Shown here one piece after another: positions 1 to 64,000 of a DNA stretch of 64,000 bases. Position 1 is the first letter of the stretch. Every line of letters begins with the position of its first letter. The DNA lies in the NCBI GenBank assembly GCA_024401365.1, contig JAKSLE010000010.1, forward strand, positions 27,677-91,676, in the 5' to 3' direction. The translations under genes were made by a program, and so were the position numbers. Below the pieces are notes generated by a model. It saw only the letters and a list, made by a program, of their open reading frames with translations. It was not told where the DNA came from and made no database searches. Source of the stretch: Bacteroidales bacterium (lineage in GTDB: Bacteria; Bacteroidota; Bacteroidia; Bacteroidales; Marinilabiliaceae).

Positions 1-2
1 AT

Positions 3-41
3 TTCTTCGAAGAGTGGAAAAGCCGCTGGTTGAAGAAATGA
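3..41 (+). CDS. C-terminal end of an upstream gene (partial)
   Basis: The first bases read in frame as the last twelve codons of a protein ending FFEEWKSRWLKK, followed by TGA at 39-41. The charged, tryptophan-containing tail is typical of a real C-terminus. Too little is present to name the product; given the neighbours it may be another carbohydrate-active gene. This is inference from a short stretch. Confidence 0.35.
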   Translation, partial: FFEEWKSRWLKK

Positions 42-171
42 TGGTGCGCTACGGGCGTATTTGGACATATTTTATGCATTTTTTACCATTTTTTTCTTTT
101 CTACGTTACGACTAGAAAAATTTTGGATACGTGAGAGGTAATGCTTTTAAGGTTTCAATATTAACTTTGTA

Positions 172-179
172 ATTGGTAG
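172..179 (+). promoter_or_regulatory. Probable -7 box of the xylan operon
   Basis: TAACTTTG matches the Bacteroidota -7 consensus TAnnTTTG. No good TTTG -33 box lies 19-21 bases upstream; the nearest T-run is about 24 bases away. Transcription would start near 186, giving a leader of about 150 bases. Two copies of GACCTAAAA (183-191 and 195-203, 12 bases apart) sit at the predicted start and could be a regulator site. Confidence 0.4.
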
Positions 180-220
180 ATAGACCTAAAATGAGACCTA
201 AAAGCATATAAATACACAAG

Positions 221-260
221 CACGTTGGAGCAAGGGAGAATTGCTGCTGACGTGTTTTTT
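221..260 (+). terminator. Terminator-like hairpin in the leader of the xylan transporter gene
   Basis: CACGT (221-225) pairs with ACGTG (250-254), and an inner AGCAA pairs with TTGCT; a run of six T follows at 255-260. It lies between the probable promoter and the start codon at 339, so it could act as an attenuator or end a short leader RNA. The stem is interrupted, so the strength is uncertain. Confidence 0.4.
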
Positions 261-338
261 ATCTCTGATAGTCCCGAGGGTATCTACGTCGAAATTGACA
301 ATTATTAAACATAGCATAAATAATAAACTAGCAAGCAA

Positions 339-1736
339 ATGAATACAAACCAGAATGAGCAGACAGGCTTCTATAAATTAAGCTGGGCTCAGCGTATCGG
401 TTATGGCTCTGGTGATTTGGCCCAGAACCTTATTTTCCAGACAGTGGCTGTGTACATGATGCTGTACATGACTACAGTATTGAAAATCAGTCCTGAGTTC
501 GTAGGTACACTTATCCTTGTGGTACGACTACTCGACTGTATTTGGTCTCCAGTGGTGGGACGTTACATCGACAACAACAATCCAAAATTCGGCAAATACC
601 GTTCTTACCTCTTCTATGGTGGTATTCCTTTGACAATCGCAGCTTGTCTGCTCATGCTCCCTCAGGTGGCTGAGTGGTCGGAAGCTTCGAAGATGGCTTA
701 TGCCGTATTCAGCTACGGTATATTGAGTATGATCTACTCTGTTGTCAACATCCCATACGGCTCTATCATGGCAAGTATGACACGTGACAACGACGAGGTT
801 CTCAAGCTTACATCAACACGTATGGTTTGCGCCAACATCGGTCAGATTATCGTTCAGGCAGGTTTTCCAATAGGGTTGGCTATTTTCGCTGGCGCAGTCA
901 TCAACTGGGACCAGGCAATTTTTATGGCTATCGGCACAATTCCTGCCTTCGTCATCCTTCCTTCTCTTCCTTTCTTGAAGAGCCTTTTTGGTAAGAAGGG
1001 TCTCTACTACTCACTTCTAGCTATCGGATTCATCGGTTTTGCTATCCTCTACATCATCCCTAACGTGGCTGACGTGGCAGATTGCAAGGTTCTTATACAG
1101 ACCGCTAAGGTAATGACAGGTGTGGGCCTGCTTGTAGGTTCGCTCATGTGGGCTCTTGTTCCTGAGGTTATCACCGAGGCTGAGTATCGCACAGGCAACC
1201 GTCCAGCTGCTACTGTAAATGCTCTTGCTTGTGTGGCATTCAAAGCCGGCTTCTCTATCGCAGGATGGATTACTCCTATGGTTATGGGTTGGATTGGTTT
1301 CAATCTCTCTAGCGAGTCTTCAGCTCTCGAGACAGACCCATACGCATGGTTCTCTGTAACATCGCTATTCGCAGTTGCAGGTCTTGCCCTCCTATTCTAC
1401 TGCTTTAAGAGCTGTAAGGAGAATATTGCAACTACACCAGAGAAGCCTGTTACTTACGGTGAAATGTTTGCTGAGTTTAAGGCCAACAAGTGCCTTCAGT
1501 TGATGATCGGAATCTTCGTTGTTGTATTCCTCGCATCATTCATCAGTGGCCCAGTAAATGCTTACTATATGGATTTGGCAAAATATTCTGAGACAGTTCA
1601 GAACGCCATACTCTGGTTTACCACAATTATTCCAGCACTACTCCTTTTAGTAGTAGCATTCCTCATCTACAAGTATCCTCTTACTGACGAGAAGATTGAT
1701 GAGATGAACAGAACTATTGAAGCGCGAAATAAATAA
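339..1736 (+). CDS. xynD: GPH-family sugar:cation symporter, probable xylo-oligosaccharide importer
   Basis: 465-residue polytopic inner-membrane protein with about twelve hydrophobic segments, belonging to the glycoside-pentoside-hexuronide:cation symporter family (melibiose-carrier type). The conserved cytoplasmic loop after helix 2 is visible near residues 70-85 (GRYIDNNNPKFGKYRSY), matching the family's G-R-x-x-D...G-x-x-R pattern. It is the first gene of a co-directional group with a secreted GH10 xylanase and a GH43 without signal peptide, so it probably imports xylo-oligosaccharides for cytoplasmic GH43 cleavage. The set matches the xynABD group of Prevotella bryantii, where xynD encodes such a symporter. 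Substrate is inferred from context; the family assignment is firm. Confidence 0.85.
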   Translation: MNTNQNEQTGFYKLSWAQRIGYGSGDLAQNLIFQTVAVYMMLYMTTVLKISPEFVGTLILVVRLLDCIWSPVVGRYIDNNNPKFGKYRSYLFYGGIPLTIAACLLMLPQVAEWSEASKMAYAVFSYGILSMIYSVVNIPYGSIMASMTRDNDEVLKLTSTRMVCANIGQIIVQAGFPIGLAIFAGAVINWDQAIFMAIGTIPAFVILPSLPFLKSLFGKKGLYYSLLAIGFIGFAILYIIPNVADVADCKVLIQTAKVMTGVGLLVGSLMWALVPEVITEAEYRTGNRPAATVNALACVAFKAGFSIAGWITPMVMGWIGFNLSSESSALETDPYAWFSVTSLFAVAGLALLFYCFKSCKENIATTPEKPVTYGEMFAEFKANKCLQLMIGIFVVVFLASFISGPVNAYYMDLAKYSETVQNAILWFTTIIPALLLLVVAFLIYKYPLTDEKIDEMNRTIEARNK

Positions 1737-1758
1737 TTAAAACAGAAAGTAATTACAC

Positions 1759-2934
1759 ATGAAAAAGCATCTTTTTAATGTGTGTATTGTAAGTGCAATG
1801 TGTATGTTTGCGATTGCTTCATGCTCTCAGCCAGCAGAGCAGAAGGAAGCGCCAAAGTCTATGCAGTTGCGTTCTCTTATCCCTAATGAGAACATTCTTA
1901 TTGGTGCAACAGTTAACCAATGGTTAGTTGCAGCTGACCTCGGTCAGGCAGAACATAAAATCGACGATCCTAGCTACCAGCTCGTTGGTAGCTCTGAGCA
2001 GATGATGATTGAAGTCGGTGTGGTTCCTACACAGTTCAACTGTGTTACATCTGAGAACTGTATGAAGTCGGAGGTCATCGCTCCTAAAAAGGGAGAGTTT
2101 GACTGGGTTCTTGCAGATCAGTTCATTGAGTATGCTCAAAAGCACAACCTGACAGCCATTGGCCACACTCCAATCTGGCATTCTCAGACAGCAAAGTGGA
2201 TTTGCCACAATGAGGATGGCTCTTTGGTATCGGCCGATCAGCTTAAGGCTAACATTAAGGAGTATATCACAGGTGTCTACACTCGATACAAGGGTAAGAT
2301 CAAGGGCTATGATGTTGTGAATGAGGCTATCGAGGACGATGGTTCTTATCGCAATAGCTTGTTCTACCAGATTATGGGTGAGGAGTTCATCGACTGGTCG
2401 TTCCAGTGCGCTATGGAGGTTGATCCAGACGCAGAGCTCTACTATAACGACTATTCAATGTCAGCTCCTGGTAAGCGTGCTACAGTAGTAGAACTTATCA
2501 AGCGTCTCAAGAGCAAGGGTATCCGTATCGATGCTGTGGGTCTTCAGACACATATCGGCATGGATTTCCCAGACTTGGCTGAGTACGAGAAGTCTGTTCA
2601 GGATTTCATTGCTGCAGGCGTAGACGTTCAGCTCACAGAGACAGATATGTCAATCCTCCCTAATCCTTATACAGGTGCAGATGTTGCTACTCGTTTCGAG
2701 TACACAGCTGAGAAGGACCCATATAAGGATGGTGTTATTCCAGAGGAGAGACTTAAAGCTTGGCAAGACCGTTACAAGGAGTTGTTCGGTATCGTTAATA
2801 AGTATGCCGACCATGTTAAGCGTGTGACTTTCTGGGGTGTTACTGATGCATCTTCATGGAAAAATGATTTCCCAATCCCTGGCCGTACAGATTATCCATT
2901 ACCTTTCGGCAGAGATGGTAAATTCAAATTTTAA
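1759..2934 (+). CDS. xynA: GH10 endo-1,4-beta-xylanase lipoprotein
   Basis: 391 residues. A lipoprotein signal (hydrophobic segment then IASC) places the mature protein on a membrane, probably surface or periplasmic. The rest is a single GH10 barrel cleaving the beta-1,4-xylan backbone with retention. The acid/base glutamate is Glu189 in VVNEAIED and the nucleophile Glu294 in QLTETDMS. The end (RVTFWGVTDASSW...PLPFGRDGKF) is the usual GH10 C-terminus. It starts 22 bases after the transporter gene and ends 18 bases before the GH43 gene, so the three are probably one transcript. No carbohydrate-binding module is inserted, unlike some Bacteroidales GH10 enzymes. Confidence 0.93.
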   Translation: MKKHLFNVCIVSAMCMFAIASCSQPAEQKEAPKSMQLRSLIPNENILIGATVNQWLVAADLGQAEHKIDDPSYQLVGSSEQMMIEVGVVPTQFNCVTSENCMKSEVIAPKKGEFDWVLADQFIEYAQKHNLTAIGHTPIWHSQTAKWICHNEDGSLVSADQLKANIKEYITGVYTRYKGKIKGYDVVNEAIEDDGSYRNSLFYQIMGEEFIDWSFQCAMEVDPDAELYYNDYSMSAPGKRATVVELIKRLKSKGIRIDAVGLQTHIGMDFPDLAEYEKSVQDFIAAGVDVQLTETDMSILPNPYTGADVATRFEYTAEKDPYKDGVIPEERLKAWQDRYKELFGIVNKYADHVKRVTFWGVTDASSWKNDFPIPGRTDYPLPFGRDGKFKF

Positions 2935-2952
2935 TACATTACTAAAATAAAT

Positions 2953-3987
2953 ATGGTACCAAAGCGTTATCTTTTCCCTGCCGACTATATGGCAGATCCA
3001 TCCGTTCATATTTTCAACGGTAAGATTTATATATACCCAAGTCACGACTGGGAGGCATCCAATGTCGAGAATGACAATGGCGACCAGTACATCATGAAGG
3101 ATTATCATGTTCTTCGTATCGATGGTGACCCAATGACTGGTAAGGTAGTAGACTGTGGTTGCGTACTCCGTCAGGAGGATATTCCATGGGCAGGCCGTCA
3201 GCTTTGGGACTGCGACGTTCAGGAGTATGAGGTAGAAGTTCCTACAAATGCTGAGGAGCAGGCTGCAGGTATGGGCTTTAGCAAGAAGATCAAGAAGTAT
3301 ATCATGTACTTCCCTCTTAAGGACCGTAACGATGTATTCCATTGGGGTGCTGCTATCGCAGATAATCCAGAGGGTCCATTCATTCCTCAGGCAGCTCCAA
3401 TCCCAGGTAGCTATAGCATCGATATGTGCGCATTCCGTGATGATGCAGATGACGAGGTTTATGTATACTTCGGTGGCCTTTGGGGTGGACAGCTCCAGCG
3501 CTACAAGGATAATATCCACCTCGAGACTCCATACCTTCCAGAGGGTAAGCAGGACGCACTCCCTAGCCGTTGCGTAAGACTTACTAAGGATGGTCTCAAC
3601 TACGCAGAGGCTCCACGCCCTATCCTCGTAGTTGATGAGAAGGGTAATCCTCTTAAGGCTGACGATCCTCACCGTTTCTTCGAGGCTTCTTGGACATTCA
3701 AGAAGGACGGTAAGTACTATTTCTCATACTCAACAGGCGATAGCCACCTCCTCTGCTATGCAGTAGGTAATAACCCTTATGGTCCTTTCACATACCAGGG
3801 CGAGATCCTTACTCCAGTAGTAGGTTGGACTACTCACCACGCAATCATCGAGTTCCAGGGCAAGTGGTACTTGTTCCACCACGACTCAGTGCCATCAGGC
3901 GGTAAGTCATGGCTCCGCTCTCTCAAGGTCTGCGAGATCGAGTGGGACGAGAATGGCAAGATTAAAACTATCAACGGCGTAGATTAG
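2953..3987 (+). CDS. xynB: GH43 beta-xylosidase / exo-xylanase, cytoplasmic
   Basis: 344 residues with no signal peptide, so cytoplasmic. Five-bladed GH43 propeller residues are recognisable: general base Asp15 in MADPS, pKa-modulating Asp157 in YSIDMCAF and general acid Glu244 in RFFEASW. It should release xylose, and possibly arabinose, from short xylo-oligosaccharides brought in by the adjacent symporter. Length is close to Prevotella XynB, with no extra C-terminal beta-sandwich. It is followed by an intrinsic terminator, closing the transporter-GH10-GH43 unit. Whether the main activity is xylosidase or arabinofuranosidase cannot be told from sequence alone. Confidence 0.88.
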   Translation: MVPKRYLFPADYMADPSVHIFNGKIYIYPSHDWEASNVENDNGDQYIMKDYHVLRIDGDPMTGKVVDCGCVLRQEDIPWAGRQLWDCDVQEYEVEVPTNAEEQAAGMGFSKKIKKYIMYFPLKDRNDVFHWGAAIADNPEGPFIPQAAPIPGSYSIDMCAFRDDADDEVYVYFGGLWGGQLQRYKDNIHLETPYLPEGKQDALPSRCVRLTKDGLNYAEAPRPILVVDEKGNPLKADDPHRFFEASWTFKKDGKYYFSYSTGDSHLLCYAVGNNPYGPFTYQGEILTPVVGWTTHHAIIEFQGKWYLFHHDSVPSGGKSWLRSLKVCEIEWDENGKIKTINGVD

Positions 3988-4015
3988 GTTTGTTTGATAT
4001 ATTAGTTTGATTAAG

Positions 4016-4054
4016 TCAGGGAGTCGTCAATCATACGCGATTCCCTGATTTTTT
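4016..4054 (+). terminator. Intrinsic terminator of the xynD-xynA-xynB unit
   Basis: TCAGGGAGTCG (4016-4026) pairs with CGATTCCCTGA (4038-4048) with one mismatch, followed by six T at 4049-4054. It separates the xylan trio from ilvE. Confidence 0.8.
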
Positions 4055-4107
4055 CTAATATCAGCAAAAATATGACGCATTGATAGATAATGAAGCTATA
4101 TAATAGC

Positions 4108-4115
4108 TATATTTG
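4108..4115 (+). promoter_or_regulatory. Probable -7 box for ilvE
   Basis: TATATTTG fits TAnnTTTG and lies 39 bases before the ilvE start codon. The only candidate -33 element (ATTG at 4079-4082) is 25 bases upstream, longer than usual, so the promoter is tentative. Confidence 0.45.
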
Positions 4116-4154
4116 CTACACTTTTAGAGATTCACTTATAAAGTATAAGATTTT

Positions 4155-5180
4155 ATGGACAACAATGCAATCGATTGGGGAAAGTTAGGTTTCCAATATA
4201 TGGATACCGACTACAACGTTCGTTGTTATTATCGCAACGGAGAGTGGGGCGAGATCGAAGTAAGCTCGTCGAATGTTATCAACTTGCACATGGCAGCTAC
4301 ATGTCTTCACTACGGCCAGGAGGCTTTTGAGGGCTTGAAGGCATTCCGTGGCAAAGATGGTAAGATTCGAGTCTTCCGTATGGAGGAGAACGCAAAGCGA
4401 TTGCAGAAGACTTCTGATGGTATCTTGCTCGCTAAGCTTCCTATCGAAAAGTTCTGTGAGGCAGTTAAAAAGGTTATCAAGCTCAATGAGCGCTTCGTGC
4501 CACCTTATGAGTCTGGTTGCTCACTATATATCCGCCCTCTTCTCATCGGTACAGGTGCGAAGATCGGTGTAGGTCCTTCAGACGAGTATCTTTTCATGAT
4601 ATTCGTATCTCCAGTAGGCCCTTACTTCAAGGATGGCTTCAAGGCTACTCCAGTATGTATCCTTCGTGGATACGACCGTGCTGCTCCTCTCGGAACAGGT
4701 ACATTTAAGGTTGGTGGTAACTATGCCGCTTCCCTCGTTCCTGGTTCGCTTGGTAAGCAGATGGGCTACTCTGCAGTACTCTACCTCGACGCTAAGGAGA
4801 AAAAGTATGTAGATGAGTGCGGTCCAGCTAACTTCTTCGGTATCAAGAACAATACATACGTAACTCCAAAGTCAACATCTATCCTTCCTTCTATCACAAA
4901 CATGAGTTTGCAGCAGTTGGCTAAGGATTTCGGTATGACTGTTGAGCAGCGCCAGATCCCTGAGGATGAGCTCGCTACTTTCGAGGAGGCAGGCGAGTGC
5001 GGTACAGCAGCAGTAGTTTCTCCTATCTGCCGTATTGACGACAAGGATCTCAACAAGAGTTACGAGTACAGCAAGGATGGTAAGCCAGGCCCTATCTGTA
5101 CTAAGTTCTACAATACCCTCCGCGCTATCCAATATGGCGACATGGAGGATACTCACGGTTGGGTAACAATTATCGACTAA
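4155..5180 (+). CDS. ilvE: Branched-chain amino acid aminotransferase
   Basis: 341-residue class IV PLP aminotransferase of the long IlvE/BCAT type. It transfers the amino group between glutamate and the 2-oxo acids of valine, leucine and isoleucine in the cytoplasm. Recognisable segments are the N-terminal LHYGQEAFEGLKAFRG, the PLP-lysine region ...GTGTFKVGGNYAASL, and the EECGTAAVV-like phosphate-cup region near the C-terminus (EAGECGTAAVVSPI). It is flanked by its own terminator and promoter and sits between two xylan-degradation blocks, about 53 kb from ilvDBNC. The location is odd for function, but separate ilvE loci are common. Confidence 0.93.
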   Translation: MDNNAIDWGKLGFQYMDTDYNVRCYYRNGEWGEIEVSSSNVINLHMAATCLHYGQEAFEGLKAFRGKDGKIRVFRMEENAKRLQKTSDGILLAKLPIEKFCEAVKKVIKLNERFVPPYESGCSLYIRPLLIGTGAKIGVGPSDEYLFMIFVSPVGPYFKDGFKATPVCILRGYDRAAPLGTGTFKVGGNYAASLVPGSLGKQMGYSAVLYLDAKEKKYVDECGPANFFGIKNNTYVTPKSTSILPSITNMSLQQLAKDFGMTVEQRQIPEDELATFEEAGECGTAAVVSPICRIDDKDLNKSYEYSKDGKPGPICTKFYNTLRAIQYGDMEDTHGWVTIID

Positions 5181-5236
5181 TATTGGTTGATGAGTATATA
5201 GCAGTAATATTAATAAAATAAAAGAATAATATAGCA

Positions 5237-7345
5237 ATGAAGATCACAACTAGACTTTCTTTCATTGCACTGATTATACTTTTACTCCATATTACTACAG
5301 CATGCGAGAGGCAACGTATTGTAACCAAAGACAATACGCTGCCTCTTTGGCTTACTGAGGAGAAATCTGTGGAGTCTAGTAGTTTTGAGGTGCATGTAAT
5401 ACCAAATTACCACGTCGGTAATACAAATTCTATTAGCGAAGATCAAAAACAAATCATCAATTGGTTCTCAAACCAAATAAAGAGCGTCAGCAATACTGAT
5501 ATTACTATTCTTGACAATGATGAGGCCCTTGGCAACGAAGGTTACCGTATGTATGTGAAGAATAATGTCTTGTTTATCGAGGCTAATACTGGAGCCGGTG
5601 CTTTTTATGCCGCTTTCGCCGCTCGTCGAATCGAAGCTACAGAGGGTAGCCTCCCTTCTCAGCCTTTGGTAGAGAAACCGCAATTCGACCTTCGAGTCCT
5701 CAACCATTGGGATAATCTTGATGGCACAGTAGAACGAGGTTATGCGGGTAAGTCTCTCTGGAAATGGGAACAGCTCCCTGATACTATCTCTCCAAGATAT
5801 GCAGCCTATGCCTTGTCTTGCGCGTCAGTCGGTATCAATACTGTTGTACTTAACAATGTAAATGCCTCTCCAGAAATACTAACAGATGAATATCTCGTTA
5901 AGGTAGCCGCATTGGCCAATGTCTTCCGTCCATATAATATCAAGGTAATGCTCTCGGTGAATTTCTCTTCTCCGTCTGCTCTCGATAAGTCTATCAAGGA
6001 TGCCGACCCTCTTCGCCCAGAGGTACGTGCTTGGTGGAAGGAACGCGCCGACAAGATATATGAACTTATCCCCGATTTTGCTGGATTCTTGGTGAAAGCC
6101 AACAGCGAGGGTCTCCCTGGCCCTCTCGACTTCGGTCGCACTCACGCCGATGGCGCTAATATGCTCGCCGAGGCTCTCGAACCTCACAATGGTATCGTCA
6201 TGTGGCGCGCTTTCGTCTATTCTCCATCTGATGCCGACCGCGCTAAGCAGGCTTACCTGGAGTTTAAGCCTTACGATGGCCAGTTTAAGGATAATGTAAT
6301 TATCCAAATCAAGAATGGCCCTATCGACTTCCAGCCTCGTGAGCCATTCAGCCCTCTCTTTGGAGCTTTGCAGAAGACGGATATGATGGTCGAACTCCAA
6401 ATTACTCAGGAGTACACAGGTCATGCCAACCACCTATGCTACCTCTCGCCTATGTGGAAGGAGTGTCTCGATGCAGATACTTATAATGGTACAGATCATT
6501 CTACAATCAAAGCTCAGACCAAGGCAGCTAAAATATCTGCTATAGCGGGTGTGACTAATCTGGGCGATGATGAGGTGTGGTGCGCCAACGAATTGGCTCA
6601 GGCCAACTGGTACGCTTTCGGTCGCTTGGCGTGGAATCCTGATCTCTCTTCAGAGCAGATCGCTCAGGAGTGGGTAGCTCAGTCTTTCAATTCTATGCCC
6701 GAGAAAGAGAAATCTTCTATGGTGAAGATGTTGTGCGATTCCCGCGAAATGGTTGTCGACTACATGATGCCTCTCGGCCTCCACCATATCTTCGCATGGG
6801 GTCACCACTATGGTCCAGAGCCTTGGTGCGCTATCCCAGGTGCCCGCCCAGACTGGATGCCTAGCTATTACCATCGCGCCGATTCTCTGGGCCTCGGTTT
6901 CGACCGCTCGCCTTCTGGTAGCAGGGGTAATGAGCAGTACAACGCCCCATTGTGCGATTTGTATGGTGATATAAATAAATGTCCTGATGAGCAACTCCTC
7001 TGGTTCCATCACGCAGCTTGGGATCATAAGATGCAGAGCGGTCGCACTCTTTGGGACGAACTTTGCTTCCGATACAACCGCGGTATGCAGGCTGCCGAGG
7101 CTCAGTACCAGCTGTGGCAGTCGTTCAAGCCTTATATGTCTGTAGAAGCTTGGACAAATGTCAACCGTCGTATGGATATCCAGGCTAAGGATGCCCGCTG
7201 GTGGCACGACGGATGCTTACTCTATTTCCAGACTTTTAGCAAAATGCCTATTCCAGAGGGTACAAAATTGAACCTCGAGGATATGCAGAAATTCCATATC
7301 CAGATAGATAATTACACTTGTGCTCCTAAGGGATATATAGATTGA
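5237..7345 (+). CDS. GH67 alpha-glucuronidase lipoprotein
   Basis: 702 residues with a lipoprotein-type signal (LLLHITTAC). The remainder matches GH67, which removes 4-O-methyl-glucuronic acid from the non-reducing end of glucurono-xylo-oligosaccharides with inversion. The predicted acid is Glu291 (KANSEGLPGP), and the residues activating water are Asp364 (NGPIDFQ) and Glu392 (QITQEYTG); they fall one position from Cellvibrio japonicus Glu292, Asp365 and Glu393. Together with GH10 and GH43 it indicates growth on glucuronoxylan. It starts 56 bases after ilvE with no clear promoter, so read-through from ilvE is possible. Confidence 0.92.
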   Translation: MKITTRLSFIALIILLLHITTACERQRIVTKDNTLPLWLTEEKSVESSSFEVHVIPNYHVGNTNSISEDQKQIINWFSNQIKSVSNTDITILDNDEALGNEGYRMYVKNNVLFIEANTGAGAFYAAFAARRIEATEGSLPSQPLVEKPQFDLRVLNHWDNLDGTVERGYAGKSLWKWEQLPDTISPRYAAYALSCASVGINTVVLNNVNASPEILTDEYLVKVAALANVFRPYNIKVMLSVNFSSPSALDKSIKDADPLRPEVRAWWKERADKIYELIPDFAGFLVKANSEGLPGPLDFGRTHADGANMLAEALEPHNGIVMWRAFVYSPSDADRAKQAYLEFKPYDGQFKDNVIIQIKNGPIDFQPREPFSPLFGALQKTDMMVELQITQEYTGHANHLCYLSPMWKECLDADTYNGTDHSTIKAQTKAAKISAIAGVTNLGDDEVWCANELAQANWYAFGRLAWNPDLSSEQIAQEWVAQSFNSMPEKEKSSMVKMLCDSREMVVDYMMPLGLHHIFAWGHHYGPEPWCAIPGARPDWMPSYYHRADSLGLGFDRSPSGSRGNEQYNAPLCDLYGDINKCPDEQLLWFHHAAWDHKMQSGRTLWDELCFRYNRGMQAAEAQYQLWQSFKPYMSVEAWTNVNRRMDIQAKDARWWHDGCLLYFQTFSKMPIPEGTKLNLEDMQKFHIQIDNYTCAPKGYID

Positions 7346-7404
7346 CAATATTTATTTATTATCTTTTAACTAAGTGGATAGTACATACTTAGAAAGAGAT
7401 AGAT

Positions 7405-7412
7405 TAACTTTG
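7405..7412 (+). promoter_or_regulatory. Probable -7 box for typA
   Basis: TAACTTTG fits the Bacteroidota -7 consensus and lies 38 bases before the typA start. No convincing -33 TTTG is seen. Confidence 0.45.
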
Positions 7413-7450
7413 CCACGAAAATTTTCGCTTAGGAATAAATAATTGATTTA

Positions 7451-9259
7451 ATGCAGAAGATACGTAACGTAGCCATAATAGCTCACGTCGACCATGGTAA
7501 GACAACTCTTGTTGATAAGATGTTGCATGCGGCTAAGCTATTCCGCGACAATCAGAAGGTTGGTGACCTCTTGATGGATAATAACGAGCTCGAACGCGAG
7601 CGTGGTATAACAATTCTTGCTAAGAACTGTGCCGTACAGTGGGGCGATTATCGCATCAATATCATCGATACTCCAGGCCACTCCGATTTCGGTGGCGAGG
7701 TTGAACGCGTACTTAATATGGCTGATGGCGTTCTCTTGTTGGTCGACGCTTTCGAGGGCCCTATGCCTCAGACTCGTTTCGTACTTCAAAAAGCTATACA
7801 GTTGGGCCTCAAGCCTATCGTAGTTATCAACAAGGTGGATAAACCTAACTGCCGCCCTGAGGAGGTATACGAAAAGGTGTTCGACCTTATGTTCGCCCTC
7901 GAGGCAACTGAGGAGCAGCTCGATTTCCCAACTATCTATGGCTCAGCTAAGAATAATTGGATGTCTACCGATTGGAAGGTTATGACAGATAATATCGATG
8001 TCGTATTCGATACCATCATCAAGCATATCCCAGCTCCTAAGGTAGTGGAGGGTACACCTCAAATGTTGGTGACTTCTCTCGAGTACTCAAATTATACAGG
8101 CCGTATCGCTATCGGTCGCGTTACTCGTGGCGAACTCCGCACAAATATGGATATCAGCCTATGCAAACGCGATGGCCGTATCCAGAAGATGCGAATCAAG
8201 GATCTTTACCTCTACGACGGTATGGGTAAGACTAAGGTCGACGTGGTTCCTTGTGGCGAAATATGTGCTATCGTTGGTCTCGAGGGCTTCGAAATCGGCG
8301 ATACAGTGGCTGATGCTATCAACCCAGAACCTCTCGATCCTATCGCTATCGATGAGCCTACAATGTCTATGTTGTTCACAATCAACAACTCTCCTTTCTT
8401 CGGCAAGGATGGTAAATTTGTGACTTCTCGCCATATCAAGGATCGTCTCGATCGCGAACTCGAGAAAAACTTGGCTCTCCGCGTCGAGGAGACAGATTCT
8501 GCCGATTCATGGAACGTATTCGGCCGAGGCGTACTCCACTTGTCTGTCCTCATCGAGACTATGCGTCGCGAGGGATACGAACTTCAGGTTGGTCAGCCTC
8601 AGGTTATCGTCAAGGAAATCGACGGCAAAAAGTGCGAGCCTATCGAGGAGTTGACTATCGACCTCCCAGAGGATTGCTCTGGTAAGGCTATCGAAATGGT
8701 TACTCAACGTAAGGGCGAACTTACAAATATGGAGCGTAAGGGCGATCGTATCCACCAGGAGTTCAAAATCCCTTCTCGTGGTATCATAGGCCTCCGCTCA
8801 AACCTTATGACTGCTTCGGCTGGCGAGGCTATCATGGCTCACCGCCTCCTCGGATTCGAACCTTGGAAGGGCCCTATCGAAAAACGTACTACCGGCTCCC
8901 TCATCGCTATGGAGAGCGGTACAGCTTTCGCATACGCTCTCGGTAAACTCCAGGATCGCGGTAAGTTCTTTATCAACCCTCAGGATGAGGTCTACGCCGG
9001 TCAGGTAGTAGGCGAAAATACTCGCGAGGGCGATATCGTACTCAATGTTACAAAGTCTAAAAAGTTGACCAACATGCGCGCCAGCGGTTCCGACGAGGCT
9101 GTGCACTTGGCTCCTCCTGTAACTTTCTCTCTCGAAGAGGCTCTCGAATATATCCAGGGCGATGAGTATGTAGAGGTTACTCCTCACGCAATGCGCCTCC
9201 GTAAAATCCTCCTCAACGAGGTGGACCGTAAGCGTATGGCTAAGCGAGACCAGGAATAA
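7451..9259 (+). CDS. typA: Translational GTPase TypA/BipA
   Basis: 602 residues, the normal length. The G domain begins with [10 protein letters not shown] (residues 10-19), has DTPGHSD (G3) and NKVDKP (G4), and is followed by EF-G-like domains and the TypA-specific C-terminal domain. The protein binds the 70S ribosome and assists ribosome assembly and translation under stress or cold. It stands alone between its own promoter-like box and a terminator. Codons end frequently in C (ATC, CTC, CGC), the pattern shared by + strand genes of the left half of the window. Confidence 0.96.
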
Positions 9260-9284
9260 TATTTCTAGTATATCAAACATCATT

Positions 9285-9320
9285 AAAGTCCCATGGGCCG
9301 CGCGCTTCGTGGGACTTTTA
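9285..9320 (+). terminator. Intrinsic terminator after typA
   Basis: AAAGTCCCA (9285-9293) pairs with TGGGACTTT (9310-9318) around a GC-rich loop; a short T-run follows. Confidence 0.75.
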
Positions 9321-9381
9321 CTTATTTTCTAACCCTAACCTATATTGTTACGTATACCCACCCAACGAAACACAGTATATT

Positions 9382-9960
9382 ATGAGACGATTCTTTCAAT
9401 ATTTCTTTCAGGGACTCTTGTATACAGTCCCAATAGCAGTCACTATATGGGTGCTGGTATGGGCCGTACGCGCCACAGATAGCATTTTTAAGTGGCTCGG
9501 TGAAGATACAATTTTCGATTTCCCAGGACGCGGTATCCTTATCATATTGATTCTGATCACTTTAGTGGGCTACTTCGCTCCTAAACTGGTCACTCCCCGC
9601 TTTTCTTCTTGGTGGCAAAACCTATTGAAGCGTATTCCTTTGGTCAACCTCATTTATTCTTCCGTCAAGGATATCATGGATGCCTTCGTAGGTAAACAAA
9701 AACGTTTCGGAACCCCAGTCTTGGTCTGCATGGATAAAGATAATATCCAGCATCGCCTGGGCTTCATAACCTCAGAGGACCTCTCTAAGGTGGGCGTCAA
9801 GGATGGAAAAATAGCCATCTACTTCCCTATTTCCTACGGTATGTTCGGCGAACTCATCATCGTGCCTGCCGATAGGGTGGAGAAACTCGATGCCTCTTCT
9901 GCCGATGTCATGAAGTTCGTAGTCTCAGGTGGCGTCGTCAAAATGGACGATAAGGAGTAA
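9382..9960 (+). CDS. DUF502 family inner-membrane protein
   Basis: 192 residues. Two hydrophobic segments near the N-terminus (residues 8-30 and 48-72) precede a soluble region containing the DUF502 hallmarks PLVNLIYSSVKDIMDAF and FPISYGMFGELIIVP. Family members are membrane proteins of unknown biochemical role found across many bacteria. It lies 48 bases upstream of the next gene on the same strand, with which it may be cotranscribed. Confidence 0.85.
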   Translation: MRRFFQYFFQGLLYTVPIAVTIWVLVWAVRATDSIFKWLGEDTIFDFPGRGILIILILITLVGYFAPKLVTPRFSSWWQNLLKRIPLVNLIYSSVKDIMDAFVGKQKRFGTPVLVCMDKDNIQHRLGFITSEDLSKVGVKDGKIAIYFPISYGMFGELIIVPADRVEKLDASSADVMKFVVSGGVVKMDDKE

Positions 9961-10008
9961 TCCATTAATATATTAACCTACTTAAACATCAAAATTCCTC
10001 AAACTCGT

Positions 10009-10908
10009 ATGTTGGAGAATGTAAATCTTACTAGCCATAGGGGTAATATCGCCCTTATCGACTACCCCCACACAGGGTTCTTGTGCTCACGTGTCGTCCC
10101 AGCCCTCAATATGAACGAAATAGTCCAATGGGCTCAGGGATTTACCGATACCTCTCGCTGCATAGTCTGCGGATGCCAGACAAGTATCGAGTATCAGGTG
10201 CTTCAGGCTTTGCTTAATAATAGAGTCCCAGTAATAGTAGTATACTCTATAGCCGTCCCAGAGCAAATCGCCCCCGAGTGGGAACTTGCTTTGCAGGAGG
10301 AGCGTATGCTGATCCTTTCTCAGTGCGATAGCACAACCCCTACCAACAATGCTTACCAGGATAGAAACGCCTTGATTATCGCTCTGAGCGATAACATCGT
10401 CGTCGGTTATTGTACGCGCGGCGGTAATATCGCCCAGCAGATGTTCGGCCGCCCTAACGTCTGCTATCTGTCTTCTTATGAGCAGTACGACCAGCAGGAT
10501 CATTCTTTGTGGAGCAAATCATTGCACCTTTCGGATGGTGGAACCTTGATGATTAGTCTTAAGACGCTAAATCAGCAACTTTCCTACGTGGAACTTACCA
10601 AGGCATACCATTCCTCATCCAAAAATCATACAGAGTACGCCACTATCCGTATCCCTCAGGATGAAATGGATGAACTGACTTCCCTTCTGTCCGAGGCCCA
10701 AATGTTCCAGCGTTCTTCTAAATCGTCAAACAAATACTCTCCCCGTACACTCTCCTCCCCATCTATGGCGGTCGAGGAACCTATGCCTTGGGACGAGGAC
10801 CTCCAGTCTACAATAGTGCGACTTTCCAAAGAGGGTATGCCTAATGAGATGATAGCTATCAATACCGGAGCTCCTCTCTCTTTCGTCAATGCTACTCTTA
10901 ATAAATAG
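10009..10908 (+). CDS. Divergent DprA/SLOG-like Rossmann protein of unknown function
   Basis: 299 residues, no signal peptide. The segment RNALIIALSDNIVVGYCTRGGNIAQQ-like region (about residues 123-148) resembles the DprA pattern RNRIIagLS...vVVEa...GSLIT, and the preceding stretch resembles its nucleotide-fold strands (SRCIVCGCQTS, RVPVIVVYS, ERMLILSQCD). The last 35 residues (IVRLSKEGMPNEMIAINTGA...) look like the small winged-helix end of DprA. The usual N-terminal SAM-like domain and the GSR motif are not evident. It may be a degenerate or specialised relative of DNA-processing proteins or of the wider SLOG nucleotide-binding superfamily. The assignment is by eye. Confidence 0.5.
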   Translation: MLENVNLTSHRGNIALIDYPHTGFLCSRVVPALNMNEIVQWAQGFTDTSRCIVCGCQTSIEYQVLQALLNNRVPVIVVYSIAVPEQIAPEWELALQEERMLILSQCDSTTPTNNAYQDRNALIIALSDNIVVGYCTRGGNIAQQMFGRPNVCYLSSYEQYDQQDHSLWSKSLHLSDGGTLMISLKTLNQQLSYVELTKAYHSSSKNHTEYATIRIPQDEMDELTSLLSEAQMFQRSSKSSNKYSPRTLSSPSMAVEEPMPWDEDLQSTIVRLSKEGMPNEMIAINTGAPLSFVNATLNK

Positions 10909-10954
10909 CGTAATTTTAATGCGTTTATTATCTGTAAATCTACCCCCATTTCTC

Positions 10955-11015
10955 TTAACGCTCTCTTAACACTCTATATAGACAGCGACTACACAGCAAC
11001 TACCCACAAAATCTA
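10955..11015 (-). repeat. Degenerate copy of the 55-base intergenic repeat family (possible)
   Basis: Read on the minus strand this stretch contains GTGGGTAGTTGCTGTGTAG followed by a CGCTG and TATATAGAG element, resembling DNA flanking the clear arrays at 41.4 kb. It lacks the GTTGCTCGCA core and is a weak call. Confidence 0.3.
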
Positions 11016-11030
11016 AATATTTATCCTACA

Positions 11031-11065
11031 AAAAAATACCGCACCCAGCAAAGCCGAGTGCGGTA
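11031..11065 (-). terminator. Terminator of the minus-strand lipoprotein gene
   Basis: TACCGCAC (11037-11044) pairs with GTGCGGTA (11058-11065). On the minus strand the stem is followed by a run of T (the A-run ending at 11036). Confidence 0.85.
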
Positions 11066-11091
11066 TATATTTCTTAGCTATATCTTATCTA

Positions 11092-12081
11092 CTAGAAGAA
11101 TGAACGACCAGTAAATGCAATGTCCGAAATGAGAACGTAGTTCAAATCCTCATTGTTCTCACCATCAATTACGTATGTCTTAGATGTCTTGCCTGTAGTT
11201 GTATCAACTACACGAATAGCACACTCAAGAAGATAGCAATCCTTGATGCTTGAAAGGTCAAGCTTCTGCCAATCCTTGTTAACTGTAAGTTTGCCTTCAC
11301 CATCTGTCTTTGCAAGAACTGCTGGCTTCTCACACATCTTGCCACCCTGACCAACTTCTGTAGCAGCTGCCTTCAAAGAAGAGATAGCCGACTGAATGTT
11401 GCTGATGTTGCAGTGATTTACATAACCATATACTACAAACTGAATCTCATGGTTTGCTGGAAGTGCTGTAAGATCATAACCACCTTCCCAACGAGTATTC
11501 TCATTGTCGTTAATGTAGTTGTAAGCCTCTACTGGACAAACATAAAGCGAGTTAACCTTCAATTTCTTGATAGCAGCCATTGCTGATGTGAGGTCTGCTG
11601 CCATGTGGCGTGTGAAGATAGTCTTGCAAGCTGTGCCAGGGTTGCAAAGAAGAGCACCTGTGTGTGTGCCATTGTATGAACGACATGCTGGCAAATATAC
11701 TTGCTCATCGTCATCTGCTGCAAACCATGTTGGACAGAAACCACCATACCATGCCTCTTCACCATATACTGCAAGACCGTCTGTAGAGAATGCTACTGTC
11801 TTGCCATCTGTACTGATAGTACCGCATGCCTCTGAAATCTGCTCTGTAGACATAGTGCTGAATGTATAAAGGTCAGCAATCTGATTGTCATCAGTAATAT
11901 AACATGCAGTAACACCCATTTTCGAAGAAAGGCTGTTGAACATTGATGCACCAATGTTTGCAGAACCATCAAAGTTCGACACAGTAGCGCTGTTCTCATC
12001 TTCGTCGTCATCATCATGACAAGCTGTAAAGCCGAATGCTGCAACGAGAGCAAGGGCCATGATAGAAAATCTCTTTTTCAT
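11092..12081 (-). CDS. Uncharacterised lipoprotein
   Basis: 329 residues. A typical Bacteroidales lipoprotein signal (MKKRFSIMALALVAAFGFTAC) is followed by an acidic stretch HDDDDEDEN just after the lipidated cysteine. In Bacteroidota, acidic residues directly after that cysteine favour export to the cell surface. No family is recognised in the rest, which contains several Cys and aromatic residues. Codon use is rich in A- and T-ending codons, resembling highly expressed genes in the window. It is monocistronic, with a terminator of its own. Surface exposure is an inference. Confidence 0.8.
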   Translation of the reverse strand: MKKRFSIMALALVAAFGFTACHDDDDEDENSATVSNFDGSANIGASMFNSLSSKMGVTACYITDDNQIADLYTFSTMSTEQISEACGTISTDGKTVAFSTDGLAVYGEEAWYGGFCPTWFAADDDEQVYLPACRSYNGTHTGALLCNPGTACKTIFTRHMAADLTSAMAAIKKLKVNSLYVCPVEAYNYINDNENTRWEGGYDLTALPANHEIQFVVYGYVNHCNISNIQSAISSLKAAATEVGQGGKMCEKPAVLAKTDGEGKLTVNKDWQKLDLSSIKDCYLLECAIRVVDTTTGKTSKTYVIDGENNEDLNYVLISDIAFTGRSFF

Positions 12082-12185
12082 TGTCTATTATTTTTATTTA
12101 TTACTTTTCCTCTGCTGACTGATACGTACATCTTTCGCCAATGTTTCATTCTCTCAGTTATTGCACAATTTTACTAGCTCCAAAA

Positions 12186-12210
12186 TAAAAAACTGCGATG
12201 AACCTTAAGA
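12186..12210 (-). repeat. Degenerate copy of the GTTGCTCGCA repeat core
   Basis: On the minus strand the sequence reads GGTTCATCGCAGTTTTTTAT, two substitutions from the family core GTTGCTCGCAGTTTTTTTAT. It has the same orientation as the other copies in the left half of the window. Confidence 0.5.
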
Positions 12211-12287
12211 CACTCTTATACCTCAGACTACTCACACATATACCACACACACACCCAAAACTACTCACCTCCTTCACCTATAGACAC

Positions 12288-12324
12288 AAAAAATGCCCTT
12301 GCAAGCCGTCACGGTCACAAGAGC
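12288..12324 (-). terminator. Terminator after panD (minus strand)
   Basis: GCCCTTG (12295-12301) pairs with CAAGAGC (12318-12324) with one G-T pair; on the minus strand it is followed by a T-run (A-run at 12288-12293). Confidence 0.65.
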
Positions 12325-12381
12325 AAATAACTACTAAACTACTATGATTAAATTAACAACTATGAACTCTAATTTGTACGA

Positions 12382-12735
12382 TTACCTGACTAATTTGTTT
12401 GTAAACGTGTCAGGAAAAATCACCTTAGGCTTGTGCGATGAAGCCTCCTTCTCGTCAATCATGCCATACGCAATGATTATTACTACATCACCTACAGCAA
12501 CTTTTCGAGCAGCTGCGCCATTAAGACATATAACTCCCGAACCTCGCTCGCCCGGTATAACGTACGTCTCAAAACGCTCGCCATTGTTGTTGTTCACTAC
12601 TTGAACCTTTTCATGCTCATATATGCCCGAAGCATCCATGAGTTCCTCATCTATTGTTATACTTCCAATATAGTTGAGGTTAGATTCTGTTACATGAACG
12701 TTGTGTATCTTAGATTTGACTACGTGTATCCACAT
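12382..12735 (-). CDS. panD: Aspartate 1-decarboxylase proenzyme
   Basis: 117 residues, the usual size. The self-cleavage site is visible as YIGSITID near residue 24: cleavage between Gly and Ser creates the pyruvoyl group. The enzyme decarboxylates L-aspartate to beta-alanine, the second substrate of PanC. The start lies four bases after the panC stop, so the two are translationally close and form a panC-panD operon. panB and panE are not in the window. Confidence 0.95.
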
Positions 12736-12739
12736 CTTC

Positions 12740-13597
12740 TTACTCAGATACTTTATATGTGATATTATCTATCAGTCTTACCTTTCCGCAGTAGCATGTT
12801 ATACATCCTACTACATATTCCGTATCACCCCAGTTCTCTATCGGTTGCAATGTCAGGCCGTCTACTATCGAATAATATTCAACCTCCAAATGCTCTATGC
12901 CATTCAATGTCTTGGTTACCCAAGATATTACCTCGGCTGGAGTCATCTTGTACTGCATCTCCTCTACCGAACGACGGAGCGTAGCTTGTATGATAGGTGC
13001 TATGGCACGCTCGTCCTCCTGCAATAACGCATTCCTAGAACTTACGGCTAAGCCATCCATATATCTAACTATTGGACACCCAACAATCTGAATCTTGAAA
13101 TCCATGTCTTTTACCATCTTGCGGATGATAGCCAACTGCTGGAAGTCTTTCTCGCCAAAGTATGCCTTGTCTGGTTCTACAAACATAAACAACTTGCTCA
13201 CTATCTGCGCCACACCATTGAAATGACCAGGACGATGCTCGCCCTCCATCACCTCAGCTATAGGCCCAAACGCAAACTGACGAGTGTCTGGCTCAGGATA
13301 AACCTCCTCTACCGTAGGAGCAAATACCACATTGGCACCCGTATTCTCACTCAAAAGAGCAATGTCCGCATCCAATGTTCGTGGATATGTCCTCAGATCC
13401 TCAGGATTATTAAACTGAGTCGGATTGACAAATACACTCACAACCACAAAATCACACTCCTCGCACGCTCTCTTTACTAAAGAGAGATGCCCAATGTGCA
13501 GAGCACCCATCGTAGGAACAAGGCCAACCGTCTGCCCCTTGGCGCGTGCAGCTGACACTGCTGACTTGAGATCACGTATGGTTGTAATCGTATCCAT
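12740..13597 (-). CDS. panC: Pantothenate synthetase
   Basis: 285 residues. It condenses pantoate and beta-alanine with ATP to make pantothenate. Visible motifs are [14 protein letters not shown] (the HIGH-type ATP site, about residues 28-41), [29 protein letters not shown] and the KMSKS-like SSRNALL. It is the first gene of panC-panD on the minus strand, with a TAACTTTG -7 box just upstream. Confidence 0.96.
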
Positions 13598-13604
13598 CCG
13601 ACGG

Positions 13605-13612
13605 CAAAGTTA
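13605..13612 (-). promoter_or_regulatory. Probable -7 box for panC-panD
   Basis: The minus strand reads TAACTTTG here, eight bases before the panC start codon. This implies a nearly leaderless transcript. No -33 TTTG is evident. Confidence 0.45.
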
Positions 13613-13676
13613 GATAAAAGAGCGATACGTTTTTCTTAAAAAAAGTAAATTCTTTCATTTTTTGCCAAGAATTCTG

Positions 13677-16600
13677 CTAATGCTTGCCTTTATAGTCTTT
13701 TGGAGATACTCCAAACGCCTTCTTGAACGCCGTAGAGAAGTGCGATAGGTTCGAGAATCCCAAAGAATACGCTACTTCTGATATGTTGAGCTTCTTCTCC
13801 GCTAGCAAAATCGCCGCCTGACGAAGTCGTACCGTCAAAATATATTCTCTCGCACTTTGCCCAGTCAACTCCTTGAGCTTCCTGTGCATGTGTACTCGAG
13901 ATATGCTTACTATCTCTGCCAACTTGTCTACATTCAACGTCGGATCTGAGATATTAGCCTCTATATACTCCGTTACCTTCTCCATCAAGGTGTCGTCCGT
14001 AGAGCGTAACTCTACTTTCTTCACTATCGCCCTGTCTCGAGCCGATTGCGCAAAACTTTGCAAAATACGCTCTCTGTTGGCTAGCACACTTTGTACCGTC
14101 GACTTGAGCATCTCAATGTCAAATGGCTTGGCTATATAGGCATCAGCTCCCGTCAGGAGTCCTTGATTCCTGTCATCATCCGAATGCTTGGCCGTAAGCA
14201 ATACTACTGGAATATGATTGATTCTTAAGTTGTGCTTAATCTTGTAACACAACTCCAGTCCGTCCATATTCGGCATCATAATGTCCGAGATTACCATGTC
14301 AAATGCATTCTCTCCATTGAGCAACAGGTCCATGGCTTCTTTTCCGTCGGCCGCCGTCGTAATGCGATAGCGATTCTTGAAGTGAGATTGCAAATATCTC
14401 AGTATCTCAACTTCATCGTCTACTATCAGTAGGCGCTTGCCAGATGTGGCAGTGCTGTAATATTGCGCCTCTTTGCCGTCTTTGTCCAAAAGAAGGTCTG
14501 GCGCAATGCCAATCTCTCCTTCCGTATTGATGTTTGACGCCTGCTCAGCTGCACCAGCAGATTCTTGTGTCGCAACGGTCTCTTCTTCTTCGGTAGCAGC
14601 AACTAATTCTGGGTGAGATCGTGGAATACATATCCTGAAGGTAGTACCGTTATTCTCATCTTGCTCTTGATTGTCAAGGGCTACTATAGTACCTCCATGA
14701 AGTTCTACTATCGAACGTGTCAGGTGCAAGCCTATGCCAGTGCCTACAAATTTGGCTGTATTCTGTCCCGATACTTGGTAGAATCTCTCAAATACTGCCT
14801 CTCTGTCCGCTGGATCTATGCCAATACCATTGTCCGAAACGTCTATTTGTATAATGTCGGTCTCTAGATCCTCTGTCATACGTACCACAATATGACCGCT
14901 ACCATTCGTCACATACTTAAACGCATTGGAGAGTAGATTGAAAATGACCTTGTCGAAGTTCGATGAATCAATATCAGCCATCGGATCCTCAAGATCATGG
15001 ATGAAATCTACAGTTATCTTTTTCGTATTGGCTACATTGTCAAACGAAGCAATAATCTGCTCAAATAAATCTACAATATTCGAATGTTGTATGCACAACT
15101 GTAGCTGACCCTTCTCTATCTTACGCATGTCAAGTAGCTGGTTGATGAGCCTCAAAATGCGTTGAGCATTCCTGCTGATCGTAGAAAGACTGCTCTTTTG
15201 CTGTGGCTTCAACTCTTCGTCAGTGAGCAACTCGTTGACAGGGTTGATAATCAGCGTAAGTGGTGTGCGAATCTCATGGGAAATATTGAAGAAGAACTGG
15301 AACCTGGCTTCATCTATAGATTGTAGCCTCAGTTGCTCTGTAAGCTGATCCTTGATAATGCGACGCTGCCTTATCATACTGAATAATGCATACGCTATTA
15401 TACCAAAGACTAGGAAGTATAGTATAATGGCCCACTTGGTTCGCCACCATAATGGCTTCACACATATCAAAAGTACAACTTCGTCTGATGTCTCTGAGTT
15501 GAGTCGGGCTCTGATGTGCAACTTGTAGTCTCCACTCTTGAGATTCGTAAACGCAATTCTCTTTTCTCCTTTCTCCGTAGTCTTCCATTCCCCGGTGTGG
15601 AATCCATCTAGGAAGTACTCATATTTCACTTGCTCCGGATTGACAAAGTTCATGGTGGATAGTGAGATAGAAAAAGATTTTTCTGCTTCCGAGAAGGATA
15701 CTTTCTGCGCCGTAGCAATAGGCTCGTCAAGAATCATATTGCCATCCGACGTGTCAAGCGCAGTTATCGCCCTGCCTCCTATGGTTATCTGCGAGTACAT
15801 CACTTCTAACCTGATAGGTTTAGGACGTACTTGCGTAGGTATAAACGAGGTTACTCCTCCTGTGCCGCCGAAAAATAGCCTGCCGTTACTGTCAGCAGTA
15901 GCAGCACCTCCAGCATATTCGTTGCCCTGAAGTCCATTGTGGTAATAGTAATTCTGGACATCTATACTGTCTGGTTTTATAGCAACACTCGACAACCCGC
16001 CGTATGTGCCTACCCACGCCCTGCCAAGGGTGTCCGGTACGACCGACTTGATGGTGTTGCCTGTCAAACCGTCTTTTTCTGAAATCCTAAGACAGCACTT
16101 GGAGGTATATAAATACCTGAATAGTCCATCACTGGTGGCAATCCATATACATTCGTTCTTGTAATCTGGCGAAATATCATATACTCTTCGCTGTTGAACA
16201 GCATTTAGCAACTCGTCAGGTATCGCAGTGAAGGCTTCCACAGCAGTGTTGAAACAGCAGATACCTTTATATGTGCCTATCCAGATGTTGTCGCCAACTG
16301 TACACATACAGTTTATCCAGTTGTTGACGGGCTCATTTCTGGTATAGTCAATGTGCTCATTTGAAGATGAGTAGTTGTTGGCAATGCTGTAGTCACATTT
16401 CAACATAAATATACCACAACCGTAACTGCCTACCCATAGTCGCCCTAACTTGTCATACGTCATGGCTGTCGTACGCCAGTTGTAGTCCTTGTGCGACATT
16501 TGTAGCGCATTGTTGAGCGACTTTGTCTGATGCGTGTTTATGTCATACAATACAAGTCCCTCATTATAAGACGATAAGAGCAATTTGCCTGTTTGCTTGC

Positions 16601-17822
16601 CGTTCTTTACCTCGTGCTTGATGTCCAAAATAGTACGAGGAATGCCAGGAACATCAATGTGCTTGCAGTCTCCGTTCATCTTGATGTGGTATAGACCATC
16701 AGCATCAATACCTACCCACGCCTCATCTGGTTTAGGAGAGTCAATACACATTACACTGCCCGAACCAATGCAGTATGGCCTGTCGTGGTTGTAGCAGAAT
16801 GTCGTAAAACGACTCGATTTTTTAGGAATCATTACAAGGCCTTTCTGGAAAAGACCTAGCCACATATTCATATCTCGGTCTATCAAGATGCTGTGAATCT
16901 TGGCTTTCGAGAAGTCAATGTGCGGAATGTATAAATCTAGTACTTCTGTCTTCGATGTCAGAATATTGTGTACTATCAGACCTTGACCATCTGTGCCTAT
17001 ATAATAATATTGGTCATCAGTAGCAAAATCATAAACAAGCGATCCTACACCTCGTGGAGTAATGGACGATAACTCAAATTGCCCAGTCGCAGGGTCATAT
17101 TGGAAAATGCCGTCAGGTACAATGTTTATAAATATCCTGCCATCCGCACTGTGCCGCACAAAGGCAGCTTCGTTAATCAGCGCATCGTCAGGCAGTCTTA
17201 CCATCATTGTCTCTCCCGTGTCTATGTTGCAGCGGTAAACACCACATTTTGAGGCTACTACCCACATATAACCTTCATGGTCTATGGAGATAGAGGTGAT
17301 AAACTTGATGTTTTCAAGTGCCTGCATCTTGGGAGATAGCCTTACACTGCCGTCTTCACAGAGCATCATCATGCCCTGACCACTGGTGGCTATCCATATA
17401 TTGCCGTTATGGTCTTCCGAGATGTCCATAACGTGCGCCCTGATGGTGTCCCCTTGTGTGGAGATAATAGGAGCTGTCAAAAATGTCTCAGTAGCGCGGT
17501 CATATAGCTGTAGACCGTCTATACTGCCAACCCATAGGCGCTTTTTGGTGTCCTCATATACTAAATGAACGTAGTTGTCGGATAGACTGTTGGGTTTGTT
17601 GACCGATGAACGGTATACCTTGAAGTCTATACCATCAAATCTGTTCAGACCATCTTCTGTCGAGACCCAGATATACCCGTACGAGTCTTGAAAAATATGA
17701 TTTATAAGACTGTTCGAGAGCATGGTACTCTCGGGCGAGTAGAATTGTATCTGCGCTGATGAACAGACAGATACTAAACTCAATATGAATAATAGTAATA
17801 TATGTTTGGTTAGTCTCATCAT
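13677..17822 (-). CDS. Hybrid two-component system sensor/regulator (HTCS), AraC-type output
   Basis: 1381 residues, one-polypeptide signalling protein typical of Bacteroidales polysaccharide loci. In order: signal peptide; about 14 two-component propeller repeats (WVGTYGG/WIATSDG-type motifs) forming the periplasmic sugar sensor; a Y_Y_Y domain ending near residue 790; one membrane helix (about 805-825); histidine kinase with HEIRTPLT around residue 849; ATPase N and G boxes; receiver domain with DIMMPNMDG around residue 1180; and a C-terminal AraC helix-turn-helix pair. It has the architecture of P. bryantii XynR, but no sugar-utilisation genes adjoin it. The xylan genes (0.3-7.3 kb) and the mannan genes (28.4 kb) are both candidates for control. 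It starts 3 bases after the LD-carboxypeptidase stop. Confidence 0.93.
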   Translation of the reverse strand: MMRLTKHILLLFILSLVSVCSSAQIQFYSPESTMLSNSLINHIFQDSYGYIWVSTEDGLNRFDGIDFKVYRSSVNKPNSLSDNYVHLVYEDTKKRLWVGSIDGLQLYDRATETFLTAPIISTQGDTIRAHVMDISEDHNGNIWIATSGQGMMMLCEDGSVRLSPKMQALENIKFITSISIDHEGYMWVVASKCGVYRCNIDTGETMMVRLPDDALINEAAFVRHSADGRIFINIVPDGIFQYDPATGQFELSSITPRGVGSLVYDFATDDQYYYIGTDGQGLIVHNILTSKTEVLDLYIPHIDFSKAKIHSILIDRDMNMWLGLFQKGLVMIPKKSSRFTTFCYNHDRPYCIGSGSVMCIDSPKPDEAWVGIDADGLYHIKMNGDCKHIDVPGIPRTILDIKHEVKNGKQTGKLLLSSYNEGLVLYDINTHQTKSLNNALQMSHKDYNWRTTAMTYDKLGRLWVGSYGCGIFMLKCDYSIANNYSSSNEHIDYTRNEPVNNWINCMCTVGDNIWIGTYKGICCFNTAVEAFTAIPDELLNAVQQRRVYDISPDYKNECIWIATSDGLFRYLYTSKCCLRISEKDGLTGNTIKSVVPDTLGRAWVGTYGGLSSVAIKPDSIDVQNYYYHNGLQGNEYAGGAATADSNGRLFFGGTGGVTSFIPTQVRPKPIRLEVMYSQITIGGRAITALDTSDGNMILDEPIATAQKVSFSEAEKSFSISLSTMNFVNPEQVKYEYFLDGFHTGEWKTTEKGEKRIAFTNLKSGDYKLHIRARLNSETSDEVVLLICVKPLWWRTKWAIILYFLVFGIIAYALFSMIRQRRIIKDQLTEQLRLQSIDEARFQFFFNISHEIRTPLTLIINPVNELLTDEELKPQQKSSLSTISRNAQRILRLINQLLDMRKIEKGQLQLCIQHSNIVDLFEQIIASFDNVANTKKITVDFIHDLEDPMADIDSSNFDKVIFNLLSNAFKYVTNGSGHIVVRMTEDLETDIIQIDVSDNGIGIDPADREAVFERFYQVSGQNTAKFVGTGIGLHLTRSIVELHGGTIVALDNQEQDENNGTTFRICIPRSHPELVAATEEEETVATQESAGAAEQASNINTEGEIGIAPDLLLDKDGKEAQYYSTATSGKRLLIVDDEVEILRYLQSHFKNRYRITTAADGKEAMDLLLNGENAFDMVISDIMMPNMDGLELCYKIKHNLRINHIPVVLLTAKHSDDDRNQGLLTGADAYIAKPFDIEMLKSTVQSVLANRERILQSFAQSARDRAIVKKVELRSTDDTLMEKVTEYIEANISDPTLNVDKLAEIVSISRVHMHRKLKELTGQSAREYILTVRLRQAAILLAEKKLNISEVAYSLGFSNLSHFSTAFKKAFGVSPKDYKGKH

Positions 17823-17825
17823 AGT

Positions 17826-18704
17826 TTAATAGGTGATTCTTTGTCCCTCAATTTTACATTTTCCTCCAATACGTATAGGTAAGTTTATATCGTCATCATG
17901 ACCCGTAGGACAACCGAATAATATCGGACAGTTAGTCCCTTCCATAGCTTTCGCTATTACTTCATAGACATCCATGCCAAAAGGTGTCTTGCCCTCTTTT
18001 ATGTCTATGAACTGACCGACTATAAGTCCCGATATCTTGCCCAGTATGCCTGAATATTTCAAATTCTGCATCATTCGGTCAATATGATAATTATACTCAC
18101 ACAAATCTTCTATTAAAAGTATCTTTCCTTCAGGTTCTGCTAAAATATCCGCAGGAGTGCCCCTCAAAGAATATAGTATGGATAGGTTGCCACCAACCAA
18201 CGTGCCTTCTGCTTTGCCGGGCCTGCTTAGTGGATTGCTCGGCAATTCTATGCTGATCTCTTCGCCTTTTAATATCTTAAGCAGCGTTTGTATATCTTCA
18301 TTGCTCGATGGATGCTCTCCAATATGCTTTAGCATAGGCCCATGAACAGATACCCTGCCAGCTAGCGCCGACATGCTGTGGATAGCCGTAATATCCGAAA
18401 AACCAACTATCAGTCGGTCGTCTATCTTCTTAAATATGTTTTGTGGTAACTCTTGAAGAGTACGTACAGCACCATACCCACCTCTGGTACAAAGCACAAT
18501 GTCAATACCTGGCTCAGTCAGCGCACGATATAAATCTTCCGCCCTCTCTTTGTCCGGAGCAGAGAATACACCACACCCTTCCTTGCCAACGTGCGGCATA
18601 AGGTCGACGCTAAAGCCCATGGACTTTAATGCATCAACTCCGCCAACTAAATATTCTTCCCCTATCGTTCCCGATGGAGCGACGATCGCAATCTTTGTCA
18701 TCAT
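17826..18704 (-). CDS. LD-carboxypeptidase, peptidase family S66 (LdcA)
   Basis: 292 residues, no signal peptide. It matches S66 murein tetrapeptide LD-carboxypeptidases, which trim the terminal D-Ala from cytoplasmic muropeptide during peptidoglycan recycling. Visible motifs are the N-terminal IVAPSG, CTRGGYGAVRTL, the nucleophile region VGFSDITAIH, and LLIEDLCEYNYHIDRMMQNL, which carries the acidic residue. A C-terminal histidine (CPTGHDDDINLPIRIG) completes the Ser-Glu-His set. It lies immediately upstream of the HTCS gene on the same strand; a functional link is not obvious. Confidence 0.85.
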   Translation of the reverse strand: MMTKIAIVAPSGTIGEEYLVGGVDALKSMGFSVDLMPHVGKEGCGVFSAPDKERAEDLYRALTEPGIDIVLCTRGGYGAVRTLQELPQNIFKKIDDRLIVGFSDITAIHSMSALAGRVSVHGPMLKHIGEHPSSNEDIQTLLKILKGEEISIELPSNPLSRPGKAEGTLVGGNLSILYSLRGTPADILAEPEGKILLIEDLCEYNYHIDRMMQNLKYSGILGKISGLIVGQFIDIKEGKTPFGMDVYEVIAKAMEGTNCPILFGCPTGHDDDINLPIRIGGKCKIEGQRITY

Positions 18705-18874
18705 ACACGTGTTAGTCGTCGTAAAGTTAAAAAATATTTACAGAGTAAACAAAATCGCAATTCCAAAAATGCTGACCATTTCAAATAATCATTTATTTTT
18801 CAATGCGTTACATCGAAATGCTCAAGTATACTTGCTCGCAGCCAATAATTTTTTGCAAAAAATAGCCTATAATG

Positions 18875-18905
18875 TTTGTACATCCGAAAAATCGTTATAC
18901 CTTTG
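18875..18905 (+). promoter_or_regulatory. Promoter of the tRNA-Gln pair
   Basis: TTTG (18875-18878), 19 bases, then TACCTTTG (18898-18905). This is an excellent match to the Bacteroidota -33/-7 promoter. It lies about 40 bases before the first tRNA. Confidence 0.8.
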
Positions 18906-18946
18906 CACTCGCAATCGGGTCAAACGGACCGATGAAGAATAGAGAT

Positions 18947-19017
18947 TGTCCTATAGTATAATGGTAGTACAGAAGATTCTGGTTCTTTTAGTCAGGGTTC
19001 GAATCCTTGTGGGACAA
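18947..19017 (+). tRNA. tRNA-Gln (CTG)
   Basis: Cloverleaf: acceptor TGTCCTA with TGGGACA; anticodon stem GAAGA/TCTTT around loop TTCTGGT, giving anticodon CTG; T-arm CAGGG-TTCGAAT-CCTTG. The discriminator is A and CCA is not encoded. It is followed by a weak terminator and a second glutamine tRNA with nearly the same body. Confidence 0.9.
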
Positions 19018-19026
19018 CAACGATAG

Positions 19027-19050
19027 AGACCGAAGAGGTCTTTTCGTTTT
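19027..19050 (+). terminator. Weak hairpin between the two tRNA-Gln genes
   Basis: AGACC (19027-19031) pairs with GGTCT (19037-19041), followed by TTTTCGTTTTT. It may be a partial terminator or a processing signal; the second tRNA has no clear promoter of its own. Confidence 0.45.
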
Positions 19051-19058
19051 TATAGGAT

Positions 19059-19129
19059 TGCCCAATAGTATAATGGCAGTACAGAAGATTTTGGTTCTTT
19101 TAGTCCGCGTTCGAATCACGGTTGGGCAA
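19059..19129 (+). tRNA. tRNA-Gln (TTG)
   Basis: Acceptor TGCCCAA pairs perfectly with TTGGGCA; anticodon stem GAAGA/TCTTT around TTTTGGT gives anticodon TTG. T-arm is CCGCG/CACGG with one mismatch. CCA is not encoded. The D-arm and anticodon arm are almost identical to the preceding tRNA-Gln(CTG), so the pair looks like a tandem duplication with anticodon divergence. Confidence 0.9.
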
Positions 19130-19134
19130 CTGCA

Positions 19135-19168
19135 AAAGAGAGAAAACTGAAAAGTTTTCTCTCTTTTT
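19135..19168 (+). terminator. Intrinsic terminator after the tRNA-Gln pair
   Basis: Fourteen paired bases (19135-19148 with 19153-19166), loop GAAA, running into a T-run. Confidence 0.85.
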
Positions 19169-19200
19169 GTTTTTACCACTTGAAGTCTCATATTTTTGGT

Positions 19201-19208
19201 TACCTTTG
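19201..19208 (+). promoter_or_regulatory. -7 box of recA
   Basis: TACCTTTG, 25 bases before the recA start codon. The -33 position holds CTTG (19179-19182), 18 bases upstream, an acceptable match. Confidence 0.6.
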
Positions 19209-19232
19209 CTTGTAACAAATTTTTGAGAAATA

Positions 19233-20327
19233 ATGGCACAAAACAACAACACTCAAGTTAGTGACGAGAAAGCAAGTAAGCTCTTGGCTCTTAAACTTAC
19301 GATGGACAAAATCGACAAGACGTATGGTAAGGGTACTATCATGAAGATGAGCGACCAGCACATCGACAAAATCCCTGTCATATCGTCTGGCTCTCTTGGC
19401 CTCGATATTGCCCTCGGAGTTGGCGGTTATCCACGCGGACGAATCATCGAAATCTATGGCCCTGAGTCATCAGGTAAGACTACTCTCGCTATCCACGCTA
19501 TCGCTGAAGCTCAGAAAACCGGTGGTACTGCAGCCTTCATCGATGCTGAACACGCTTTCGACCGCTTCTATGCAGAGAAATTGGGAGTTAACATGAATGA
19601 ACTCCTTATATCTCAGCCAGATAACGGCGAACAGGCTCTCGAAATAGCCGATCAGCTTATCCGCTCCTCTGCTATCGATATCATCGTAATCGACTCTGTC
19701 GCAGCTCTTACTCCTAAGGCTGAAATCGAGGGCGATATGGGTGATAACAAACTTGGCCTCCAGGCACGCCTCATGTCTCAGGCTCTTCGTAAACTGACAG
19801 CTTCTATCAACAAGACGCAGACAACTTGTATCTTTATCAACCAGTTGCGCGAGAAGATAGGTGTCATGTTCGGTAACCCAGAGACTACAACTGGCGGTAA
19901 CGCCCTTAAGTTCTACTCGTCTGTACGTATCGAAATCCGTAAAAAGGGTTCTCCTATCAAGGACGGCGAGGAGGCAGTAGGTGCTCTCGCAACTGTTAAG
20001 GTGGTTAAGAATAAGGTGGCTCCTCCTTTCCGTAAGGCTGAGTTCGAAATACGATACGGCGAGGGTATTTCTCGAGTGTCGGAAATCTGCGACCTCGCAA
20101 CCGATCTGGATATCATCAAGAAGTCTGGTTCTTGGTTCAGCTACAACGATAAGAAAATCGCTCAGGGTCGTGAGGCTGTCCTCACCCTTCTGCGCTCTAA
20201 CCAGGAACTCCAGGATGAAATATCCGAAAAGGTTCTTGCTCGTATAGCTCAGGGCGATAACCCAATGCCTGAAATGTCCGAGGAGGAAAAGGCAGAGCAG
20301 GGCCCAGAGCCTACATCAGCAGATTAA
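19233..20327 (+). CDS. recA: Recombinase A
   Basis: 364 residues. It forms filaments on single-stranded DNA, drives strand exchange and promotes LexA-type self-cleavage. The Walker A motif GPESSGKTT is at about residues 77-85, Walker B is in [12 protein letters not shown], and loop L2 lies in the [16 protein letters not shown] region. The C-terminal tail is acidic ([20 protein letters not shown]), as usual. It is monocistronic between its own promoter and a strong terminator. No SOS box was recognised upstream. Confidence 0.98.
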
Positions 20328-20347
20328 TTTTTTGCTAATCATAAATT

Positions 20348-20384
20348 AATAGGCCAGTTCGAATATCGGACCGGCCTATTTTTT
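20348..20384 (+). terminator. Bidirectional terminator between recA and the dehydrogenase gene
   Basis: AATAGGCC (20348-20355) pairs with GGCCTATT (20373-20380) with further inner pairing, followed by T's. It abuts the stop codon of the convergent minus-strand gene, so it probably serves both. Confidence 0.8.
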
Positions 20385-21312
20385 ATCTGTCTATAAACGC
20401 TTTGCAGTTTGCTATCGCTATCTTGAGCAACCTCACCCTGGCTTCTTTGGTGGCCCACGCAATATGTGGGGTAATGTAACAATTCTTACATCCTATAAGC
20501 GGACTCCCATCTCTAGGTGGCTCTTGCTGCATCACATCAATGCCTGCCGCCATAATCTTTCCTGATTTAAGGGCTTGAGATAGTGCGACTTCATCTACTA
20601 GACCACCACGACCGCAGTTGATAATTATACCACTGTTTTTCATCATGCCTAGGGTAGTGGCATTGATTATCTTTTCTGTGTCAGGTACTAGCGGACAGTG
20701 TAGCGAGACTACATCTGCCTCCTTAAACATATCGTCTTTCGAAACGCTTTCTATCCAGTCTGGTAAATCTTTCTTGCTCGTGACAGCTATCACTTTCATC
20801 CCAAATGCGTGGGCTATCTGTGCTGTGGCCATGCCTGTATTGCCTAGCCCTACTAGCCCCATGGTCTTGCCTGCCAACTCTATCAGTGGCGTGTCTCTCA
20901 TCGAGAAGTCCGCATTGCACCCCCATAGACCTTCATGAACTTGATTGCTGTAGTGGTCTACTCGCTGTACTATGTTCAATAGGTGCGCAAATACCATCTG
21001 CGCTACCGATGCAGTGGAGTACGCTGGTATGTTTGTGACAACTACCCCTCGCCTCTTCGCAGCTTCTAGGTCCACCACGTTCATGCCAGTGGCTAATATG
21101 CCAATGTACTTCATCTGTGGTAGCTGCTCCATTATGGCATCGTCAATTACAACTTTATTTGTCAATACCATATCCATGCCTTGACACCTTCCGATAGTCT
21201 CTTCTGGCAATGTGCGGTCGTATGTCGTAACGTCTGCTATCTGCTTCAATTCATCCCAGTTCAGGTCTTCTCCTGTCAGGGTATATGAGTCAAGTACAAC
21301 AAGTTTCTTCAT
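20383..21312 (-). CDS. D-2-hydroxyacid dehydrogenase (NAD-dependent), glycerate dehydrogenase-like
   Basis: 309 residues from the preferred start MKKLVVLD at 21312. An upstream in-frame ATG at 21348 is rejected because it lies inside the fabH terminator hairpin. The NAD fold is seen in TMGLVGLGNTGMATAQ, followed by the catalytic Arg region CGRGGLVDE, the Glu region and the His of PHIAWATKEAR. The family reduces 2-oxo acids to D-2-hydroxy acids; the C-terminal features suit hydroxypyruvate/glycerate dehydrogenase, but the substrate cannot be fixed from sequence. Codon choice is of the G/A-ending leading-strand type. Confidence 0.88.
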   Translation of the reverse strand: MKKLVVLDSYTLTGEDLNWDELKQIADVTTYDRTLPEETIGRCQGMDMVLTNKVVIDDAIMEQLPQMKYIGILATGMNVVDLEAAKRRGVVVTNIPAYSTASVAQMVFAHLLNIVQRVDHYSNQVHEGLWGCNADFSMRDTPLIELAGKTMGLVGLGNTGMATAQIAHAFGMKVIAVTSKKDLPDWIESVSKDDMFKEADVVSLHCPLVPDTEKIINATTLGMMKNSGIIINCGRGGLVDEVALSQALKSGKIMAAGIDVMQQEPPRDGSPLIGCKNCYITPHIAWATKEARVRLLKIAIANCKAFIDR

Positions 21313-21321
21313 ATTGTGCAT

Positions 21322-21358
21322 AAAATAAAAAAGCGCTAAGTAATACATACTCAGCGCT
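21322..21358 (-). terminator. Terminator of fabH (minus strand)
   Basis: AGCGCT at 21332-21337 and at 21353-21358, with inner AGTA/TACT pairing, is followed on the minus strand by TTTTTTATTTTA. Confidence 0.8.
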
Positions 21359-21384
21359 ATATAGTGTTTGTCTAAATCCTTGGT

Positions 21385-22368
21385 TTAGTAACCCCACTTG
21401 TAGTAAAGTGCACCCCAAGTAAAGCCGGCACCAAATGCAGCAAAGATAAGTGTGTCACCCTTCTTGAGCTGCTTCTCCCACTCATACAAGCACAATGGAA
21501 TTGTTGCCGATGTAGTGTTACCGTACTTCTGAATGTTGATCATTACCTTGTCCTTTGGAAGCTCCATGCGGTCAGCTGTAGCATCAATAATACGCAAGTT
21601 CGCCTGGTGTGGAACCAACCACGCAATGTCGTCAGCTACCAAGTTGTTCTTCTTCATGATGTCAACTGTAGCATCAGCCATACGTGTTACAGCATACTTG
21701 AATACCTGCTTGCCTTCCTGGTATACAAAGTGCTCGTGGTTGTCAACTGTCTCGTGACTTGCTGGCTTAACCGAACCACCTGCAATAACCTTCAACCAGT
21801 GACGACCCATACCGTCTGTGTGAAGATTTGAGTCCATCAAACCTATTGGCTCTTCTGTTGGCTCTATCAAACATGCTGTTGCAGCATCACCAAAAAGTAC
21901 ACATGTTGTACGGTCTGTATAATCTGTAATGGCCGACATCTTCTCTGCCGATACCAAAATAGCTCTCTTCTTATAACCTGTGCGGATATACTGTGCTACA
22001 AGGTCAAGACCATAAAGGAAGCCCGAACATGCACCATTCATATCAAATGCAATGGCATCACGTATATCACACTTGTCACAAATAATAGCTGCTGTCGAAG
22101 GAACAGGAGCATCAGGAGTAACTGTCGTACATACGACTAAGTCAATGTCCTCTGGCTTGAGATTCTTCTTTGCCAACAAATCCTTGACTGCCTCTGCACC
22201 CATGTCCGAAGCACCAAGTCCTTCTCCTTTCAAAATGCGACGCTCCTTAATACCTACGCGAGTCATAATCCACTCGTCGTTAGTGTCGACCATCTTGCTG
22301 AGGTCTTCATTGGTTAGTTTAGTTTCAGGTAAATAAGCACCAATACCTGTAATGACAGCATTAACCAT
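21385..22368 (-). CDS. fabH: 3-oxoacyl-ACP synthase III
   Basis: 327 residues. It starts fatty-acid synthesis by condensing an acyl-CoA primer with malonyl-ACP. The catalytic Cys114 is in [11 protein letters not shown], the His in [12 protein letters not shown] and the Asn in [11 protein letters not shown]. The N-terminus ([16 protein letters not shown]) and [13 protein letters not shown] are typical. It is not next to plsX or rpmF, the usual partners in Bacteroidales. Because branched-chain primers are common in Bacteroidota, it probably also uses acyl-CoAs from Val, Leu and Ile; that is inference from family biology. Confidence 0.95.
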
Positions 22369-22444
22369 ATATAAATTCGAATTTACTTAATGTTTTTATA
22401 CTCACTATCGGCATACTCATCACCAAATAGTGTACATACAAATG

Positions 22445-22452
22445 CAAAGGTA
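22445..22452 (-). promoter_or_regulatory. Probable -7 box for fabH
   Basis: The minus strand reads TACCTTTG about 77 bases before the fabH start. No clear -33 TTTG was found at normal spacing. Confidence 0.45.
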
Positions 22453-22569
22453 CAAAACTTTATCAAAGAATAAGGTATTTTTCTCATAAAACGGAAAAAT
22501 TACTTCTACATAGTCCCTCAAATACCTCTCGAACATATCTCTCTTTGTAATAAATTAAACCTAAAAATA

Positions 22570-22599
22570 TTTGAATTTCCAGAAAAAGCATTACCTTTG
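22570..22599 (+). promoter_or_regulatory. Promoter of the CAT-anticodon tRNA
   Basis: TTTG (22570-22573), 18 bases, TACCTTTG (22592-22599). It is positioned about 48 bases before the tRNA. Confidence 0.75.
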
Positions 22600-22647
22600 C
22601 ACTGCAATTAGGCCTAGTGCCTAAGGCGCAAAATACTGAAAAGTATC

Positions 22648-22721
22648 GGTCCCATAGCTCAGTTGGTTAGAGCACCTGACTCATAATCAGGGAGTCACAG
22701 GTTCAAGCCCTGTTAGGACCA
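22648..22721 (+). tRNA. tRNA with CAT anticodon (elongator Met or Ile2)
   Basis: Acceptor GGTCCCA pairs with TAGGACC, with one C-A mismatch at the sixth pair. The D-arm is GCTCAGTTGGTTAGAGC, the anticodon stem CCTGA/TCAGG with loop CTCATAA, and the T-arm ACAGG-TTCAAGC-CCTGT. CCA is not encoded. The first pair G-C excludes initiator tRNA. Elongator Met is favoured; Ile2 (lysidine-modified) cannot be excluded by eye. Confidence 0.9.
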
Positions 22722-22725
22722 CATA

Positions 22726-22766
22726 AAAAGAGAGTGCATCTTCTGATACACTCTCTTTTGTTTTTT
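22726..22766 (+). terminator. Terminator after the CAT tRNA
   Basis: AAAAGAGAGTG (22726-22736) pairs with CACTCTCTTTT (22749-22759), followed by G and six T. Confidence 0.85.
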
Positions 22767-22778
22767 CATCACCCTGTC

Positions 22779-24989
22779 TCAGATTCCTAACTTCAGGGAT
22801 AGCTCTACTGTAAATGGCCTGATAAACGTGCCGGCCATCAGATAGTTCTTGTACTTCGAACCGTCTTCTACAAGGTCAGCACTGCTTATATTCCCACTGG
22901 CCCCTTTTTGATTCAACATATTGATAACATTGAGACTTACCCCCAACATCGTGTTGATCTTGCAGTCTACACCCCCAAATGTCTCAACTCGCTCTTTGAA
23001 ATACAACGAGTTAGTCTTGTTGACATATTGCTTGCTGATGTAGCGACCACTTAACCAGATCCTCCAACGATTGACAGTGTACGATGGGTCAATGGAGACT
23101 TCTACTTTGTGTAGGTTGGTCACATTCTTGTCACTGAAGTCATAGTGCTCTGTTACCCCATCACTGAATGTCGGCGCAAATTCAAAGTCTTTGTATTGGG
23201 GATTCCTAATGGCAAATTGTAAGTGAAGCGATAGCCCCCCTACAGGATTTATCACAGCGTCTGTCGTCCAACCAATCGACTCAATGCCATATGTGACGGG
23301 TAGCGAGAGCGACTCCACAAAGCCGATAGGACTGCCATTCACCTCTTTTTGTAACTCATGCTGGAACATCGATCGCGAACTGTAATTGCTTTGCGATATG
23401 TATACCAACTGCGATACAATATTTATGGTATTGTTGACGTATGCTAATCCAAATTGACCGAACTTGGTGTCCGTAGGCTTGGTGTCAGGATAGAGGTATC
23501 CACCAAAATCAAAGAGACTCTTGTTGGCTCTGGTAAATACTCCTTGCCCCCTGAATGATAACCCCTTAATTATCTTGTAGTTAATGTCTAAGCCTGCCGC
23601 ACCGTTCCAGATATTTCTGTCAAAGGTGGTCAACTTGCCTTGCGTGAGGTTAAAGCCGGCTCGCCTGTCATTGCTGTGGTCTCCTCCTATATTGTTGGCT
23701 GCTTCTCCATTGAGGGTTTTGAACTCTAACCTTGCAAAGGCTTCCATATACAGCGCATCTCCTAGCTGCCATTTGTCTCCTATGTACGCAGCTGTTTTGT
23801 GCTCTTCTCCTTTGTAATATTCTCCGGCTGTGTTGAAATTGTAATATTCTTTGCCATTCCAGAGTAGTATCTTCGGACTTTTTTCTACTTCGTGAGCATA
23901 ACTTGCCGAGGAGGCCGTAGTCCTGGCTCTGTCATAGTAGTAGTCTATGCCTAGAGTCACATCGTTGTTCTCTCCTTTCCATAGCATCTCGGCATTGTTC
24001 ATCCAGGTGTTGTCGTACGAGTCGTATTGCGTCAGCGTACGCCTTTGTAATTGCCCCACAAAGGCCTTCCCGTCTTTGTAGCTGTACCCAGCCTCTTCTC
24101 TTACCGTCTCAGCACCACTGATGTTGTGCATCTGCCTGTAGGCACGGGCCAACTTGAGCCTGCTCTTGTATGATAGGGTAATGTTGTCGTTCAACTGGTA
24201 GTTGAAGGTGTACGTAAGGTGATGGGTCTTGTCCGTACTGCCTTTCTTGAGGTCTACTTCTTGCTTCTCACCTGTCTTGAAATTCTCAATTTCCATCTTC
24301 ATCATGTCGGGTAAATAGGTGTCTTTGCCCAACGAGAACCCTTTGACTTGCTTTACATTGCCATTGCCCGCAAAAATAAATGGACCGTAGTTCTCACTTA
24401 TACTCATGTAGTTTACATGCTGATATACAAAGGACATATACCTGTTCTCTCCTTCAAATATCTTTATTACTCCGGCTTTGTAAAACTGATGCCTGTCTTT
24501 CCACTTCGTCTGGTCTAAGTGATTTGACCCTGGGTCAAAATTCTGATAGGTGCTGAGCGATACGCCTACCCTAGATTTGGGCATGAGCCCACTGATGTTG
24601 TAGTCTATCTTGTGCTGTCCGAATGTACCTATAGTATAATGGAGCGAATTGCGTACAACATGACTCCATAGCTTGTTGTAACTGTTGACGTAATTGTTGA
24701 CTTCCCCATATCTCATGGCTGTCTCCATTGGCGCCATCTTGCCAGTAGCCGACGCACTTACACCTCCATGCCACGATTTGTACGGAAACATCTGATACTT
24801 GAAGTACGAAACGGGTAACCCATCTTCATATATCTGTACTGCCGAATAATTGTTAGTGGGTAATCCTAACGAAATCTCCCTGGGCTTACTGTCCGAGGAG
24901 GCATTGAGCATAATGTCATTATTCTGCGCAATGCACGGTACAAGCATAATGCTTGATAATATTATCGTAAAAAATAGTCTGGCCATCAT
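22779..24989 (-). CDS. Outer-membrane beta-barrel protein, TonB-dependent-receptor-like
   Basis: 736 residues with an N-terminal signal peptide ending near ...LVPCIAQ. The rest is a series of alternating amphipathic strands with aromatic girdles, ending in strands such as NVINMLNQKGASGNI, typical of the barrel end of TonB-dependent receptors. A short plug-like start (TNNYSAVQIYEDGLPVSY) is present, but no TonB box or carboxypeptidase-like extension was recognised, and it is shorter than most SusC-type proteins. No SusD partner is adjacent. It may import a small ligand; nothing in the context identifies it. No cobalamin or other riboswitch was found upstream. Confidence 0.7.
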   Translation of the reverse strand: MMARLFFTIILSSIMLVPCIAQNNDIMLNASSDSKPREISLGLPTNNYSAVQIYEDGLPVSYFKYQMFPYKSWHGGVSASATGKMAPMETAMRYGEVNNYVNSYNKLWSHVVRNSLHYTIGTFGQHKIDYNISGLMPKSRVGVSLSTYQNFDPGSNHLDQTKWKDRHQFYKAGVIKIFEGENRYMSFVYQHVNYMSISENYGPFIFAGNGNVKQVKGFSLGKDTYLPDMMKMEIENFKTGEKQEVDLKKGSTDKTHHLTYTFNYQLNDNITLSYKSRLKLARAYRQMHNISGAETVREEAGYSYKDGKAFVGQLQRRTLTQYDSYDNTWMNNAEMLWKGENNDVTLGIDYYYDRARTTASSASYAHEVEKSPKILLWNGKEYYNFNTAGEYYKGEEHKTAAYIGDKWQLGDALYMEAFARLEFKTLNGEAANNIGGDHSNDRRAGFNLTQGKLTTFDRNIWNGAAGLDINYKIIKGLSFRGQGVFTRANKSLFDFGGYLYPDTKPTDTKFGQFGLAYVNNTINIVSQLVYISQSNYSSRSMFQHELQKEVNGSPIGFVESLSLPVTYGIESIGWTTDAVINPVGGLSLHLQFAIRNPQYKDFEFAPTFSDGVTEHYDFSDKNVTNLHKVEVSIDPSYTVNRWRIWLSGRYISKQYVNKTNSLYFKERVETFGGVDCKINTMLGVSLNVINMLNQKGASGNISSADLVEDGSKYKNYLMAGTFIRPFTVELSLKLGI

Positions 24990-25067
24990 TTGTCGTGTTT
25001 CACTGCTATTATGGTAGCTTCTTTGCTATGTGAACTTATCAAGTACAAATATAGGAATAATTATTAA

Positions 25068-25098
25068 ATAAAAAAACCGAATCGTTTCACAACGATTC
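25068..25098 (-). terminator. Strong minus-strand terminator upstream of the barrel gene
   Basis: CCGAATCGTT (25075-25084) pairs perfectly with AACGATTCGG (25089-25098), loop TCAC, followed on the minus strand by seven T. It insulates the barrel gene from metF transcription. Confidence 0.85.
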
Positions 25099-25283
25099 GG
25101 GAACTAAGTATGAGAAAAAACCTTAACAATTTCGACAAACCATCTGTCTGTCTATTTTTTCCTTTCTTCACGTCAACACGACGATTTGAACAAACCTCTA
25201 TATTATTATCAAACGGTCTAATTAATTAAAAGCAATTCACATTAAACTCATAATCGCTTCCGATTACATTGCAAACATACATC

Positions 25284-25315
25284 AACAAAATAGGGTGAGC
25301 GAAATCTTTTCACCC
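25284..25315 (-). terminator. Terminator after metF (minus strand)
   Basis: GGGTGA (25293-25298) pairs with TCACCC (25310-25315), followed on the minus strand by TATTTTGTT. The stem is only six pairs. Confidence 0.55.
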
Positions 25316-25386
25316 ACCCTTCAATATTTTTCAACAAAGGTCTCTTTATCCCTTTCGTTTTTCAACAAAAGTCAACTTTTCTTCAA

Positions 25387-26337
25387 TCAATATATCCTCT
25401 TCGCTACTTCTATCACACTGTCCGATGCCATCAATGTGTAAAAATGTAGGTTTGGTACCCCATGCGCCATCAAATCTTTACATTGCATGGTGAGCCATTC
25501 TATACCTACAACTTTCGCATCTGCATCTGTCTTGCATTTTTCTAGCTCTCTCACTAGGTCGTCTGGCATATTCACACCAAATACTTTTGGAAGTACTGAT
25601 AATTGCGACAACTTCTTTATAGGCTTGAGCCCTGGTATGATAGGAACAGTTATGCCAACAGCTCTGCATTTTTCTACAAACTTGTAGTATGCTTCGTTGT
25701 CATAAAACATCTGCGTTACTATGTACCCAGCTCCAGCATCTACCTTGGCCTTGAGGTACCTTATGTCACTGTCCATGTTGGGCGCCTCTTCGTGCTTCTC
25801 TGGATACCCAGCTACTCCATAACTGAATTTTTTCGTCAGCGGATCATTGCTCGTGCCGTCAAGGAACTTCCCGTTGTTGAAGTCGTTTACCTGCGCTATC
25901 AGGTCCGACGCATGCTTGTGACAGTCCTTGGCATCTACAAGGGTCTCTTTGTCATTGTCTCCTCTTAATAGCAGAAGGTCATGTATCCCAAGGAAGTTGA
26001 GGTCTATAAGCACATACTCTGTCTCACTTTGTGTAAAACCCGAACATACAATGTGGGGGACAGTGGGTATACCATACCTGTGTTGTATGGCAGCCGCTAC
26101 TGCTACAGTGCCAGGACGCTTCCTTACAAACATCTTCTTGTACCTGCCGTCTTCCGAGGTCTGATATACTGGCTCAGAATGGTGACTGGTGATGTTTATA
26201 TATAATGGATTGAATTCCTTGAATTGATCAATGTTAGCAAATACTTTCTCTATACTGTTGCCTTTCAATGGAGGTAGTACCTCAATCGAAAAACCAGTCT
26301 TCGTACGCTGCTGTAGTATCTCGCTTACTGTAGCCAT
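25387..26337 (-). CDS. metF: Methylenetetrahydrofolate reductase
   Basis: 316 residues from ATG at 26337; a TTG codon just upstream is an unlikely start. The flavoenzyme reduces 5,10-methylene-THF to 5-methyl-THF for methionine synthesis. Seen are the N-terminal SIEVLPPLKG (catalytic Glu of the SxExxPP motif), ITSHHSEPVY, HIVCSG, LLLLRGDND and GAGYIVTQMFYDN. No metH gene or SAM riboswitch is adjacent. It is monocistronic on the minus strand. Confidence 0.95.
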   Translation of the reverse strand: MATVSEILQQRTKTGFSIEVLPPLKGNSIEKVFANIDQFKEFNPLYINITSHHSEPVYQTSEDGRYKKMFVRKRPGTVAVAAAIQHRYGIPTVPHIVCSGFTQSETEYVLIDLNFLGIHDLLLLRGDNDKETLVDAKDCHKHASDLIAQVNDFNNGKFLDGTSNDPLTKKFSYGVAGYPEKHEEAPNMDSDIRYLKAKVDAGAGYIVTQMFYDNEAYYKFVEKCRAVGITVPIIPGLKPIKKLSQLSVLPKVFGVNMPDDLVRELEKCKTDADAKVVGIEWLTMQCKDLMAHGVPNLHFYTLMASDSVIEVAKRIY

Positions 26338-26376
26338 CAATTATCCTTGTTTATAGTGAATGTTCTATTTCACTCG

Positions 26377-26384
26377 CAAAGATA
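26377..26384 (-). promoter_or_regulatory. Probable -7 box for metF
   Basis: The minus strand reads TATCTTTG, about 40 bases before the metF start. No clear -33 box was seen. Confidence 0.45.
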
Positions 26385-26430
26385 GCCATTTCTCATTCTC
26401 ATGCCTCATTTTTACTTCGCTATTATTCGA

Positions 26431-26585
26431 AAAACTGCGAGCAACAACTACCTTCTATACTATTAGCGACTGATCACTAAATAAAAAAACTGCGAGCAAC
26501 AACTACCTTCTATACTATCAGCGACTGATCACTAAATAAAAAAACTGCGAGCAACATATAGGCTCTCTTGTATCTCTATATAACT
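26431..26585 (-). repeat. Tandem array of the 55-base intergenic repeat (three units)
   Basis: The core GTTGCTCGCAGTTTTTTTAT is read on the minus strand. Core copies (+ strand TGCGAGCAAC) are at 26436-26445, 26491-26500 and 26546-26555, exactly 55 bases apart. Units 26431-26485 and 26486-26540 differ at one base; the third unit keeps the core but diverges afterwards. The array lies between the divergent metF and acidic-protein genes. It is the same family as the array at 41.4 kb, in the opposite orientation. Confidence 0.9.
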
Positions 26586-26649
26586 ATCAACGCTATTCCT
26601 AGAGCTCATATACTAACTGTAAATTGTTGAAAAACGTTCTGCATAACCG

Positions 26650-26681
26650 CTTGCATAATCGCATCCAAAAAATTACCTTTG
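26650..26681 (+). promoter_or_regulatory. Promoter of the acidic membrane protein gene
   Basis: CTTG (26650-26653), 20 bases, TACCTTTG (26674-26681). The predicted transcription start (about 26688) lies only some 9 bases before the ATG at 26697, so the mRNA is nearly leaderless. This also rules out the in-frame TTG at 26679 as the start. Confidence 0.65.
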
Positions 26682-26696
26682 CCCAAAAAGGTAATC

Positions 26697-27251
26697 ATGA
26701 AATTACTCATCGGTGTCATATTGGTAGTCATCGCTCTCATCATGAAGAAACGTGAGGCTAAGTCGGCAGAGAAGACCCCTTCCACGCCTCGCCCCGCTAT
26801 GCCGGCCGATGAGGTGTTGCGCCGACATAGAGAAATGGTCGAGCAACAGATGCGCCAACTGCAGGAGCAGCAGCCAATAGATAGCGAGGAGTACGACGAG
26901 GACGAGAACTACGACGAAGATGAGGAGTATGAGGAGGAGGACGAGGAATACGAGGATGAGGAGTACGAGGAGGATGATACCCCAGTATACGAACCTATCC
27001 CCGCTGCATACGACGAACCGGTGCCTGTACAGCTGCCTCAGCCTGCACAGTCCTATTATCAGCAGAATATGAACCCTACATCCTTGGCCGATGGCTTGCC
27101 TGTAGAGGGTGTCTCTGCTTTCGCTAATGCACAGAACGATAACGATATATCAAATGCGCCAACATCTGCTCAGCAGGATTCTTCCCTAACCGCAGATGAT
27201 ATGCGCCGCGCTATTATATACCAGACTATCCTGGAACGACCTAAATTCTAA
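26697..27251 (+). CDS. Small membrane-anchored acidic low-complexity protein
   Basis: 184 residues from ATG at 26697. One N-terminal membrane helix (LLIGVILVVIALIM) is followed by a basic patch, a possible coiled segment (DEVLRRHREMVEQQMRQLQ), then about 45 residues made almost entirely of Glu, Asp and Tyr, a Pro/Gln-rich stretch, and a conserved-looking end ADDMRRAIIYQTILERPKF. Function is not recognised. The ordered C-terminus after a disordered acidic linker suggests a docking peptide presented from the membrane. It is encoded just upstream of greA but with its own promoter. Confidence 0.75.
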   Translation: MKLLIGVILVVIALIMKKREAKSAEKTPSTPRPAMPADEVLRRHREMVEQQMRQLQEQQPIDSEEYDEDENYDEDEEYEEEDEEYEDEEYEEDDTPVYEPIPAAYDEPVPVQLPQPAQSYYQQNMNPTSLADGLPVEGVSAFANAQNDNDISNAPTSAQQDSSLTADDMRRAIIYQTILERPKF

Positions 27252-27300
27252 TATACTCCCCCTTATAAATGTGGTGTGGGTAAAATATTTTCCGTTCTCC

Positions 27301-27331
27301 CTTGACTTTGTCAAAAATAGCGCTAACTTTG
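27301..27331 (+). promoter_or_regulatory. Promoter of greA
   Basis: CTTG (27301-27304), 19 bases, TAACTTTG (27324-27331). Transcription should begin near 27338, about 90 bases before the start codon. Confidence 0.6.
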
Positions 27332-27352
27332 TGAAAAAATATTAATAAGCAA

Positions 27353-27394
27353 CAGGGTCCTGAAGTGCATAGTTTCAGGATTCTTGTTTTTTTT
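27353..27394 (+). terminator. Terminator hairpin inside the greA leader
   Basis: TCCTGAA (27358-27364) pairs with TTCAGGA (27374-27380), extended by CAGGG/TCTTG with one bulged T, followed by eight T (27387-27394). It lies after the promoter and before the greA start at 27427, so it can end most transcripts early. See the finding on greA autoregulation. Confidence 0.75.
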
Positions 27395-27426
27395 ACGTTT
27401 AACAGATAATAATTAGACTATAAAAT

Positions 27427-27900
27427 ATGGCAAATTACGTTACCGCAGAAGGTCTTAAGAAGATGAAGGAGGAACTCGCTCGCCTCGAGGGTGAGGAGCG
27501 CCCAAAGGTAATTCAACAAATCGCCGAGGCTCGCGATAAGGGCGACTTGTCCGAAAACGCCGAGTACGACGCAGCTAAGGAGGCTCAGTCGCATCTCGAA
27601 ACTAAAATCGCTCAACTTAAGTTGCAGATCGCTGAGTCTCGAGTCCTCGATGCTTCTAAAATCGATACAACTCAAGTCCAGATTCTTACTAAGGTAACTA
27701 TCAAGAATACTAAGAACAACGCTCAGATGGCTTACTCTATCGTGCCTGAAACTGAGGCTAACCTCAAGGCTGGTAAGATCGCTGTCAGCACTCCTATCGC
27801 TCAGGGCCTCATAGGTAAGAAGGTAGGCGATTTGGCCGAGGTTAAGGTGCCTGCAGGTGTCATGACTTTCGAAATCGTGAAAATCGAACTTTGCGACTAA
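27427..27900 (+). CDS. greA: Transcription elongation factor GreA
   Basis: 157 residues, normal length. An N-terminal coiled coil (about residues 5-75, with LKKMKEELARLEGEERPKV and the tip region ARDKGDLSENAEYDAAKE) enters the RNA polymerase secondary channel, and the acidic tip residues stimulate cleavage of backtracked RNA. The C-terminal FKBP-like domain ends with ISVSTPIAQGLIGKKVGDLAEV-like sequence. It is followed 26 bases later by the HIT gene, probably in one operon. A terminator-like hairpin lies in its leader. Confidence 0.96.
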   Translation: MANYVTAEGLKKMKEELARLEGEERPKVIQQIAEARDKGDLSENAEYDAAKEAQSHLETKIAQLKLQIAESRVLDASKIDTTQVQILTKVTIKNTKNNAQMAYSIVPETEANLKAGKIAVSTPIAQGLIGKKVGDLAEVKVPAGVMTFEIVKIELCD

Positions 27901-27926
27901 TATATAATAGGTATACTATATAAGGT

Positions 27927-28322
27927 ATGGCTTCAATTTTTAGTAGAATCATCGCCGGCGAAATACCTTCTTATAAGGTGGCCGAGGACGATAAGCATTA
28001 CGCTTTCTTGGATATCAACCCTCTGGCTAAGGGCCACACTCTCGTAGTGCCTAAACATGAGGTGGATTACGCATTCGACCTCTCCGAAGAGGAGTACGCA
28101 GCTCTCCACGCTTTCGCACGCCGCGTAGCTATAGCTCAGAAAAAGGCTATCCCTTGCCAACGCGTCGGCGTGGCTGTCCTCGGCTTCGATGTGCCTCATA
28201 CTCATATCCACCTCGTGCCTCTGCAGTCCGAGGGCCAGATGAACTTCACTAATGAACGCGCTAAATTCTCTCCCGATGAAATGGCCGAGATAGCCGCTTC
28301 TATAGCTAAGGAGTTCAAGTAA
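27927..28322 (+). CDS. HIT family nucleotide-binding protein (HinT-like)
   Basis: 131 residues. The start FSRIIAGEIPSYKVAEDD and the histidine triad HTHIHLVPL (about residues 91-99) define a HinT-type purine nucleoside phosphoramidase, which hydrolyses AMP-linked amines. Active as a cytoplasmic dimer. Downstream of greA by 26 bases and probably cotranscribed; greA-HIT adjacency is common in Bacteroidota. Confidence 0.92.
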   Translation: MASIFSRIIAGEIPSYKVAEDDKHYAFLDINPLAKGHTLVVPKHEVDYAFDLSEEEYAALHAFARRVAIAQKKAIPCQRVGVAVLGFDVPHTHIHLVPLQSEGQMNFTNERAKFSPDEMAEIAASIAKEFK

Positions 28323-28378
28323 ATCAAGAAGTATCACGAAATGACTAAATAGTATTATAGTCTTTACTCTCTATTCTA

Positions 28379-28386
28379 TACTTTTG
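28379..28386 (+). promoter_or_regulatory. Probable -7 box of the mannan operon
   Basis: TACTTTTG fits TAnnTTTG and lies 38 bases before the GH130 start. A -33 element at normal spacing is not clear. Confidence 0.45.
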
Positions 28387-28423
28387 CTCTCGTTCTTAAT
28401 TATAGTGTTTACCATTAATCGTC

Positions 28424-29596
28424 ATGGCTATATCATTATACAACGAGCGCAGAGCGCAAATAGAGAGGGAACATGAGGAGCTCCTTTCTCGTCCTAACGA
28501 GATGCTTTTCTCTGTTAACGGAGTCTATAATAAGTACGCGAACCCCGTGGTTACGCGTGAGCATGTGCCCCTGAAGTGGCGTTACGATTTCGACGAGAAA
28601 CGTAACCCCTACTTTATGGAGCGCATTTCTTTTAATGCCACTTTCAATGCGGGCGCTATGAAGTGGAACGGTAAGTACATCATGGTCGTACGTACCGAGT
28701 CCGTCGACCGTAAGTCGTTCTTCGCTATAGCCGAGAGCCCTAATGGTATAGATAACTTCCGTTTCTGGGAACGCCCTATATCTATGCCTCAAATCCCCGG
28801 TAATCCAGATACTAACGTATACGATATGCGCCTCACTCAACACGAGGATGGCTGGATATATGGCGTGTTCTGCTCAGAACGTAAAGACCCTAACGCCCCC
28901 GAGGGCGACACAAGTAGCGCCGTGGCAGCCGCTGCTATCGCGCGTACCAAGGACCTGAAGTCTTGGGAACGACTCCCTGATCTCATATCTCATGCAGGCC
29001 AACAGCGCAACGTGGTCTTGTTCCCTTATTTCGTAGATGGTAAGTACGCTTTCTATACCCGCCCTCAGGATGGCTTCATCGATACAGGTTCGGGCGGAGG
29101 TATCGGCTGGGGCCTTACCGCCGATATCACTAAAGCCGAGGTCTTGGATGAACTGATCATCGATGCCAAAACCTACCACACCGTCTATGAGGTGAAGAAT
29201 GGTATGGGTCCCGCCCCTATAAAGACTAAGTATGGTTGGCTTAACTTGGCCCATGGCGTGCGTAATACTGCAGCGGGCCTCCGCTACGTGCTTTATATGT
29301 TTATGACGGATCTCGAGAAACCTTGGGTCGTAACTCATAAGCCTGCGGGACACTTCCTGGCTCCTTATGGCTCGGAACGCGTGGGCGATGTCTCTAATGT
29401 TACTTTCTCTAACGGATGGATCGAGGACCCCGATGGTAAGGTCTTTATCTATTACGCTTCTAGCGATACCCGTATGCATGTGGCTACTACTACAGTCGAC
29501 CAACTTGTGGATTATTGCTTGAATACGCCCGAGGATGACTTGTATTCTCATATGTCTGTCGAGCGTATCAACCGCCTTATCGATATGAATAACTAA
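28424..29596 (+). CDS. mgp: GH130 4-O-beta-D-mannosyl-D-glucose phosphorylase
   Basis: 390 residues, the same length as the founding Bacteroides fragilis enzyme, without signal peptide. It phosphorolyses mannosyl-glucose to mannose 1-phosphate and glucose in the cytoplasm. Supporting features are FNAGAMKWNGKYIMVVRTE, NVYDMRLTQHEDGWIYG (catalytic Asp), and AHGVRNTAAGLRY near the phosphate site. It heads a tight run of four genes (GH130, GH26, epimerase, esterase) matching the B. fragilis mannan pathway in which mannobiose is epimerised and then phosphorolysed. Unlike that locus, no transporter gene is present here. Confidence 0.92.
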   Translation: MAISLYNERRAQIEREHEELLSRPNEMLFSVNGVYNKYANPVVTREHVPLKWRYDFDEKRNPYFMERISFNATFNAGAMKWNGKYIMVVRTESVDRKSFFAIAESPNGIDNFRFWERPISMPQIPGNPDTNVYDMRLTQHEDGWIYGVFCSERKDPNAPEGDTSSAVAAAAIARTKDLKSWERLPDLISHAGQQRNVVLFPYFVDGKYAFYTRPQDGFIDTGSGGGIGWGLTADITKAEVLDELIIDAKTYHTVYEVKNGMGPAPIKTKYGWLNLAHGVRNTAAGLRYVLYMFMTDLEKPWVVTHKPAGHFLAPYGSERVGDVSNVTFSNGWIEDPDGKVFIYYASSDTRMHVATTTVDQLVDYCLNTPEDDLYSHMSVERINRLIDMNN

Positions 29597-29615
29597 TTTT
29601 AATTTGTCCCCCCCT

Positions 29616-30635
29616 ATGTCTTTGCATAAACTATTTTCGGTATTGACTATGGCAGCACTGGTAACAGTGTCTGCTGTAGCTCAATATGAGCCTATGAACC
29701 CTAACGCAACTCCCGAGGCTAAGGCTCTTCTTGCTAAATTGTACGAACTTCGCGGTAAGTGCTGCCTCACTGGCCAACATTCTTATCCGCTTTATTCTGA
29801 TATCTACATGGAAAGGGTGGAGAACTTGGTCGAAGGTAGCCATCCCGTAGTCTTCGGTCAGGATTTCGGTTACTCTAAACATAATTCTCTCGATGGTATA
29901 AATTTCCGCCAGCGTTCTATCGATAATGCTATCAAATGGCATAAGCGTGGAGCTATTATTACTTTCATGTGGCACGCCGTCCCTCCTACAGTGGAGGGTA
30001 ACTATACTATATGGAAGGGCGAGAATGGCGTCCAGAGCGAACTTACTAACGCCCAGTGGAAGGACCTCCTAACCCCAGGTACCGAAATCCATAAGCGCTG
30101 GGAGGCTCAGGTGGATGTAATAGCTTTCTTCTTGCGCCAACTCCAGGATGAGAATATCCCCGTAATATGGCGCCCTTATCACGAAATGAATGGCAACTGG
30201 TTCTGGTGGGGTAAGCGCCCAGGTAAGGATGGTTACCAGGCTCTCTATCGTATGCTCTACGATCGACTTACTAATTATCATCACCTGAATAACCTCCTTT
30301 GGGTCTTTAACGCCAACGAGGTCAATGGCTTGAATGTGCCTAATTATAAGGATTTCTTCCCAGGTCACGATATCGTGGATATCTTGGCTACTGATGTGTA
30401 CAACCAGAATTATCAGGATAAGGATTATGAACTTCTCTCCGAATTGGCTAATGGTAAAATTATAGCCTTGGGCGAGTGCGGTAAGTTGCCTACAGAGAAA
30501 ATCCTTAAAAAGCAGAAGAATTGGAGCTGGTTCATGTGCTGGAGCGAGTTCATAGAGACCGCTAATGAGTGGGGACCTCGTAAGGAGCTTTACGATTCTG
30601 AGTGGACTGTAACTTTGGAGGAGTTTAATAAGTAA
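29616..30635 (+). CDS. GH26 beta-mannanase, secreted
   Basis: 339 residues from ATG at 29616 (a TTG four codons earlier is less likely). A signal peptide ends near VTVSAVAQ. The barrel carries the acid/base Glu in WRPYHEMNGNWFWWG and the nucleophile Glu in IALGECGKLP, both diagnostic for GH26. It cleaves beta-1,4-mannan, probably to mannobiose as in the B. fragilis homologue, in the periplasm or at the surface. No Cys follows the hydrophobic core, so it is not a lipoprotein by this reading. It starts 19 bases after the GH130 stop and ends 7 bases before the epimerase start. Confidence 0.92.
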   Translation: MSLHKLFSVLTMAALVTVSAVAQYEPMNPNATPEAKALLAKLYELRGKCCLTGQHSYPLYSDIYMERVENLVEGSHPVVFGQDFGYSKHNSLDGINFRQRSIDNAIKWHKRGAIITFMWHAVPPTVEGNYTIWKGENGVQSELTNAQWKDLLTPGTEIHKRWEAQVDVIAFFLRQLQDENIPVIWRPYHEMNGNWFWWGKRPGKDGYQALYRMLYDRLTNYHHLNNLLWVFNANEVNGLNVPNYKDFFPGHDIVDILATDVYNQNYQDKDYELLSELANGKIIALGECGKLPTEKILKKQKNWSWFMCWSEFIETANEWGPRKELYDSEWTVTLEEFNK

Positions 30636-30642
30636 TTGGGTG

Positions 30643-31827
30643 ATGAACAGGAATATCATACCTGAACTGGAACAGGAACACTCTAATATCCTCCATTATT
30701 GGATCAATAATATGCAGGATGAGAAACAGGGTGGCTTCTACGGCTGCCGTGATTCTCAGGGTAATATTGTCGAAAACGCTCCTAAGGGGGCTATCCTTAA
30801 TGGCCGTATGTTGTGGTCTTTTTCTTCTGGTTACCGCATTTTCGGTAAGCCTGAGTATAAGGCAGCAGCGGATAGGGTGTACAATTATATAGTAACCCAT
30901 TTCTACGATAGTACGAATGGCGGCTTCTTCTGGTCGCTTAATGCCGATGGTACCCCACTGGATACAAAAAAACAGGCGTATGCCGAGGGGTTTATTATCT
31001 ATGGATTGTCTGAGTATTATCGCGCTACGGGCAACCAACGGGCTCTTGATCTGGCCGAGGAGACTTGCCGTCTTATCGAAAAGCATTTCCGTGATTATAA
31101 GGATGGGGGATATACCGAGGCTACAGCTGCCGATTGGTCCCCTATAGCGGATGTGCGCCTTTCTGATAAGGAGGAGAATACTCCTAAAACAATGAATACT
31201 CACCTCCATATCATAGAGCCTTACGTAAACTTGTATCGCGCAAAACCGTCTGCCGAACTTAAGGAGTCTATATCTCATCTGTTGGATATATTTACTTCTA
31301 AAATCATCAGCGCCAAGACAGGACATTTTATATTGTTCTTCGATATGGATTGGTCTGTTAAGTCTGATATCGATTCGTACGGCCACGATATCGAGGGCGC
31401 TTGGCTCCTCTATGAGGCTGCTGAGGTTATCGGCGATAAAAAGTGGATGGACATTGTCCGCCCAATGGCTAAACGTTTGGTGGATATTACTTTGTCGGAG
31501 GGCCTCGATCGTAACTCGTCTATCTTTTACGAGAAGGTCGGTACCCACCTCGATACCGATAAGCATTGGTGGCCTCAGGCTGAAACGCTTTGCGGATTGG
31601 CCGATACTTGGCGCCTGACTGGCGATCAGAGGTATCTGGATATATTATATAATGTATGGGACTACATAAAGTCTAATATTTCTGCTCCACGCGCTAACGG
31701 TGAATGGCTGTGGCGCGTAGATAAGGATGGCAGGGATATATATACCGACGAAATCGCTGGCTTCTGGAAGTGCCCTTACCATAACTCGCGCGCAATGCTC
31801 GAGGTTATCCATCGTCTTAAACATTAA
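30643..31827 (+). CDS. Cellobiose 2-epimerase (AGE superfamily)
   Basis: 394 residues from ATG at 30643; an overlapping GTG at 30640 is less likely. Cytoplasmic (alpha/alpha)6 barrel of the N-acylglucosamine 2-epimerase superfamily. Characteristic histidines and tryptophans are present in TMNTHLHIIEPYVNLY, SYGHDIEGAWLLYEAA and DKHWWPQAETLCG. It converts mannobiose to mannosyl-glucose at the reducing end, the substrate of the GH130 enzyme two genes upstream. The neighbourhood makes the cellobiose/mannobiose epimerase call stronger than a generic AGE call. Confidence 0.9.
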   Translation: MNRNIIPELEQEHSNILHYWINNMQDEKQGGFYGCRDSQGNIVENAPKGAILNGRMLWSFSSGYRIFGKPEYKAAADRVYNYIVTHFYDSTNGGFFWSLNADGTPLDTKKQAYAEGFIIYGLSEYYRATGNQRALDLAEETCRLIEKHFRDYKDGGYTEATAADWSPIADVRLSDKEENTPKTMNTHLHIIEPYVNLYRAKPSAELKESISHLLDIFTSKIISAKTGHFILFFDMDWSVKSDIDSYGHDIEGAWLLYEAAEVIGDKKWMDIVRPMAKRLVDITLSEGLDRNSSIFYEKVGTHLDTDKHWWPQAETLCGLADTWRLTGDQRYLDILYNVWDYIKSNISAPRANGEWLWRVDKDGRDIYTDEIAGFWKCPYHNSRAMLEVIHRLKH

Positions 31828-31836
31828 TTTCTTCCC

Positions 31837-32877
31837 ATGATGAGGTTCTTTCTCTCCATTCTCTCCTTGGCCGCCCTCATAGGGTGCTCAGAGTCTAAAG
31901 TGCAGTGCTACAATGGTTCTGATAGCGCAATATCATATGTGGGCCGTAGTATTGCTACCGCCGATACTTTGGGACCTCGCCAATGGGCAGCGGGCTCATA
32001 TTTCGCTTTCGCTTTCGATGGTAACGAGTGTACATTGAACCTCATAGATGAACAGATATGGAGTGGTACGGGTTTCAATTACCTGGAACTGGTTGTCGAT
32101 GGTAGGTGTACTCGCATCTGTACAGATACTACCTTGAACGTCATAGTGTTAGATAGCCTCTTGTCTGATGCCCCAACTCACGACGTGCTTGTTTGTAAGG
32201 ATACCGAGAGCTCTCATGGCTATATCCAACTCCAAAGTATAATAACAAGAAATCTGCGAGCAAATAGGGAACTGCCTGAATGCTCTCCTATAATAGAGTT
32301 TATAGGCAACTCTATCACGTGCGGAGCTGAGGCTTATTGCGATGAGGTCCCTTATGGTACCGGTAGATGGGGCGACCGACACCGTGCTTACTTGGCGTAT
32401 GGCCCACGTGTGGCTCGTATGATGAATGCTCGCTGGATGCTGACTTCTGTTTCTGGTATAGGCCTCATCCATTCTTGCTGCGATATGGATATCGTTATGC
32501 CGCAGGTCTATGATAAGGTGAGCTTGCGCAATAATGAGTATGAATACAACTTCGCAGAGCAGGCTAATATAGTTTGTATCTGCTTGGGCCAGAACGATGG
32601 TATACAGGATTCTACAACTTTCTGTAACGCTTACGTCGATTTTATCTCTACCGTGCGTAAACATAACCCCGAGGCACGTATCGTCTTGCTCTCTTCTCCT
32701 ATGGCCGACGATAATCTGAGGGCTTGGCAGGAGCGTATCCTTTTGTCTGTCGAGAATCAAGTGGAGTCTGTCGAACATTATTTCTTTTCTCGCCAGTGGA
32801 ATAACGGAGGCGGCGACCACCCCGATTGTAACGAGCATGCTGAAATCGCAGAGGAGTTGTACAACTATTTGAGATGA
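31837..32877 (+). CDS. CE2-like SGNH carbohydrate acetyl esterase, lipoprotein
   Basis: 346 residues. A short lipoprotein signal ends LAALIGC. A beta-sandwich of about 110 residues precedes an SGNH hydrolase domain with the Ser block IEFIGNSITCGAEA, GQNDG, and the C-terminal catalytic GGGDHPDCNEHAEIAEEL (Asp-His). This two-domain order is typical of carbohydrate esterase family 2, which removes O-acetyl groups from mannan, glucomannan or xylan. It starts 9 bases after the epimerase gene, so the likely substrate here is acetylated (gluco)mannan. This gene is not part of the minimal B. fragilis mannan set. Confidence 0.82.
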   Translation: MMRFFLSILSLAALIGCSESKVQCYNGSDSAISYVGRSIATADTLGPRQWAAGSYFAFAFDGNECTLNLIDEQIWSGTGFNYLELVVDGRCTRICTDTTLNVIVLDSLLSDAPTHDVLVCKDTESSHGYIQLQSIITRNLRANRELPECSPIIEFIGNSITCGAEAYCDEVPYGTGRWGDRHRAYLAYGPRVARMMNARWMLTSVSGIGLIHSCCDMDIVMPQVYDKVSLRNNEYEYNFAEQANIVCICLGQNDGIQDSTTFCNAYVDFISTVRKHNPEARIVLLSSPMADDNLRAWQERILLSVENQVESVEHYFFSRQWNNGGGDHPDCNEHAEIAEELYNYLR

Positions 32878-32961
32878 AGTTTTTATTCGGCTTTTTACCA
32901 CATTGATTAAATTATGCGTAAATTTGCCACCGCATGATATTATCGCCGCATAGGTATCAAA

Positions 32962-34209
32962 GTGGAAAATTCACGTCCAAATATTGTACGTTTGTATAGA
33001 GAGCGACTGAATTTGTTGCTCGATGTAACGCAGACTATTAACGAAAAACATAGTGTCGACGACTTGATGCAGGAGTTCGAGACACTTCTTCGTGAGGAGT
33101 TGGGCGTTGAACGCGTAATTGTCTATACCCGTGGCGAGGGAAAATGGAACCAAATATTGGCTTGCGGCGTTTCTCAACGCCAGGCCGACGCTATCGACCC
33201 CGAACGCGATCTCCAGGGTATTACTAAAATAGAAAATCTCGCCCTTACCGAACGCGAACGATTGCTGATATTCGACGCAGTAATCCCTCTCTACCACGAG
33301 TTTAAACTTATGGGCTATGTCCTCGTAGGCGATAAAGGCGAGGGCGATGGTATTTCCCCAACTCTGCGAAATCTTAAGTATATCCAGATTCTCGCAAACC
33401 TTATCATCGTATTTATAGAGAATAAAAAGATGCAGATGAGCCTCCTTAAACAGGAGAGCCTCAAACATGAGTTCGAAATCGCTACCGAAATCCAACGAAG
33501 CCTTGTTCCAAAGGATTCGGAGATGCTCCGTACTTCGTTCCTTTCCGTACGCTCCCTCTATAAACCTCACCATGCCGTGGGCGGCGACTACTACGACGTG
33601 CTGCCGCTCTCCCCATATAGCGTGGGATTCTGTATCGCCGACGTAAGCGGTAAGGGTATGGGCGCAGCTTTGCTGATGTCCAACTTCCAGGCTATCGTGC
33701 GCTCTTTGTTTACGGCTAATATCTCTATGAGCCGCTTGGTGAAGGAACTTAATGAGCGCCTCAACTATAATTCCAAAAACGATAAGTTTATTACCGCTTT
33801 CTTAGGTAGATATAATAAAATAACGGGTAGATTGACTTATGTCAACGCCGGCCACCTCTCCCCATTGCTTTGCGCCCCAGGTACCGAGGAAATACGCGAA
33901 TTGGATACAGGCTCTATAGCTTTGGGTATGCTCGATGAAATGCCAGTAATCGAGGAGGGCTCAATCCGTATCCGTAAAGGTACCAAACTCGTCGCTTTCA
34001 CAGATGGTCTCGTGGAGGTGGACGAAGGTAACCACGTGCGTAACTCTTTCTTGGAACTTAAAGAGATAATGAAGTCTTCAGAACATATCGACGAGGCTAT
34101 GAAACGTATCGACGATATGGCTGAACGCGACAAACTTAATGGTTTCGCTTTCGACGATATCTCCGTCCTCGGCTTAGAATTTATGCGTAACGGATCCTTG
34201 ATTTTCTGA
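32962..34209 (+). CDS. GAF-PP2C (SpoIIE/RsbU-type) serine phosphatase
   Basis: 415 residues, GTG start. An N-terminal GAF-like domain (about 15-155) is joined by a coiled helix (KKMQMSLLKQESLKHEFEIATEIQRSLVP) to a PPM/SpoIIE phosphatase domain with GGDYYDVLPL, CIADVSGKGMGAALLMSN, YVNAGHLSPLL and FTDGLVEV, supplying the Mn-binding aspartates. Such proteins dephosphorylate anti-anti-sigma factors in partner-switching pathways. No anti-sigma or STAS gene is adjacent, so the partner is unknown. A -7-like TAAATTTG lies at 32919-32926. Confidence 0.88.
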   Translation: MENSRPNIVRLYRERLNLLLDVTQTINEKHSVDDLMQEFETLLREELGVERVIVYTRGEGKWNQILACGVSQRQADAIDPERDLQGITKIENLALTERERLLIFDAVIPLYHEFKLMGYVLVGDKGEGDGISPTLRNLKYIQILANLIIVFIENKKMQMSLLKQESLKHEFEIATEIQRSLVPKDSEMLRTSFLSVRSLYKPHHAVGGDYYDVLPLSPYSVGFCIADVSGKGMGAALLMSNFQAIVRSLFTANISMSRLVKELNERLNYNSKNDKFITAFLGRYNKITGRLTYVNAGHLSPLLCAPGTEEIRELDTGSIALGMLDEMPVIEEGSIRIRKGTKLVAFTDGLVEVDEGNHVRNSFLELKEIMKSSEHIDEAMKRIDDMAERDKLNGFAFDDISVLGLEFMRNGSLIF

Positions 34210-34270
34210 TTTTTTTACCATTCTGTAAAATATTTCTTAGAAATTGTTTTTTTCTATTAAATGTTAGAGT

Positions 34271-34278
34271 TACATTTG
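34271..34278 (+). promoter_or_regulatory. -7 box of the orphan lipoprotein gene
   Basis: TACATTTG, 46 bases before the start codon at 34324. A T-rich tract stands about where a -33 box should be, without a clean TTTG. Confidence 0.45.
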
Positions 34279-34323
34279 TACTTCGAAAAGTACTAATAAA
34301 TAGGTTAAACAACTTTTACTGAA

Positions 34324-35133
34324 ATGAAGAACGCATTATTCTGTGCTTTGGCTCTAGCAGGAGCTGCATTCGCTGTTGGCTGCACTGGTTCATCAAATAA
34401 TCAGGCCGCTCAAGTAACAAAGCAAAATATTGAGGAGAATGTACGCGAGTTCGTATACCCACTCCCTACAGCATTCGAAACTACAGAGATGCTCAACCGC
34501 ATCGAAGCTCCTTATATCCAGATGCTCTGCAACGATCTCTCTAACGCAGAGGGCTACTTGACAGAGTACAAAAGAGCTCTTAACTTGGGTGTATATAGCG
34601 CCGATATGTGCTACGCTAGCACATACAACCAACAGCAGTCTATCATGGATTGCATGGACGTAGTTAAGAAACTTATCGATGCCCTCGATATGACTACAGG
34701 CGTTGATCCTGAACTCCCTAGCAAACTTGAAAATAGCGAGAATAATAAGGATGAACTCACAAACCTTATCACTGAGTCATTCTACGATTCATATGATTAC
34801 CTCAACCGTAACGACCGCGGCCCAGTCTCTATCCTTATCGTAGCTGGTAGCTGGATCGAGGCTGAGTATATCTCTACTCACATCGCTGAGGATACTTTCC
34901 AAAACAAGGAGATGGTTAAAATCATCATGACTCAGCAGGAGCCTCTCGCTAAATTGATGGAGATCCTCGAGCAGAAGTTCGCCGATAACGAGTACGCTAA
35001 CTCTATCAAGGCAGGCCTCAAGCCTCTCCACGATGTGTATAACTCAGTATCTGACGGCGGTATCACAGAGGAGCAAATCCAAAAGATCGCTTCTTTGGTT
35101 GAGACCCTCCGCGATAATATCACAGCAAAATAA
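34324..35133 (+). CDS. Uncharacterised helical lipoprotein
   Basis: 269 residues. Lipoprotein signal ending FAVGC, then a largely alpha-helical, acidic mature protein. No known family was recognised. Conserved-looking stretches are YPLPTAFETTEMLNRIEAPYIQ, DMCYASTYNQQQSIMDCMDVVKKLIDALD and SILIVAGSWIEAEYI. Its periodic helices resemble solute-free periplasmic scaffolds rather than an enzyme. It has its own promoter-like box and terminator. Codons are of the C/T-ending type seen in left-half + strand genes and probably reflect high expression. Confidence 0.75.
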   Translation: MKNALFCALALAGAAFAVGCTGSSNNQAAQVTKQNIEENVREFVYPLPTAFETTEMLNRIEAPYIQMLCNDLSNAEGYLTEYKRALNLGVYSADMCYASTYNQQQSIMDCMDVVKKLIDALDMTTGVDPELPSKLENSENNKDELTNLITESFYDSYDYLNRNDRGPVSILIVAGSWIEAEYISTHIAEDTFQNKEMVKIIMTQQEPLAKLMEILEQKFADNEYANSIKAGLKPLHDVYNSVSDGGITEEQIQKIASLVETLRDNITAK

Positions 35134-35162
35134 TTCATAGCTAACATAAAACTAACCAAATG

Positions 35163-35195
35163 GGTCAGATAACCGAGATGGTTGTCTGACCTTTT
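35163..35195 (+). terminator. Terminator of the orphan lipoprotein gene
   Basis: GGTCAGATAACC (35163-35174) pairs with GGTTGTCTGACC (35180-35191) with one internal mismatch, followed by TTTT. Confidence 0.8.
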
Positions 35196-35239
35196 GCGTT
35201 TCATATACATTCTTCCCTCCCTCATACCCCCTCTGAAAT

Positions 35240-35300
35240 TAAAAAATTGCGAGCAACCTTAACCCTCCCTTATATCTCCAACTATTCTCTCATAGACTAC
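35240..35300 (-). repeat. Single copy of the GTTGCTCGCA intergenic repeat
   Basis: The minus strand reads GGTTGCTCGCAATTTTTTAA (core at 35247-35257 as TTGCGAGCAAC on +). It is the last copy with this orientation before the family flips. The surrounding DNA is strongly C-rich on + (35221-35340: hand count 40 C, 9 G). No ORF lies in the 35134-35473 gap. Confidence 0.8.
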
Positions 35301-35357
35301 TAGCTTCTCTTCTCGCCTTTTTTCGCCATCTTCTCGAATTTTCATTCCTCAATATTT

Positions 35358-35389
35358 TTTGGTATTCTTTAAACTTTGTACTATCTTTG
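35358..35389 (+). promoter_or_regulatory. Promoter of secDF
   Basis: TTTG (35358-35361), 20 bases, TATCTTTG (35382-35389). The leader is about 80 bases and AT-rich. Confidence 0.75.
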
Positions 35390-35473
35390 CGCCGTTTATA
35401 GCGTACCATAACGGGGATACTTAAACGAATAGAAAAAAAATAATAACAGCATTATAATAAATAAGTAATAACG

Positions 35474-38422
35474 ATGCAGAACAAAGGTGCCGTACGAACC
35501 TTCGCCATCCTTTTGGCGTTAGTGTGTTTGTACCAGTTGTCGTTTACTTTCTTTACGCGTAAAGTAGAGAACGACGCCAAAGCGTTCGCAATGGGCGACG
35601 CTGCAAAAGAAACCGCCTACATTGATTCAATTGCAAATGAGCCGGTTTACAACTTCCTATGGCTTAAGAAGTACACCTACATGGAATGTAAGGCCAATGA
35701 GATCAACTTCGGTCTTGACCTTAAGGGTGGTATGAACTTGATCCTAGAGGTTAAAGTATCAGATATTGTTAAGGCTCTTTCAGGTCACAACCAGGATCCT
35801 GTATTCAATCAGGCAGTAGCTAACGCTATCGAGCGTGAGAAGAATTCTACTTCTGATTTTATTACACTCTTCCAAGACGAATTCGAGAAACTCAATCCTA
35901 ACGGTCAGCTTGCAACAATCTTTGCAACAATCGACATGAAGGATCGCGTTAACCGCAATATGTCAAACTCCGAGGTTATCAAGGTCCTCCGCGATGAGAC
36001 AGAGAGCGCTATCCAAAACGCATTCAACGTACTCCGTACTCGTATCGACCGCTTCGGTGTAACTCAGCCAAATATCCAGCGCCTCGAAAAGGCAGGTCGT
36101 GTAATGGTTGAGCTCCCTGGTGTAACAGACCCTTCCCGCGTACGTAAGCTCCTCCAGGGTACAGCAAGCCTCGAGTTCTGGGAGACATACAATAACAACG
36201 AGATTCAAAACCAGCTCGCTGCAGTTATCCAAGCTACAATGGAGCAGGTTACTGATACTACAAAGAAGGCAGATTCTGCTGCATCTTCAGATGTCCTCGC
36301 TCTTGCAGATCAGGCACAGTCTCAGGATTCAACAGTTACTACAAGCTCTTCTGTTCGTTCAATCGCTTCTTACCTCCAGTTCACTCCAATGGGTTACGGC
36401 CCAGTAGTGGGTGTTGCTCGCGCAAAGGATGTAAAGATTGTCAACGATTACCTCGCAATGGATAAGGTTCGTCGCCTTCTCCCACGCGACCTTAAGCTTA
36501 TGTGGACTGTAAAGCCTATGTCAGGTCGTCAGGCTCAGCAGTTCTTCGCTCAGGAAATCAACCAGAAGGAGACAGTATACGAACTCGTAGCTATCAAGTC
36601 TACTTCAAGCACAGATCGTCCACCACTTGAGGGTGACGTTATCACAAATGCTCGCCACCAGGCTAGCCAGAATGGCGCAAGCTACGAGGTTTCAATGTCA
36701 ATGAACTCTGAGGGCGCTCGCCGTTGGGCAGCTCTTACTAAGGCTAACCTCGGTCGCTGCGTTGCTATCGTTCTCGATGGTTATGTATATAGCTTCCCTA
36801 CAGTTCAGTCTGAGATTACAGGTGGTTCATCTTCTATCACAGGTAACTTCTCTCCAGAGGAGGCTCAGGACTTGGCAAACGTACTTAAGTCAGGTAAACT
36901 TCCAGCTCCTGCTACTATCGTAGAGGATACAGTCGTAGGTCCTTCTCTTGGTCAGGAGGCTATCGAGAGCGGTCTTTGGTCATTCCTCATCGCTTTCATC
37001 GTAGTACTTATCTATATGGTAGTATTCTATGGTGTTCGCGCTGGTCTTGTTTCCGACTTCGCTCTTATCGCTAACCTCTTCTTTATTATAGGTATTCTCG
37101 CTTCGTTCGGTGCAGTATTGACATTGCCTGGTATCGCCGGTATCGTACTTACTATCGGTATGGCAGTGGATGCTAACGTAATCATCTACGAGCGTATCAA
37201 GGAGGAGATGCGTGCTGGCAAGACAGTTCGTACAGCAGTACAAGAGGGTTATAGCAACGCTATGTCGGCTATCGTCGATGCCAACCTCACAACATTCCTT
37301 ACAGCTATCATCCTCTTCGCATTCGGTACAGGTCCTATCAAGGGCTTCGCTACAACATTGATGATTGGTGTTGCTACATCATTCTTCACAGCTGTATTCC
37401 TCAGCCGTATTATTGTAGAGCACTTGGCTAACAAGCACGAGGATATGAAGTTCTATACTAAGTTCTCTGAGCACTTCATGGAGAATGTTAACATCGACTT
37501 CCTCGGCAAGCGTAAGACATACTACATTGTTATCGCAGCATATATGCTTGTATGTGTACTTTCACTTGCAATCCGTGGCCTTAGCAAGGGTATCGACTTC
37601 ACTGGTGGTCAGATTTTCGTAGTTCGCTTCGAGCAGCCAGTATCTCCAGAGTCAGTTCGTTCAGGTCTTGCTGCTGAGTTCGAGGGTGCAACAGTTGAGG
37701 TTAAGACATACGGTGCAGACAATCAGGTACGTATCTCTACCAACTATGGTATTGAGAATTCTGAGGATGGTGCTCAGGATGAGATCGAGGCTAAGCTTTA
37801 CAATGGTGTTAAGTCTCTCCTCCCAGCATCTGTAACAAAGGATGATTTCCTCCAGAACTTCAGAATGTCATCACAGAAGGTAGGTCCTACAATGGCTTCC
37901 GATATTACACAAAAGGCTATCTGGGCAGTATTGCTCTCGCTCGTTGTAATGTTCGGTTATATCTTCTTCCGATTCCGTAACTGGGCTTATGGTATGTCTG
38001 CAGTAGTAGCGTTGACACACGATGTTGTATTTACACTCGGTATCTTCTCTCTTACATACTCTATCATGCCATTCTCAATGGAGATCGACCAGTCGTTTAT
38101 TGCCGCTATCCTTACAATCGTTGGTTACTCAATCAACAATACAGTGGTTATCTTCGACCGTATCCGTGAGCAGTTCTATCTTACTCCAAAGGCAACAGCT
38201 ATGGAGGTTATGAACTCGGCACTTAATTCGACAATGGCTCGTACAATCAACACATCAATGACTACATTGGTTACACTTATCGTTATCTTCTTCCTTGGTG
38301 GCGAGGTAATCCGTGGTTTCATCTTCGCGATGTTCGTTGGTATGTTTATCGGTACATTCTCTTCTCTCTTGCTCGCTACACCTCTCGCATATGAGATTGT
38401 TAGCCGCAAGGGTAATAAATAA
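35474..38422 (+). CDS. secDF: SecDF fusion, protein translocase accessory subunit
   Basis: 982 residues. SecD and SecF are fused, the usual state in Bacteroidales. The SecD half begins with one helix, then the P1 head with FGLDLKGGMNLILEV, followed by the five-helix block with GIVLTIGMAVDANVIIYERI. The SecF half starts near residue 680 with GIDFTGGQIFVVRF and repeats the helix block (AAILTIVGYSINNTVVIFDRI). It uses proton motive force to pull proteins from the SecYEG channel. A low-complexity Ser/Thr/Gln linker (about 265-295) interrupts the first periplasmic domain. Monocistronic, with promoter and terminator visible. Confidence 0.96.
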   Translation: MQNKGAVRTFAILLALVCLYQLSFTFFTRKVENDAKAFAMGDAAKETAYIDSIANEPVYNFLWLKKYTYMECKANEINFGLDLKGGMNLILEVKVSDIVKALSGHNQDPVFNQAVANAIEREKNSTSDFITLFQDEFEKLNPNGQLATIFATIDMKDRVNRNMSNSEVIKVLRDETESAIQNAFNVLRTRIDRFGVTQPNIQRLEKAGRVMVELPGVTDPSRVRKLLQGTASLEFWETYNNNEIQNQLAAVIQATMEQVTDTTKKADSAASSDVLALADQAQSQDSTVTTSSSVRSIASYLQFTPMGYGPVVGVARAKDVKIVNDYLAMDKVRRLLPRDLKLMWTVKPMSGRQAQQFFAQEINQKETVYELVAIKSTSSTDRPPLEGDVITNARHQASQNGASYEVSMSMNSEGARRWAALTKANLGRCVAIVLDGYVYSFPTVQSEITGGSSSITGNFSPEEAQDLANVLKSGKLPAPATIVEDTVVGPSLGQEAIESGLWSFLIAFIVVLIYMVVFYGVRAGLVSDFALIANLFFIIGILASFGAVLTLPGIAGIVLTIGMAVDANVIIYERIKEEMRAGKTVRTAVQEGYSNAMSAIVDANLTTFLTAIILFAFGTGPIKGFATTLMIGVATSFFTAVFLSRIIVEHLANKHEDMKFYTKFSEHFMENVNIDFLGKRKTYYIVIAAYMLVCVLSLAIRGLSKGIDFTGGQIFVVRFEQPVSPESVRSGLAAEFEGATVEVKTYGADNQVRISTNYGIENSEDGAQDEIEAKLYNGVKSLLPASVTKDDFLQNFRMSSQKVGPTMASDITQKAIWAVLLSLVVMFGYIFFRFRNWAYGMSAVVALTHDVVFTLGIFSLTYSIMPFSMEIDQSFIAAILTIVGYSINNTVVIFDRIREQFYLTPKATAMEVMNSALNSTMARTINTSMTTLVTLIVIFFLGGEVIRGFIFAMFVGMFIGTFSSLLLATPLAYEIVSRKGNK

Positions 38423-38439
38423 TAGAGTCTAAAGACTAG

Positions 38440-38492
38440 CCGAGGCGTAGGTTTGGCTTTAATTAGCTATAATCTATGACCTCGGTTTTTTG
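38440..38492 (+). terminator. Terminator of secDF
   Basis: CCGAGG (38440-38445) pairs with CCTCGG (38480-38485) with extra inner pairing, followed by six T. The loop is long (34 bases). Confidence 0.65.
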
Positions 38493-38533
38493 TTTTTTTA
38501 TATTACACATCATTATTAAATCACTTAGCAGAT

Positions 38534-41326
38534 ATGAAAAAGTTTATTTTTCTCGTATGTGCAGCTTGTTTGATGCTACAGGAGGCTACTGTGGCGCAAA
38601 CTCCGCTACCAGTTGACCCAGAAGTTAAGGTGGGTCGACTCGACAATGGATTAACCTACTATATCAGGCACAATGAGTATCCGAAGGATCGTGCCTACAT
38701 GTACATTGCACAACGTGTTGGTGCGGTACTAGAAGAGGATTCGCAGAACGGTCTTGCTCATTTTCTTGAGCATATGGCGTTTAACGGAACAAAGAATTTC
38801 CCTGGGAAGGGTATCATTGACTACCTTGAGCGTCAGGGTGTAAAGTTTGGAGAGAACATCAATGCCTATACATCGACAGATGAGACGGTGTACAATTTGG
38901 ATAATGTTCCTACTACAGACCCTGTTGTAGTTGACAGTGCACTTTTGGTTCTTCACGATTGGTCGGGATTTATATCCCTTGAGCCTAAGGAGATAGACTC
39001 TGAGCGCGGTGTAATACGTGAGGAGTGGCGTACACGAGATTCTGGAGACAACAGAACATACAATGCTACCAATAAGGTAATCATGGCTGGTACTCCTTAT
39101 GCGGTTCGTGATGTTATAGGAGATACAGTTGTCATCAATAATTTCACATATCAGGAGTTGCGCGACTACTATCATAAGTGGTACAGACCTGATCTTCAGG
39201 GCATTGTAGTTGTAGGAGATATTGACCCTGAGGTTATAGAGCAGAAGATCAAGGAGATGTGGAGTGACATTCCTGCCAAGGTTAACCCTGCAGAGCGCAA
39301 GTATTTCCCATTGCCACTGCATGGCAAGGAGCCTATAGTATCTATTGCTCAGGATCCAGAGGCTACGCGCAACCGCATAGAGTTGTTTTATCGTCGTCAA
39401 GCTATTCCTCGTGAGTTTACGAGTACGCAAGAGTGCTATATGCAGAGCCTTGTGCTCAATTTAGCGACATCGGTAATGGACCTTCGTTTCCAGGAGATGT
39501 CGAGCAAGGCAGATTCTCCATTTGCGGCAGCAGGTAGTGCTGATTATCGTGAGGTGCCATTGGTAAGTGAGTTTTTGTTTGTTGCTGTACCAAAGAATGG
39601 CAAATTCCTTGAGTCGTACAATGCCCTAGTAGACGAGGCTGAGAAGCTACGTCGTTGGGGTGTGACAGCGAGTGAACTTGAGGTTGTAAAGCAAGATATG
39701 CTCAAGTCGGCAGAAGATGCATACAATTCGCGTACTACCTGCAGGTCGGGCAACTATGTACAATCGTACGTACGTTCATTTATAGATGGTACAGACATAA
39801 TGAGTCAGGAGCAAGAGTATCAGCTTCTACAGCAGGTATTGCCATTTATTACCAAGGAAGTTGTAGATCAGATGGTCGGCATGGTTATCAATGACAATCC
39901 AGTGATTTCTGTTATGGCGCCATCGGCGGAGACATCCATTCCATCGAAGGAAGAGTTAAAGAAGATATTGGCTGATGTATCTACCAAGGAGCTTGTAAAA
40001 TATGAAGAGGTATCGTATGACAAGCCACTTGTAGCTGATGTACCTGCATCTGGAAAGATAGTATCATCGGAGGCTGGTCCAATGGGGTCGACACTTCTTA
40101 CGCTCTCAAATGGCATTAAGGCTTATTTGTTACCAACAGACCATGAGGCAGACAAGGTATCTCTCAAGGCAGTAAGTTTTGGTGGTGCTAGTTTGCTTTC
40201 TGCGGAAGAGTCGTATTTGGCAGAGTATGCAAATTATTTTGTATCGCGATATGGACTAGGTGATTTCTCGGCATCTGACCTTACGAAGGTACTTGCTGGA
40301 AAATCTGTGAATGTATCGACTACCATCAGTACAAATACAGAAGCTGTCTATGGCAACTGTGCGAAAGGTGACTTTGAGACTATGCTTCAGTGTGTATACC
40401 TTGGTTTCAAGGGGGTACGAGAAGATGCAGATGCTCATGCAAGTTCGTTGTCGATGATCCGCATGCAGTTGGAGAATCTTGAGAAGAATCCAGACTACAT
40501 AATGCAGAAAGAGATCACGAAGACTATGTATGGTGTAAATCCATACGTTAAAGACCTTGAGATAGAAGATCTGGAGAAGTTGACAATGGAGCGTTGTATC
40601 AAGATATACAAAGAGCGTTTCAGCAATGCTGGTGACTTTACATTCTTCTTTGTAGGAGATATGGATATAGAGGCGGTGAAGCCAATGATTGCGCAGTGGT
40701 TGGGTTCGCTTCCTGTAGCAGCGACACGAGAGAAGGCCATTGACCGCAATATTGTACCACAGACAGGAAAGGTAGACAATACATTTGAGAAAGAGATGGC
40801 TACCACGAAGGTATCTAGTTGGACGCTTTACAGTGGAGAGAACAAAGAATACGACAGAAAGTTCCTCACCTCGGCCGACTTTCTTAATTCTATACTCCGT
40901 ATGCGATATCTTGATACGATTCGCGAAGATGAGGGAGGTTCGTATGGTGTTTCGTCGCACTTCTCAGCTTCGAATTATCTGAGATATACATATAATCTTC
41001 AGATATCATTTGATACAGATCCAGAGAAGATAGACAAGTTGTATCCTATTATAGAGCGTGAGATACAGAAGATTGCCGATGAGGGACCTGACGCTGCACA
41101 GTTGCAGAAGGTTAAGGACAACGAATTGAACACATTAGCAAACATGTTGAAGCGCAATTCATACTGGATGTCGTGCTTGTCGGACTTTGTCGTTCTAGGC
41201 ATAGACAAGGCCAATGGAGAGAAAGAGCTTCTTGAGAGCATTTCGGGAGACGATGTAAAGGCAGCTGCTGCGAAGATACTTGCGCAGAAGAACCGTCTCA
41301 CGGTAACAATGAAGCCAAAGAAGTAG
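38534..41326 (+). CDS. M16 family zinc metallopeptidase, secreted
   Basis: 930 residues with a signal peptide (ending ATVAQ). Two M16 halves are present: the N-terminal catalytic domain has the inverted zinc motif HFLEH in AHFLEHMAFNG (about residues 76-80), the distal Glu in a downstream helix, and the typical GENINAYTSTDETVYNLDNVP. The second half (from about 510) is the inactive, clam-shell partner. It is pitrilysin-like and probably periplasmic, degrading peptides. It is the first + strand gene showing the G/T-rich codon style of the right half of the window. Confidence 0.92.
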   Translation: MKKFIFLVCAACLMLQEATVAQTPLPVDPEVKVGRLDNGLTYYIRHNEYPKDRAYMYIAQRVGAVLEEDSQNGLAHFLEHMAFNGTKNFPGKGIIDYLERQGVKFGENINAYTSTDETVYNLDNVPTTDPVVVDSALLVLHDWSGFISLEPKEIDSERGVIREEWRTRDSGDNRTYNATNKVIMAGTPYAVRDVIGDTVVINNFTYQELRDYYHKWYRPDLQGIVVVGDIDPEVIEQKIKEMWSDIPAKVNPAERKYFPLPLHGKEPIVSIAQDPEATRNRIELFYRRQAIPREFTSTQECYMQSLVLNLATSVMDLRFQEMSSKADSPFAAAGSADYREVPLVSEFLFVAVPKNGKFLESYNALVDEAEKLRRWGVTASELEVVKQDMLKSAEDAYNSRTTCRSGNYVQSYVRSFIDGTDIMSQEQEYQLLQQVLPFITKEVVDQMVGMVINDNPVISVMAPSAETSIPSKEELKKILADVSTKELVKYEEVSYDKPLVADVPASGKIVSSEAGPMGSTLLTLSNGIKAYLLPTDHEADKVSLKAVSFGGASLLSAEESYLAEYANYFVSRYGLGDFSASDLTKVLAGKSVNVSTTISTNTEAVYGNCAKGDFETMLQCVYLGFKGVREDADAHASSLSMIRMQLENLEKNPDYIMQKEITKTMYGVNPYVKDLEIEDLEKLTMERCIKIYKERFSNAGDFTFFFVGDMDIEAVKPMIAQWLGSLPVAATREKAIDRNIVPQTGKVDNTFEKEMATTKVSSWTLYSGENKEYDRKFLTSADFLNSILRMRYLDTIREDEGGSYGVSSHFSASNYLRYTYNLQISFDTDPEKIDKLYPIIEREIQKIADEGPDAAQLQKVKDNELNTLANMLKRNSYWMSCLSDFVVLGIDKANGEKELLESISGDDVKAAAAKILAQKNRLTVTMKPKK

Positions 41327-41351
41327 CATAATATTTTGAGGCAACTATATT

Positions 41352-41380
41352 AAGGTCGGCATAATTGCCGGCCTTTTTTT
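41352..41380 (+). terminator. Terminator of the M16 peptidase gene
   Basis: AAGGTCGGCA pairs with TGCCGGCCTT around 41352-41375 with one G-T pair, followed by seven T. Confidence 0.85.
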
Positions 41381-41635
41381 GTTTATGTGAAAGTAGTTGC
41401 TGTACGGTTGCTAGTTCCTTTCTGTATATAGAGAGCCTCCTTGTTGCTCGCAATTTTTATATTATGTGGGTAGTCTCTGATAGCAGAGAGGGTAGTCGTT
41501 GCTCGCAATTTTTATATTATGTGGGTAGTCTCTGATAGCAGAGAGGGTAGTCGTTGCTCGCAGTTTTTTTATTTTGTGAGCAGTCTCTGATAACGGAGAG
41601 AGTAGTTGTTGCTCGCAAATTTTTATAAAACGGGT
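41381..41635 (+). repeat. Tandem array of the 55-base intergenic repeat (four cores)
   Basis: Core GTTGCTCGCA(A/G) starts at 41443, 41498, 41553 and 41608, exactly 55 bases apart. Units 41443-41497 and 41498-41552 are identical; the third and fourth diverge after the core. Within the unit CTCTG-ATAG-CAGAG can form a short hairpin, and the third unit keeps it with a G-T pair. A partly similar flank (41385-41440) precedes the first core. It fills most of the 397-base gap between the M16 gene and the barrel gene. Confidence 0.9.
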
Positions 41636-41668
41636 GTAAAAAGGAGAGGAGAAAAAGTTGAGGCAAGT

Positions 41669-41699
41669 GTTGTGTGTTTTACATAATGTATTACTTTTG
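41669..41699 (+). promoter_or_regulatory. Promoter of the barrel/HhH-barrel operon
   Basis: GTTG (41669-41672), 19 bases, TACTTTTG (41692-41699). The start codon follows at 41724. Confidence 0.55.
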
Positions 41700-41723
41700 C
41701 ACTTAGACCAAAATATATATTAA

Positions 41724-42554
41724 GTGAAACGCTCAATGCTACTCTGTGCGCTAATGTGCACATTGGCGTTATTCCCATTAGATGTGATAGCGCAAGAAGT
41801 ATATCATACTTCGCCCCTGCAGTTGCAGACTGCTAATATCTACAGTACGTCGCCCCTTGAAGAGACGGCAGACGCATTTAATCCATCGATTATTTCGGAC
41901 ATTACGCACTGTGCGCTTGAAGTATCCTGTTCGGTACCCTTTGCGCTTAAAGAGCTATGTCAGGTAGATGCGAAGATGGCCGCGTCCACCCCATTGTGTC
42001 ATCTTCAAGGAGAGGTATTGAAGAGTGGGGATGAAGGCAGTTCGTTTACTGTATTAGGCGGAGGTATATCGCGCAGGTTCCACAAGTTTGGGTTAGGTTT
42101 TGAGTACAGGGCGCTTATTCACAAGCAGATAAATACGGAGACATACCGATCGTCGTTTTCGAGGTTTGGGTTACACGTCAATCTATCAGAAGAGTGGACT
42201 GTGGCCATGTCGGTCAGCAATATAGAAGGCAGGAGAATCAGATATAAAGAATGTGATGTAGACATACCCTCGTTTGCGGTAATAGGGATGAAATGGAGGC
42301 ACAGTATGCTAGTAGTGCAAGTCGAGGTAGAAAAGAGCTGGAATAGAGAAGCCGTGTACAAGGTAGCCACGTCCGTTGTGACCAGGAGTGCGGTTTTCGG
42401 GTCTGTAGGTATTACGGTCAGGGACGATGCTGCCTCGCCCACGGCAGGAGTAGGAGTAAGTTTTGAGCATTTTGTGATTAATGCTGGGATGAGTTATCAT
42501 AACAAATTGGGCGTATCATCCGGGGCATCAATAGCGATAGTCAATATCTGGTAA
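41724..42554 (+). CDS. Predicted outer-membrane beta-barrel protein, unknown function
   Basis: 276 residues from GTG at 41724; the KRS residues before the hydrophobic core make a better signal peptide than the internal ATG at 41736. The mature part has repeated amphipathic strands (FTVLGGGISRRFHKFGLGFEYRAL, FGLHVNLSEEWTVAMSVSN, AVFGSVGITVRDD, TAGVGVSFEHFVINAGMSY) and ends in W, as barrel proteins often do. It looks like a PorV/FadL-size barrel of about ten strands. Its stop codon overlaps the next start (TAATG), so the two products are coupled and probably act together. Confidence 0.65.
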   Translation: MKRSMLLCALMCTLALFPLDVIAQEVYHTSPLQLQTANIYSTSPLEETADAFNPSIISDITHCALEVSCSVPFALKELCQVDAKMAASTPLCHLQGEVLKSGDEGSSFTVLGGGISRRFHKFGLGFEYRALIHKQINTETYRSSFSRFGLHVNLSEEWTVAMSVSNIEGRRIRYKECDVDIPSFAVIGMKWRHSMLVVQVEVEKSWNREAVYKVATSVVTRSAVFGSVGITVRDDAASPTAGVGVSFEHFVINAGMSYHNKLGVSSGASIAIVNIW

Positions 42555-44617
42555 TGGGGAAGTTTGCATTATTGTTGGTTTTGATGGCTTTTCTCGTTGT
42601 GAAGAGAGTCAAGGCACAAGAAGAGAATGTGCTAGAAGAAGTTGTCCGTGACCTATTAGAAGACATGGCCATAGACGGGCGTCTGTCGGAAAATGGAGAC
42701 GAGGCAGAAGATCTGTACGCCATAGCAGACAACAAGATAGACATCAACAGTGCTTCGGCAGACGAGTTACGCTCGTTGCATGTGCTGAAAGAGGCGCAGA
42801 TACAAAGTATCATAGAAGAGCGGAATAAGATGGGAGCCTTCACCTCTGTGCTAGATTTATTGATGCTAAAAGATTTTGATGAATGGCTAGTAGAGCGATT
42901 AAGGCACTTTATAAAAGTAGAAGACGAAGTAGACATAGTCAAGCCCAGAAAAATTAAAGGAGAATTTGTGTTCAGGGCGAGTAGGCAATTACAAGAATCG
43001 AAAGGGTACACACAGGGAGCCAAGAATCCCTATTTAGGCAAGCCCATCAAACTACTATCGCGCAATAAGATAGAGATAAACGAAGTCTACTCGCTAGGTT
43101 TTGTCTCCGAATCAGATGCGGGAGAGCCCATAGGCAGATATGGCATTAGAGTTACAGACTTTTTATCGGGCTATTTTGCGTACAAGAAGAATAAGAATGG
43201 GTTGGCCAGGGCTGTTGTTGGGCATTATCATGCACATGTAGGGCAAGGTTTAGGGTTATGGACAGGTTTTTCGGCAGATAACACATCGCTCCAATCGTCA
43301 TTAGACAAGAATGCTGAGCCCATCAGTCCGACATTATCTGCATCCGAGTATGGATATCTGCGAGGGGTGGCAGGCACGTTGGTTCATAACAAATCGTATT
43401 TTACCCTTTTTATGTCGCATACAGACAACGATGCATCGATTTTCAGAAGAGAAGCAGACAGCAGTAATGTTTGGATTCAGACTATACAAGCAGACGGATA
43501 CCACAGGACGAAGACAGAGATAGAAGGGAGGAACAATGTAAGTCTGATGGTAGGCGGAGGGTATGCCTCGCAAGGCTTCAACGGAGAAAGAATTGGGGGG
43601 AAAGTAGGGATAGGGCTAAACAAGTGGCACTCCTCCAAGGCGCTATACAACGAAGACAAGTTGTACCGCATCAACTATCCCAATACAGACGACATAGTAA
43701 CGATACATGCCGACCACAGGATTATGTTTTCCAGGGTTAAGATGTATGGGGAGGTAGCGTATCAGATATCCGAGGACAAGGCATTGGCGGTAATGCAAGC
43801 TATGGATTTGGCGCTGCGAGGAGGCAGTTACCTTACCATAGGCTATCGTTCATTTGGCAGGCACTACTATGCGGCGGTACAATCACCGTGGTCGCGCTGG
43901 AGTCAGCCCTCCAGTGAAGAAGGCCTATATATAGGTATTCAGGCATCGCCACACACCGATGTGACGCTATTAGCCAGTGCGAATTTATACAAGAACAGAT
44001 GGCTGACATACAAATGTCAGTCGCCCTCGAGCGGGTACAAGTTCAGGATAAACCTATCATACACCCCTGTGAAATGGAATGAGATAACGCTAAGGGTACG
44101 TATGGACGGTAATGAAGTGACATCAGCTGCGGCCAACTATAAGTTGCAACAAGAAAAGCGAGTGTCATATAAAATACAATACCAATCCTCTCCGGTAGAC
44201 TGGGTACGGTTTAAGGGAGGTATTGAGATTATACACTATAGGAAAGAGAGAGAAGCAAGCTCAGATGGGGTATGGTTGAGTCAAGAGATCAAGATCTCCT
44301 TTGACAAGCTATGCAAGATGAGGGCAACGCTATACATGGCGCACTTTGATACAGACGACTATAACTCGAGGGTATATGCGTATATGCCAGACGTTCTATA
44401 TACTATGAGTACTCCGATGTTCAGTGGGAGGGGGGTGGTAGCTATGGGGCAAATATCTCTCAATCCCCATCCAGATTTGTCGCTAGCGCTGCGAATAAAA
44501 CACGTCCGCTACCTAGACAGGGACAAAATTGGGACTGGGAATGAAGAGGTAGACGGTTCGCGCAAGAGCGAAGTCAAGCTACAGCTACGGTATAAATTAT
44601 TTCACCGGTTTGGTTAA
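42554..44617 (+). CDS. Helix-hairpin-helix protein fused to an outer-membrane barrel
   Basis: 687 residues. A signal peptide (ending VKRVKAQ) is followed by a ComEA-like helix-hairpin-helix unit at about residues 57-115 (DINSASADELRSLHVLKEAQIQSIIEER, then a second hairpin FTSVLDLLMLKDFDEWLVERL). The rest, from about residue 140, is rich in alternating strands and ends LRYKLFHRFG, fitting a large beta-barrel. HhH units bind DNA backbone, so an exported HhH on a barrel suggests a role with extracellular or periplasmic DNA, such as uptake. That is inference; the HhH may bind something else. The start overlaps the upstream stop by one base, and its end overlaps convergent rdgB by four. Confidence 0.72.
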   Translation: MGKFALLLVLMAFLVVKRVKAQEENVLEEVVRDLLEDMAIDGRLSENGDEAEDLYAIADNKIDINSASADELRSLHVLKEAQIQSIIEERNKMGAFTSVLDLLMLKDFDEWLVERLRHFIKVEDEVDIVKPRKIKGEFVFRASRQLQESKGYTQGAKNPYLGKPIKLLSRNKIEINEVYSLGFVSESDAGEPIGRYGIRVTDFLSGYFAYKKNKNGLARAVVGHYHAHVGQGLGLWTGFSADNTSLQSSLDKNAEPISPTLSASEYGYLRGVAGTLVHNKSYFTLFMSHTDNDASIFRREADSSNVWIQTIQADGYHRTKTEIEGRNNVSLMVGGGYASQGFNGERIGGKVGIGLNKWHSSKALYNEDKLYRINYPNTDDIVTIHADHRIMFSRVKMYGEVAYQISEDKALAVMQAMDLALRGGSYLTIGYRSFGRHYYAAVQSPWSRWSQPSSEEGLYIGIQASPHTDVTLLASANLYKNRWLTYKCQSPSSGYKFRINLSYTPVKWNEITLRVRMDGNEVTSAAANYKLQQEKRVSYKIQYQSSPVDWVRFKGGIEIIHYRKEREASSDGVWLSQEIKISFDKLCKMRATLYMAHFDTDDYNSRVYAYMPDVLYTMSTPMFSGRGVVAMGQISLNPHPDLSLALRIKHVRYLDRDKIGTGNEEVDGSRKSEVKLQLRYKLFHRFG

Positions 44618-45198
44618 GACTCCGTCTTCATCCAAGCATTCATAGCCATGAGGGCGCGAGCGCGGTGGCTGATTTTATTCTTTTCGGCCAGAGAAAGTTC
44701 TGCAAAAGTTTTGTTTGGGAACTCGACGGGGCAAAACAGAGGGTCGTATCCAAAGCCCTCAGAGCCACGAGGCGATAAAGTCAGGTTGCCATTGACCTTA
44801 CCCTCGAAAAGATGCTCTTTGCCGTCGGCATCAATATAAGCCAAGACGGTACGGAAGCAAGCAGAGAGGTCGGCCTTGCCCTTGATATTCTCCAAAAGCT
44901 TATTGTTGTTAGTTTCGTCGGTAGCCCCCTCTCCCGAGTATCGAGCAGAATATACTCCTGGAGCGCCATTCAGGCAGTTGACCTCCAGACCCGAGTCATC
45001 TGCCAGGCAAGGTTGGTGGTACTCAGCGAAGACTGTGCGAGCTTTGATGAGGGCGTTACCCTCGAAAGTTGTTGCGTCCTCTATGATAGGTTTATTGAAT
45101 CCCACTTCGCGCAAGGTAACTATCTGGACACCTTGAGGGAGAAGTTGTTCTATTTCGCGAGCCTTATGTGCGTTATTAGATGCGAGTATGATTTTCAT
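44614..45198 (-). CDS. rdgB: XTP/dITP pyrophosphatase (Ham1/RdgB)
   Basis: 194 residues. It hydrolyses non-canonical purine nucleotides (XTP, dITP) to monophosphates, keeping them out of nucleic acids. Visible motifs are ASNNAHKAREI, FEGNALIKARTV, LADDSGLEVNCLNGAPGVYSARYSG and GFGYDPLFCP...SHRARAL. The 3' end overlaps the convergent HhH-barrel gene. A TACCTTTG -7 box stands just upstream on the minus strand. Confidence 0.95.
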   Translation of the reverse strand: MKIILASNNAHKAREIEQLLPQGVQIVTLREVGFNKPIIEDATTFEGNALIKARTVFAEYHQPCLADDSGLEVNCLNGAPGVYSARYSGEGATDETNNNKLLENIKGKADLSACFRTVLAYIDADGKEHLFEGKVNGNLTLSPRGSEGFGYDPLFCPVEFPNKTFAELSLAEKNKISHRARALMAMNAWMKTES

Positions 45199-45216
45199 GT
45201 TGAAAATATTTTGCTA

Positions 45217-45224
45217 CAAAGGTA
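45217..45224 (-). promoter_or_regulatory. Probable -7 box for rdgB
   Basis: The minus strand reads TACCTTTG, 18 bases before the rdgB start codon. No -33 TTTG at normal spacing. Confidence 0.5.
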
Positions 45225-45248
45225 GTCAAGAGGTGAGAATAGGGTAAG

Positions 45249-45286
45249 AGAAAAGAAAACAGCCGTTGACAAGAATCAACGGCTGT
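45249..45286 (-). terminator. Terminator of the usp gene (minus strand)
   Basis: ACAGCCGTTGA (45259-45269) pairs perfectly with TCAACGGCTGT (45276-45286), followed on the minus strand by TTTTCTTTTC. Confidence 0.9.
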
Positions 45287-45309
45287 TGGTATGATAGAAA
45301 ACTGTGTTT

Positions 45310-46137
45310 CTAGAAATTGGTGTATACAACCTTGATTTCGGTACGAGGGTTAACCACGAATACTGGGATACCCTCCTCGTTAGCGATGATTGTCTGCTCG
45401 TAAGCGCCGAGGAGATAATCATGGAATGCGATGTCGCGGGTTGTTGTAATCATGATGCAATCGACCTTCTGGTCCTTAGCATACTTGAGGGAGAGCTCGT
45501 AGAAAGAGCCACGCTGATCTACCCAGACTACGTCGTAAGGTATATCGCGTTCCTCGAGGTAACGCTTACAGAAGTTCATATTTGCCTTAGCAGGGTTATC
45601 GTACATTGGGCCGTTGCCCTCCTGGCCGAGGAGGCAAACGCGGATGTTGCAGAGATAGCCGAGCATAGATACCCACTTAAGTTTCTCCTTAGTCTCGAGC
45701 TTGTAGTCGACAGGGAAGAGGATCTTAGCAGGATCTTGGTAATGAGGCTCCTCTTGGACGATAAGGTAAGGAACATGGCATCCAACTATTACTTTGAGTG
45801 CCCATGAGCCAGTAAGTTTCTGCATACCGCGCATACCGTGGGTACCCATCACTACGACTGCACTCTTTAGTTCGTCTACTACTTCGTTAATAGTCTTAAA
45901 AATTGTACCCTCGCGAACGAGAGGAACTACTTTAATATCAAGTTCAGTAGTGAACTTATCGCAGATAGGTTGGAGCTGAGCCAAAATTTCTGTTTCTTGG
46001 CTCTGTTTTTTAGCGATGTTAAGCAGAACGATTTCTGCCTTCATGTTTTTACCCATAACCGCAGCATGTTTTACTGCGAAATCTGCCTTCTCGGTGAAGT
46101 CATATGGGACTAGAATTGTGTCAGTATAAGATACCAT
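45310..46137 (-). CDS. Tandem universal stress protein (UspA family)
   Basis: 275 residues made of two Usp domains (about 5-140 and 150-260). The first begins TILVPYDFTEKADFAVKHAA and contains VVMGTHGMRGMQKLTGSWALKVI, close to the ATP-binding GxxGxxx(9)G(S/T) pattern. The second domain (KILFPVDYKLETKEKLKWV) lacks an obvious nucleotide motif. Such proteins are cytoplasmic and accumulate under stress. Divergent from the cyclase gene. Confidence 0.88.
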   Translation of the reverse strand: MVSYTDTILVPYDFTEKADFAVKHAAVMGKNMKAEIVLLNIAKKQSQETEILAQLQPICDKFTTELDIKVVPLVREGTIFKTINEVVDELKSAVVVMGTHGMRGMQKLTGSWALKVIVGCHVPYLIVQEEPHYQDPAKILFPVDYKLETKEKLKWVSMLGYLCNIRVCLLGQEGNGPMYDNPAKANMNFCKRYLEERDIPYDVVWVDQRGSFYELSLKYAKDQKVDCIMITTTRDIAFHDYLLGAYEQTIIANEEGIPVFVVNPRTEIKVVYTNF

Positions 46138-46213
46138 ATCTAGAAGATGTAGTTTTTCAGTTGTAAAAATAGTCTATTATGTGTAAAAAAAAAAGTAAAT
46201 TGCACAAAATTTT

Positions 46214-46220
46214 GGGAGGA
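46214..46220 (+). promoter_or_regulatory. Shine-Dalgarno-like site deciding the cyclase start
   Basis: GGGAGGA ends nine bases before ATG at 46230. Shine-Dalgarno sequences are rare in this genome, and this one favours 46230 over the in-frame ATG at 46179. The product from 46230 also begins directly with a signal/membrane sequence. Confidence 0.5.
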
Positions 46221-46229
46221 CGTGTTATC

Positions 46230-47897
46230 ATGGTTACTTCAATTAACACTAGAAATATTATCGCACTACTAGCTATCTTGCTGTCTATTAGCGACATAGC
46301 CAGTGCTCAGTATCTAAAGTATTCAGATGATGGAGCTGAGCCGAAGGCTGTGAAAAATGGCGTAGTGAACACATCGAGTCCGTTTGTAAGGATATTTTTT
46401 GTGGGGGAAGAGGATAATTTTTTTCCTCCATACTACATAGTTCACAAAAATGACACCCTTTTTATCTCCCAAGAGATGATTACCCAAGACAGTTGGGTTG
46501 TTGCGTTACCAGAAGAGGGGGTTACCTATTTCACGGTAAAAGATGCGAGGGGGTCGTACAGGACCGTCAAGATAATGCATTCCCACAGTGTGTGGCCTAT
46601 AGCCATAGGGGGTGCGGCACTATTATTTGTGATAATATCGCTATACACCATATTTAAGTTACGCAGGCACTTACGTCAGAGGCATGCAGACGACATGCTG
46701 TTGAAAGCCTCGCAGAGGCACACCAAGAAATATGACTGTGTGACGGTACTCTTTGCTGACATTCAAGGATTTACTAAGATTGCGGAGCACATGAAGCCGG
46801 ATCAGCTTGTAGATGAGCTAGACAGGTACTTTATTTTCTTTGATGAGTTGGTAGACAAGTTTGGTGTAGAGAAGATAAAGACCATTGGTGATGCATATAT
46901 GTGTGCTGGAGGTGTGCCAGAAGATGACAGTGCGAATCCTATTGAGGTTGCGTTGGTAGGTCTTGGCATGATAGACTATGTAAAAGAGCGCAGGGCGCAA
47001 GACAGTGGTTTTTGGAATATTCGTGTTGGATTGAATACTGGTCCTGTTATTTCGGGCAACCTTGGAAACAAGAAAAAAGTCTTTGATATCTGGGGTGATT
47101 CGGTAAATACTGCTTCGCGTATGGAGTCTTCGTCTGAGCCAGGAGAGGTAAATGTCAGTGACAACACCTATTTAAAGATCAGGGATTACTTTGACTGTGA
47201 GCATCGAGGTCGCATGCCTGTAAAATATAAAGGTGAGATAGACATGTACTTTGTTAAGCGACTCAAGCCCCAGTATGCTGAGCCCGGGTCTATCTACAAG
47301 CCAAACGAGGCGATGTTGCTCAAGATTCAGATTTTGAAGACATCTGACTTTGAGGAAGATATGCGTAGGGATGTGATACGTAAGTACTGCCCGGCGCTTG
47401 AATCGAAGTTCAATATGCTGCTACAACGAGTTGACACTCTATGTCATGAGAATCATCTTTCCGATTTGGATTATGTTGTGACGCGACTATCGGCGATTAT
47501 GTCATTTATCCAGATAGAATTTACTAAAGAGTACAAGACAGACATACAATATATAAATGAGAGAAGGCATCGTCTGAAGTTGTTCTCGGAGCAAAATGAG
47601 GCGATGGCGAAAACTGTTTCCAATATTGTACAAGGAGTTGAGCCTCAAGGCATCATAGAAGAGATTATCTGTGATGCGAGAAACGAGTATTTGTCGCGTC
47701 GAGACATTGGAGCGATTTTGATACAATGGCTAGAGATAGAGTCGGAGCGCAACAAGCATCTGTCGCGTAAAGATTGGTTGCTCCAGCAGAAGGCGTTACT
47801 AGGTACGACGAGGTACTATACTGAGTCGGCCAGGAGGTTGGCAGAAGTTTCCCTGACCAGTCAGTCGGAGGTAATAGATGTACTTTTGGCTGGATAA
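46230..47897 (+). CDS. Class III adenylate/guanylate cyclase, membrane-anchored
   Basis: 555 residues from 46230. A signal peptide or first helix (IIALLAILLSISDIASA) is followed by about 90 extracytoplasmic residues, one membrane helix (IAIGGAALLFVIISLYTIFKL), then a class III cyclase domain (about 165-330). The full catalytic set is visible: metal Asp177 (FADIQGF) and Asp221 (IGDAYM), purine-site Lys217 and Asp286 (FDIWGD), and transition-state Asn293 and Arg297 (VNTASR). The Lys/Asp pair suggests ATP as substrate. The remaining 220 residues are helical and unassigned. Classical cAMP signalling is not well known in Bacteroidales, and no CRP gene is adjacent. Confidence 0.88.
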   Translation: MVTSINTRNIIALLAILLSISDIASAQYLKYSDDGAEPKAVKNGVVNTSSPFVRIFFVGEEDNFFPPYYIVHKNDTLFISQEMITQDSWVVALPEEGVTYFTVKDARGSYRTVKIMHSHSVWPIAIGGAALLFVIISLYTIFKLRRHLRQRHADDMLLKASQRHTKKYDCVTVLFADIQGFTKIAEHMKPDQLVDELDRYFIFFDELVDKFGVEKIKTIGDAYMCAGGVPEDDSANPIEVALVGLGMIDYVKERRAQDSGFWNIRVGLNTGPVISGNLGNKKKVFDIWGDSVNTASRMESSSEPGEVNVSDNTYLKIRDYFDCEHRGRMPVKYKGEIDMYFVKRLKPQYAEPGSIYKPNEAMLLKIQILKTSDFEEDMRRDVIRKYCPALESKFNMLLQRVDTLCHENHLSDLDYVVTRLSAIMSFIQIEFTKEYKTDIQYINERRHRLKLFSEQNEAMAKTVSNIVQGVEPQGIIEEIICDARNEYLSRRDIGAILIQWLEIESERNKHLSRKDWLLQQKALLGTTRYYTESARRLAEVSLTSQSEVIDVLLAG

Positions 47898-47942
47898 TCA
47901 AAGAAAAATTGAGCAACAGGGTACTCATTTAACGTATTTTAT

Positions 47943-47950
47943 TAACTTTG
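47943..47950 (+). promoter_or_regulatory. Probable -7 box of the bactofilin-atp operon
   Basis: TAACTTTG, 55 bases before the bactofilin start. No clean -33 TTTG at 19-21 bases. The following genes to atpG are co-directional with short gaps and no intervening terminator. Confidence 0.45.
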
Positions 47951-48005
47951 CGAATAAAGAATAGGTCGGCACTAGCCGAAATTATTAACGTAAGATAATA
48001 TTAGC

Positions 48006-48377
48006 ATGTCAAAAACATATGAAGCAGAGAATCGCTTACCTAATATTATAGGTCAAGGAACCAAGATAGTAGGCGATATTGAGACGAATGGTGATCTTAG
48101 AGTTGATGGCGTTATAGAAGGCAATATCCAGTCGAAGGGTAAAGTTGTGCTTGGTGCGAGTGGTTCTATAAAAGGTACTATCAAGTGTGTCAGTGCTGAG
48201 ATAAGCGGTCAATTTGATGGTAAGCTTGAGACTACGGAGCTTCTTTCGTTGAGAAACACTTCGGTATTTAAGGGTGAGATGAGCATCAACAAGTTGAGCA
48301 TTGAGCCTGGGGCTATTTTCAATGGTACATGTAACATGCCAGAAAAGGTAGCCAAGCCACAGGAAGTGAAGAAATAG
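48006..48377 (+). CDS. Bactofilin
   Basis: 123 residues. The central region (about 15-110) is a right-handed beta-helix of repeating hydrophobic/Gly units (GDIETNGDLRVDGVIEGNIQSKGKVVLGASGSIKGTIKC), the hallmark of bactofilins (DUF583), which polymerise without nucleotide into cytoskeletal filaments often tied to cell shape or peptidoglycan enzymes. Short disordered ends flank it. It sits at the head of the ATP synthase gene run, where atpD-atpC are found in many Bacteroidota. Confidence 0.9.
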   Translation: MSKTYEAENRLPNIIGQGTKIVGDIETNGDLRVDGVIEGNIQSKGKVVLGASGSIKGTIKCVSAEISGQFDGKLETTELLSLRNTSVFKGEMSINKLSIEPGAIFNGTCNMPEKVAKPQEVKK

Positions 48378-48442
48378 GCAAGCGTTACGAAAAGATACTA
48401 GGCGTTTTGTGGTGTTTCGGATTTTTTGAATATTGATTTGCC

Positions 48443-48772
48443 ATGATGAAAGTCTGGATATGGTCTTTGCTTATTATCGTGCTCTTGAATTTTGCGGTTA
48501 TAGAGATAGGGCATTTGGATAGATTATTAGGCTTAGGTTTTTTATTTCCGGCGCTTTTGTCTTTTTTGAGGCAGAGAATTATTCAGAAGTACTCAATCAC
48601 TTCGTTATCAGTGGTATTTTTGACAGAAGGTATTAAGTTTGCAATAGTTTGTGCTCTATTATTTGCATTATATTATACGGTTTCAAAGGAAAATATCTTG
48701 TATCCGACTGCATTTTGTGTAAACTTTTTGGTCGCGAACAGCGTAGAATATTGTGCGTTTAGGGCAAATTAG
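48443..48772 (+). CDS. Small membrane protein upstream of atpB, AtpI-like position
   Basis: 109 residues with about three or four hydrophobic helices (WIWSLLIIVLLNFAVIEI, LLGLGFLFPALLSFL, LTEGIKFAIVCALLFALYY, AFCVNFLVANSVEY). The place immediately before atpB and the size suggest an AtpI/AtpR-like assembly factor, but no clear AtpI motif is seen. It starts 65 bases after bactofilin and ends 15 bases before atpB. Confidence 0.6.
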   Translation: MMKVWIWSLLIIVLLNFAVIEIGHLDRLLGLGFLFPALLSFLRQRIIQKYSITSLSVVFLTEGIKFAIVCALLFALYYTVSKENILYPTAFCVNFLVANSVEYCAFRAN

Positions 48773-48787
48773 AAACCTCAACCTATT

Positions 48788-49876
48788 ATGTTTACAAAAG
48801 CAATACATATAATAGTACTTATGTTGGCGGTAATAGCCAATGTTGGTATGGCCAGAGCGCAGGAGAGTGAACCTGAGGCAGCGGTGGCGAGTGCACATGA
48901 GAATGCACATGAGGAGGAGGGTCTTGACATGACTCATCTCATCTTCCATCACGTTTTGGACTCATATCAGTGGGACATTGTTGGTTGGGAAGGAGCCAAT
49001 GGAGAGGAGAAGATATCTATACCTCTACCGGTGATTGCCTATCACAATGGACATTTTTTCTTTACCATGTCGTCGTCATTTGCGGAAGGAGCAAAAGTGG
49101 AAAAAGACGGATTGGTGTGGTATATGGGAGTTCCTGAGGGCAGGGTTGTTGAGAAGTTGCTTGTAGATTCGGCTACAGAGCAAGCTGTTCGTCCTACGTT
49201 GGATATTTCTATCACAAGAAATGTTGCTTCTATGTGGCTTTCGGTGATTGTGATACTTTTGATATTTATTTCTGTTGCGAAGGCGTACAAGAAGTCGTTG
49301 GTTCCACATGGGGCAGTAGGAGCGGTTGAGACGGTTGTTTTGTTTGTCAAGGACATTGCAGATGAGCAGATAGGCGAGAAGTCGGCGAAATATGTTCCAT
49401 ATATGTTGTCGTTGTTCTTTTTCATTTGGATTAACAACATTATTGGTCTTATTCCATTTTTCCCATTCTCTACGAATCTTTCGGGCAACATAGCTTTCAC
49501 GGCGACATTGGCCATTGGTACATTTATTTTGACGAACTTCAATGCTACTAAGCATTACTGGATACATAACTTTACTGTTCCTGGGGTACCATTTATAATG
49601 AAGTTCATTCTTGTGCCAATTGAGATTGTCACAATGTTCATACGACCATTTACGCTTCTTGTCCGTTTGTTTGCGAATGTGACAGGTGGGCACATTATCA
49701 TATTGAGTTTGATAGCGATGATTTTTATTATTGGTAGTATTGCCATGGCGGTACCATCGGTACTTCTCACGCTCATCATTTTTGTATTGGAGATTATATT
49801 CGGCGCATTGCAGGCATACATTTTCACATTGTTATCGGCATTGTATATAGGATTGGCTGTAAACGACGAACATTAA
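48788..49876 (+). CDS. atpB: ATP synthase Fo subunit a
   Basis: 362 residues. As in other Bacteroidota it has a cleavable-looking signal sequence (ending GMARAQ) and about 120 extra extracytoplasmic residues before the first core helix. The proton-channel arginine lies in PFTLLVRLFANVTGGH, in the long membrane-embedded helix beside the c-ring; the C-terminal helix ALQAYIFTLLSALYIGLAVNDEH is typical. It provides the two half-channels for protons. Confidence 0.95.
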   Translation: MFTKAIHIIVLMLAVIANVGMARAQESEPEAAVASAHENAHEEEGLDMTHLIFHHVLDSYQWDIVGWEGANGEEKISIPLPVIAYHNGHFFFTMSSSFAEGAKVEKDGLVWYMGVPEGRVVEKLLVDSATEQAVRPTLDISITRNVASMWLSVIVILLIFISVAKAYKKSLVPHGAVGAVETVVLFVKDIADEQIGEKSAKYVPYMLSLFFFIWINNIIGLIPFFPFSTNLSGNIAFTATLAIGTFILTNFNATKHYWIHNFTVPGVPFIMKFILVPIEIVTMFIRPFTLLVRLFANVTGGHIIILSLIAMIFIIGSIAMAVPSVLLTLIIFVLEIIFGALQAYIFTLLSALYIGLAVNDEH

Positions 49877-49921
49877 TAAGTAAGTAATAAAACAAAAAAA
49901 TAACTTTTAAAACTTAGAATT

Positions 49922-50122
49922 ATGAATCTAGTTGGTGTAGGCATTGGCCTTATTGTTATCGGTCTTGGTATTGGTATCGGTAATATCGGTAAGTCGGCTC
50001 TTGACGCTATGGCTCGTCAGCCAGAGATGGCAGGTAAAATCCAGTCTGCAATGCTTATCGCTGCAGGTATGGTCGAGGGTGCTGGTTTGTTCGCTATCAT
50101 CATGGCGTACTTGACAGCTTAA
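49922..50122 (+). CDS. atpE: ATP synthase Fo subunit c
   Basis: 66 residues, shorter than most c subunits (about 75-90), because the N-terminal segment before the first helix is missing. A stop codon lies just upstream, so it is not a wrong start. Helix 1 carries the packing glycines Gly14, Gly16, Gly18 and Gly20; the loop is ARQPE; helix 2 carries the ion-binding Glu52 in GMVEGAGLF. The Gln/Ser/Thr ligands of sodium-type rings are absent, so proton coupling is expected. Confidence 0.93.
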   Translation: MNLVGVGIGLIVIGLGIGIGNIGKSALDAMARQPEMAGKIQSAMLIAAGMVEGAGLFAIIMAYLTA

Positions 50123-50159
50123 TAGAACAGCATAGATATTTATCTAAAAAATATAGGTC

Positions 50160-50654
50160 ATGGATTTATTGTCACCAGAACCTGGCTTAGTCATCTGGAC
50201 TGGCTTGACATTCCTCATCCTTCTCTATTTGTTGGGTAAGTTTGCGTGGAAACCATTATTGGGAGCCATTAAAGAGCGCGAGACTACGATACAGACAGCG
50301 ATGGAGAATGCTGTAAAGGCGAATGAGGAGCTCAAGCAGATAGAGGCGACTAAGACACGTATTGAGGCAGAGACACGCAAGGAGCGCGACTCTATCCTCA
50401 AGGAGGCCCATGCCCTAAAAGACAATATAGTTGAGGAGGCGAAGAATGCTGCACAGCAGGAGGCTCAGAAGATCGTAGAGGCTGCCAAGGCTCAGATTGC
50501 AAAAGATCGTGCTGATGCTATGCAAGAACTCCGTTCAACAGTTGCAAAGCTCTCTGTCCAGATTGCATCGAAGGTAATAGCAAAGGACTTGTCGTCGGAT
50601 GCTAACCAGAATGATTTGGTAGAGAAGTACCTTCAGGAGTGTAACTTCAATTAG
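50160..50654 (+). CDS. atpF: ATP synthase Fo subunit b
   Basis: 164 residues: one N-terminal membrane helix (LVIWTGLTFLILLYLLGKFAW) and a long charged Ala-rich coiled coil that forms the peripheral stalk. It begins 37 bases after atpE and is followed 8 bases later by atpH. Confidence 0.95.
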   Translation: MDLLSPEPGLVIWTGLTFLILLYLLGKFAWKPLLGAIKERETTIQTAMENAVKANEELKQIEATKTRIEAETRKERDSILKEAHALKDNIVEEAKNAAQQEAQKIVEAAKAQIAKDRADAMQELRSTVAKLSVQIASKVIAKDLSSDANQNDLVEKYLQECNFN

Positions 50655-50662
50655 TCGGCGGT

Positions 50663-51199
50663 ATGAACTCGGGACTGATAGCAAGACGATATGCAAATGT
50701 GCTTTTTGAGTTTGCTCAAGAGCATCAGGCTACGGAAGTTGTCTATTCGGATGCCAGCAATGTCTATGAGGCGTTGGTAGGCAGTCAAGAGGCGACAGCG
50801 TTCCTCACGTCTCCTTTGCGTAAGCCGTCCGAGAAGAAGGCACTCGTCGATAAGGTATTTGCCAATGTGGTATCGAAAGAGACGCGTCAGTTTATGGATT
50901 TTGTTGTAGACAAAGGCAGGGCTGACATGTTGGCTGAGATATTGCGAGTATATGGTGTTGTCTTTAAGGAGCATAATGGGATCAAGACGGCAATCGTTAC
51001 AACGGCGGTTCCTCTCGAGGCTCAGAAGCAGGAAAGTGTAACAGCTATCCTTAAGCAAAAATTGGCAGCTCCAGTTGAAGCTACATATAAAGTTGACGAA
51101 TCGCTCATAGGAGGAGTAGTATTCGAGGTAGACGGTAGCTTGATGGACTGTAGCGTTAAGCGTCAACTCCAGGATATTGAGAGGAGTTTGACGATTTAG
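50663..51199 (+). CDS. atpH: ATP synthase F1 subunit delta
   Basis: 178 residues. N-terminal helical bundle beginning [15 protein letters not shown], and C-terminal [28 protein letters not shown], which docks on subunit b. It holds the catalytic head to the stator. Starts 8 bases after atpF. Confidence 0.94.
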
Positions 51200-51228
51200 T
51201 ATTATTTATCTACAAATCGAGAAAGTAC

Positions 51229-52803
51229 ATGGAAAACATAAAAGCCTCAGAGGTCTCTAGTCTCCTTAAGAGCCAGCTCGAGAATTTCGAGAACTCTATG
51301 AAGATGGAGGAAGTGGGCACCGTACTATCCGTTGCAGATGGTGTAGCGCAGGCGTATGGTTTGGAGAATGTCCAAGCCAATGAGCTTGTGACAATTGATG
51401 AAGCGACAGGTATCGTGATGAACCTTGAGCAAGACCACGTAGGTATTGTGCTCATGGGAGATGCGGTAACAGTAAAGGAGGGCGACACAGTTAAGAGAAC
51501 TGGGCGTATTGCCTCTGTCCTTGTAGGTGAGGGCACTGTAGGTCGTGTAGTTAATCCTCTCGGCGAGCCTATTGATGGTAAGGGTCCTATCGCTGGTAAG
51601 TTGTATGAGATGCCACTTGAGCGCAAGGCTCCACAGGTAGTATATCGTCAGCCAGTAAAGCAGCCACTACAGACAGGTATCAAGGCTATTGATGCTATGA
51701 TTCCGATTGGTCGTGGACAGCGTGAGCTTATCATTGGTGACCGTCAGACAGGAAAGACAGCCATTGCTATTGATACAATTCTCAATCAGAAGAGTTTCTA
51801 TGATGCAGGCAAGCCAGTATATTGTATCTACGTTGCTGTAGGACAGAAGGGTAGTACTGTAGCGCAGATAGTAAATACGTTGGAGCGTCATGGTGCATTG
51901 GCGTATACAGTTGTAGTTAGTGCTACGGCTGCTGATGCTGCTGCCATGCAGTTCTATGCACCATTTGCGGGTGCAGCTATTGGAGAATATTTCCGTGATT
52001 CGGGTCGTCATGCTCTTATTGTGTATGATGATTTGTCGAAGCAAGCTGTTGCATATCGTGAGGTCAGCTTGTTGCTTCGTCGTCCACCAGGACGTGAGGC
52101 TTACCCAGGTGATATTTTCTACTTGCACTCACGTCTTTTGGAGAGAGCTGCCAAGATCATTGAGAATGATGAGATTGCAGCCAAGATGAATGATCTTCCT
52201 GAGAGTATCAAGCCTATTGTCAAAGGTGGTGGTTCGCTCACAGCGCTTCCAATCATTGAGACACAGGCAGGAGACGTTTCGGCATATATTCCTACGAACG
52301 TTATTTCCATTACTGATGGACAGATCTTCCTTGAGGGTAACCTCTTCAATGCTGGTGTACGTCCAGCTATTAACGTGGGTATTTCGGTATCCCGTGTAGG
52401 TGGATCGGCGCAGATTAAGTCAATGAAGAAGGTAGCTGGTACATTGAAGCTTGACCATGCTCAGTATCGTGAGTTGGAGGCATTCTCGAAGTTCGGTTCA
52501 GATCTTGATGCTACGACGATGGCGGTTTTGGACAAGGGACGTAAGAATGTTGAGCTTTTGAAGCAGCCACAGTATACTCCATATTCGGTAGAGAAGCAGA
52601 TTGCTTCGATGTTCTGTGGAACAAAGGGCTTGATGAAGAATGTACCTATTGCCAAGGTAAGAGAGTTTGAGAAAGAGTATCTTGATGAGTTGGAATTGAC
52701 ACAGAAAGAGGTTCTCAATCAGCTTGCTGCAGGTAAGATAGACGATGAAATCACAAAGGTGCTTACTGATGTTGCGGCACAAGTAAGCAAGAGATTTGAA
52801 TAA
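51229..52803 (+). CDS. atpA: ATP synthase F1 subunit alpha
   Basis: 524 residues. The N-terminal delta-contacting helix, beta-barrel domain, nucleotide-binding domain with Walker [16 protein letters not shown] (about 169-183), the [10 protein letters not shown] segment and a helical C-terminal domain are all present. It forms the non-catalytic nucleotide sites of the alpha3beta3 head. The catalytic beta subunit is not in this window. Confidence 0.97.
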
Positions 52804-52811
52804 GTAGAAGC

Positions 52812-53693
52812 ATGGCAAACCTAAAAGACATACGTATTCGCATTAACTCTGTCAAGACTACGCGACAGGTGACGAGCGCCATGAAGATGGTGTCTGCGGC
52901 TAAATTGAAGAAGGCCCAGGACAGTGTTGATCATGTACGTCCGTACGTTGCGAAGCTTGTGGAGATAAGCAACTTTTTGGGCACTTCGGTAGACAATATC
53001 GAGGAGACATTCGGTTACGCTACTCCAAAGAAGGGGAAGACGCTTGTTCTAGCGATAGCGAGTAACAAGGGTTTGGCGGGTGCATTTAACAGCACTGTTG
53101 TCAAGGAAGTGGATCGTATGTTGAGGGAAGAGTGGGCTGAAGAGTACCAGCGAGGCAATGTAGACATTTATGCTATAGGCAAGCAGTTGGTAAAAGGCTT
53201 GAGTGCTCGCAATATTGCGGTAACTACTGAGAACAATAATGTGCTAGACGATTTGACTACGCAGAATGTTTACAAGGTAGCGGATGAGCTTACTGATAGT
53301 TTTGCTAATGGTAAGTACAAGAAGATTATACTTGTATACAATACGTTTGTCAATGCTGCGGTACAGAATATTACTACACAGCAGTTATTGCCCCTCTCTG
53401 TAGCGGAGCCAGAGGCTGGAGCGTCGGCATATCTTGACTTTATCGTTGAGCCAGACAAGGCTGCGGTATTAGCGGATATGGTGCCACAGGTTATACAAGC
53501 AAAGTTGTACGCTGCATTTTCGGAATCGGCTGCAAGTGAGCATGGTGCCCGTATGACATCGATGAACAAGGCTACTGATAATGCGACAGAGCTTCTAGGA
53601 GATTTGCAATTACAGTACAATAAGGCTCGTCAGGCGGCTATTACCAATGAGCTTATTGAGATTGTGAGTGGTGCAGAAGCATTGAATAGCTAA
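52812..53693 (+). CDS. atpG: ATP synthase F1 subunit gamma
   Basis: 293 residues. N-terminal helix IRIRINSVKTTRQVTSAMKMVSAAKLKKAQ and the C-terminal helix with SEHGARMTSMNKATDNATELL form the rotor shaft. It ends the operon; a strong terminator follows. In many bacteria atpD-atpC come next, but here pssA does. Confidence 0.96.
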   Translation: MANLKDIRIRINSVKTTRQVTSAMKMVSAAKLKKAQDSVDHVRPYVAKLVEISNFLGTSVDNIEETFGYATPKKGKTLVLAIASNKGLAGAFNSTVVKEVDRMLREEWAEEYQRGNVDIYAIGKQLVKGLSARNIAVTTENNNVLDDLTTQNVYKVADELTDSFANGKYKKIILVYNTFVNAAVQNITTQQLLPLSVAEPEAGASAYLDFIVEPDKAAVLADMVPQVIQAKLYAAFSESAASEHGARMTSMNKATDNATELLGDLQLQYNKARQAAITNELIEIVSGAEALNS

Positions 53694-53719
53694 AGCTTTT
53701 TCAAGCAAACAGATATTTA

Positions 53720-53753
53720 GCCATCATCCTAATGTAGGGTGATGGCTTTTTTT
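53720..53753 (+). terminator. Terminator of the atp operon
   Basis: GCCATCATCCTA (53720-53731) pairs with TAGGGTGATGGC (53735-53746) with one mismatch, followed by seven T. Confidence 0.9.
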
Positions 53754-53823
53754 GTTCTTAAAGAGTATGATGTTGTAGAAATTTAGTATTTTTGTCCTTT
53801 CGTTAGGAGAAAAATCATTATTC

Positions 53824-54552
53824 ATGAGTATTAGAAAATATATACCCAATTCCATAACGTCACTAAATCTGATTTGTGGCGTCATTTCGGTAGTTTTGTC
53901 ATTATCTGCTGCTGCGACGGGGAAGGATCTTCTGGGTCAGCAGAATATTTATATGTTCCCATGTATTTTGATATTTATGGGTGCGTTGTTTGATTTCTTT
54001 GATGGTTTTGTAGCCAGGATGTTGCATGTCAGCAGTGAGATAGGCAAGGAGTTGGACTCGTTAGCAGACCTTTTGACATTTGGTTTTGCGCCATCTGGGT
54101 TGTATGTGCTATACTTGGCGCAGAATTACAAAGACGTTTTGGGCATTGGAATTTATTTTCCGTTGATATTAGTTCTGTTCTCGGCATTAAGATTAGCCAA
54201 GTTTAATGTAGACACCAGGCAGACAGAGAATTTTATTGGGTTGACGACGACAGCCACAGCTATGTTTGCAGCTTCGTTGTTCTTGGCGTTGACTACAAAT
54301 GTGATGTTAGCCGGTGTACGGTTTGATATATGGTTCATCGCAGTTTTAATAGCATTGTTCTCGTATTTGCTAGTCAGTGAGATACCGATGTTTTCGTTGA
54401 AAGTCAAGACATTTGACTGGAAAGGCAACGAATTGCGTTTTGTTCTTATTGGAGTTGGTCTACTTTCGCTTGTAGTTTTAGGAGTTGGTGGAGTTGCATT
54501 TACGATAGTATTGTATGTAGTATTCTCTACGGTAAAGATGTTGCTTAAGTAG
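53824..54552 (+). CDS. pssA: CDP-diacylglycerol-serine O-phosphatidyltransferase
   Basis: 242 residues with about six to eight membrane helices. The CDP-alcohol transferase motif D-G-x2-A-R-x8-G-x3-D-x3-D is complete in DGFVARMLHVSSEIGKELDSLAD (about residues 61-84). It makes phosphatidylserine from CDP-diacylglycerol and serine, the precursor of phosphatidylethanolamine. A psd gene often lies beside pssA in Bacteroidota; here the neighbour is a large orphan starting 14 bases downstream, likely in the same transcript. Confidence 0.92.
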   Translation: MSIRKYIPNSITSLNLICGVISVVLSLSAAATGKDLLGQQNIYMFPCILIFMGALFDFFDGFVARMLHVSSEIGKELDSLADLLTFGFAPSGLYVLYLAQNYKDVLGIGIYFPLILVLFSALRLAKFNVDTRQTENFIGLTTTATAMFAASLFLALTTNVMLAGVRFDIWFIAVLIALFSYLLVSEIPMFSLKVKTFDWKGNELRFVLIGVGLLSLVVLGVGGVAFTIVLYVVFSTVKMLLK

Positions 54553-54566
54553 AAAGTTGGGTAAGG

Positions 54567-57107
54567 GTGAATAAGCGAGTTGTTATTATATCTTCTGTAG
54601 CTGCGGCGATAGCGGTTGTGCTATTGCTGTTGGTTTTGTGGCTAAATGACACAAAGCTATATGAAGGTAACACTCCATTCACGGCACTTACGACGGACAC
54701 ACGCTTGGTAGTCAGATACAACCAGGCTCCTTTATATGTAAAGAGTCAGGTAAATGACGAGACTGCGGAGAGGTTGGCAGACCTAGCGTACAACTATTCT
54801 GATAGGCTTCATTTGCACGCTGACACATCGCTGTACAAGGTTTTCACCAGATCGATGGAATTATTAGCCGATACGTTTACTACTCGTACGGTATATTCTG
54901 TCTATTATGATGATGCGTTATTACTGTCGTTCCCATTAAAGAACAAGAAAGAGTCGAGGACGTTGCTTTCGGAATTAGAATGTTCTGTACCTGTTGACAC
55001 TACGATAAGTGGGGTAAAGATTTCGAGGGTAAAAGATTCGCAATGTTGGAGTTTGGTAGAGAATGGCTGTATGTTTCTCTCGTCATCGCAAAATGTTTTA
55101 GCCAAGATAGCCGACAAGGATACCAAGAAACTGATGTCGCTCCAATCGTTCAGCACCTTGATGCATACTGCTTCGGATGCTTCTCCGCTATCTATTTTTG
55201 TGCGAGACTACGACAGAGAAGATGAAGAGTGGACTGAGTTGGACGTTGACATTCTCAATTCGCGCATAGTAGCCAATGGCATGTCGTTCTCGGAGAATGC
55301 CAGTTCCCTTTCGTATGTTGTATCAGCAGAATCGGCCCCCATTGTGATAGACAAGTATGTTCCATCCAGTGTAGTAGACTTCAAGAGTTTTGCGAAAGGC
55401 ACCAGAGGATTAGCCAATGAGCATTATACCACCTATTTGAAGAAGCACGGCAAAGAAGAGCAGTACCGAGAGATGCAATCGACTCTTAATGAGCGATGTG
55501 CGGCAGACGTTGAGGCTCTCCTTGCGGACTTGTTCAATAATGAGTTGGCCTTAGTTTCGTTGGACATAGATAAGCCAGAGAACTCCCTATGTCTGTTCCT
55601 TATGGGAGACAATGGCACGGTACTTCAAGGAGCCCTGAATGAGATGTTGGTAGCGCTGAACGGAGGTGAGGCCGTATCGCAAGTTGATGTACTCTCGCCA
55701 TTATCATCGGTAGCTGTACCAGTATACAGGGCGTTCAACAGCAGGGAAGAGTTGATGTTCCTCCCAGATTTGATAGGCACGGACAAGGTTCCATATAAAT
55801 ACTATCTGAGGTTTGAGAACTGTCTGCTGTTTGCGGACGACGTCAATATACTCAGGAGGGTTTTGTATGAGAACATGCAAAACAGGACATTAGCCAATGA
55901 TGCTTCGTTCAGAAACTTCAGGGGGTTGTTTCCAGAGAGATGCAGTGCGTTCAAGTGGAGAAAATGTATGCTGCATGACAGTGAAGTCTGCAAGACCATT
56001 GGATGGCAAGCAGCGAAAGTCAACAATCTCCCATACATCTGTCTGAACATTGACAACAACACCCATTTAAGTGCAGAGCCGCCAACCAGATGGCAAGCGC
56101 ATTTGGATGCCGACATTGTGGGCAAGCCATTTGCTGTGATCAACCATTATACGCAGTCGACAGAGTATCTAGTTCAAGATGCAGAGGACTACATATACCT
56201 GATTAATTCAGAAGGACTTACGTTGTGGAAGAGGAAGGTTGACGGCAAGATAGTAGGAGATGTGATACAGATAGACTATTACCGTAACAAGAAGTTGCAA
56301 TATCTCTTTGCTACGGAAAATTCTATCCAACTGATAGACCGCAATGGCAACAATACGGCAGATTTCCCGATCAAGTTGAATGCCAAGGCGACCAGTGGGG
56401 TATCGTACATTATGTACAATGACTCGCGTGATTTCAGGCTATTTGTATCGTGTGACAACAAGACTACATGCTTATATGGGCCAGACACCAAGCATATAGA
56501 AGGGTGGAATATACCATCGACAGAAGGTTTAGTCACCCAGCCAGTTCAGCACGAGGTAGCGTTAGGGAAGGACTACATACTCATGCAAGACAATTTGAGG
56601 AGTTATGTACTTGACAGGAAAGGCAATGAGCGCATCAAGTTGTCGCAATTCTTTGCACCAAATCCCCAGAGCAATATATACTTTGATGGAGTATCGAAGT
56701 TTGTCACATCTACTGTAGATGGGATGATGGCCTCCATCTCCATTCCTGAAGGAGAAGTCAAGACCTACAATATACCTGACATGAAAGGCAAGGTGCATCA
56801 CCTTTTGCATGCCGACAAGTCGCAATTTAACATTGTCACGGACAGTCTTATTATAAGTTTTGATTCGCAGCGAGGTACGATAGAGCGGCAGACGCAGATT
56901 TTTGTAGGAGAGGTATCAGAAGTCGCGATGACCAGTGAAGGCAATCTCATGATATACGATGCTGTTGAGCACTTGGTATATCTATACAATATGCAAGGCA
57001 AGTTGGCCGTTGGCTATCCTATTCCAGCCTATTCTCCGATGATACAAGGAGAAGGCAGTGTTGTTGTTGCGGGGCCACAAGGAGCGCTCAATTGTTTCAT
57101 GCGCTAA
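54567..57107 (+). CDS. Large membrane-anchored protein with propeller-like C-terminus, unknown
   Basis: 846 residues, GTG start. One N-terminal helix (VVIISSVAAAIAVVLLLLVLWL) anchors a large extracytoplasmic part. Residues about 35-510 resemble DUF3352-type proteins (loss-of-function substrate-free folds with repeated lipocalin-like units). From about 530 on, short repeated strands (HLVQDAEDYIYLINSEGLTLWKRKVDGKIVG, LFATENSIQLIDRNG) look like a beta-propeller similar to PQQ-type repeats. No catalytic motif is recognised. The close link to pssA suggests an envelope or lipid-related role, which is only contextual. Confidence 0.7.
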   Translation: MNKRVVIISSVAAAIAVVLLLLVLWLNDTKLYEGNTPFTALTTDTRLVVRYNQAPLYVKSQVNDETAERLADLAYNYSDRLHLHADTSLYKVFTRSMELLADTFTTRTVYSVYYDDALLLSFPLKNKKESRTLLSELECSVPVDTTISGVKISRVKDSQCWSLVENGCMFLSSSQNVLAKIADKDTKKLMSLQSFSTLMHTASDASPLSIFVRDYDREDEEWTELDVDILNSRIVANGMSFSENASSLSYVVSAESAPIVIDKYVPSSVVDFKSFAKGTRGLANEHYTTYLKKHGKEEQYREMQSTLNERCAADVEALLADLFNNELALVSLDIDKPENSLCLFLMGDNGTVLQGALNEMLVALNGGEAVSQVDVLSPLSSVAVPVYRAFNSREELMFLPDLIGTDKVPYKYYLRFENCLLFADDVNILRRVLYENMQNRTLANDASFRNFRGLFPERCSAFKWRKCMLHDSEVCKTIGWQAAKVNNLPYICLNIDNNTHLSAEPPTRWQAHLDADIVGKPFAVINHYTQSTEYLVQDAEDYIYLINSEGLTLWKRKVDGKIVGDVIQIDYYRNKKLQYLFATENSIQLIDRNGNNTADFPIKLNAKATSGVSYIMYNDSRDFRLFVSCDNKTTCLYGPDTKHIEGWNIPSTEGLVTQPVQHEVALGKDYILMQDNLRSYVLDRKGNERIKLSQFFAPNPQSNIYFDGVSKFVTSTVDGMMASISIPEGEVKTYNIPDMKGKVHHLLHADKSQFNIVTDSLIISFDSQRGTIERQTQIFVGEVSEVAMTSEGNLMIYDAVEHLVYLYNMQGKLAVGYPIPAYSPMIQGEGSVVVAGPQGALNCFMR

Positions 57108-57182
57108 GGGATAAGTACGCAAATAGTTTATATCGTATTGTTATATGTCAAAATAGTATAAACACTGTTTTGCAGATGGTTG

Positions 57183-57314
57183 TACCTTTGTAACTGGCAA
57201 TGAAGCCGTTGCGAGCTATAGAGTTTTCTATTAGTAAAGCAAGTTCTCATACACGTATAAGTTAATTTTCCTGTTCCAGTGCTGAATGGTTTCGGCACTG
57301 GAATTTTTGTTTTT
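57183..57314 (+). ncRNA. Candidate small RNA or 21-codon transcript
   Basis: TACCTTTG (57183-57190) is a good -7 box and an intrinsic terminator ends at 57314, enclosing about 110 bases with no larger gene. Within it ATG at 57200 opens a 21-codon ORF (57200-57265, beginning MKPLRAIEFS) almost at the predicted transcript start. A -33 box is not clear. It could be a regulatory RNA, a tiny peptide gene, or both. Confidence 0.4.
57274..57314 (+). terminator. Intrinsic terminator of the small transcript
   Basis: TTCCAGTGC (57274-57282) pairs perfectly with GCACTGGAA (57295-57303), followed by TTTTTGTTTTT. Confidence 0.85.
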
Positions 57315-57324
57315 GAGGGTATAT

Positions 57325-57500
57325 GGAGGATGGGATGAAGGTATTGTGAGGGTAGTTTCTGGTTATTTGCAGAATACGGGTTGCTCGCAATTTTTTTATT
57401 ATTAAGCCATAAAGAGAGTACTATAGAGGTAGTTTGAGGGTATATGCTGATATAAGCGAGATATAAGGTTGCTCGCAATTTTTTTATTTTGCGGTTGGTT
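57325..57500 (+). repeat. Two copies of the GTTGCTCGCA intergenic repeat
   Basis: Cores GTTGCTCGCAA at 57380-57390 and 57468-57478, both followed by seven T and ATT, on the + strand. Spacing is 88 rather than 55 bases, and each is preceded by a GAGGGTAGTTT-like element (about 57349 and 57427). The stretch is extremely G-rich: 57301-57480 has 52 G and 14 C by hand count. It occupies the gap before the 182-residue orphan. Confidence 0.85.
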
Positions 57501-57599
57501 GTAGAGGGGTTGAGGGCGGTCATAAATAAGGTTGAGAAGAGTTGTGAAAGGCGTTGAAAGGCAAGCAGAAACGGCAGTTGAGTGAAAGTTTTGTAAGTT

Positions 57600-57633
57600 T
57601 TTGTTGGTTTATAAGTATTTTTTAGTAAATTTG
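57600..57633 (+). promoter_or_regulatory. Promoter of the 182-residue orphan gene
   Basis: TTTG (57600-57603) or TTGG (57604-57607) stands 22 or 18 bases before TAAATTTG (57626-57633). The start codon follows at 57666. Confidence 0.55.
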
Positions 57634-57665
57634 AGCGCTTAGAATATTAAATATGCCGCACTATT

Positions 57666-58214
57666 ATGCGCTTTCAAGCACCTACGTTCACATATAAAAT
57701 AACTGAACCAGGCTTAGCGGAAGCCTCGTTTACTATGGGAGATTCGTTTGCTGATTTCTCCCTTCCGAACGTGTGTAATCCATTAGGGGATTTGTTGGGG
57801 GGATTAGTAAATATGATTATAAATCCTATTCACCTATGGGGGAAGCAGAATTCGCAGCGTATAGTTTGGTATGGAAATGACGAGCAGTTCAACTGGGATT
57901 TGTTGATGTTGGAAGAGGGGATGATATCTGTGAAGGTATCGCAAGTCAATGATTTCTTTGGTGATGAGGCGATAGAGCTTTTGAGCTTTGAGTGTAATTT
58001 GGATGAATTTCTTCTACCCATTATCCAAACATTGGATTCGTTGATAAAGCAGATGGGCTTATTGAATTATCATCAGCAATGGCAGAAAGACGAGTTTCCG
58101 TTTACGTACTTTTTGTTTTTGAAGAAGCATTTGATAGACAATGGTCGTTGGACCCGCAGGAATGCGCAGAGAAAAGAGATTCTCAATAACGAGATGTTAA
58201 TCCTATTGGGATAG
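57666..58214 (+). CDS. Uncharacterised soluble protein
   Basis: 182 residues, no signal peptide or membrane helix of full length. Tryptophan-, phenylalanine- and leucine-rich (NMIINPIHLWGKQNS, RIVWYGNDEQFNWDLLMLEEG, YHQQWQKDEFPFTYFLFLKKHL). The pattern of an N-terminal beta-rich half and helical C-terminal half is reminiscent of small immunity-type or house-cleaning proteins, but no family is recognised. It stands alone, flanked by the repeat region and the ilv leader. Confidence 0.6.
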   Translation: MRFQAPTFTYKITEPGLAEASFTMGDSFADFSLPNVCNPLGDLLGGLVNMIINPIHLWGKQNSQRIVWYGNDEQFNWDLLMLEEGMISVKVSQVNDFFGDEAIELLSFECNLDEFLLPIIQTLDSLIKQMGLLNYHQQWQKDEFPFTYFLFLKKHLIDNGRWTRRNAQRKEILNNEMLILLG

Positions 58215-58326
58215 TTGTACGTGAAATACTTACCTAAGTCGGCTAATTAGTTATAATTTAACGTAATTAACGGCTCTATAGGTCGTATTTTTATTCGGCT
58301 TCAGTACAACATAATGAATAATTATA

Positions 58327-58334
58327 TATATTTG
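58327..58334 (+). promoter_or_regulatory. -7 box of the ilv operon
   Basis: TATATTTG, with predicted start near 58341, about 16 bases before the leader ORF. The -33 region is not a clear TTTG. Confidence 0.55.
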
Positions 58335-58356
58335 CACCGAAATTCAGCAATAAGAA

Positions 58357-58428
58357 ATGTACAACGTACGCAACATACGAGTGGTTGTCCTACTTTTGAA
58401 CCTTATTGTCCTAGTCGTTCAAGGATAA
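58357..58428 (+). CDS. ilv operon leader peptide
   Basis: A 23-codon ORF (ATG 58357, TAA 58426-58428). Fourteen of the 23 residues are branched-chain: seven Val, five Leu and two Ile, including the runs VVVLLL and LIVLVV. The ORF precedes an antiterminator segment and a terminator hairpin before ilvD. This is the arrangement of classical ilv/leu attenuators, in which ribosome stalling at Val, Leu or Ile codons prevents termination. It is too short for ordinary gene calling. Confidence 0.88.
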   Translation: MYNVRNIRVVVLLLNLIVLVVQG

Positions 58429-58431
58429 TGA

Positions 58432-58504
58432 GTGAGATGGTTGTTGCAGTATATTAAGCATACACATACATGGCCTTCTCACTAGGAAAGTGAGAGGGCT
58501 TTTT
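58432..58504 (+). promoter_or_regulatory. ilv attenuator: antiterminator and terminator
   Basis: Terminator: GCCTTCTCAC (58473-58482) pairs over all ten positions (one G-T) with GTGAGAGGGC (58490-58499), then five T. Antiterminator: GTGAGATGG (58432-58440), right after the leader stop codon, pairs with CCTTCTCAC (58474-58482) with one mismatch, sequestering the terminator's left arm. The two structures are mutually exclusive. Confidence 0.85.
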
Positions 58505-58535
58505 AATTGATAAAAATAAACGAACTGACATAGAT

Positions 58536-60368
58536 ATGAAGCACGAACTTAGAAGCGCTACTACCACGCAGGGTAGACGTATGGCGGGTGCCAGAGCTCT
58601 TTGGGCTGCTAATGGAATGAAGCCTGAGCAGGTTGGCAAACCTATTATTGCGATTGTGAATTCATTTACGCAATTTGTACCAGGACACACACATTTGCAT
58701 GAAATCGGTCAGGTCGTCAAGAGTGAGATAGAGAAGAGAGGCTGTTTTGCTGCAGAATTCAATACTATTGCCATTGACGATGGTATAGCGATGGGGCATG
58801 ATGGTATGTTGTATTCATTGCCATCGCGAGACATTATTGCGGACTCGGTAGAGTACATGGTAAATGCGCACAAGGCGGATGCCATGGTATGTATTTCGAA
58901 CTGTGACAAGATTACTCCAGGTATGCTTATAGCATCGATGCGATTGAACATTCCTACGGTATTTGTATCGGGAGGTCCAATGGAAGCTGGAGACTTGAAC
59001 GGCACAAAGCTTGACTTGATAGATGCCATGATTAAGTCGGCAGACACGACACTCTCTGATGAAGAAGTTGCGAAGATTGAGGCTAAGGCGTGTCCAACCT
59101 GTGGTTCATGCTCGGGTATGTTTACAGCCAACTCAATGAACTCATTGACAGAAGCCATTGGACTTTCGTTGCCAGGCAACGGTTCGATAGTTGCGACACA
59201 CGAGAACAGACACAGGCTCTTCTGTGATGCTGCAAAGCTCATAGTAGAGAACACATATAAGTACTACAGAGACGGTGATGAGAGTGTATTGCCAAAGAGC
59301 ATTGCTGTGAAGGAGGCGTTTATGAACGCTATGACACTTGACATCGCGATGGGTGGTTCGACGAATACTATTCTTCACCTTTTGGCTGTAGCGTACGAGG
59401 CAGGTGTAGACTTCAAGATGGCGGATATTGATGCATTGAGCAGAAGAATTCCATGTCTCTGTAAGGTAGCTCCAAATACGCAGAAGTATCATATTCAGGA
59501 TGTGAACCGTGCTGGTGGTATTTTGGGTATTATGAACGAGTTGGCAAAGGGCAAGTTGGTCAACACATCGCTCAAGCGAGTTGACGGTATGACCCTTAAA
59601 GAGGCAGTTGAGAAGTATGACATCACGGTAGAGCGTCCTACGCCAGCTGCAAAGAAGCTTTACACTTCGGCTCCGGCAAATAAGTTCTGCATCAGACTTG
59701 GTGCGCAGAATACATATTACGAGTCGCTTGACACAGACCGTGCGAATGGATGTATCAGAGATATTGAGCATGCTTATACGAAAGACGGCGGTTTGGCTGT
59801 ATTGTTTGGCAACATAGCTATTGACGGTTGTGTAGTTAAGACAGCAGGTGTAGACGAGTCGATCTGGCACTTTGAGGGTCCAGCCAAGGTATTTGATTCG
59901 CAAGAGTTGGCATGTGAGGGTATCCTTGGCGGCAAGATCAAGAGTGGAGATGTAGTAGTTATTACGCATGAGGGTCCAAAGGGAGGTCCAGGTATGCAAG
60001 AGATGCTATACCCAACAAGCTACATTAAGTCGATGCACCTTGGTAAGGAGTGTGCGTTGATTACTGATGGACGTTTCTCGGGAGGTACATCGGGACTATC
60101 GATCGGACACATTTCTCCAGAAGCTGCTGCGGGCGGAAATATTGGTTTGATTAAGGACGGAGACATCATAGAGATTGATATTCCATCTAGAAAGATTTGT
60201 GTACACCTTTCGGACGAAGAGCTTGCTGCTCGTAGAGAAGAAGAGATGAAGAGAGGCAAGAAAGCCTTTACAGCTCCTACACGAGTAAGAAATGTACCAA
60301 AGAGCTTGATGGCATACGCATCGATGGTAAGTTCAGCAGACAAGGGTGCTGCGCGTATTATAGAGTAA
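58536..60368 (+). CDS. ilvD: Dihydroxy-acid dehydratase
   Basis: 610 residues. Fe-S enzyme that dehydrates 2,3-dihydroxy-isovalerate and -methylvalerate to the 2-oxo acids of valine and isoleucine. Cluster cysteines are in SNCDKITPG and [17 protein letters not shown]; the C-terminal [20 protein letters not shown] is diagnostic. First gene of ilvD-ilvB-ilvN-ilvC, directly after the attenuator. Bacteroidales often use this order. Confidence 0.97.
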
Positions 60369-60397
60369 AAGATTGAACCCATAATCCAGTATACAGA

Positions 60398-62101
60398 ATG
60401 ACAGGTTCAGAAGCGATAATAGAATCATTACTTGCGGAAGGGGCGGACACCATCTTTGGTTATCCAGGTGGTCAGATTATGCCAGTCTTCGACAAGATGT
60501 ATGATTATCAAGATAAGTTGCGTCATATCCTTGTAAGGCATGAGCAGGGAGCTATTCATGCGGCGCAAGGATTTGCGAGGGCATGTGGTAAGACCGGTGT
60601 TGTAGTTGTAACATCAGGTCCAGGTGCTACCAATGTGATTACGGGTATTGCTGATGCGATGGTAGACTCCACTCCATTGGTAGTGATCACAGGTCAGGTT
60701 TCGAACTCATTGCTTGGCAAGGATGCGTTTCAGGAGACGGATGTGCTAGGTATTACTCTTCCTATTACTAAGTGGAGTTACCAGATACAGCGACCAGAAG
60801 ATATAGCTTGGGCAGTAGCGAGAGCATTTTACATTGCCAAGAGCGGACGTCCTGGTCCAGTAGTCCTTGACGTTACAAAAGATGCGCAAGTAGGCAAGCT
60901 TGATCAGTTCAAGTACGAGCCATGCAACTTTATCAGAAGTTACATTCCTGTACCAACGATACAGAAGAGCAAGTTGCAAGAAGCTGCCAAGATGCTTTCG
61001 GAGGCGAAGAAGCCGTTGATAGTATATGGTCAAGGCATTATTCTCTCGCATGCAGAAGAAGAGTTGAAGGCGCTCTGTAACAAAGCCGGCATTCCTGCTG
61101 CATCTACGTTGCTTGGTCTTTCGGCGTTGCCAACAGGCTTCAAGCACTACAAAGGTATGCTTGGTATGCATGGTAATATTGGTCCTAACATGAAGACCAA
61201 CGAAGCGGACGTCATCTTGGCAGTCGGCATGCGTTTTGACGACCGAGTTACTGGTGCTGTAAATACATACGCTAAGCAAGCGAAGATAATCCACATAGAT
61301 ATTGATGTTGCTGAGATAGGCAAGATTATTCCTGTGGACCTTGGCATACATGCAGATGCGAAAGAGGCGCTCAACCTATTGTCTATTCTCACACCAGAAG
61401 CAGAACATGATGCTTGGGAGGCAGAATTTGACAAGTGTTATGAGACAGAGTATAGCAAAGTAATTGCTCCTGAGATTGCTCCAGGCAAGGGAGATGTCAA
61501 TATGGGAGAGGTTGTAAATATGGTTGCAGAGGTATCGAAGCAATCGGCTATTGTGGTTACTGATGTAGGTCAGAACCAGATGATGGGTGCGAGATATTCG
61601 CAATTCAACCAGACACGCAGTTTGATTACATCAGGAGGTCTTGGTACAATGGGCTTTGGTTTACCAGCAGCCATAGGTGCGAAGATAGCGGAGCCAAGCA
61701 GGCCAGTATGTTACTTTGGAGGTGATGGAGGAGTACAGATGACCATACAGGAATTTGGAACCATCATGCAAGAGAAGATAGGAGTTAAGGTAATTATACT
61801 TAACAACAACTGGCTTGGCAATGTACGTCAGTGGCAGGAGCTCTTCTTTGATGCTAGGTATTCGCAGACTCGAATGGTGAATCCAGACTATATGAAGATA
61901 GCGGAAGCCTATGGTTTTGCGCACAGAAGGGTTACTTCTCGAGAAGAGTTGCGCTCAGCGGTAGAAGAGATGCTTTCGAATGACGAGCCATATATCCTTG
62001 AGGCATGCATAGTAGAAGAAGGCATGGTATTCCCAATGATTCCTCCAGGAAAGGGAGTTACAGACATTATGTTGAACGCTAAAGAATGGTATCAGAAATA
62101 A
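60398..62101 (+). CDS. ilvB: Acetolactate synthase, large subunit
   Basis: 567 residues. Thiamine-diphosphate/FAD enzyme joining pyruvate with pyruvate or 2-oxobutyrate. The catalytic Glu is in FGYPGGQIMPVFD...RHEQGAIHAAQGFARA; the TPP motif is GGDGGVQMTIQEFGTIMQEKIGVKVIILNNNWLG. It starts 29 bases after ilvD and ends one base before the small-subunit gene. Confidence 0.96.
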   Translation: MTGSEAIIESLLAEGADTIFGYPGGQIMPVFDKMYDYQDKLRHILVRHEQGAIHAAQGFARACGKTGVVVVTSGPGATNVITGIADAMVDSTPLVVITGQVSNSLLGKDAFQETDVLGITLPITKWSYQIQRPEDIAWAVARAFYIAKSGRPGPVVLDVTKDAQVGKLDQFKYEPCNFIRSYIPVPTIQKSKLQEAAKMLSEAKKPLIVYGQGIILSHAEEELKALCNKAGIPAASTLLGLSALPTGFKHYKGMLGMHGNIGPNMKTNEADVILAVGMRFDDRVTGAVNTYAKQAKIIHIDIDVAEIGKIIPVDLGIHADAKEALNLLSILTPEAEHDAWEAEFDKCYETEYSKVIAPEIAPGKGDVNMGEVVNMVAEVSKQSAIVVTDVGQNQMMGARYSQFNQTRSLITSGGLGTMGFGLPAAIGAKIAEPSRPVCYFGGDGGVQMTIQEFGTIMQEKIGVKVIILNNNWLGNVRQWQELFFDARYSQTRMVNPDYMKIAEAYGFAHRRVTSREELRSAVEEMLSNDEPYILEACIVEEGMVFPMIPPGKGVTDIMLNAKEWYQK

Positions 62102-62102
62102 G

Positions 62103-62666
62103 ATGGAAGAGAATAACAATACGATGTTCACCATTACGGTATATGGTGAGAATCAAGTAGGTTTGCTTAACCAGATATCTATCATCTTTACTCGCCGAAA
62201 CCTCAACATTTGGAGTTTGACGGTCTCTGCTACTGTTATAGAAGGCGTACACAAGTTTACCATTGCATGTCGCACGACTCGTCAGCAGATAGACAATGTT
62301 GTAAAGCAGATAGAGAAGAGGATAGATGTCATCAAGGCGTTCTATTACACAGACGACGAAATCATCTACCAAGAGTTGGCGTTGTACAAGGTATCAACGG
62401 ATGCGATACTTGACGATCCAAATTTTGAGCAACTTCTTCACCAGCATAATGCTCAGATTCTTGAGATAAACCGTACCTTTGTAGCGATTCAGAAGACAGG
62501 TCACTGTAGAGAGACTACGGAATTGTATGAAGCACTAGCAAAGTATGGTGTATTACAATTTGTGAGATCTGGTCGAGTAGCTATTACGAGAAGTCCGCTT
62601 GAGCCTGTGAACAGTTATCTAGAGGCGAGAGAAGAGTTCCGTAAAGAATTGATGACGAATAAATAA
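62103..62666 (+). CDS. ilvN: Acetolactate synthase, small regulatory subunit
   Basis: 187 residues. An N-terminal ACT domain (FTITVYGENQVGLLNQISIIFTRRNLNIWSLTVS) binds the feedback inhibitor valine; the C-terminal half activates the large subunit. It follows ilvB with a single-base gap. Length fits the longer IlvH/IlvN type. Confidence 0.94.
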   Translation: MEENNNTMFTITVYGENQVGLLNQISIIFTRRNLNIWSLTVSATVIEGVHKFTIACRTTRQQIDNVVKQIEKRIDVIKAFYYTDDEIIYQELALYKVSTDAILDDPNFEQLLHQHNAQILEINRTFVAIQKTGHCRETTELYEALAKYGVLQFVRSGRVAITRSPLEPVNSYLEAREEFRKELMTNK

Positions 62667-62696
62667 AGAAATAAACTAAATAATATAAAAGAACAA

Positions 62697-63740
62697 ATGG
62701 CAAAGATGAATTTTGGTGGTGTTATCGAAGAGGTGGTAACACGCGACGAGTTCCCATTGAACAAGGCCCTTGACACGCTCAAGGATGAGACTATTGCAGT
62801 AATTGGTTATGGTGTACAGGGCCCTGGTCAGTCACTTAACCTTCGTGACAATGGCTTCAACGTAATCGTTGGTCAGCGTCCAGGTAAGACATACGACAAG
62901 GCAGTAGCAGATGGTTGGGTACCAGGCAAGACACTCTTCGGTATTGAGGAGGCAGCAGAGAAGGCTACAATCATCATGTGTCTTCTTTCAGATGCAGCTG
63001 TAATGTCAGTATGGCCAACATTGAAGAACTACCTTAAGCCAGGTAAGGCTCTTTATTTCTCACACGGTTTCGCTATTACTTGGAACGATCGTACAGGTTG
63101 TGTACCTCCAACAGACGTTGACGTTATCATGGTAGCTCCTAAGGGTTCAGGTACATCACTCCGCAGAATGTTCCTTGAGGGTCGTGGTTTGAACTCATCA
63201 TTTGCTGTTTACCAAGATGCTACAGGCAAGGCAATGCAGCGTACACTTGCACTTGGTATTGGTATTGGTTCTGGTTACATGTTTGAGACAACATTCCAGC
63301 GTGAGGCTACATCAGACTTGACAGGTGAGCGTGGTTCATTGATGGGTGCTATCCAAGGTCTTCTCCTTGCACAGTACGAGGTACTCCGTGAGAACGGTCA
63401 CACACCATCAGAGGCATTCAACGAGACAGTAGAGGAGCTCACACAGTCGCTCATGCCACTCTTCGCAGAAAAGGGTATGGACTGGATGTATGCAAACTGC
63501 TCTACAACAGCACAGCGTGGTGCACTTGACTGGATGACTCCATTCCACGATGCAATCAAGCCAGTTGTACAAAAGCTCTACAACTCGGTTAAGACAGGTA
63601 ACGAGGCACAGATTTCGATCGACGCTAACTCTAAGCCTGACTACCGTGTAGGTCTCGAGAAGGAACTTGCAGCTCTTCGTGAGAGCGAGATGTGGCAGAC
63701 AGCTGTTACAGTACGTAAGCTCCGTCCAGAGAACAACTAA
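62697..63740 (+). CDS. ilvC: Ketol-acid reductoisomerase
   Basis: 347 residues, class I-like length. The dinucleotide site is IAVIGYGVQGPGQSLNLRDNG (about 33-53), followed by VGQRPGK contacting the NADPH phosphate. Catalytic acidic residues are found in the helical domain around FQREATSDLTGERGSLMGAIQGLL. It isomerises and reduces acetolactate or acetohydroxybutyrate. Its codon use is that of a highly expressed gene, unlike the other ilv genes. A strong terminator follows. Confidence 0.96.
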   Translation: MAKMNFGGVIEEVVTRDEFPLNKALDTLKDETIAVIGYGVQGPGQSLNLRDNGFNVIVGQRPGKTYDKAVADGWVPGKTLFGIEEAAEKATIIMCLLSDAAVMSVWPTLKNYLKPGKALYFSHGFAITWNDRTGCVPPTDVDVIMVAPKGSGTSLRRMFLEGRGLNSSFAVYQDATGKAMQRTLALGIGIGSGYMFETTFQREATSDLTGERGSLMGAIQGLLLAQYEVLRENGHTPSEAFNETVEELTQSLMPLFAEKGMDWMYANCSTTAQRGALDWMTPFHDAIKPVVQKLYNSVKTGNEAQISIDANSKPDYRVGLEKELAALRESEMWQTAVTVRKLRPENN

Positions 63741-63780
63741 TAACAGGGTTGATTTAGAAGAAACATTCTAATACATATAT

Positions 63781-63814
63781 CAGTCGCCAGTAATGGTGCT
63801 GGCGACTGTTTTTT
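63781..63814 (+). terminator. Terminator hairpin between ilvC and leuA
   Basis: CAGTCGCCAG (63781-63790) pairs perfectly with CTGGCGACTG (63799-63808), followed by six T. Only 16 bases separate it from the leuA start, with no room for a promoter. Confidence 0.9.
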
Positions 63815-63830
63815 ATTAATACAGCAAATT

Positions 63831-64000
63831 ATGGATAATAAGGTCTACATATTTGATACTACATTACGAGACGGCGAACAAGTTCCGGGATGCCAGTTAA
63901 ACACAGTCGAAAAGATTCAAGTTGCTAAGCAGCTAGAAGCCCTAGGTGTAGATATCATTGAGGCCGGTTTCCCTATTTCAAGTCCCGGCGACTTCAACTC
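63831..64000 (+). CDS. leuA: 2-isopropylmalate synthase, N-terminal part (partial)
   Basis: 57 residues up to the window edge, beginning [20 protein letters not shown]. The TTLRDGEQ motif provides the divalent-metal Asp and catalytic Arg of the isopropylmalate synthase/homocitrate synthase family. The position after ilvC supports LeuA, the first leucine-specific step. Truncated by the window end. Confidence 0.85.

Follow-up and report, generated by a model that had tools for sequence, protein, structure and literature searches.

The window analyzed here, a stretch of 64,000 nucleotides from a Bacteroidales genome of 3.05 Mb in 76 contigs, carries a series of branched-chain amino acid biosynthesis genes on its plus strand. 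The first gene past the putative switch described below is ilvD (dihydroxy-acid dehydratase, 58536..60368; TIGR00110 and NF009103 of NCBIfam), followed by ilvB (acetolactate synthase large subunit, 60398..62101; TIGR00118), ilvN (acetolactate synthase small subunit, 62103..62666; TIGR00119) and ilvC (ketol-acid reductoisomerase, 62697..63740; TIGR00465), all on the same strand. The window ends within a further plus-strand gene, leuA, of which the 5′ end is present (63831..64000). Its best matches are models for 2-isopropylmalate synthase, which score under their whole-protein cut-offs because just 56 residues fall in the window. This leuA perhaps belongs to one operon with ilvDBNC, and relatives carry a leuA gene in the corresponding position. 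The gap between ilvC and leuA holds a strong intrinsic-terminator-like hairpin (63781-63814, 12 pairs in the fold, -20.9 kcal/mol), which leaves a leader ORF no space. Judged by eye, leuA is preceded by hairpins of this sort in L182-L185, L188 and L189 as well. Expression of leuA may be lower or under separate control. Elsewhere in the window, two ORFs upstream of the leader (54567-57107, 846 codons, and 57666-58214, 182 codons) had no NCBIfam match, and there are three tRNA genes (18947-19017, 19059-19129 and 22648-22721).

Ahead of ilvD is a plus-strand ORF of 23 codons (58357..58428), which we consider a leader peptide based on its composition, on shuffles and on the ratio of nonsynonymous to synonymous change (pN/pS). 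Its translation, MYNVRNIRVVVLLLNLIVLVVQG, has 14 Ile, Leu or Val residues (7 V, 5 L and 2 I), and both this count and the coordinates agree with a preliminary description made from the sequence alone. The amino acids of these control codons are the products of the downstream operon, as judged by the NCBIfam assignments of ilvD, ilvB, ilvN and ilvC. When the upstream region of the window locus (L001) was shuffled, an equally Ile/Leu/Val-rich ORF arose in 1 of 200 shuffles, a single-locus test that is weak in many relatives, since only 41 of 109 loci had a leader equalled by two or fewer of their 200 shuffles. The leader stop, TAA (58426-58428), is followed at once by TGA (58429-58431), so that three bases separate the stop from GTGAGATGG (58432-58440), which the preliminary description had placed directly after it.

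Four strands of the predicted RNA can take part in competing helices, and we number them 1 to 4. Arm 2 (58431..58442, plus strand), the antiterminator arm, is defined by duplex energy and by covariation with arm 3, and would lie partly beneath a ribosome at the leader stop given the footprint that we assumed. Arm 3 (58472..58483, plus strand), defined by duplex energy and by covariation in both helices, includes CCTTCTCAC (58474-58482) and is common to the antiterminator (2:3) and the terminator (3:4). Arm 4 and the T-run of the intrinsic terminator (58489..58504, plus strand) are supported by a terminator call and 3:4 covariation. The predicted terminator stem joins GGCCTTCTCACT (58472-58483) to AGTGAGAGGGCT (58489-58500) with Ts continuing to 58504; a terminator with a T-run ahead of ilvD had been proposed earlier and is confirmed here, with 12 pairs, two of them G-U, in place of the ten originally counted. 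The proposed pairing of GTGAGATGG with the left terminator arm also held up, as bases 58431-58437 and 58439-58442 form a helix with arm 3 that has one mismatch and a duplex energy of -15.5. The antiterminator excludes the terminator, and its upstream arm is past the control codons. Across 87 loci with the element, the start of arm 2 has a median position of +2 when counted from the first stop-codon base, and varies from -23 to +7. In the minimum free energy fold of untranslated RNA, strand 1 (58402..58412, plus strand), formed by the leader codons CTTATTGTCCT, pairs with 58422-58432, and an outer strand in the early leader codons (58366..58375, plus strand) pairs with 58442-58452. Strand 1 is further supported by locus-specific complementarity between leader and arm 2.

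The preliminary description held that the leader ORF should be conserved in related Bacteroidales. We collected 67 ilvD loci from the same family (30 plus 37 more) and 80 from named public genomes, which gave 145 distinct loci once L031 and L032 were dropped as duplicates of L006 and L007. L031 is a same-genus genome from horse faeces, identical to L006 in place and sequence. Matches to the ilvD family that were fragments or distant paralogues (G033, G053, pieces of 31-56%) were left out. Our fixed pipeline passed a locus if it had an ORF 12-40 codons long whose Ile/Leu/Val codons numbered 7 or more and made up no less than 35%, a terminator following this ORF, and complementarity of the left terminator arm to the stop-codon region at -9 kcal/mol or lower. 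Leader, terminator and 2:3 pairing occurred together in 90 of 145 ilvD upstream regions vs 4 of 1450 dinucleotide shuffles, confirming that the leader is conserved. The passing loci comprise 60 of 67 in the family and 30 of 78 elsewhere; three of those 30 appeared spurious by eye, and the 90 may hold about three false ones. Looser criteria had let through 92 of 145, several of them on spurious pairings. Of the 16 loci from the genus, 13 pass and the element in L005 is recognizable, while in L014 and L015 no leader or terminator could be recognized by eye before ilvD. Those two loci have a promoter-like box, TAACTTTG, about 85 bases before ilvD. Named genomes with passing loci include Bacteroides caecigallinarum, B. 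graminisolvens and Phocaeicola faecalis, as well as a Tannerella, a Paludibacter and a Prolixibacteraceae genome. The remaining 55 of 145 loci fail, among them 14 of 19 records labeled Prevotella or Prevotellaceae; counted as misses are L005, L018, L028, L042, L113 and L114, where the element is present by eye and falls below thresholds, and L100, where the hairpins are at a contig end. One genome (G059) has two ilvD copies on separate contigs (L016 and L147), each with a passing attenuator and with different leaders. For the promoter, codon-permutation and ribosome-position tests we used 87 loci, which are the 93 with any leader and terminator minus L005, L052, L069, L094, L105 and L114.

A putative -7 promoter box, TATATTTG (58327..58334, plus strand), matches TAnnTTTG, which is given as the -7 consensus for the primary sigma factor of the Bacteroidota phylum (PMC7366714), and predicts an RNA start at about 58340. 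The cross-locus promoter scan covered this box type and found it no more than 90 bases before the leader in 81 of 87 loci vs 8 of 243 control windows; a sigma-70 promoter scan of this region of the window found none. From the end of the box to the leader start codon there are 22 bases in the window locus and a median of 28 in the 81 loci, and because of this spacing the leader start is probably near the 5′ end of the RNA. The preliminary description had made initiation depend on such a position, which the spacing renders probable, with the RNA start itself predicted from the box. A Shine-Dalgarno-like 4-mer precedes the leader start in 2 of 87 loci, and A makes up 52% of the 20 bases ahead of the start codon (87 loci), which fits the statement that the Shine-Dalgarno interaction is little used in this phylum.

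The leader frame is under purifying selection. Summed over pairs of the window species and its three closest relatives, the leaders differ by 20 synonymous and 3 nonsynonymous changes (pN/pS 0.06), whereas shifting the frame by one base gives a ratio of 0.91 and shifting it by two leaves zero synonymous changes. Four other groups gave a leader pN/pS of 0.26 to 0.51, and in one of these, where no more than 12 changes were available, the +2 frame scores equally low (0.26 vs 0.32). Codon choice in the leaders also differs from that of the ilvD gene that follows, as compared in the 52 of 87 leader loci with ilvD in hand. GTC and GTG make up 81% of Val codons in the leader vs 45% in its own ilvD (leader higher in 50 of 52 loci), ATT makes up 74% vs 41% of Ile codons (44 of 52), and CTC and CTA together 46% vs 22% of Leu codons (36 of 52); CTA alone, in pooled counts, reaches 21% vs 3%. 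It has been argued that sensitive attenuation requires particular synonymous codons, with CUA best suited for the E. coli leu operon (PMC1183508). Some of the leader codon bias could also reflect pairing requirements with arm 2.

We assessed both hairpins in an alignment (A1) that began with the 90 passing loci, from which L052 and L069 were removed by eye (88), then sequences about 80% or more alike (60), and finally L094 by eye (59). In these 59 sequences, 92.1% of the cells of the 3:4 terminator helix are paired, 11 of its 13 pairs have changed on both sides, and its covariation was reached in 0 of 500 shuffles. For the 2:3 antiterminator helix, 84.6% of cells are paired with two-sided changes at 8 of 13 pairs, again with 0 of 500 shuffles, figures slightly in favor of 2:3 since the loci were partly selected on 2:3 energy, a cut-off that 90 of 93 passed. 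Compensatory changes are thus found in both hairpins, as had been anticipated; the shuffles and the permutations below leave relatedness among loci in place. When the 2:3 partner was slid by 1-3 columns, pairing fell to 40-55%, and one inner column, 20:92, lacks 2:3 pairing in most sequences (36 of 59). A further match to arm 2 comes from arm 3 bases that form part of the terminator loop: columns 12:100 are Watson-Crick in 26 of 44 cases with a shuffled mean of 13.4 (0 of 2000 shuffles), the next position beyond is weaker (16 of 2000), and the one after shows nothing (463 of 2000). The 3:4 helix cannot account for the match at 12:100.

The leaders are of low complexity and permutation of single ones lent the 1:2 helix little support, so we adopted a cross-locus test for it, which asks whether a leader pairs more favorably with the arm 2 of its own locus, extended by six bases, than with the arms of other loci. 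These tests used 58 and 26 loci, with L049 also out. In 26 diverse loci, the own partner of 1:2 was better by 3.1 kcal/mol with row and column means removed (6.4 sd, 0 of 5000 permutations), and 2:3 in the same test reached 7.3 sd (0 of 5000). Three controls (leader with arm 3, leader with the start of ilvD, and arm 2 with the start of ilvD) gave no locus-specific pairing in the 26 loci. The signal is weaker without the 3′ extension of arm 2 (12 of 5000 permutations as good, 26 loci), and the first 14 nt of arm 2 alone are weakly locus-specific (49 of 5000, 58 loci). Permuting codons within leaders gave as good a 1:2 helix in 10 or fewer of 200 permutations in 14 of 87 loci.

To relate these helices to translation, we folded the RNA with a ribosome at different positions, as equilibrium computations with an assumed footprint, in which pairing is leniently taken as the highest value over the arm 2 bases. 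With RNA made to arm 3 and a ribosome at some Ile, Leu or Val codon, 2:3 pairing is at least 0.9 in 87 of 87 loci. With the ribosome at the stop, it is at most 0.1 in 79 of 87 loci and 0.00 in the window locus; in the other 8 it is still possible, at 0.84 or more in six. Addition of arm 4 makes the terminator part of the best fold in all five states tried, and since it is the most stable structure at that point, read-through must be kinetic.

Together this suggests, with a probability of roughly 0.92, that the element ahead of ilvDBNC is a conventional ribosome-mediated transcription attenuator, like those of E. coli ilv, his and trp. Transcription would start about 16 bases before the leader ORF, at a start site predicted from the promoter box. 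With ample charged Val, Leu and Ile tRNAs, the ribosome would reach the leader stop and cover part of arm 2, arms 3 and 4 would form the terminator, and RNA polymerase would halt about 30 bases before ilvD. If one of these tRNAs is uncharged, the ribosome would stall on the run of Val, Leu and Ile codons, leaving arm 2 free to pair with the emerging arm 3, and transcription would continue into ilvDBNC. In untranslated RNA, strand 1 could pair with arm 2. The branched-chain genes would thus very probably be switched on only upon a shortage of those amino acids. Comparison between loci shows the coding nature of the leader, the competing helices and the position of the promoter box; the start site, stalling, termination, read-through and their timing we infer. 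The preliminary description saw all parts of an E. coli-like ilv attenuator here, and leader, terminator and antiterminator bear this out. The protector 1:2 appears supported by comparison between loci, and it is not dominant when untranslated RNA is folded.

The least secure part of the attenuator reading would be the behavior without a ribosome translating the leader, where folding tends to favor the antiterminator. This leads to a sub-case, compatible with attenuation, in which there is no working protector and termination occurs only when a ribosome finishes the leader, so that stalling anywhere, or no translation, would lead to expression. In untranslated RNA made to arm 3, 2:3 pairing has a median of 0.83 (87 loci; 0.92 in the window locus), with values of at least 0.9 in 39 of 87 loci and at most 0.1 in 20. 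The little excess of 1:2 pairing under codon permutation and the location of arm 2 at the leader stop also speak for this sub-case. However, the pairing of leader and arm 2 is locus-specific by the cross-locus test, and the two untranslated folds of the window locus are near equal, with 1:2 at -29.3 (RNA to 58471) and 2:3 at -29.6 (RNA to 58484). We regard a switch that is on by default as possible and rather unlikely.

Two readings without attenuation fare much worse. The unit has its own promoter box and its own terminator, as would a stand-alone gene for a small protein or small RNA that is no switch for ilvD, but a TAnnTTTG box is found between the terminator and ilvD in 0 of 87 loci, and such a gene would leave unexplained both the 2:3 covariation and the match between leader residues and the downstream pathway, making it very improbable. 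Slightly more remote still is direct sensing of an amino acid or protein with an incidental ORF, since riboswitches, T-boxes and RNA-binding-protein attenuators all have the terminator/antiterminator architecture, yet none of the 4227 Rfam families, Trp_leader among them, was found at cut-off in this region of the window or in nine related loci, and the ORF has a frame under selection and codons unlike those of ilvD.

We searched for the architecture elsewhere with a covariance model (R1) built from the ilvD element. In the window's own genome R1 gave E below 0.01 at the window site only, a search with little power alone; a DNA pattern search for terminators of the same shape found one further site there. 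Under stricter filters R1 matched in 10 of 148 genomes of the phylum, and 3 of the 9 phylum matches outside the own genome (E of 0.001 or less) have a fitting leader on one side and a biosynthesis gene on the other. The other six look like chance matches or ordinary terminators and have no fitting leader-gene setting. In the genus, R1 picked out this architecture ahead of leuA in four genomes (L165, L166, L167 and L169; leuA identified by NCBIfam for L165), where the leaders are rich in Leu, as in MTKSLNILGLALLGLLLLVQP (9 L, 1 I, 1 V); by eye, 4 of 14 genus genomes with a leuA match have a Leu-rich leader directly before it. His-rich leaders such as MNALHHHHHHHTDD precede hisG in 8 of 12 loci in relatives (L194, L195, L198, L199, L201, L202, L204 and L205). 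The hisG locus L196, excluded from this count, has an ORF with three scattered His. In the genome of the window species no Leu-rich leader was seen before leuA, which follows ilvC, and no His-rich leader before hisG. A family from another class yielded, with R1, MINTYNALVSKNWLWWWHNSIMEKSV and a second aromatic leader upstream of trpE as well as an Ile-rich one upstream of ilvE. The trpE and ilvE leaders of this other class that the ilvD model found are L229, L232 and L228. Leader residues track the pathway: Leu with leuA (4 genomes), His with hisG (8 of 12 loci), and Trp or aromatic residues with trpE (2). Upstream of 10 long aspartokinase genes (L206-L215), we saw nothing that was clearly a Thr leader followed by a terminator. 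Two of these have upstream ORFs, MIRTTEHTAILTTTPWGVQ in L208 (6 Thr in 19 codons) and MITNMRYSTSSKGTTPCGL in L211 (4 Thr), and although from different families they share a similar ACGACC...CCCTTG...GGGTT stretch; these are possible Thr leaders with no evident terminator.

We speculate that these leaders share a Bacteroidota-wide scaffold, with a GTGAGA-type arm 2 on the leader stop, an CCTTTCTCAC-type arm 3 and no Shine-Dalgarno sequence, in which leader codons are swapped between pathways (Ile/Leu/Val, Leu, Trp and perhaps His), control codons are taken from less used synonyms, and close coupling of transcription and translation is required. This idea is doubtful, and we lowered our estimate of it because R1 matches are so few across the phylum and only a third of those outside the own genome look real. 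If true, a shared scaffold would mean that transcription and translation must be tightly coupled in Bacteroidota.

In E. coli, the ilvGMEDA, ilvBN and leu attenuators consist of a leader peptide with control codons, competing helices and an intrinsic terminator before the first gene. The window element resembles them in each of these respects and in serving the branched-chain pathway. It differs in a leader start without a Shine-Dalgarno sequence, in a gene order of ilvDBNC then leuA, and in a less certain protector helix; the likeness seen is one of architecture. The three E. coli attenuators are among those listed in PMC1183508. In Rfam the best resemblance is to Trp_leader (RF00513), at chance level (16 bits vs a cut-off of 41 bits, E of 1). 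Closer in phylogeny are the clues to leader-peptide attenuation in Flavobacterium psychrophilum (PMC9723704), from the same phylum and also upstream of amino acid biosynthesis operons, although the window host belongs to the Bacteroidales and is no flavobacterium, and the main text of that paper gives these clues one sentence. In Streptomyces coelicolor, ilvB and leuA of the same pathway are preceded by leader peptides and alternative structures that resemble the window element in layout, and there mutation of the control codons was reported to have no effect (ilvB) or an effect inconsistent with classical attenuation (leuA) (PMC1262725), a warning against the attenuation reading. PMC4833913 counts leader genes close to structural genes across many phyla, Bacteroidetes included, and treats them as reinitiation aids. 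Published work has called short ORFs of thetaiotaomicron 'reminiscent of leader peptides'. We found little open-licence literature on leader-peptide attenuation in Bacteroidetes or Bacteroides, in keeping with the earlier remark that such leaders are rarely annotated there. Vitreschak et al. 2004 and Lopatovskaya et al. 2010 may include attenuators from beyond the proteobacteria.

Ribosome-mediated attenuation is a known mechanism; what appears new is a well-supported, widespread example in Bacteroidales. It would provide an easily tested case of attenuation in this order, including named Bacteroides and Phocaeicola genomes, with leaders that lack a Shine-Dalgarno sequence. Since attenuation needs a ribosome close to RNA polymerase, the element could be used to probe the coupling of the two in this phylum. 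It is also a candidate new RNA family for annotation and a candidate natural amino acid sensor.
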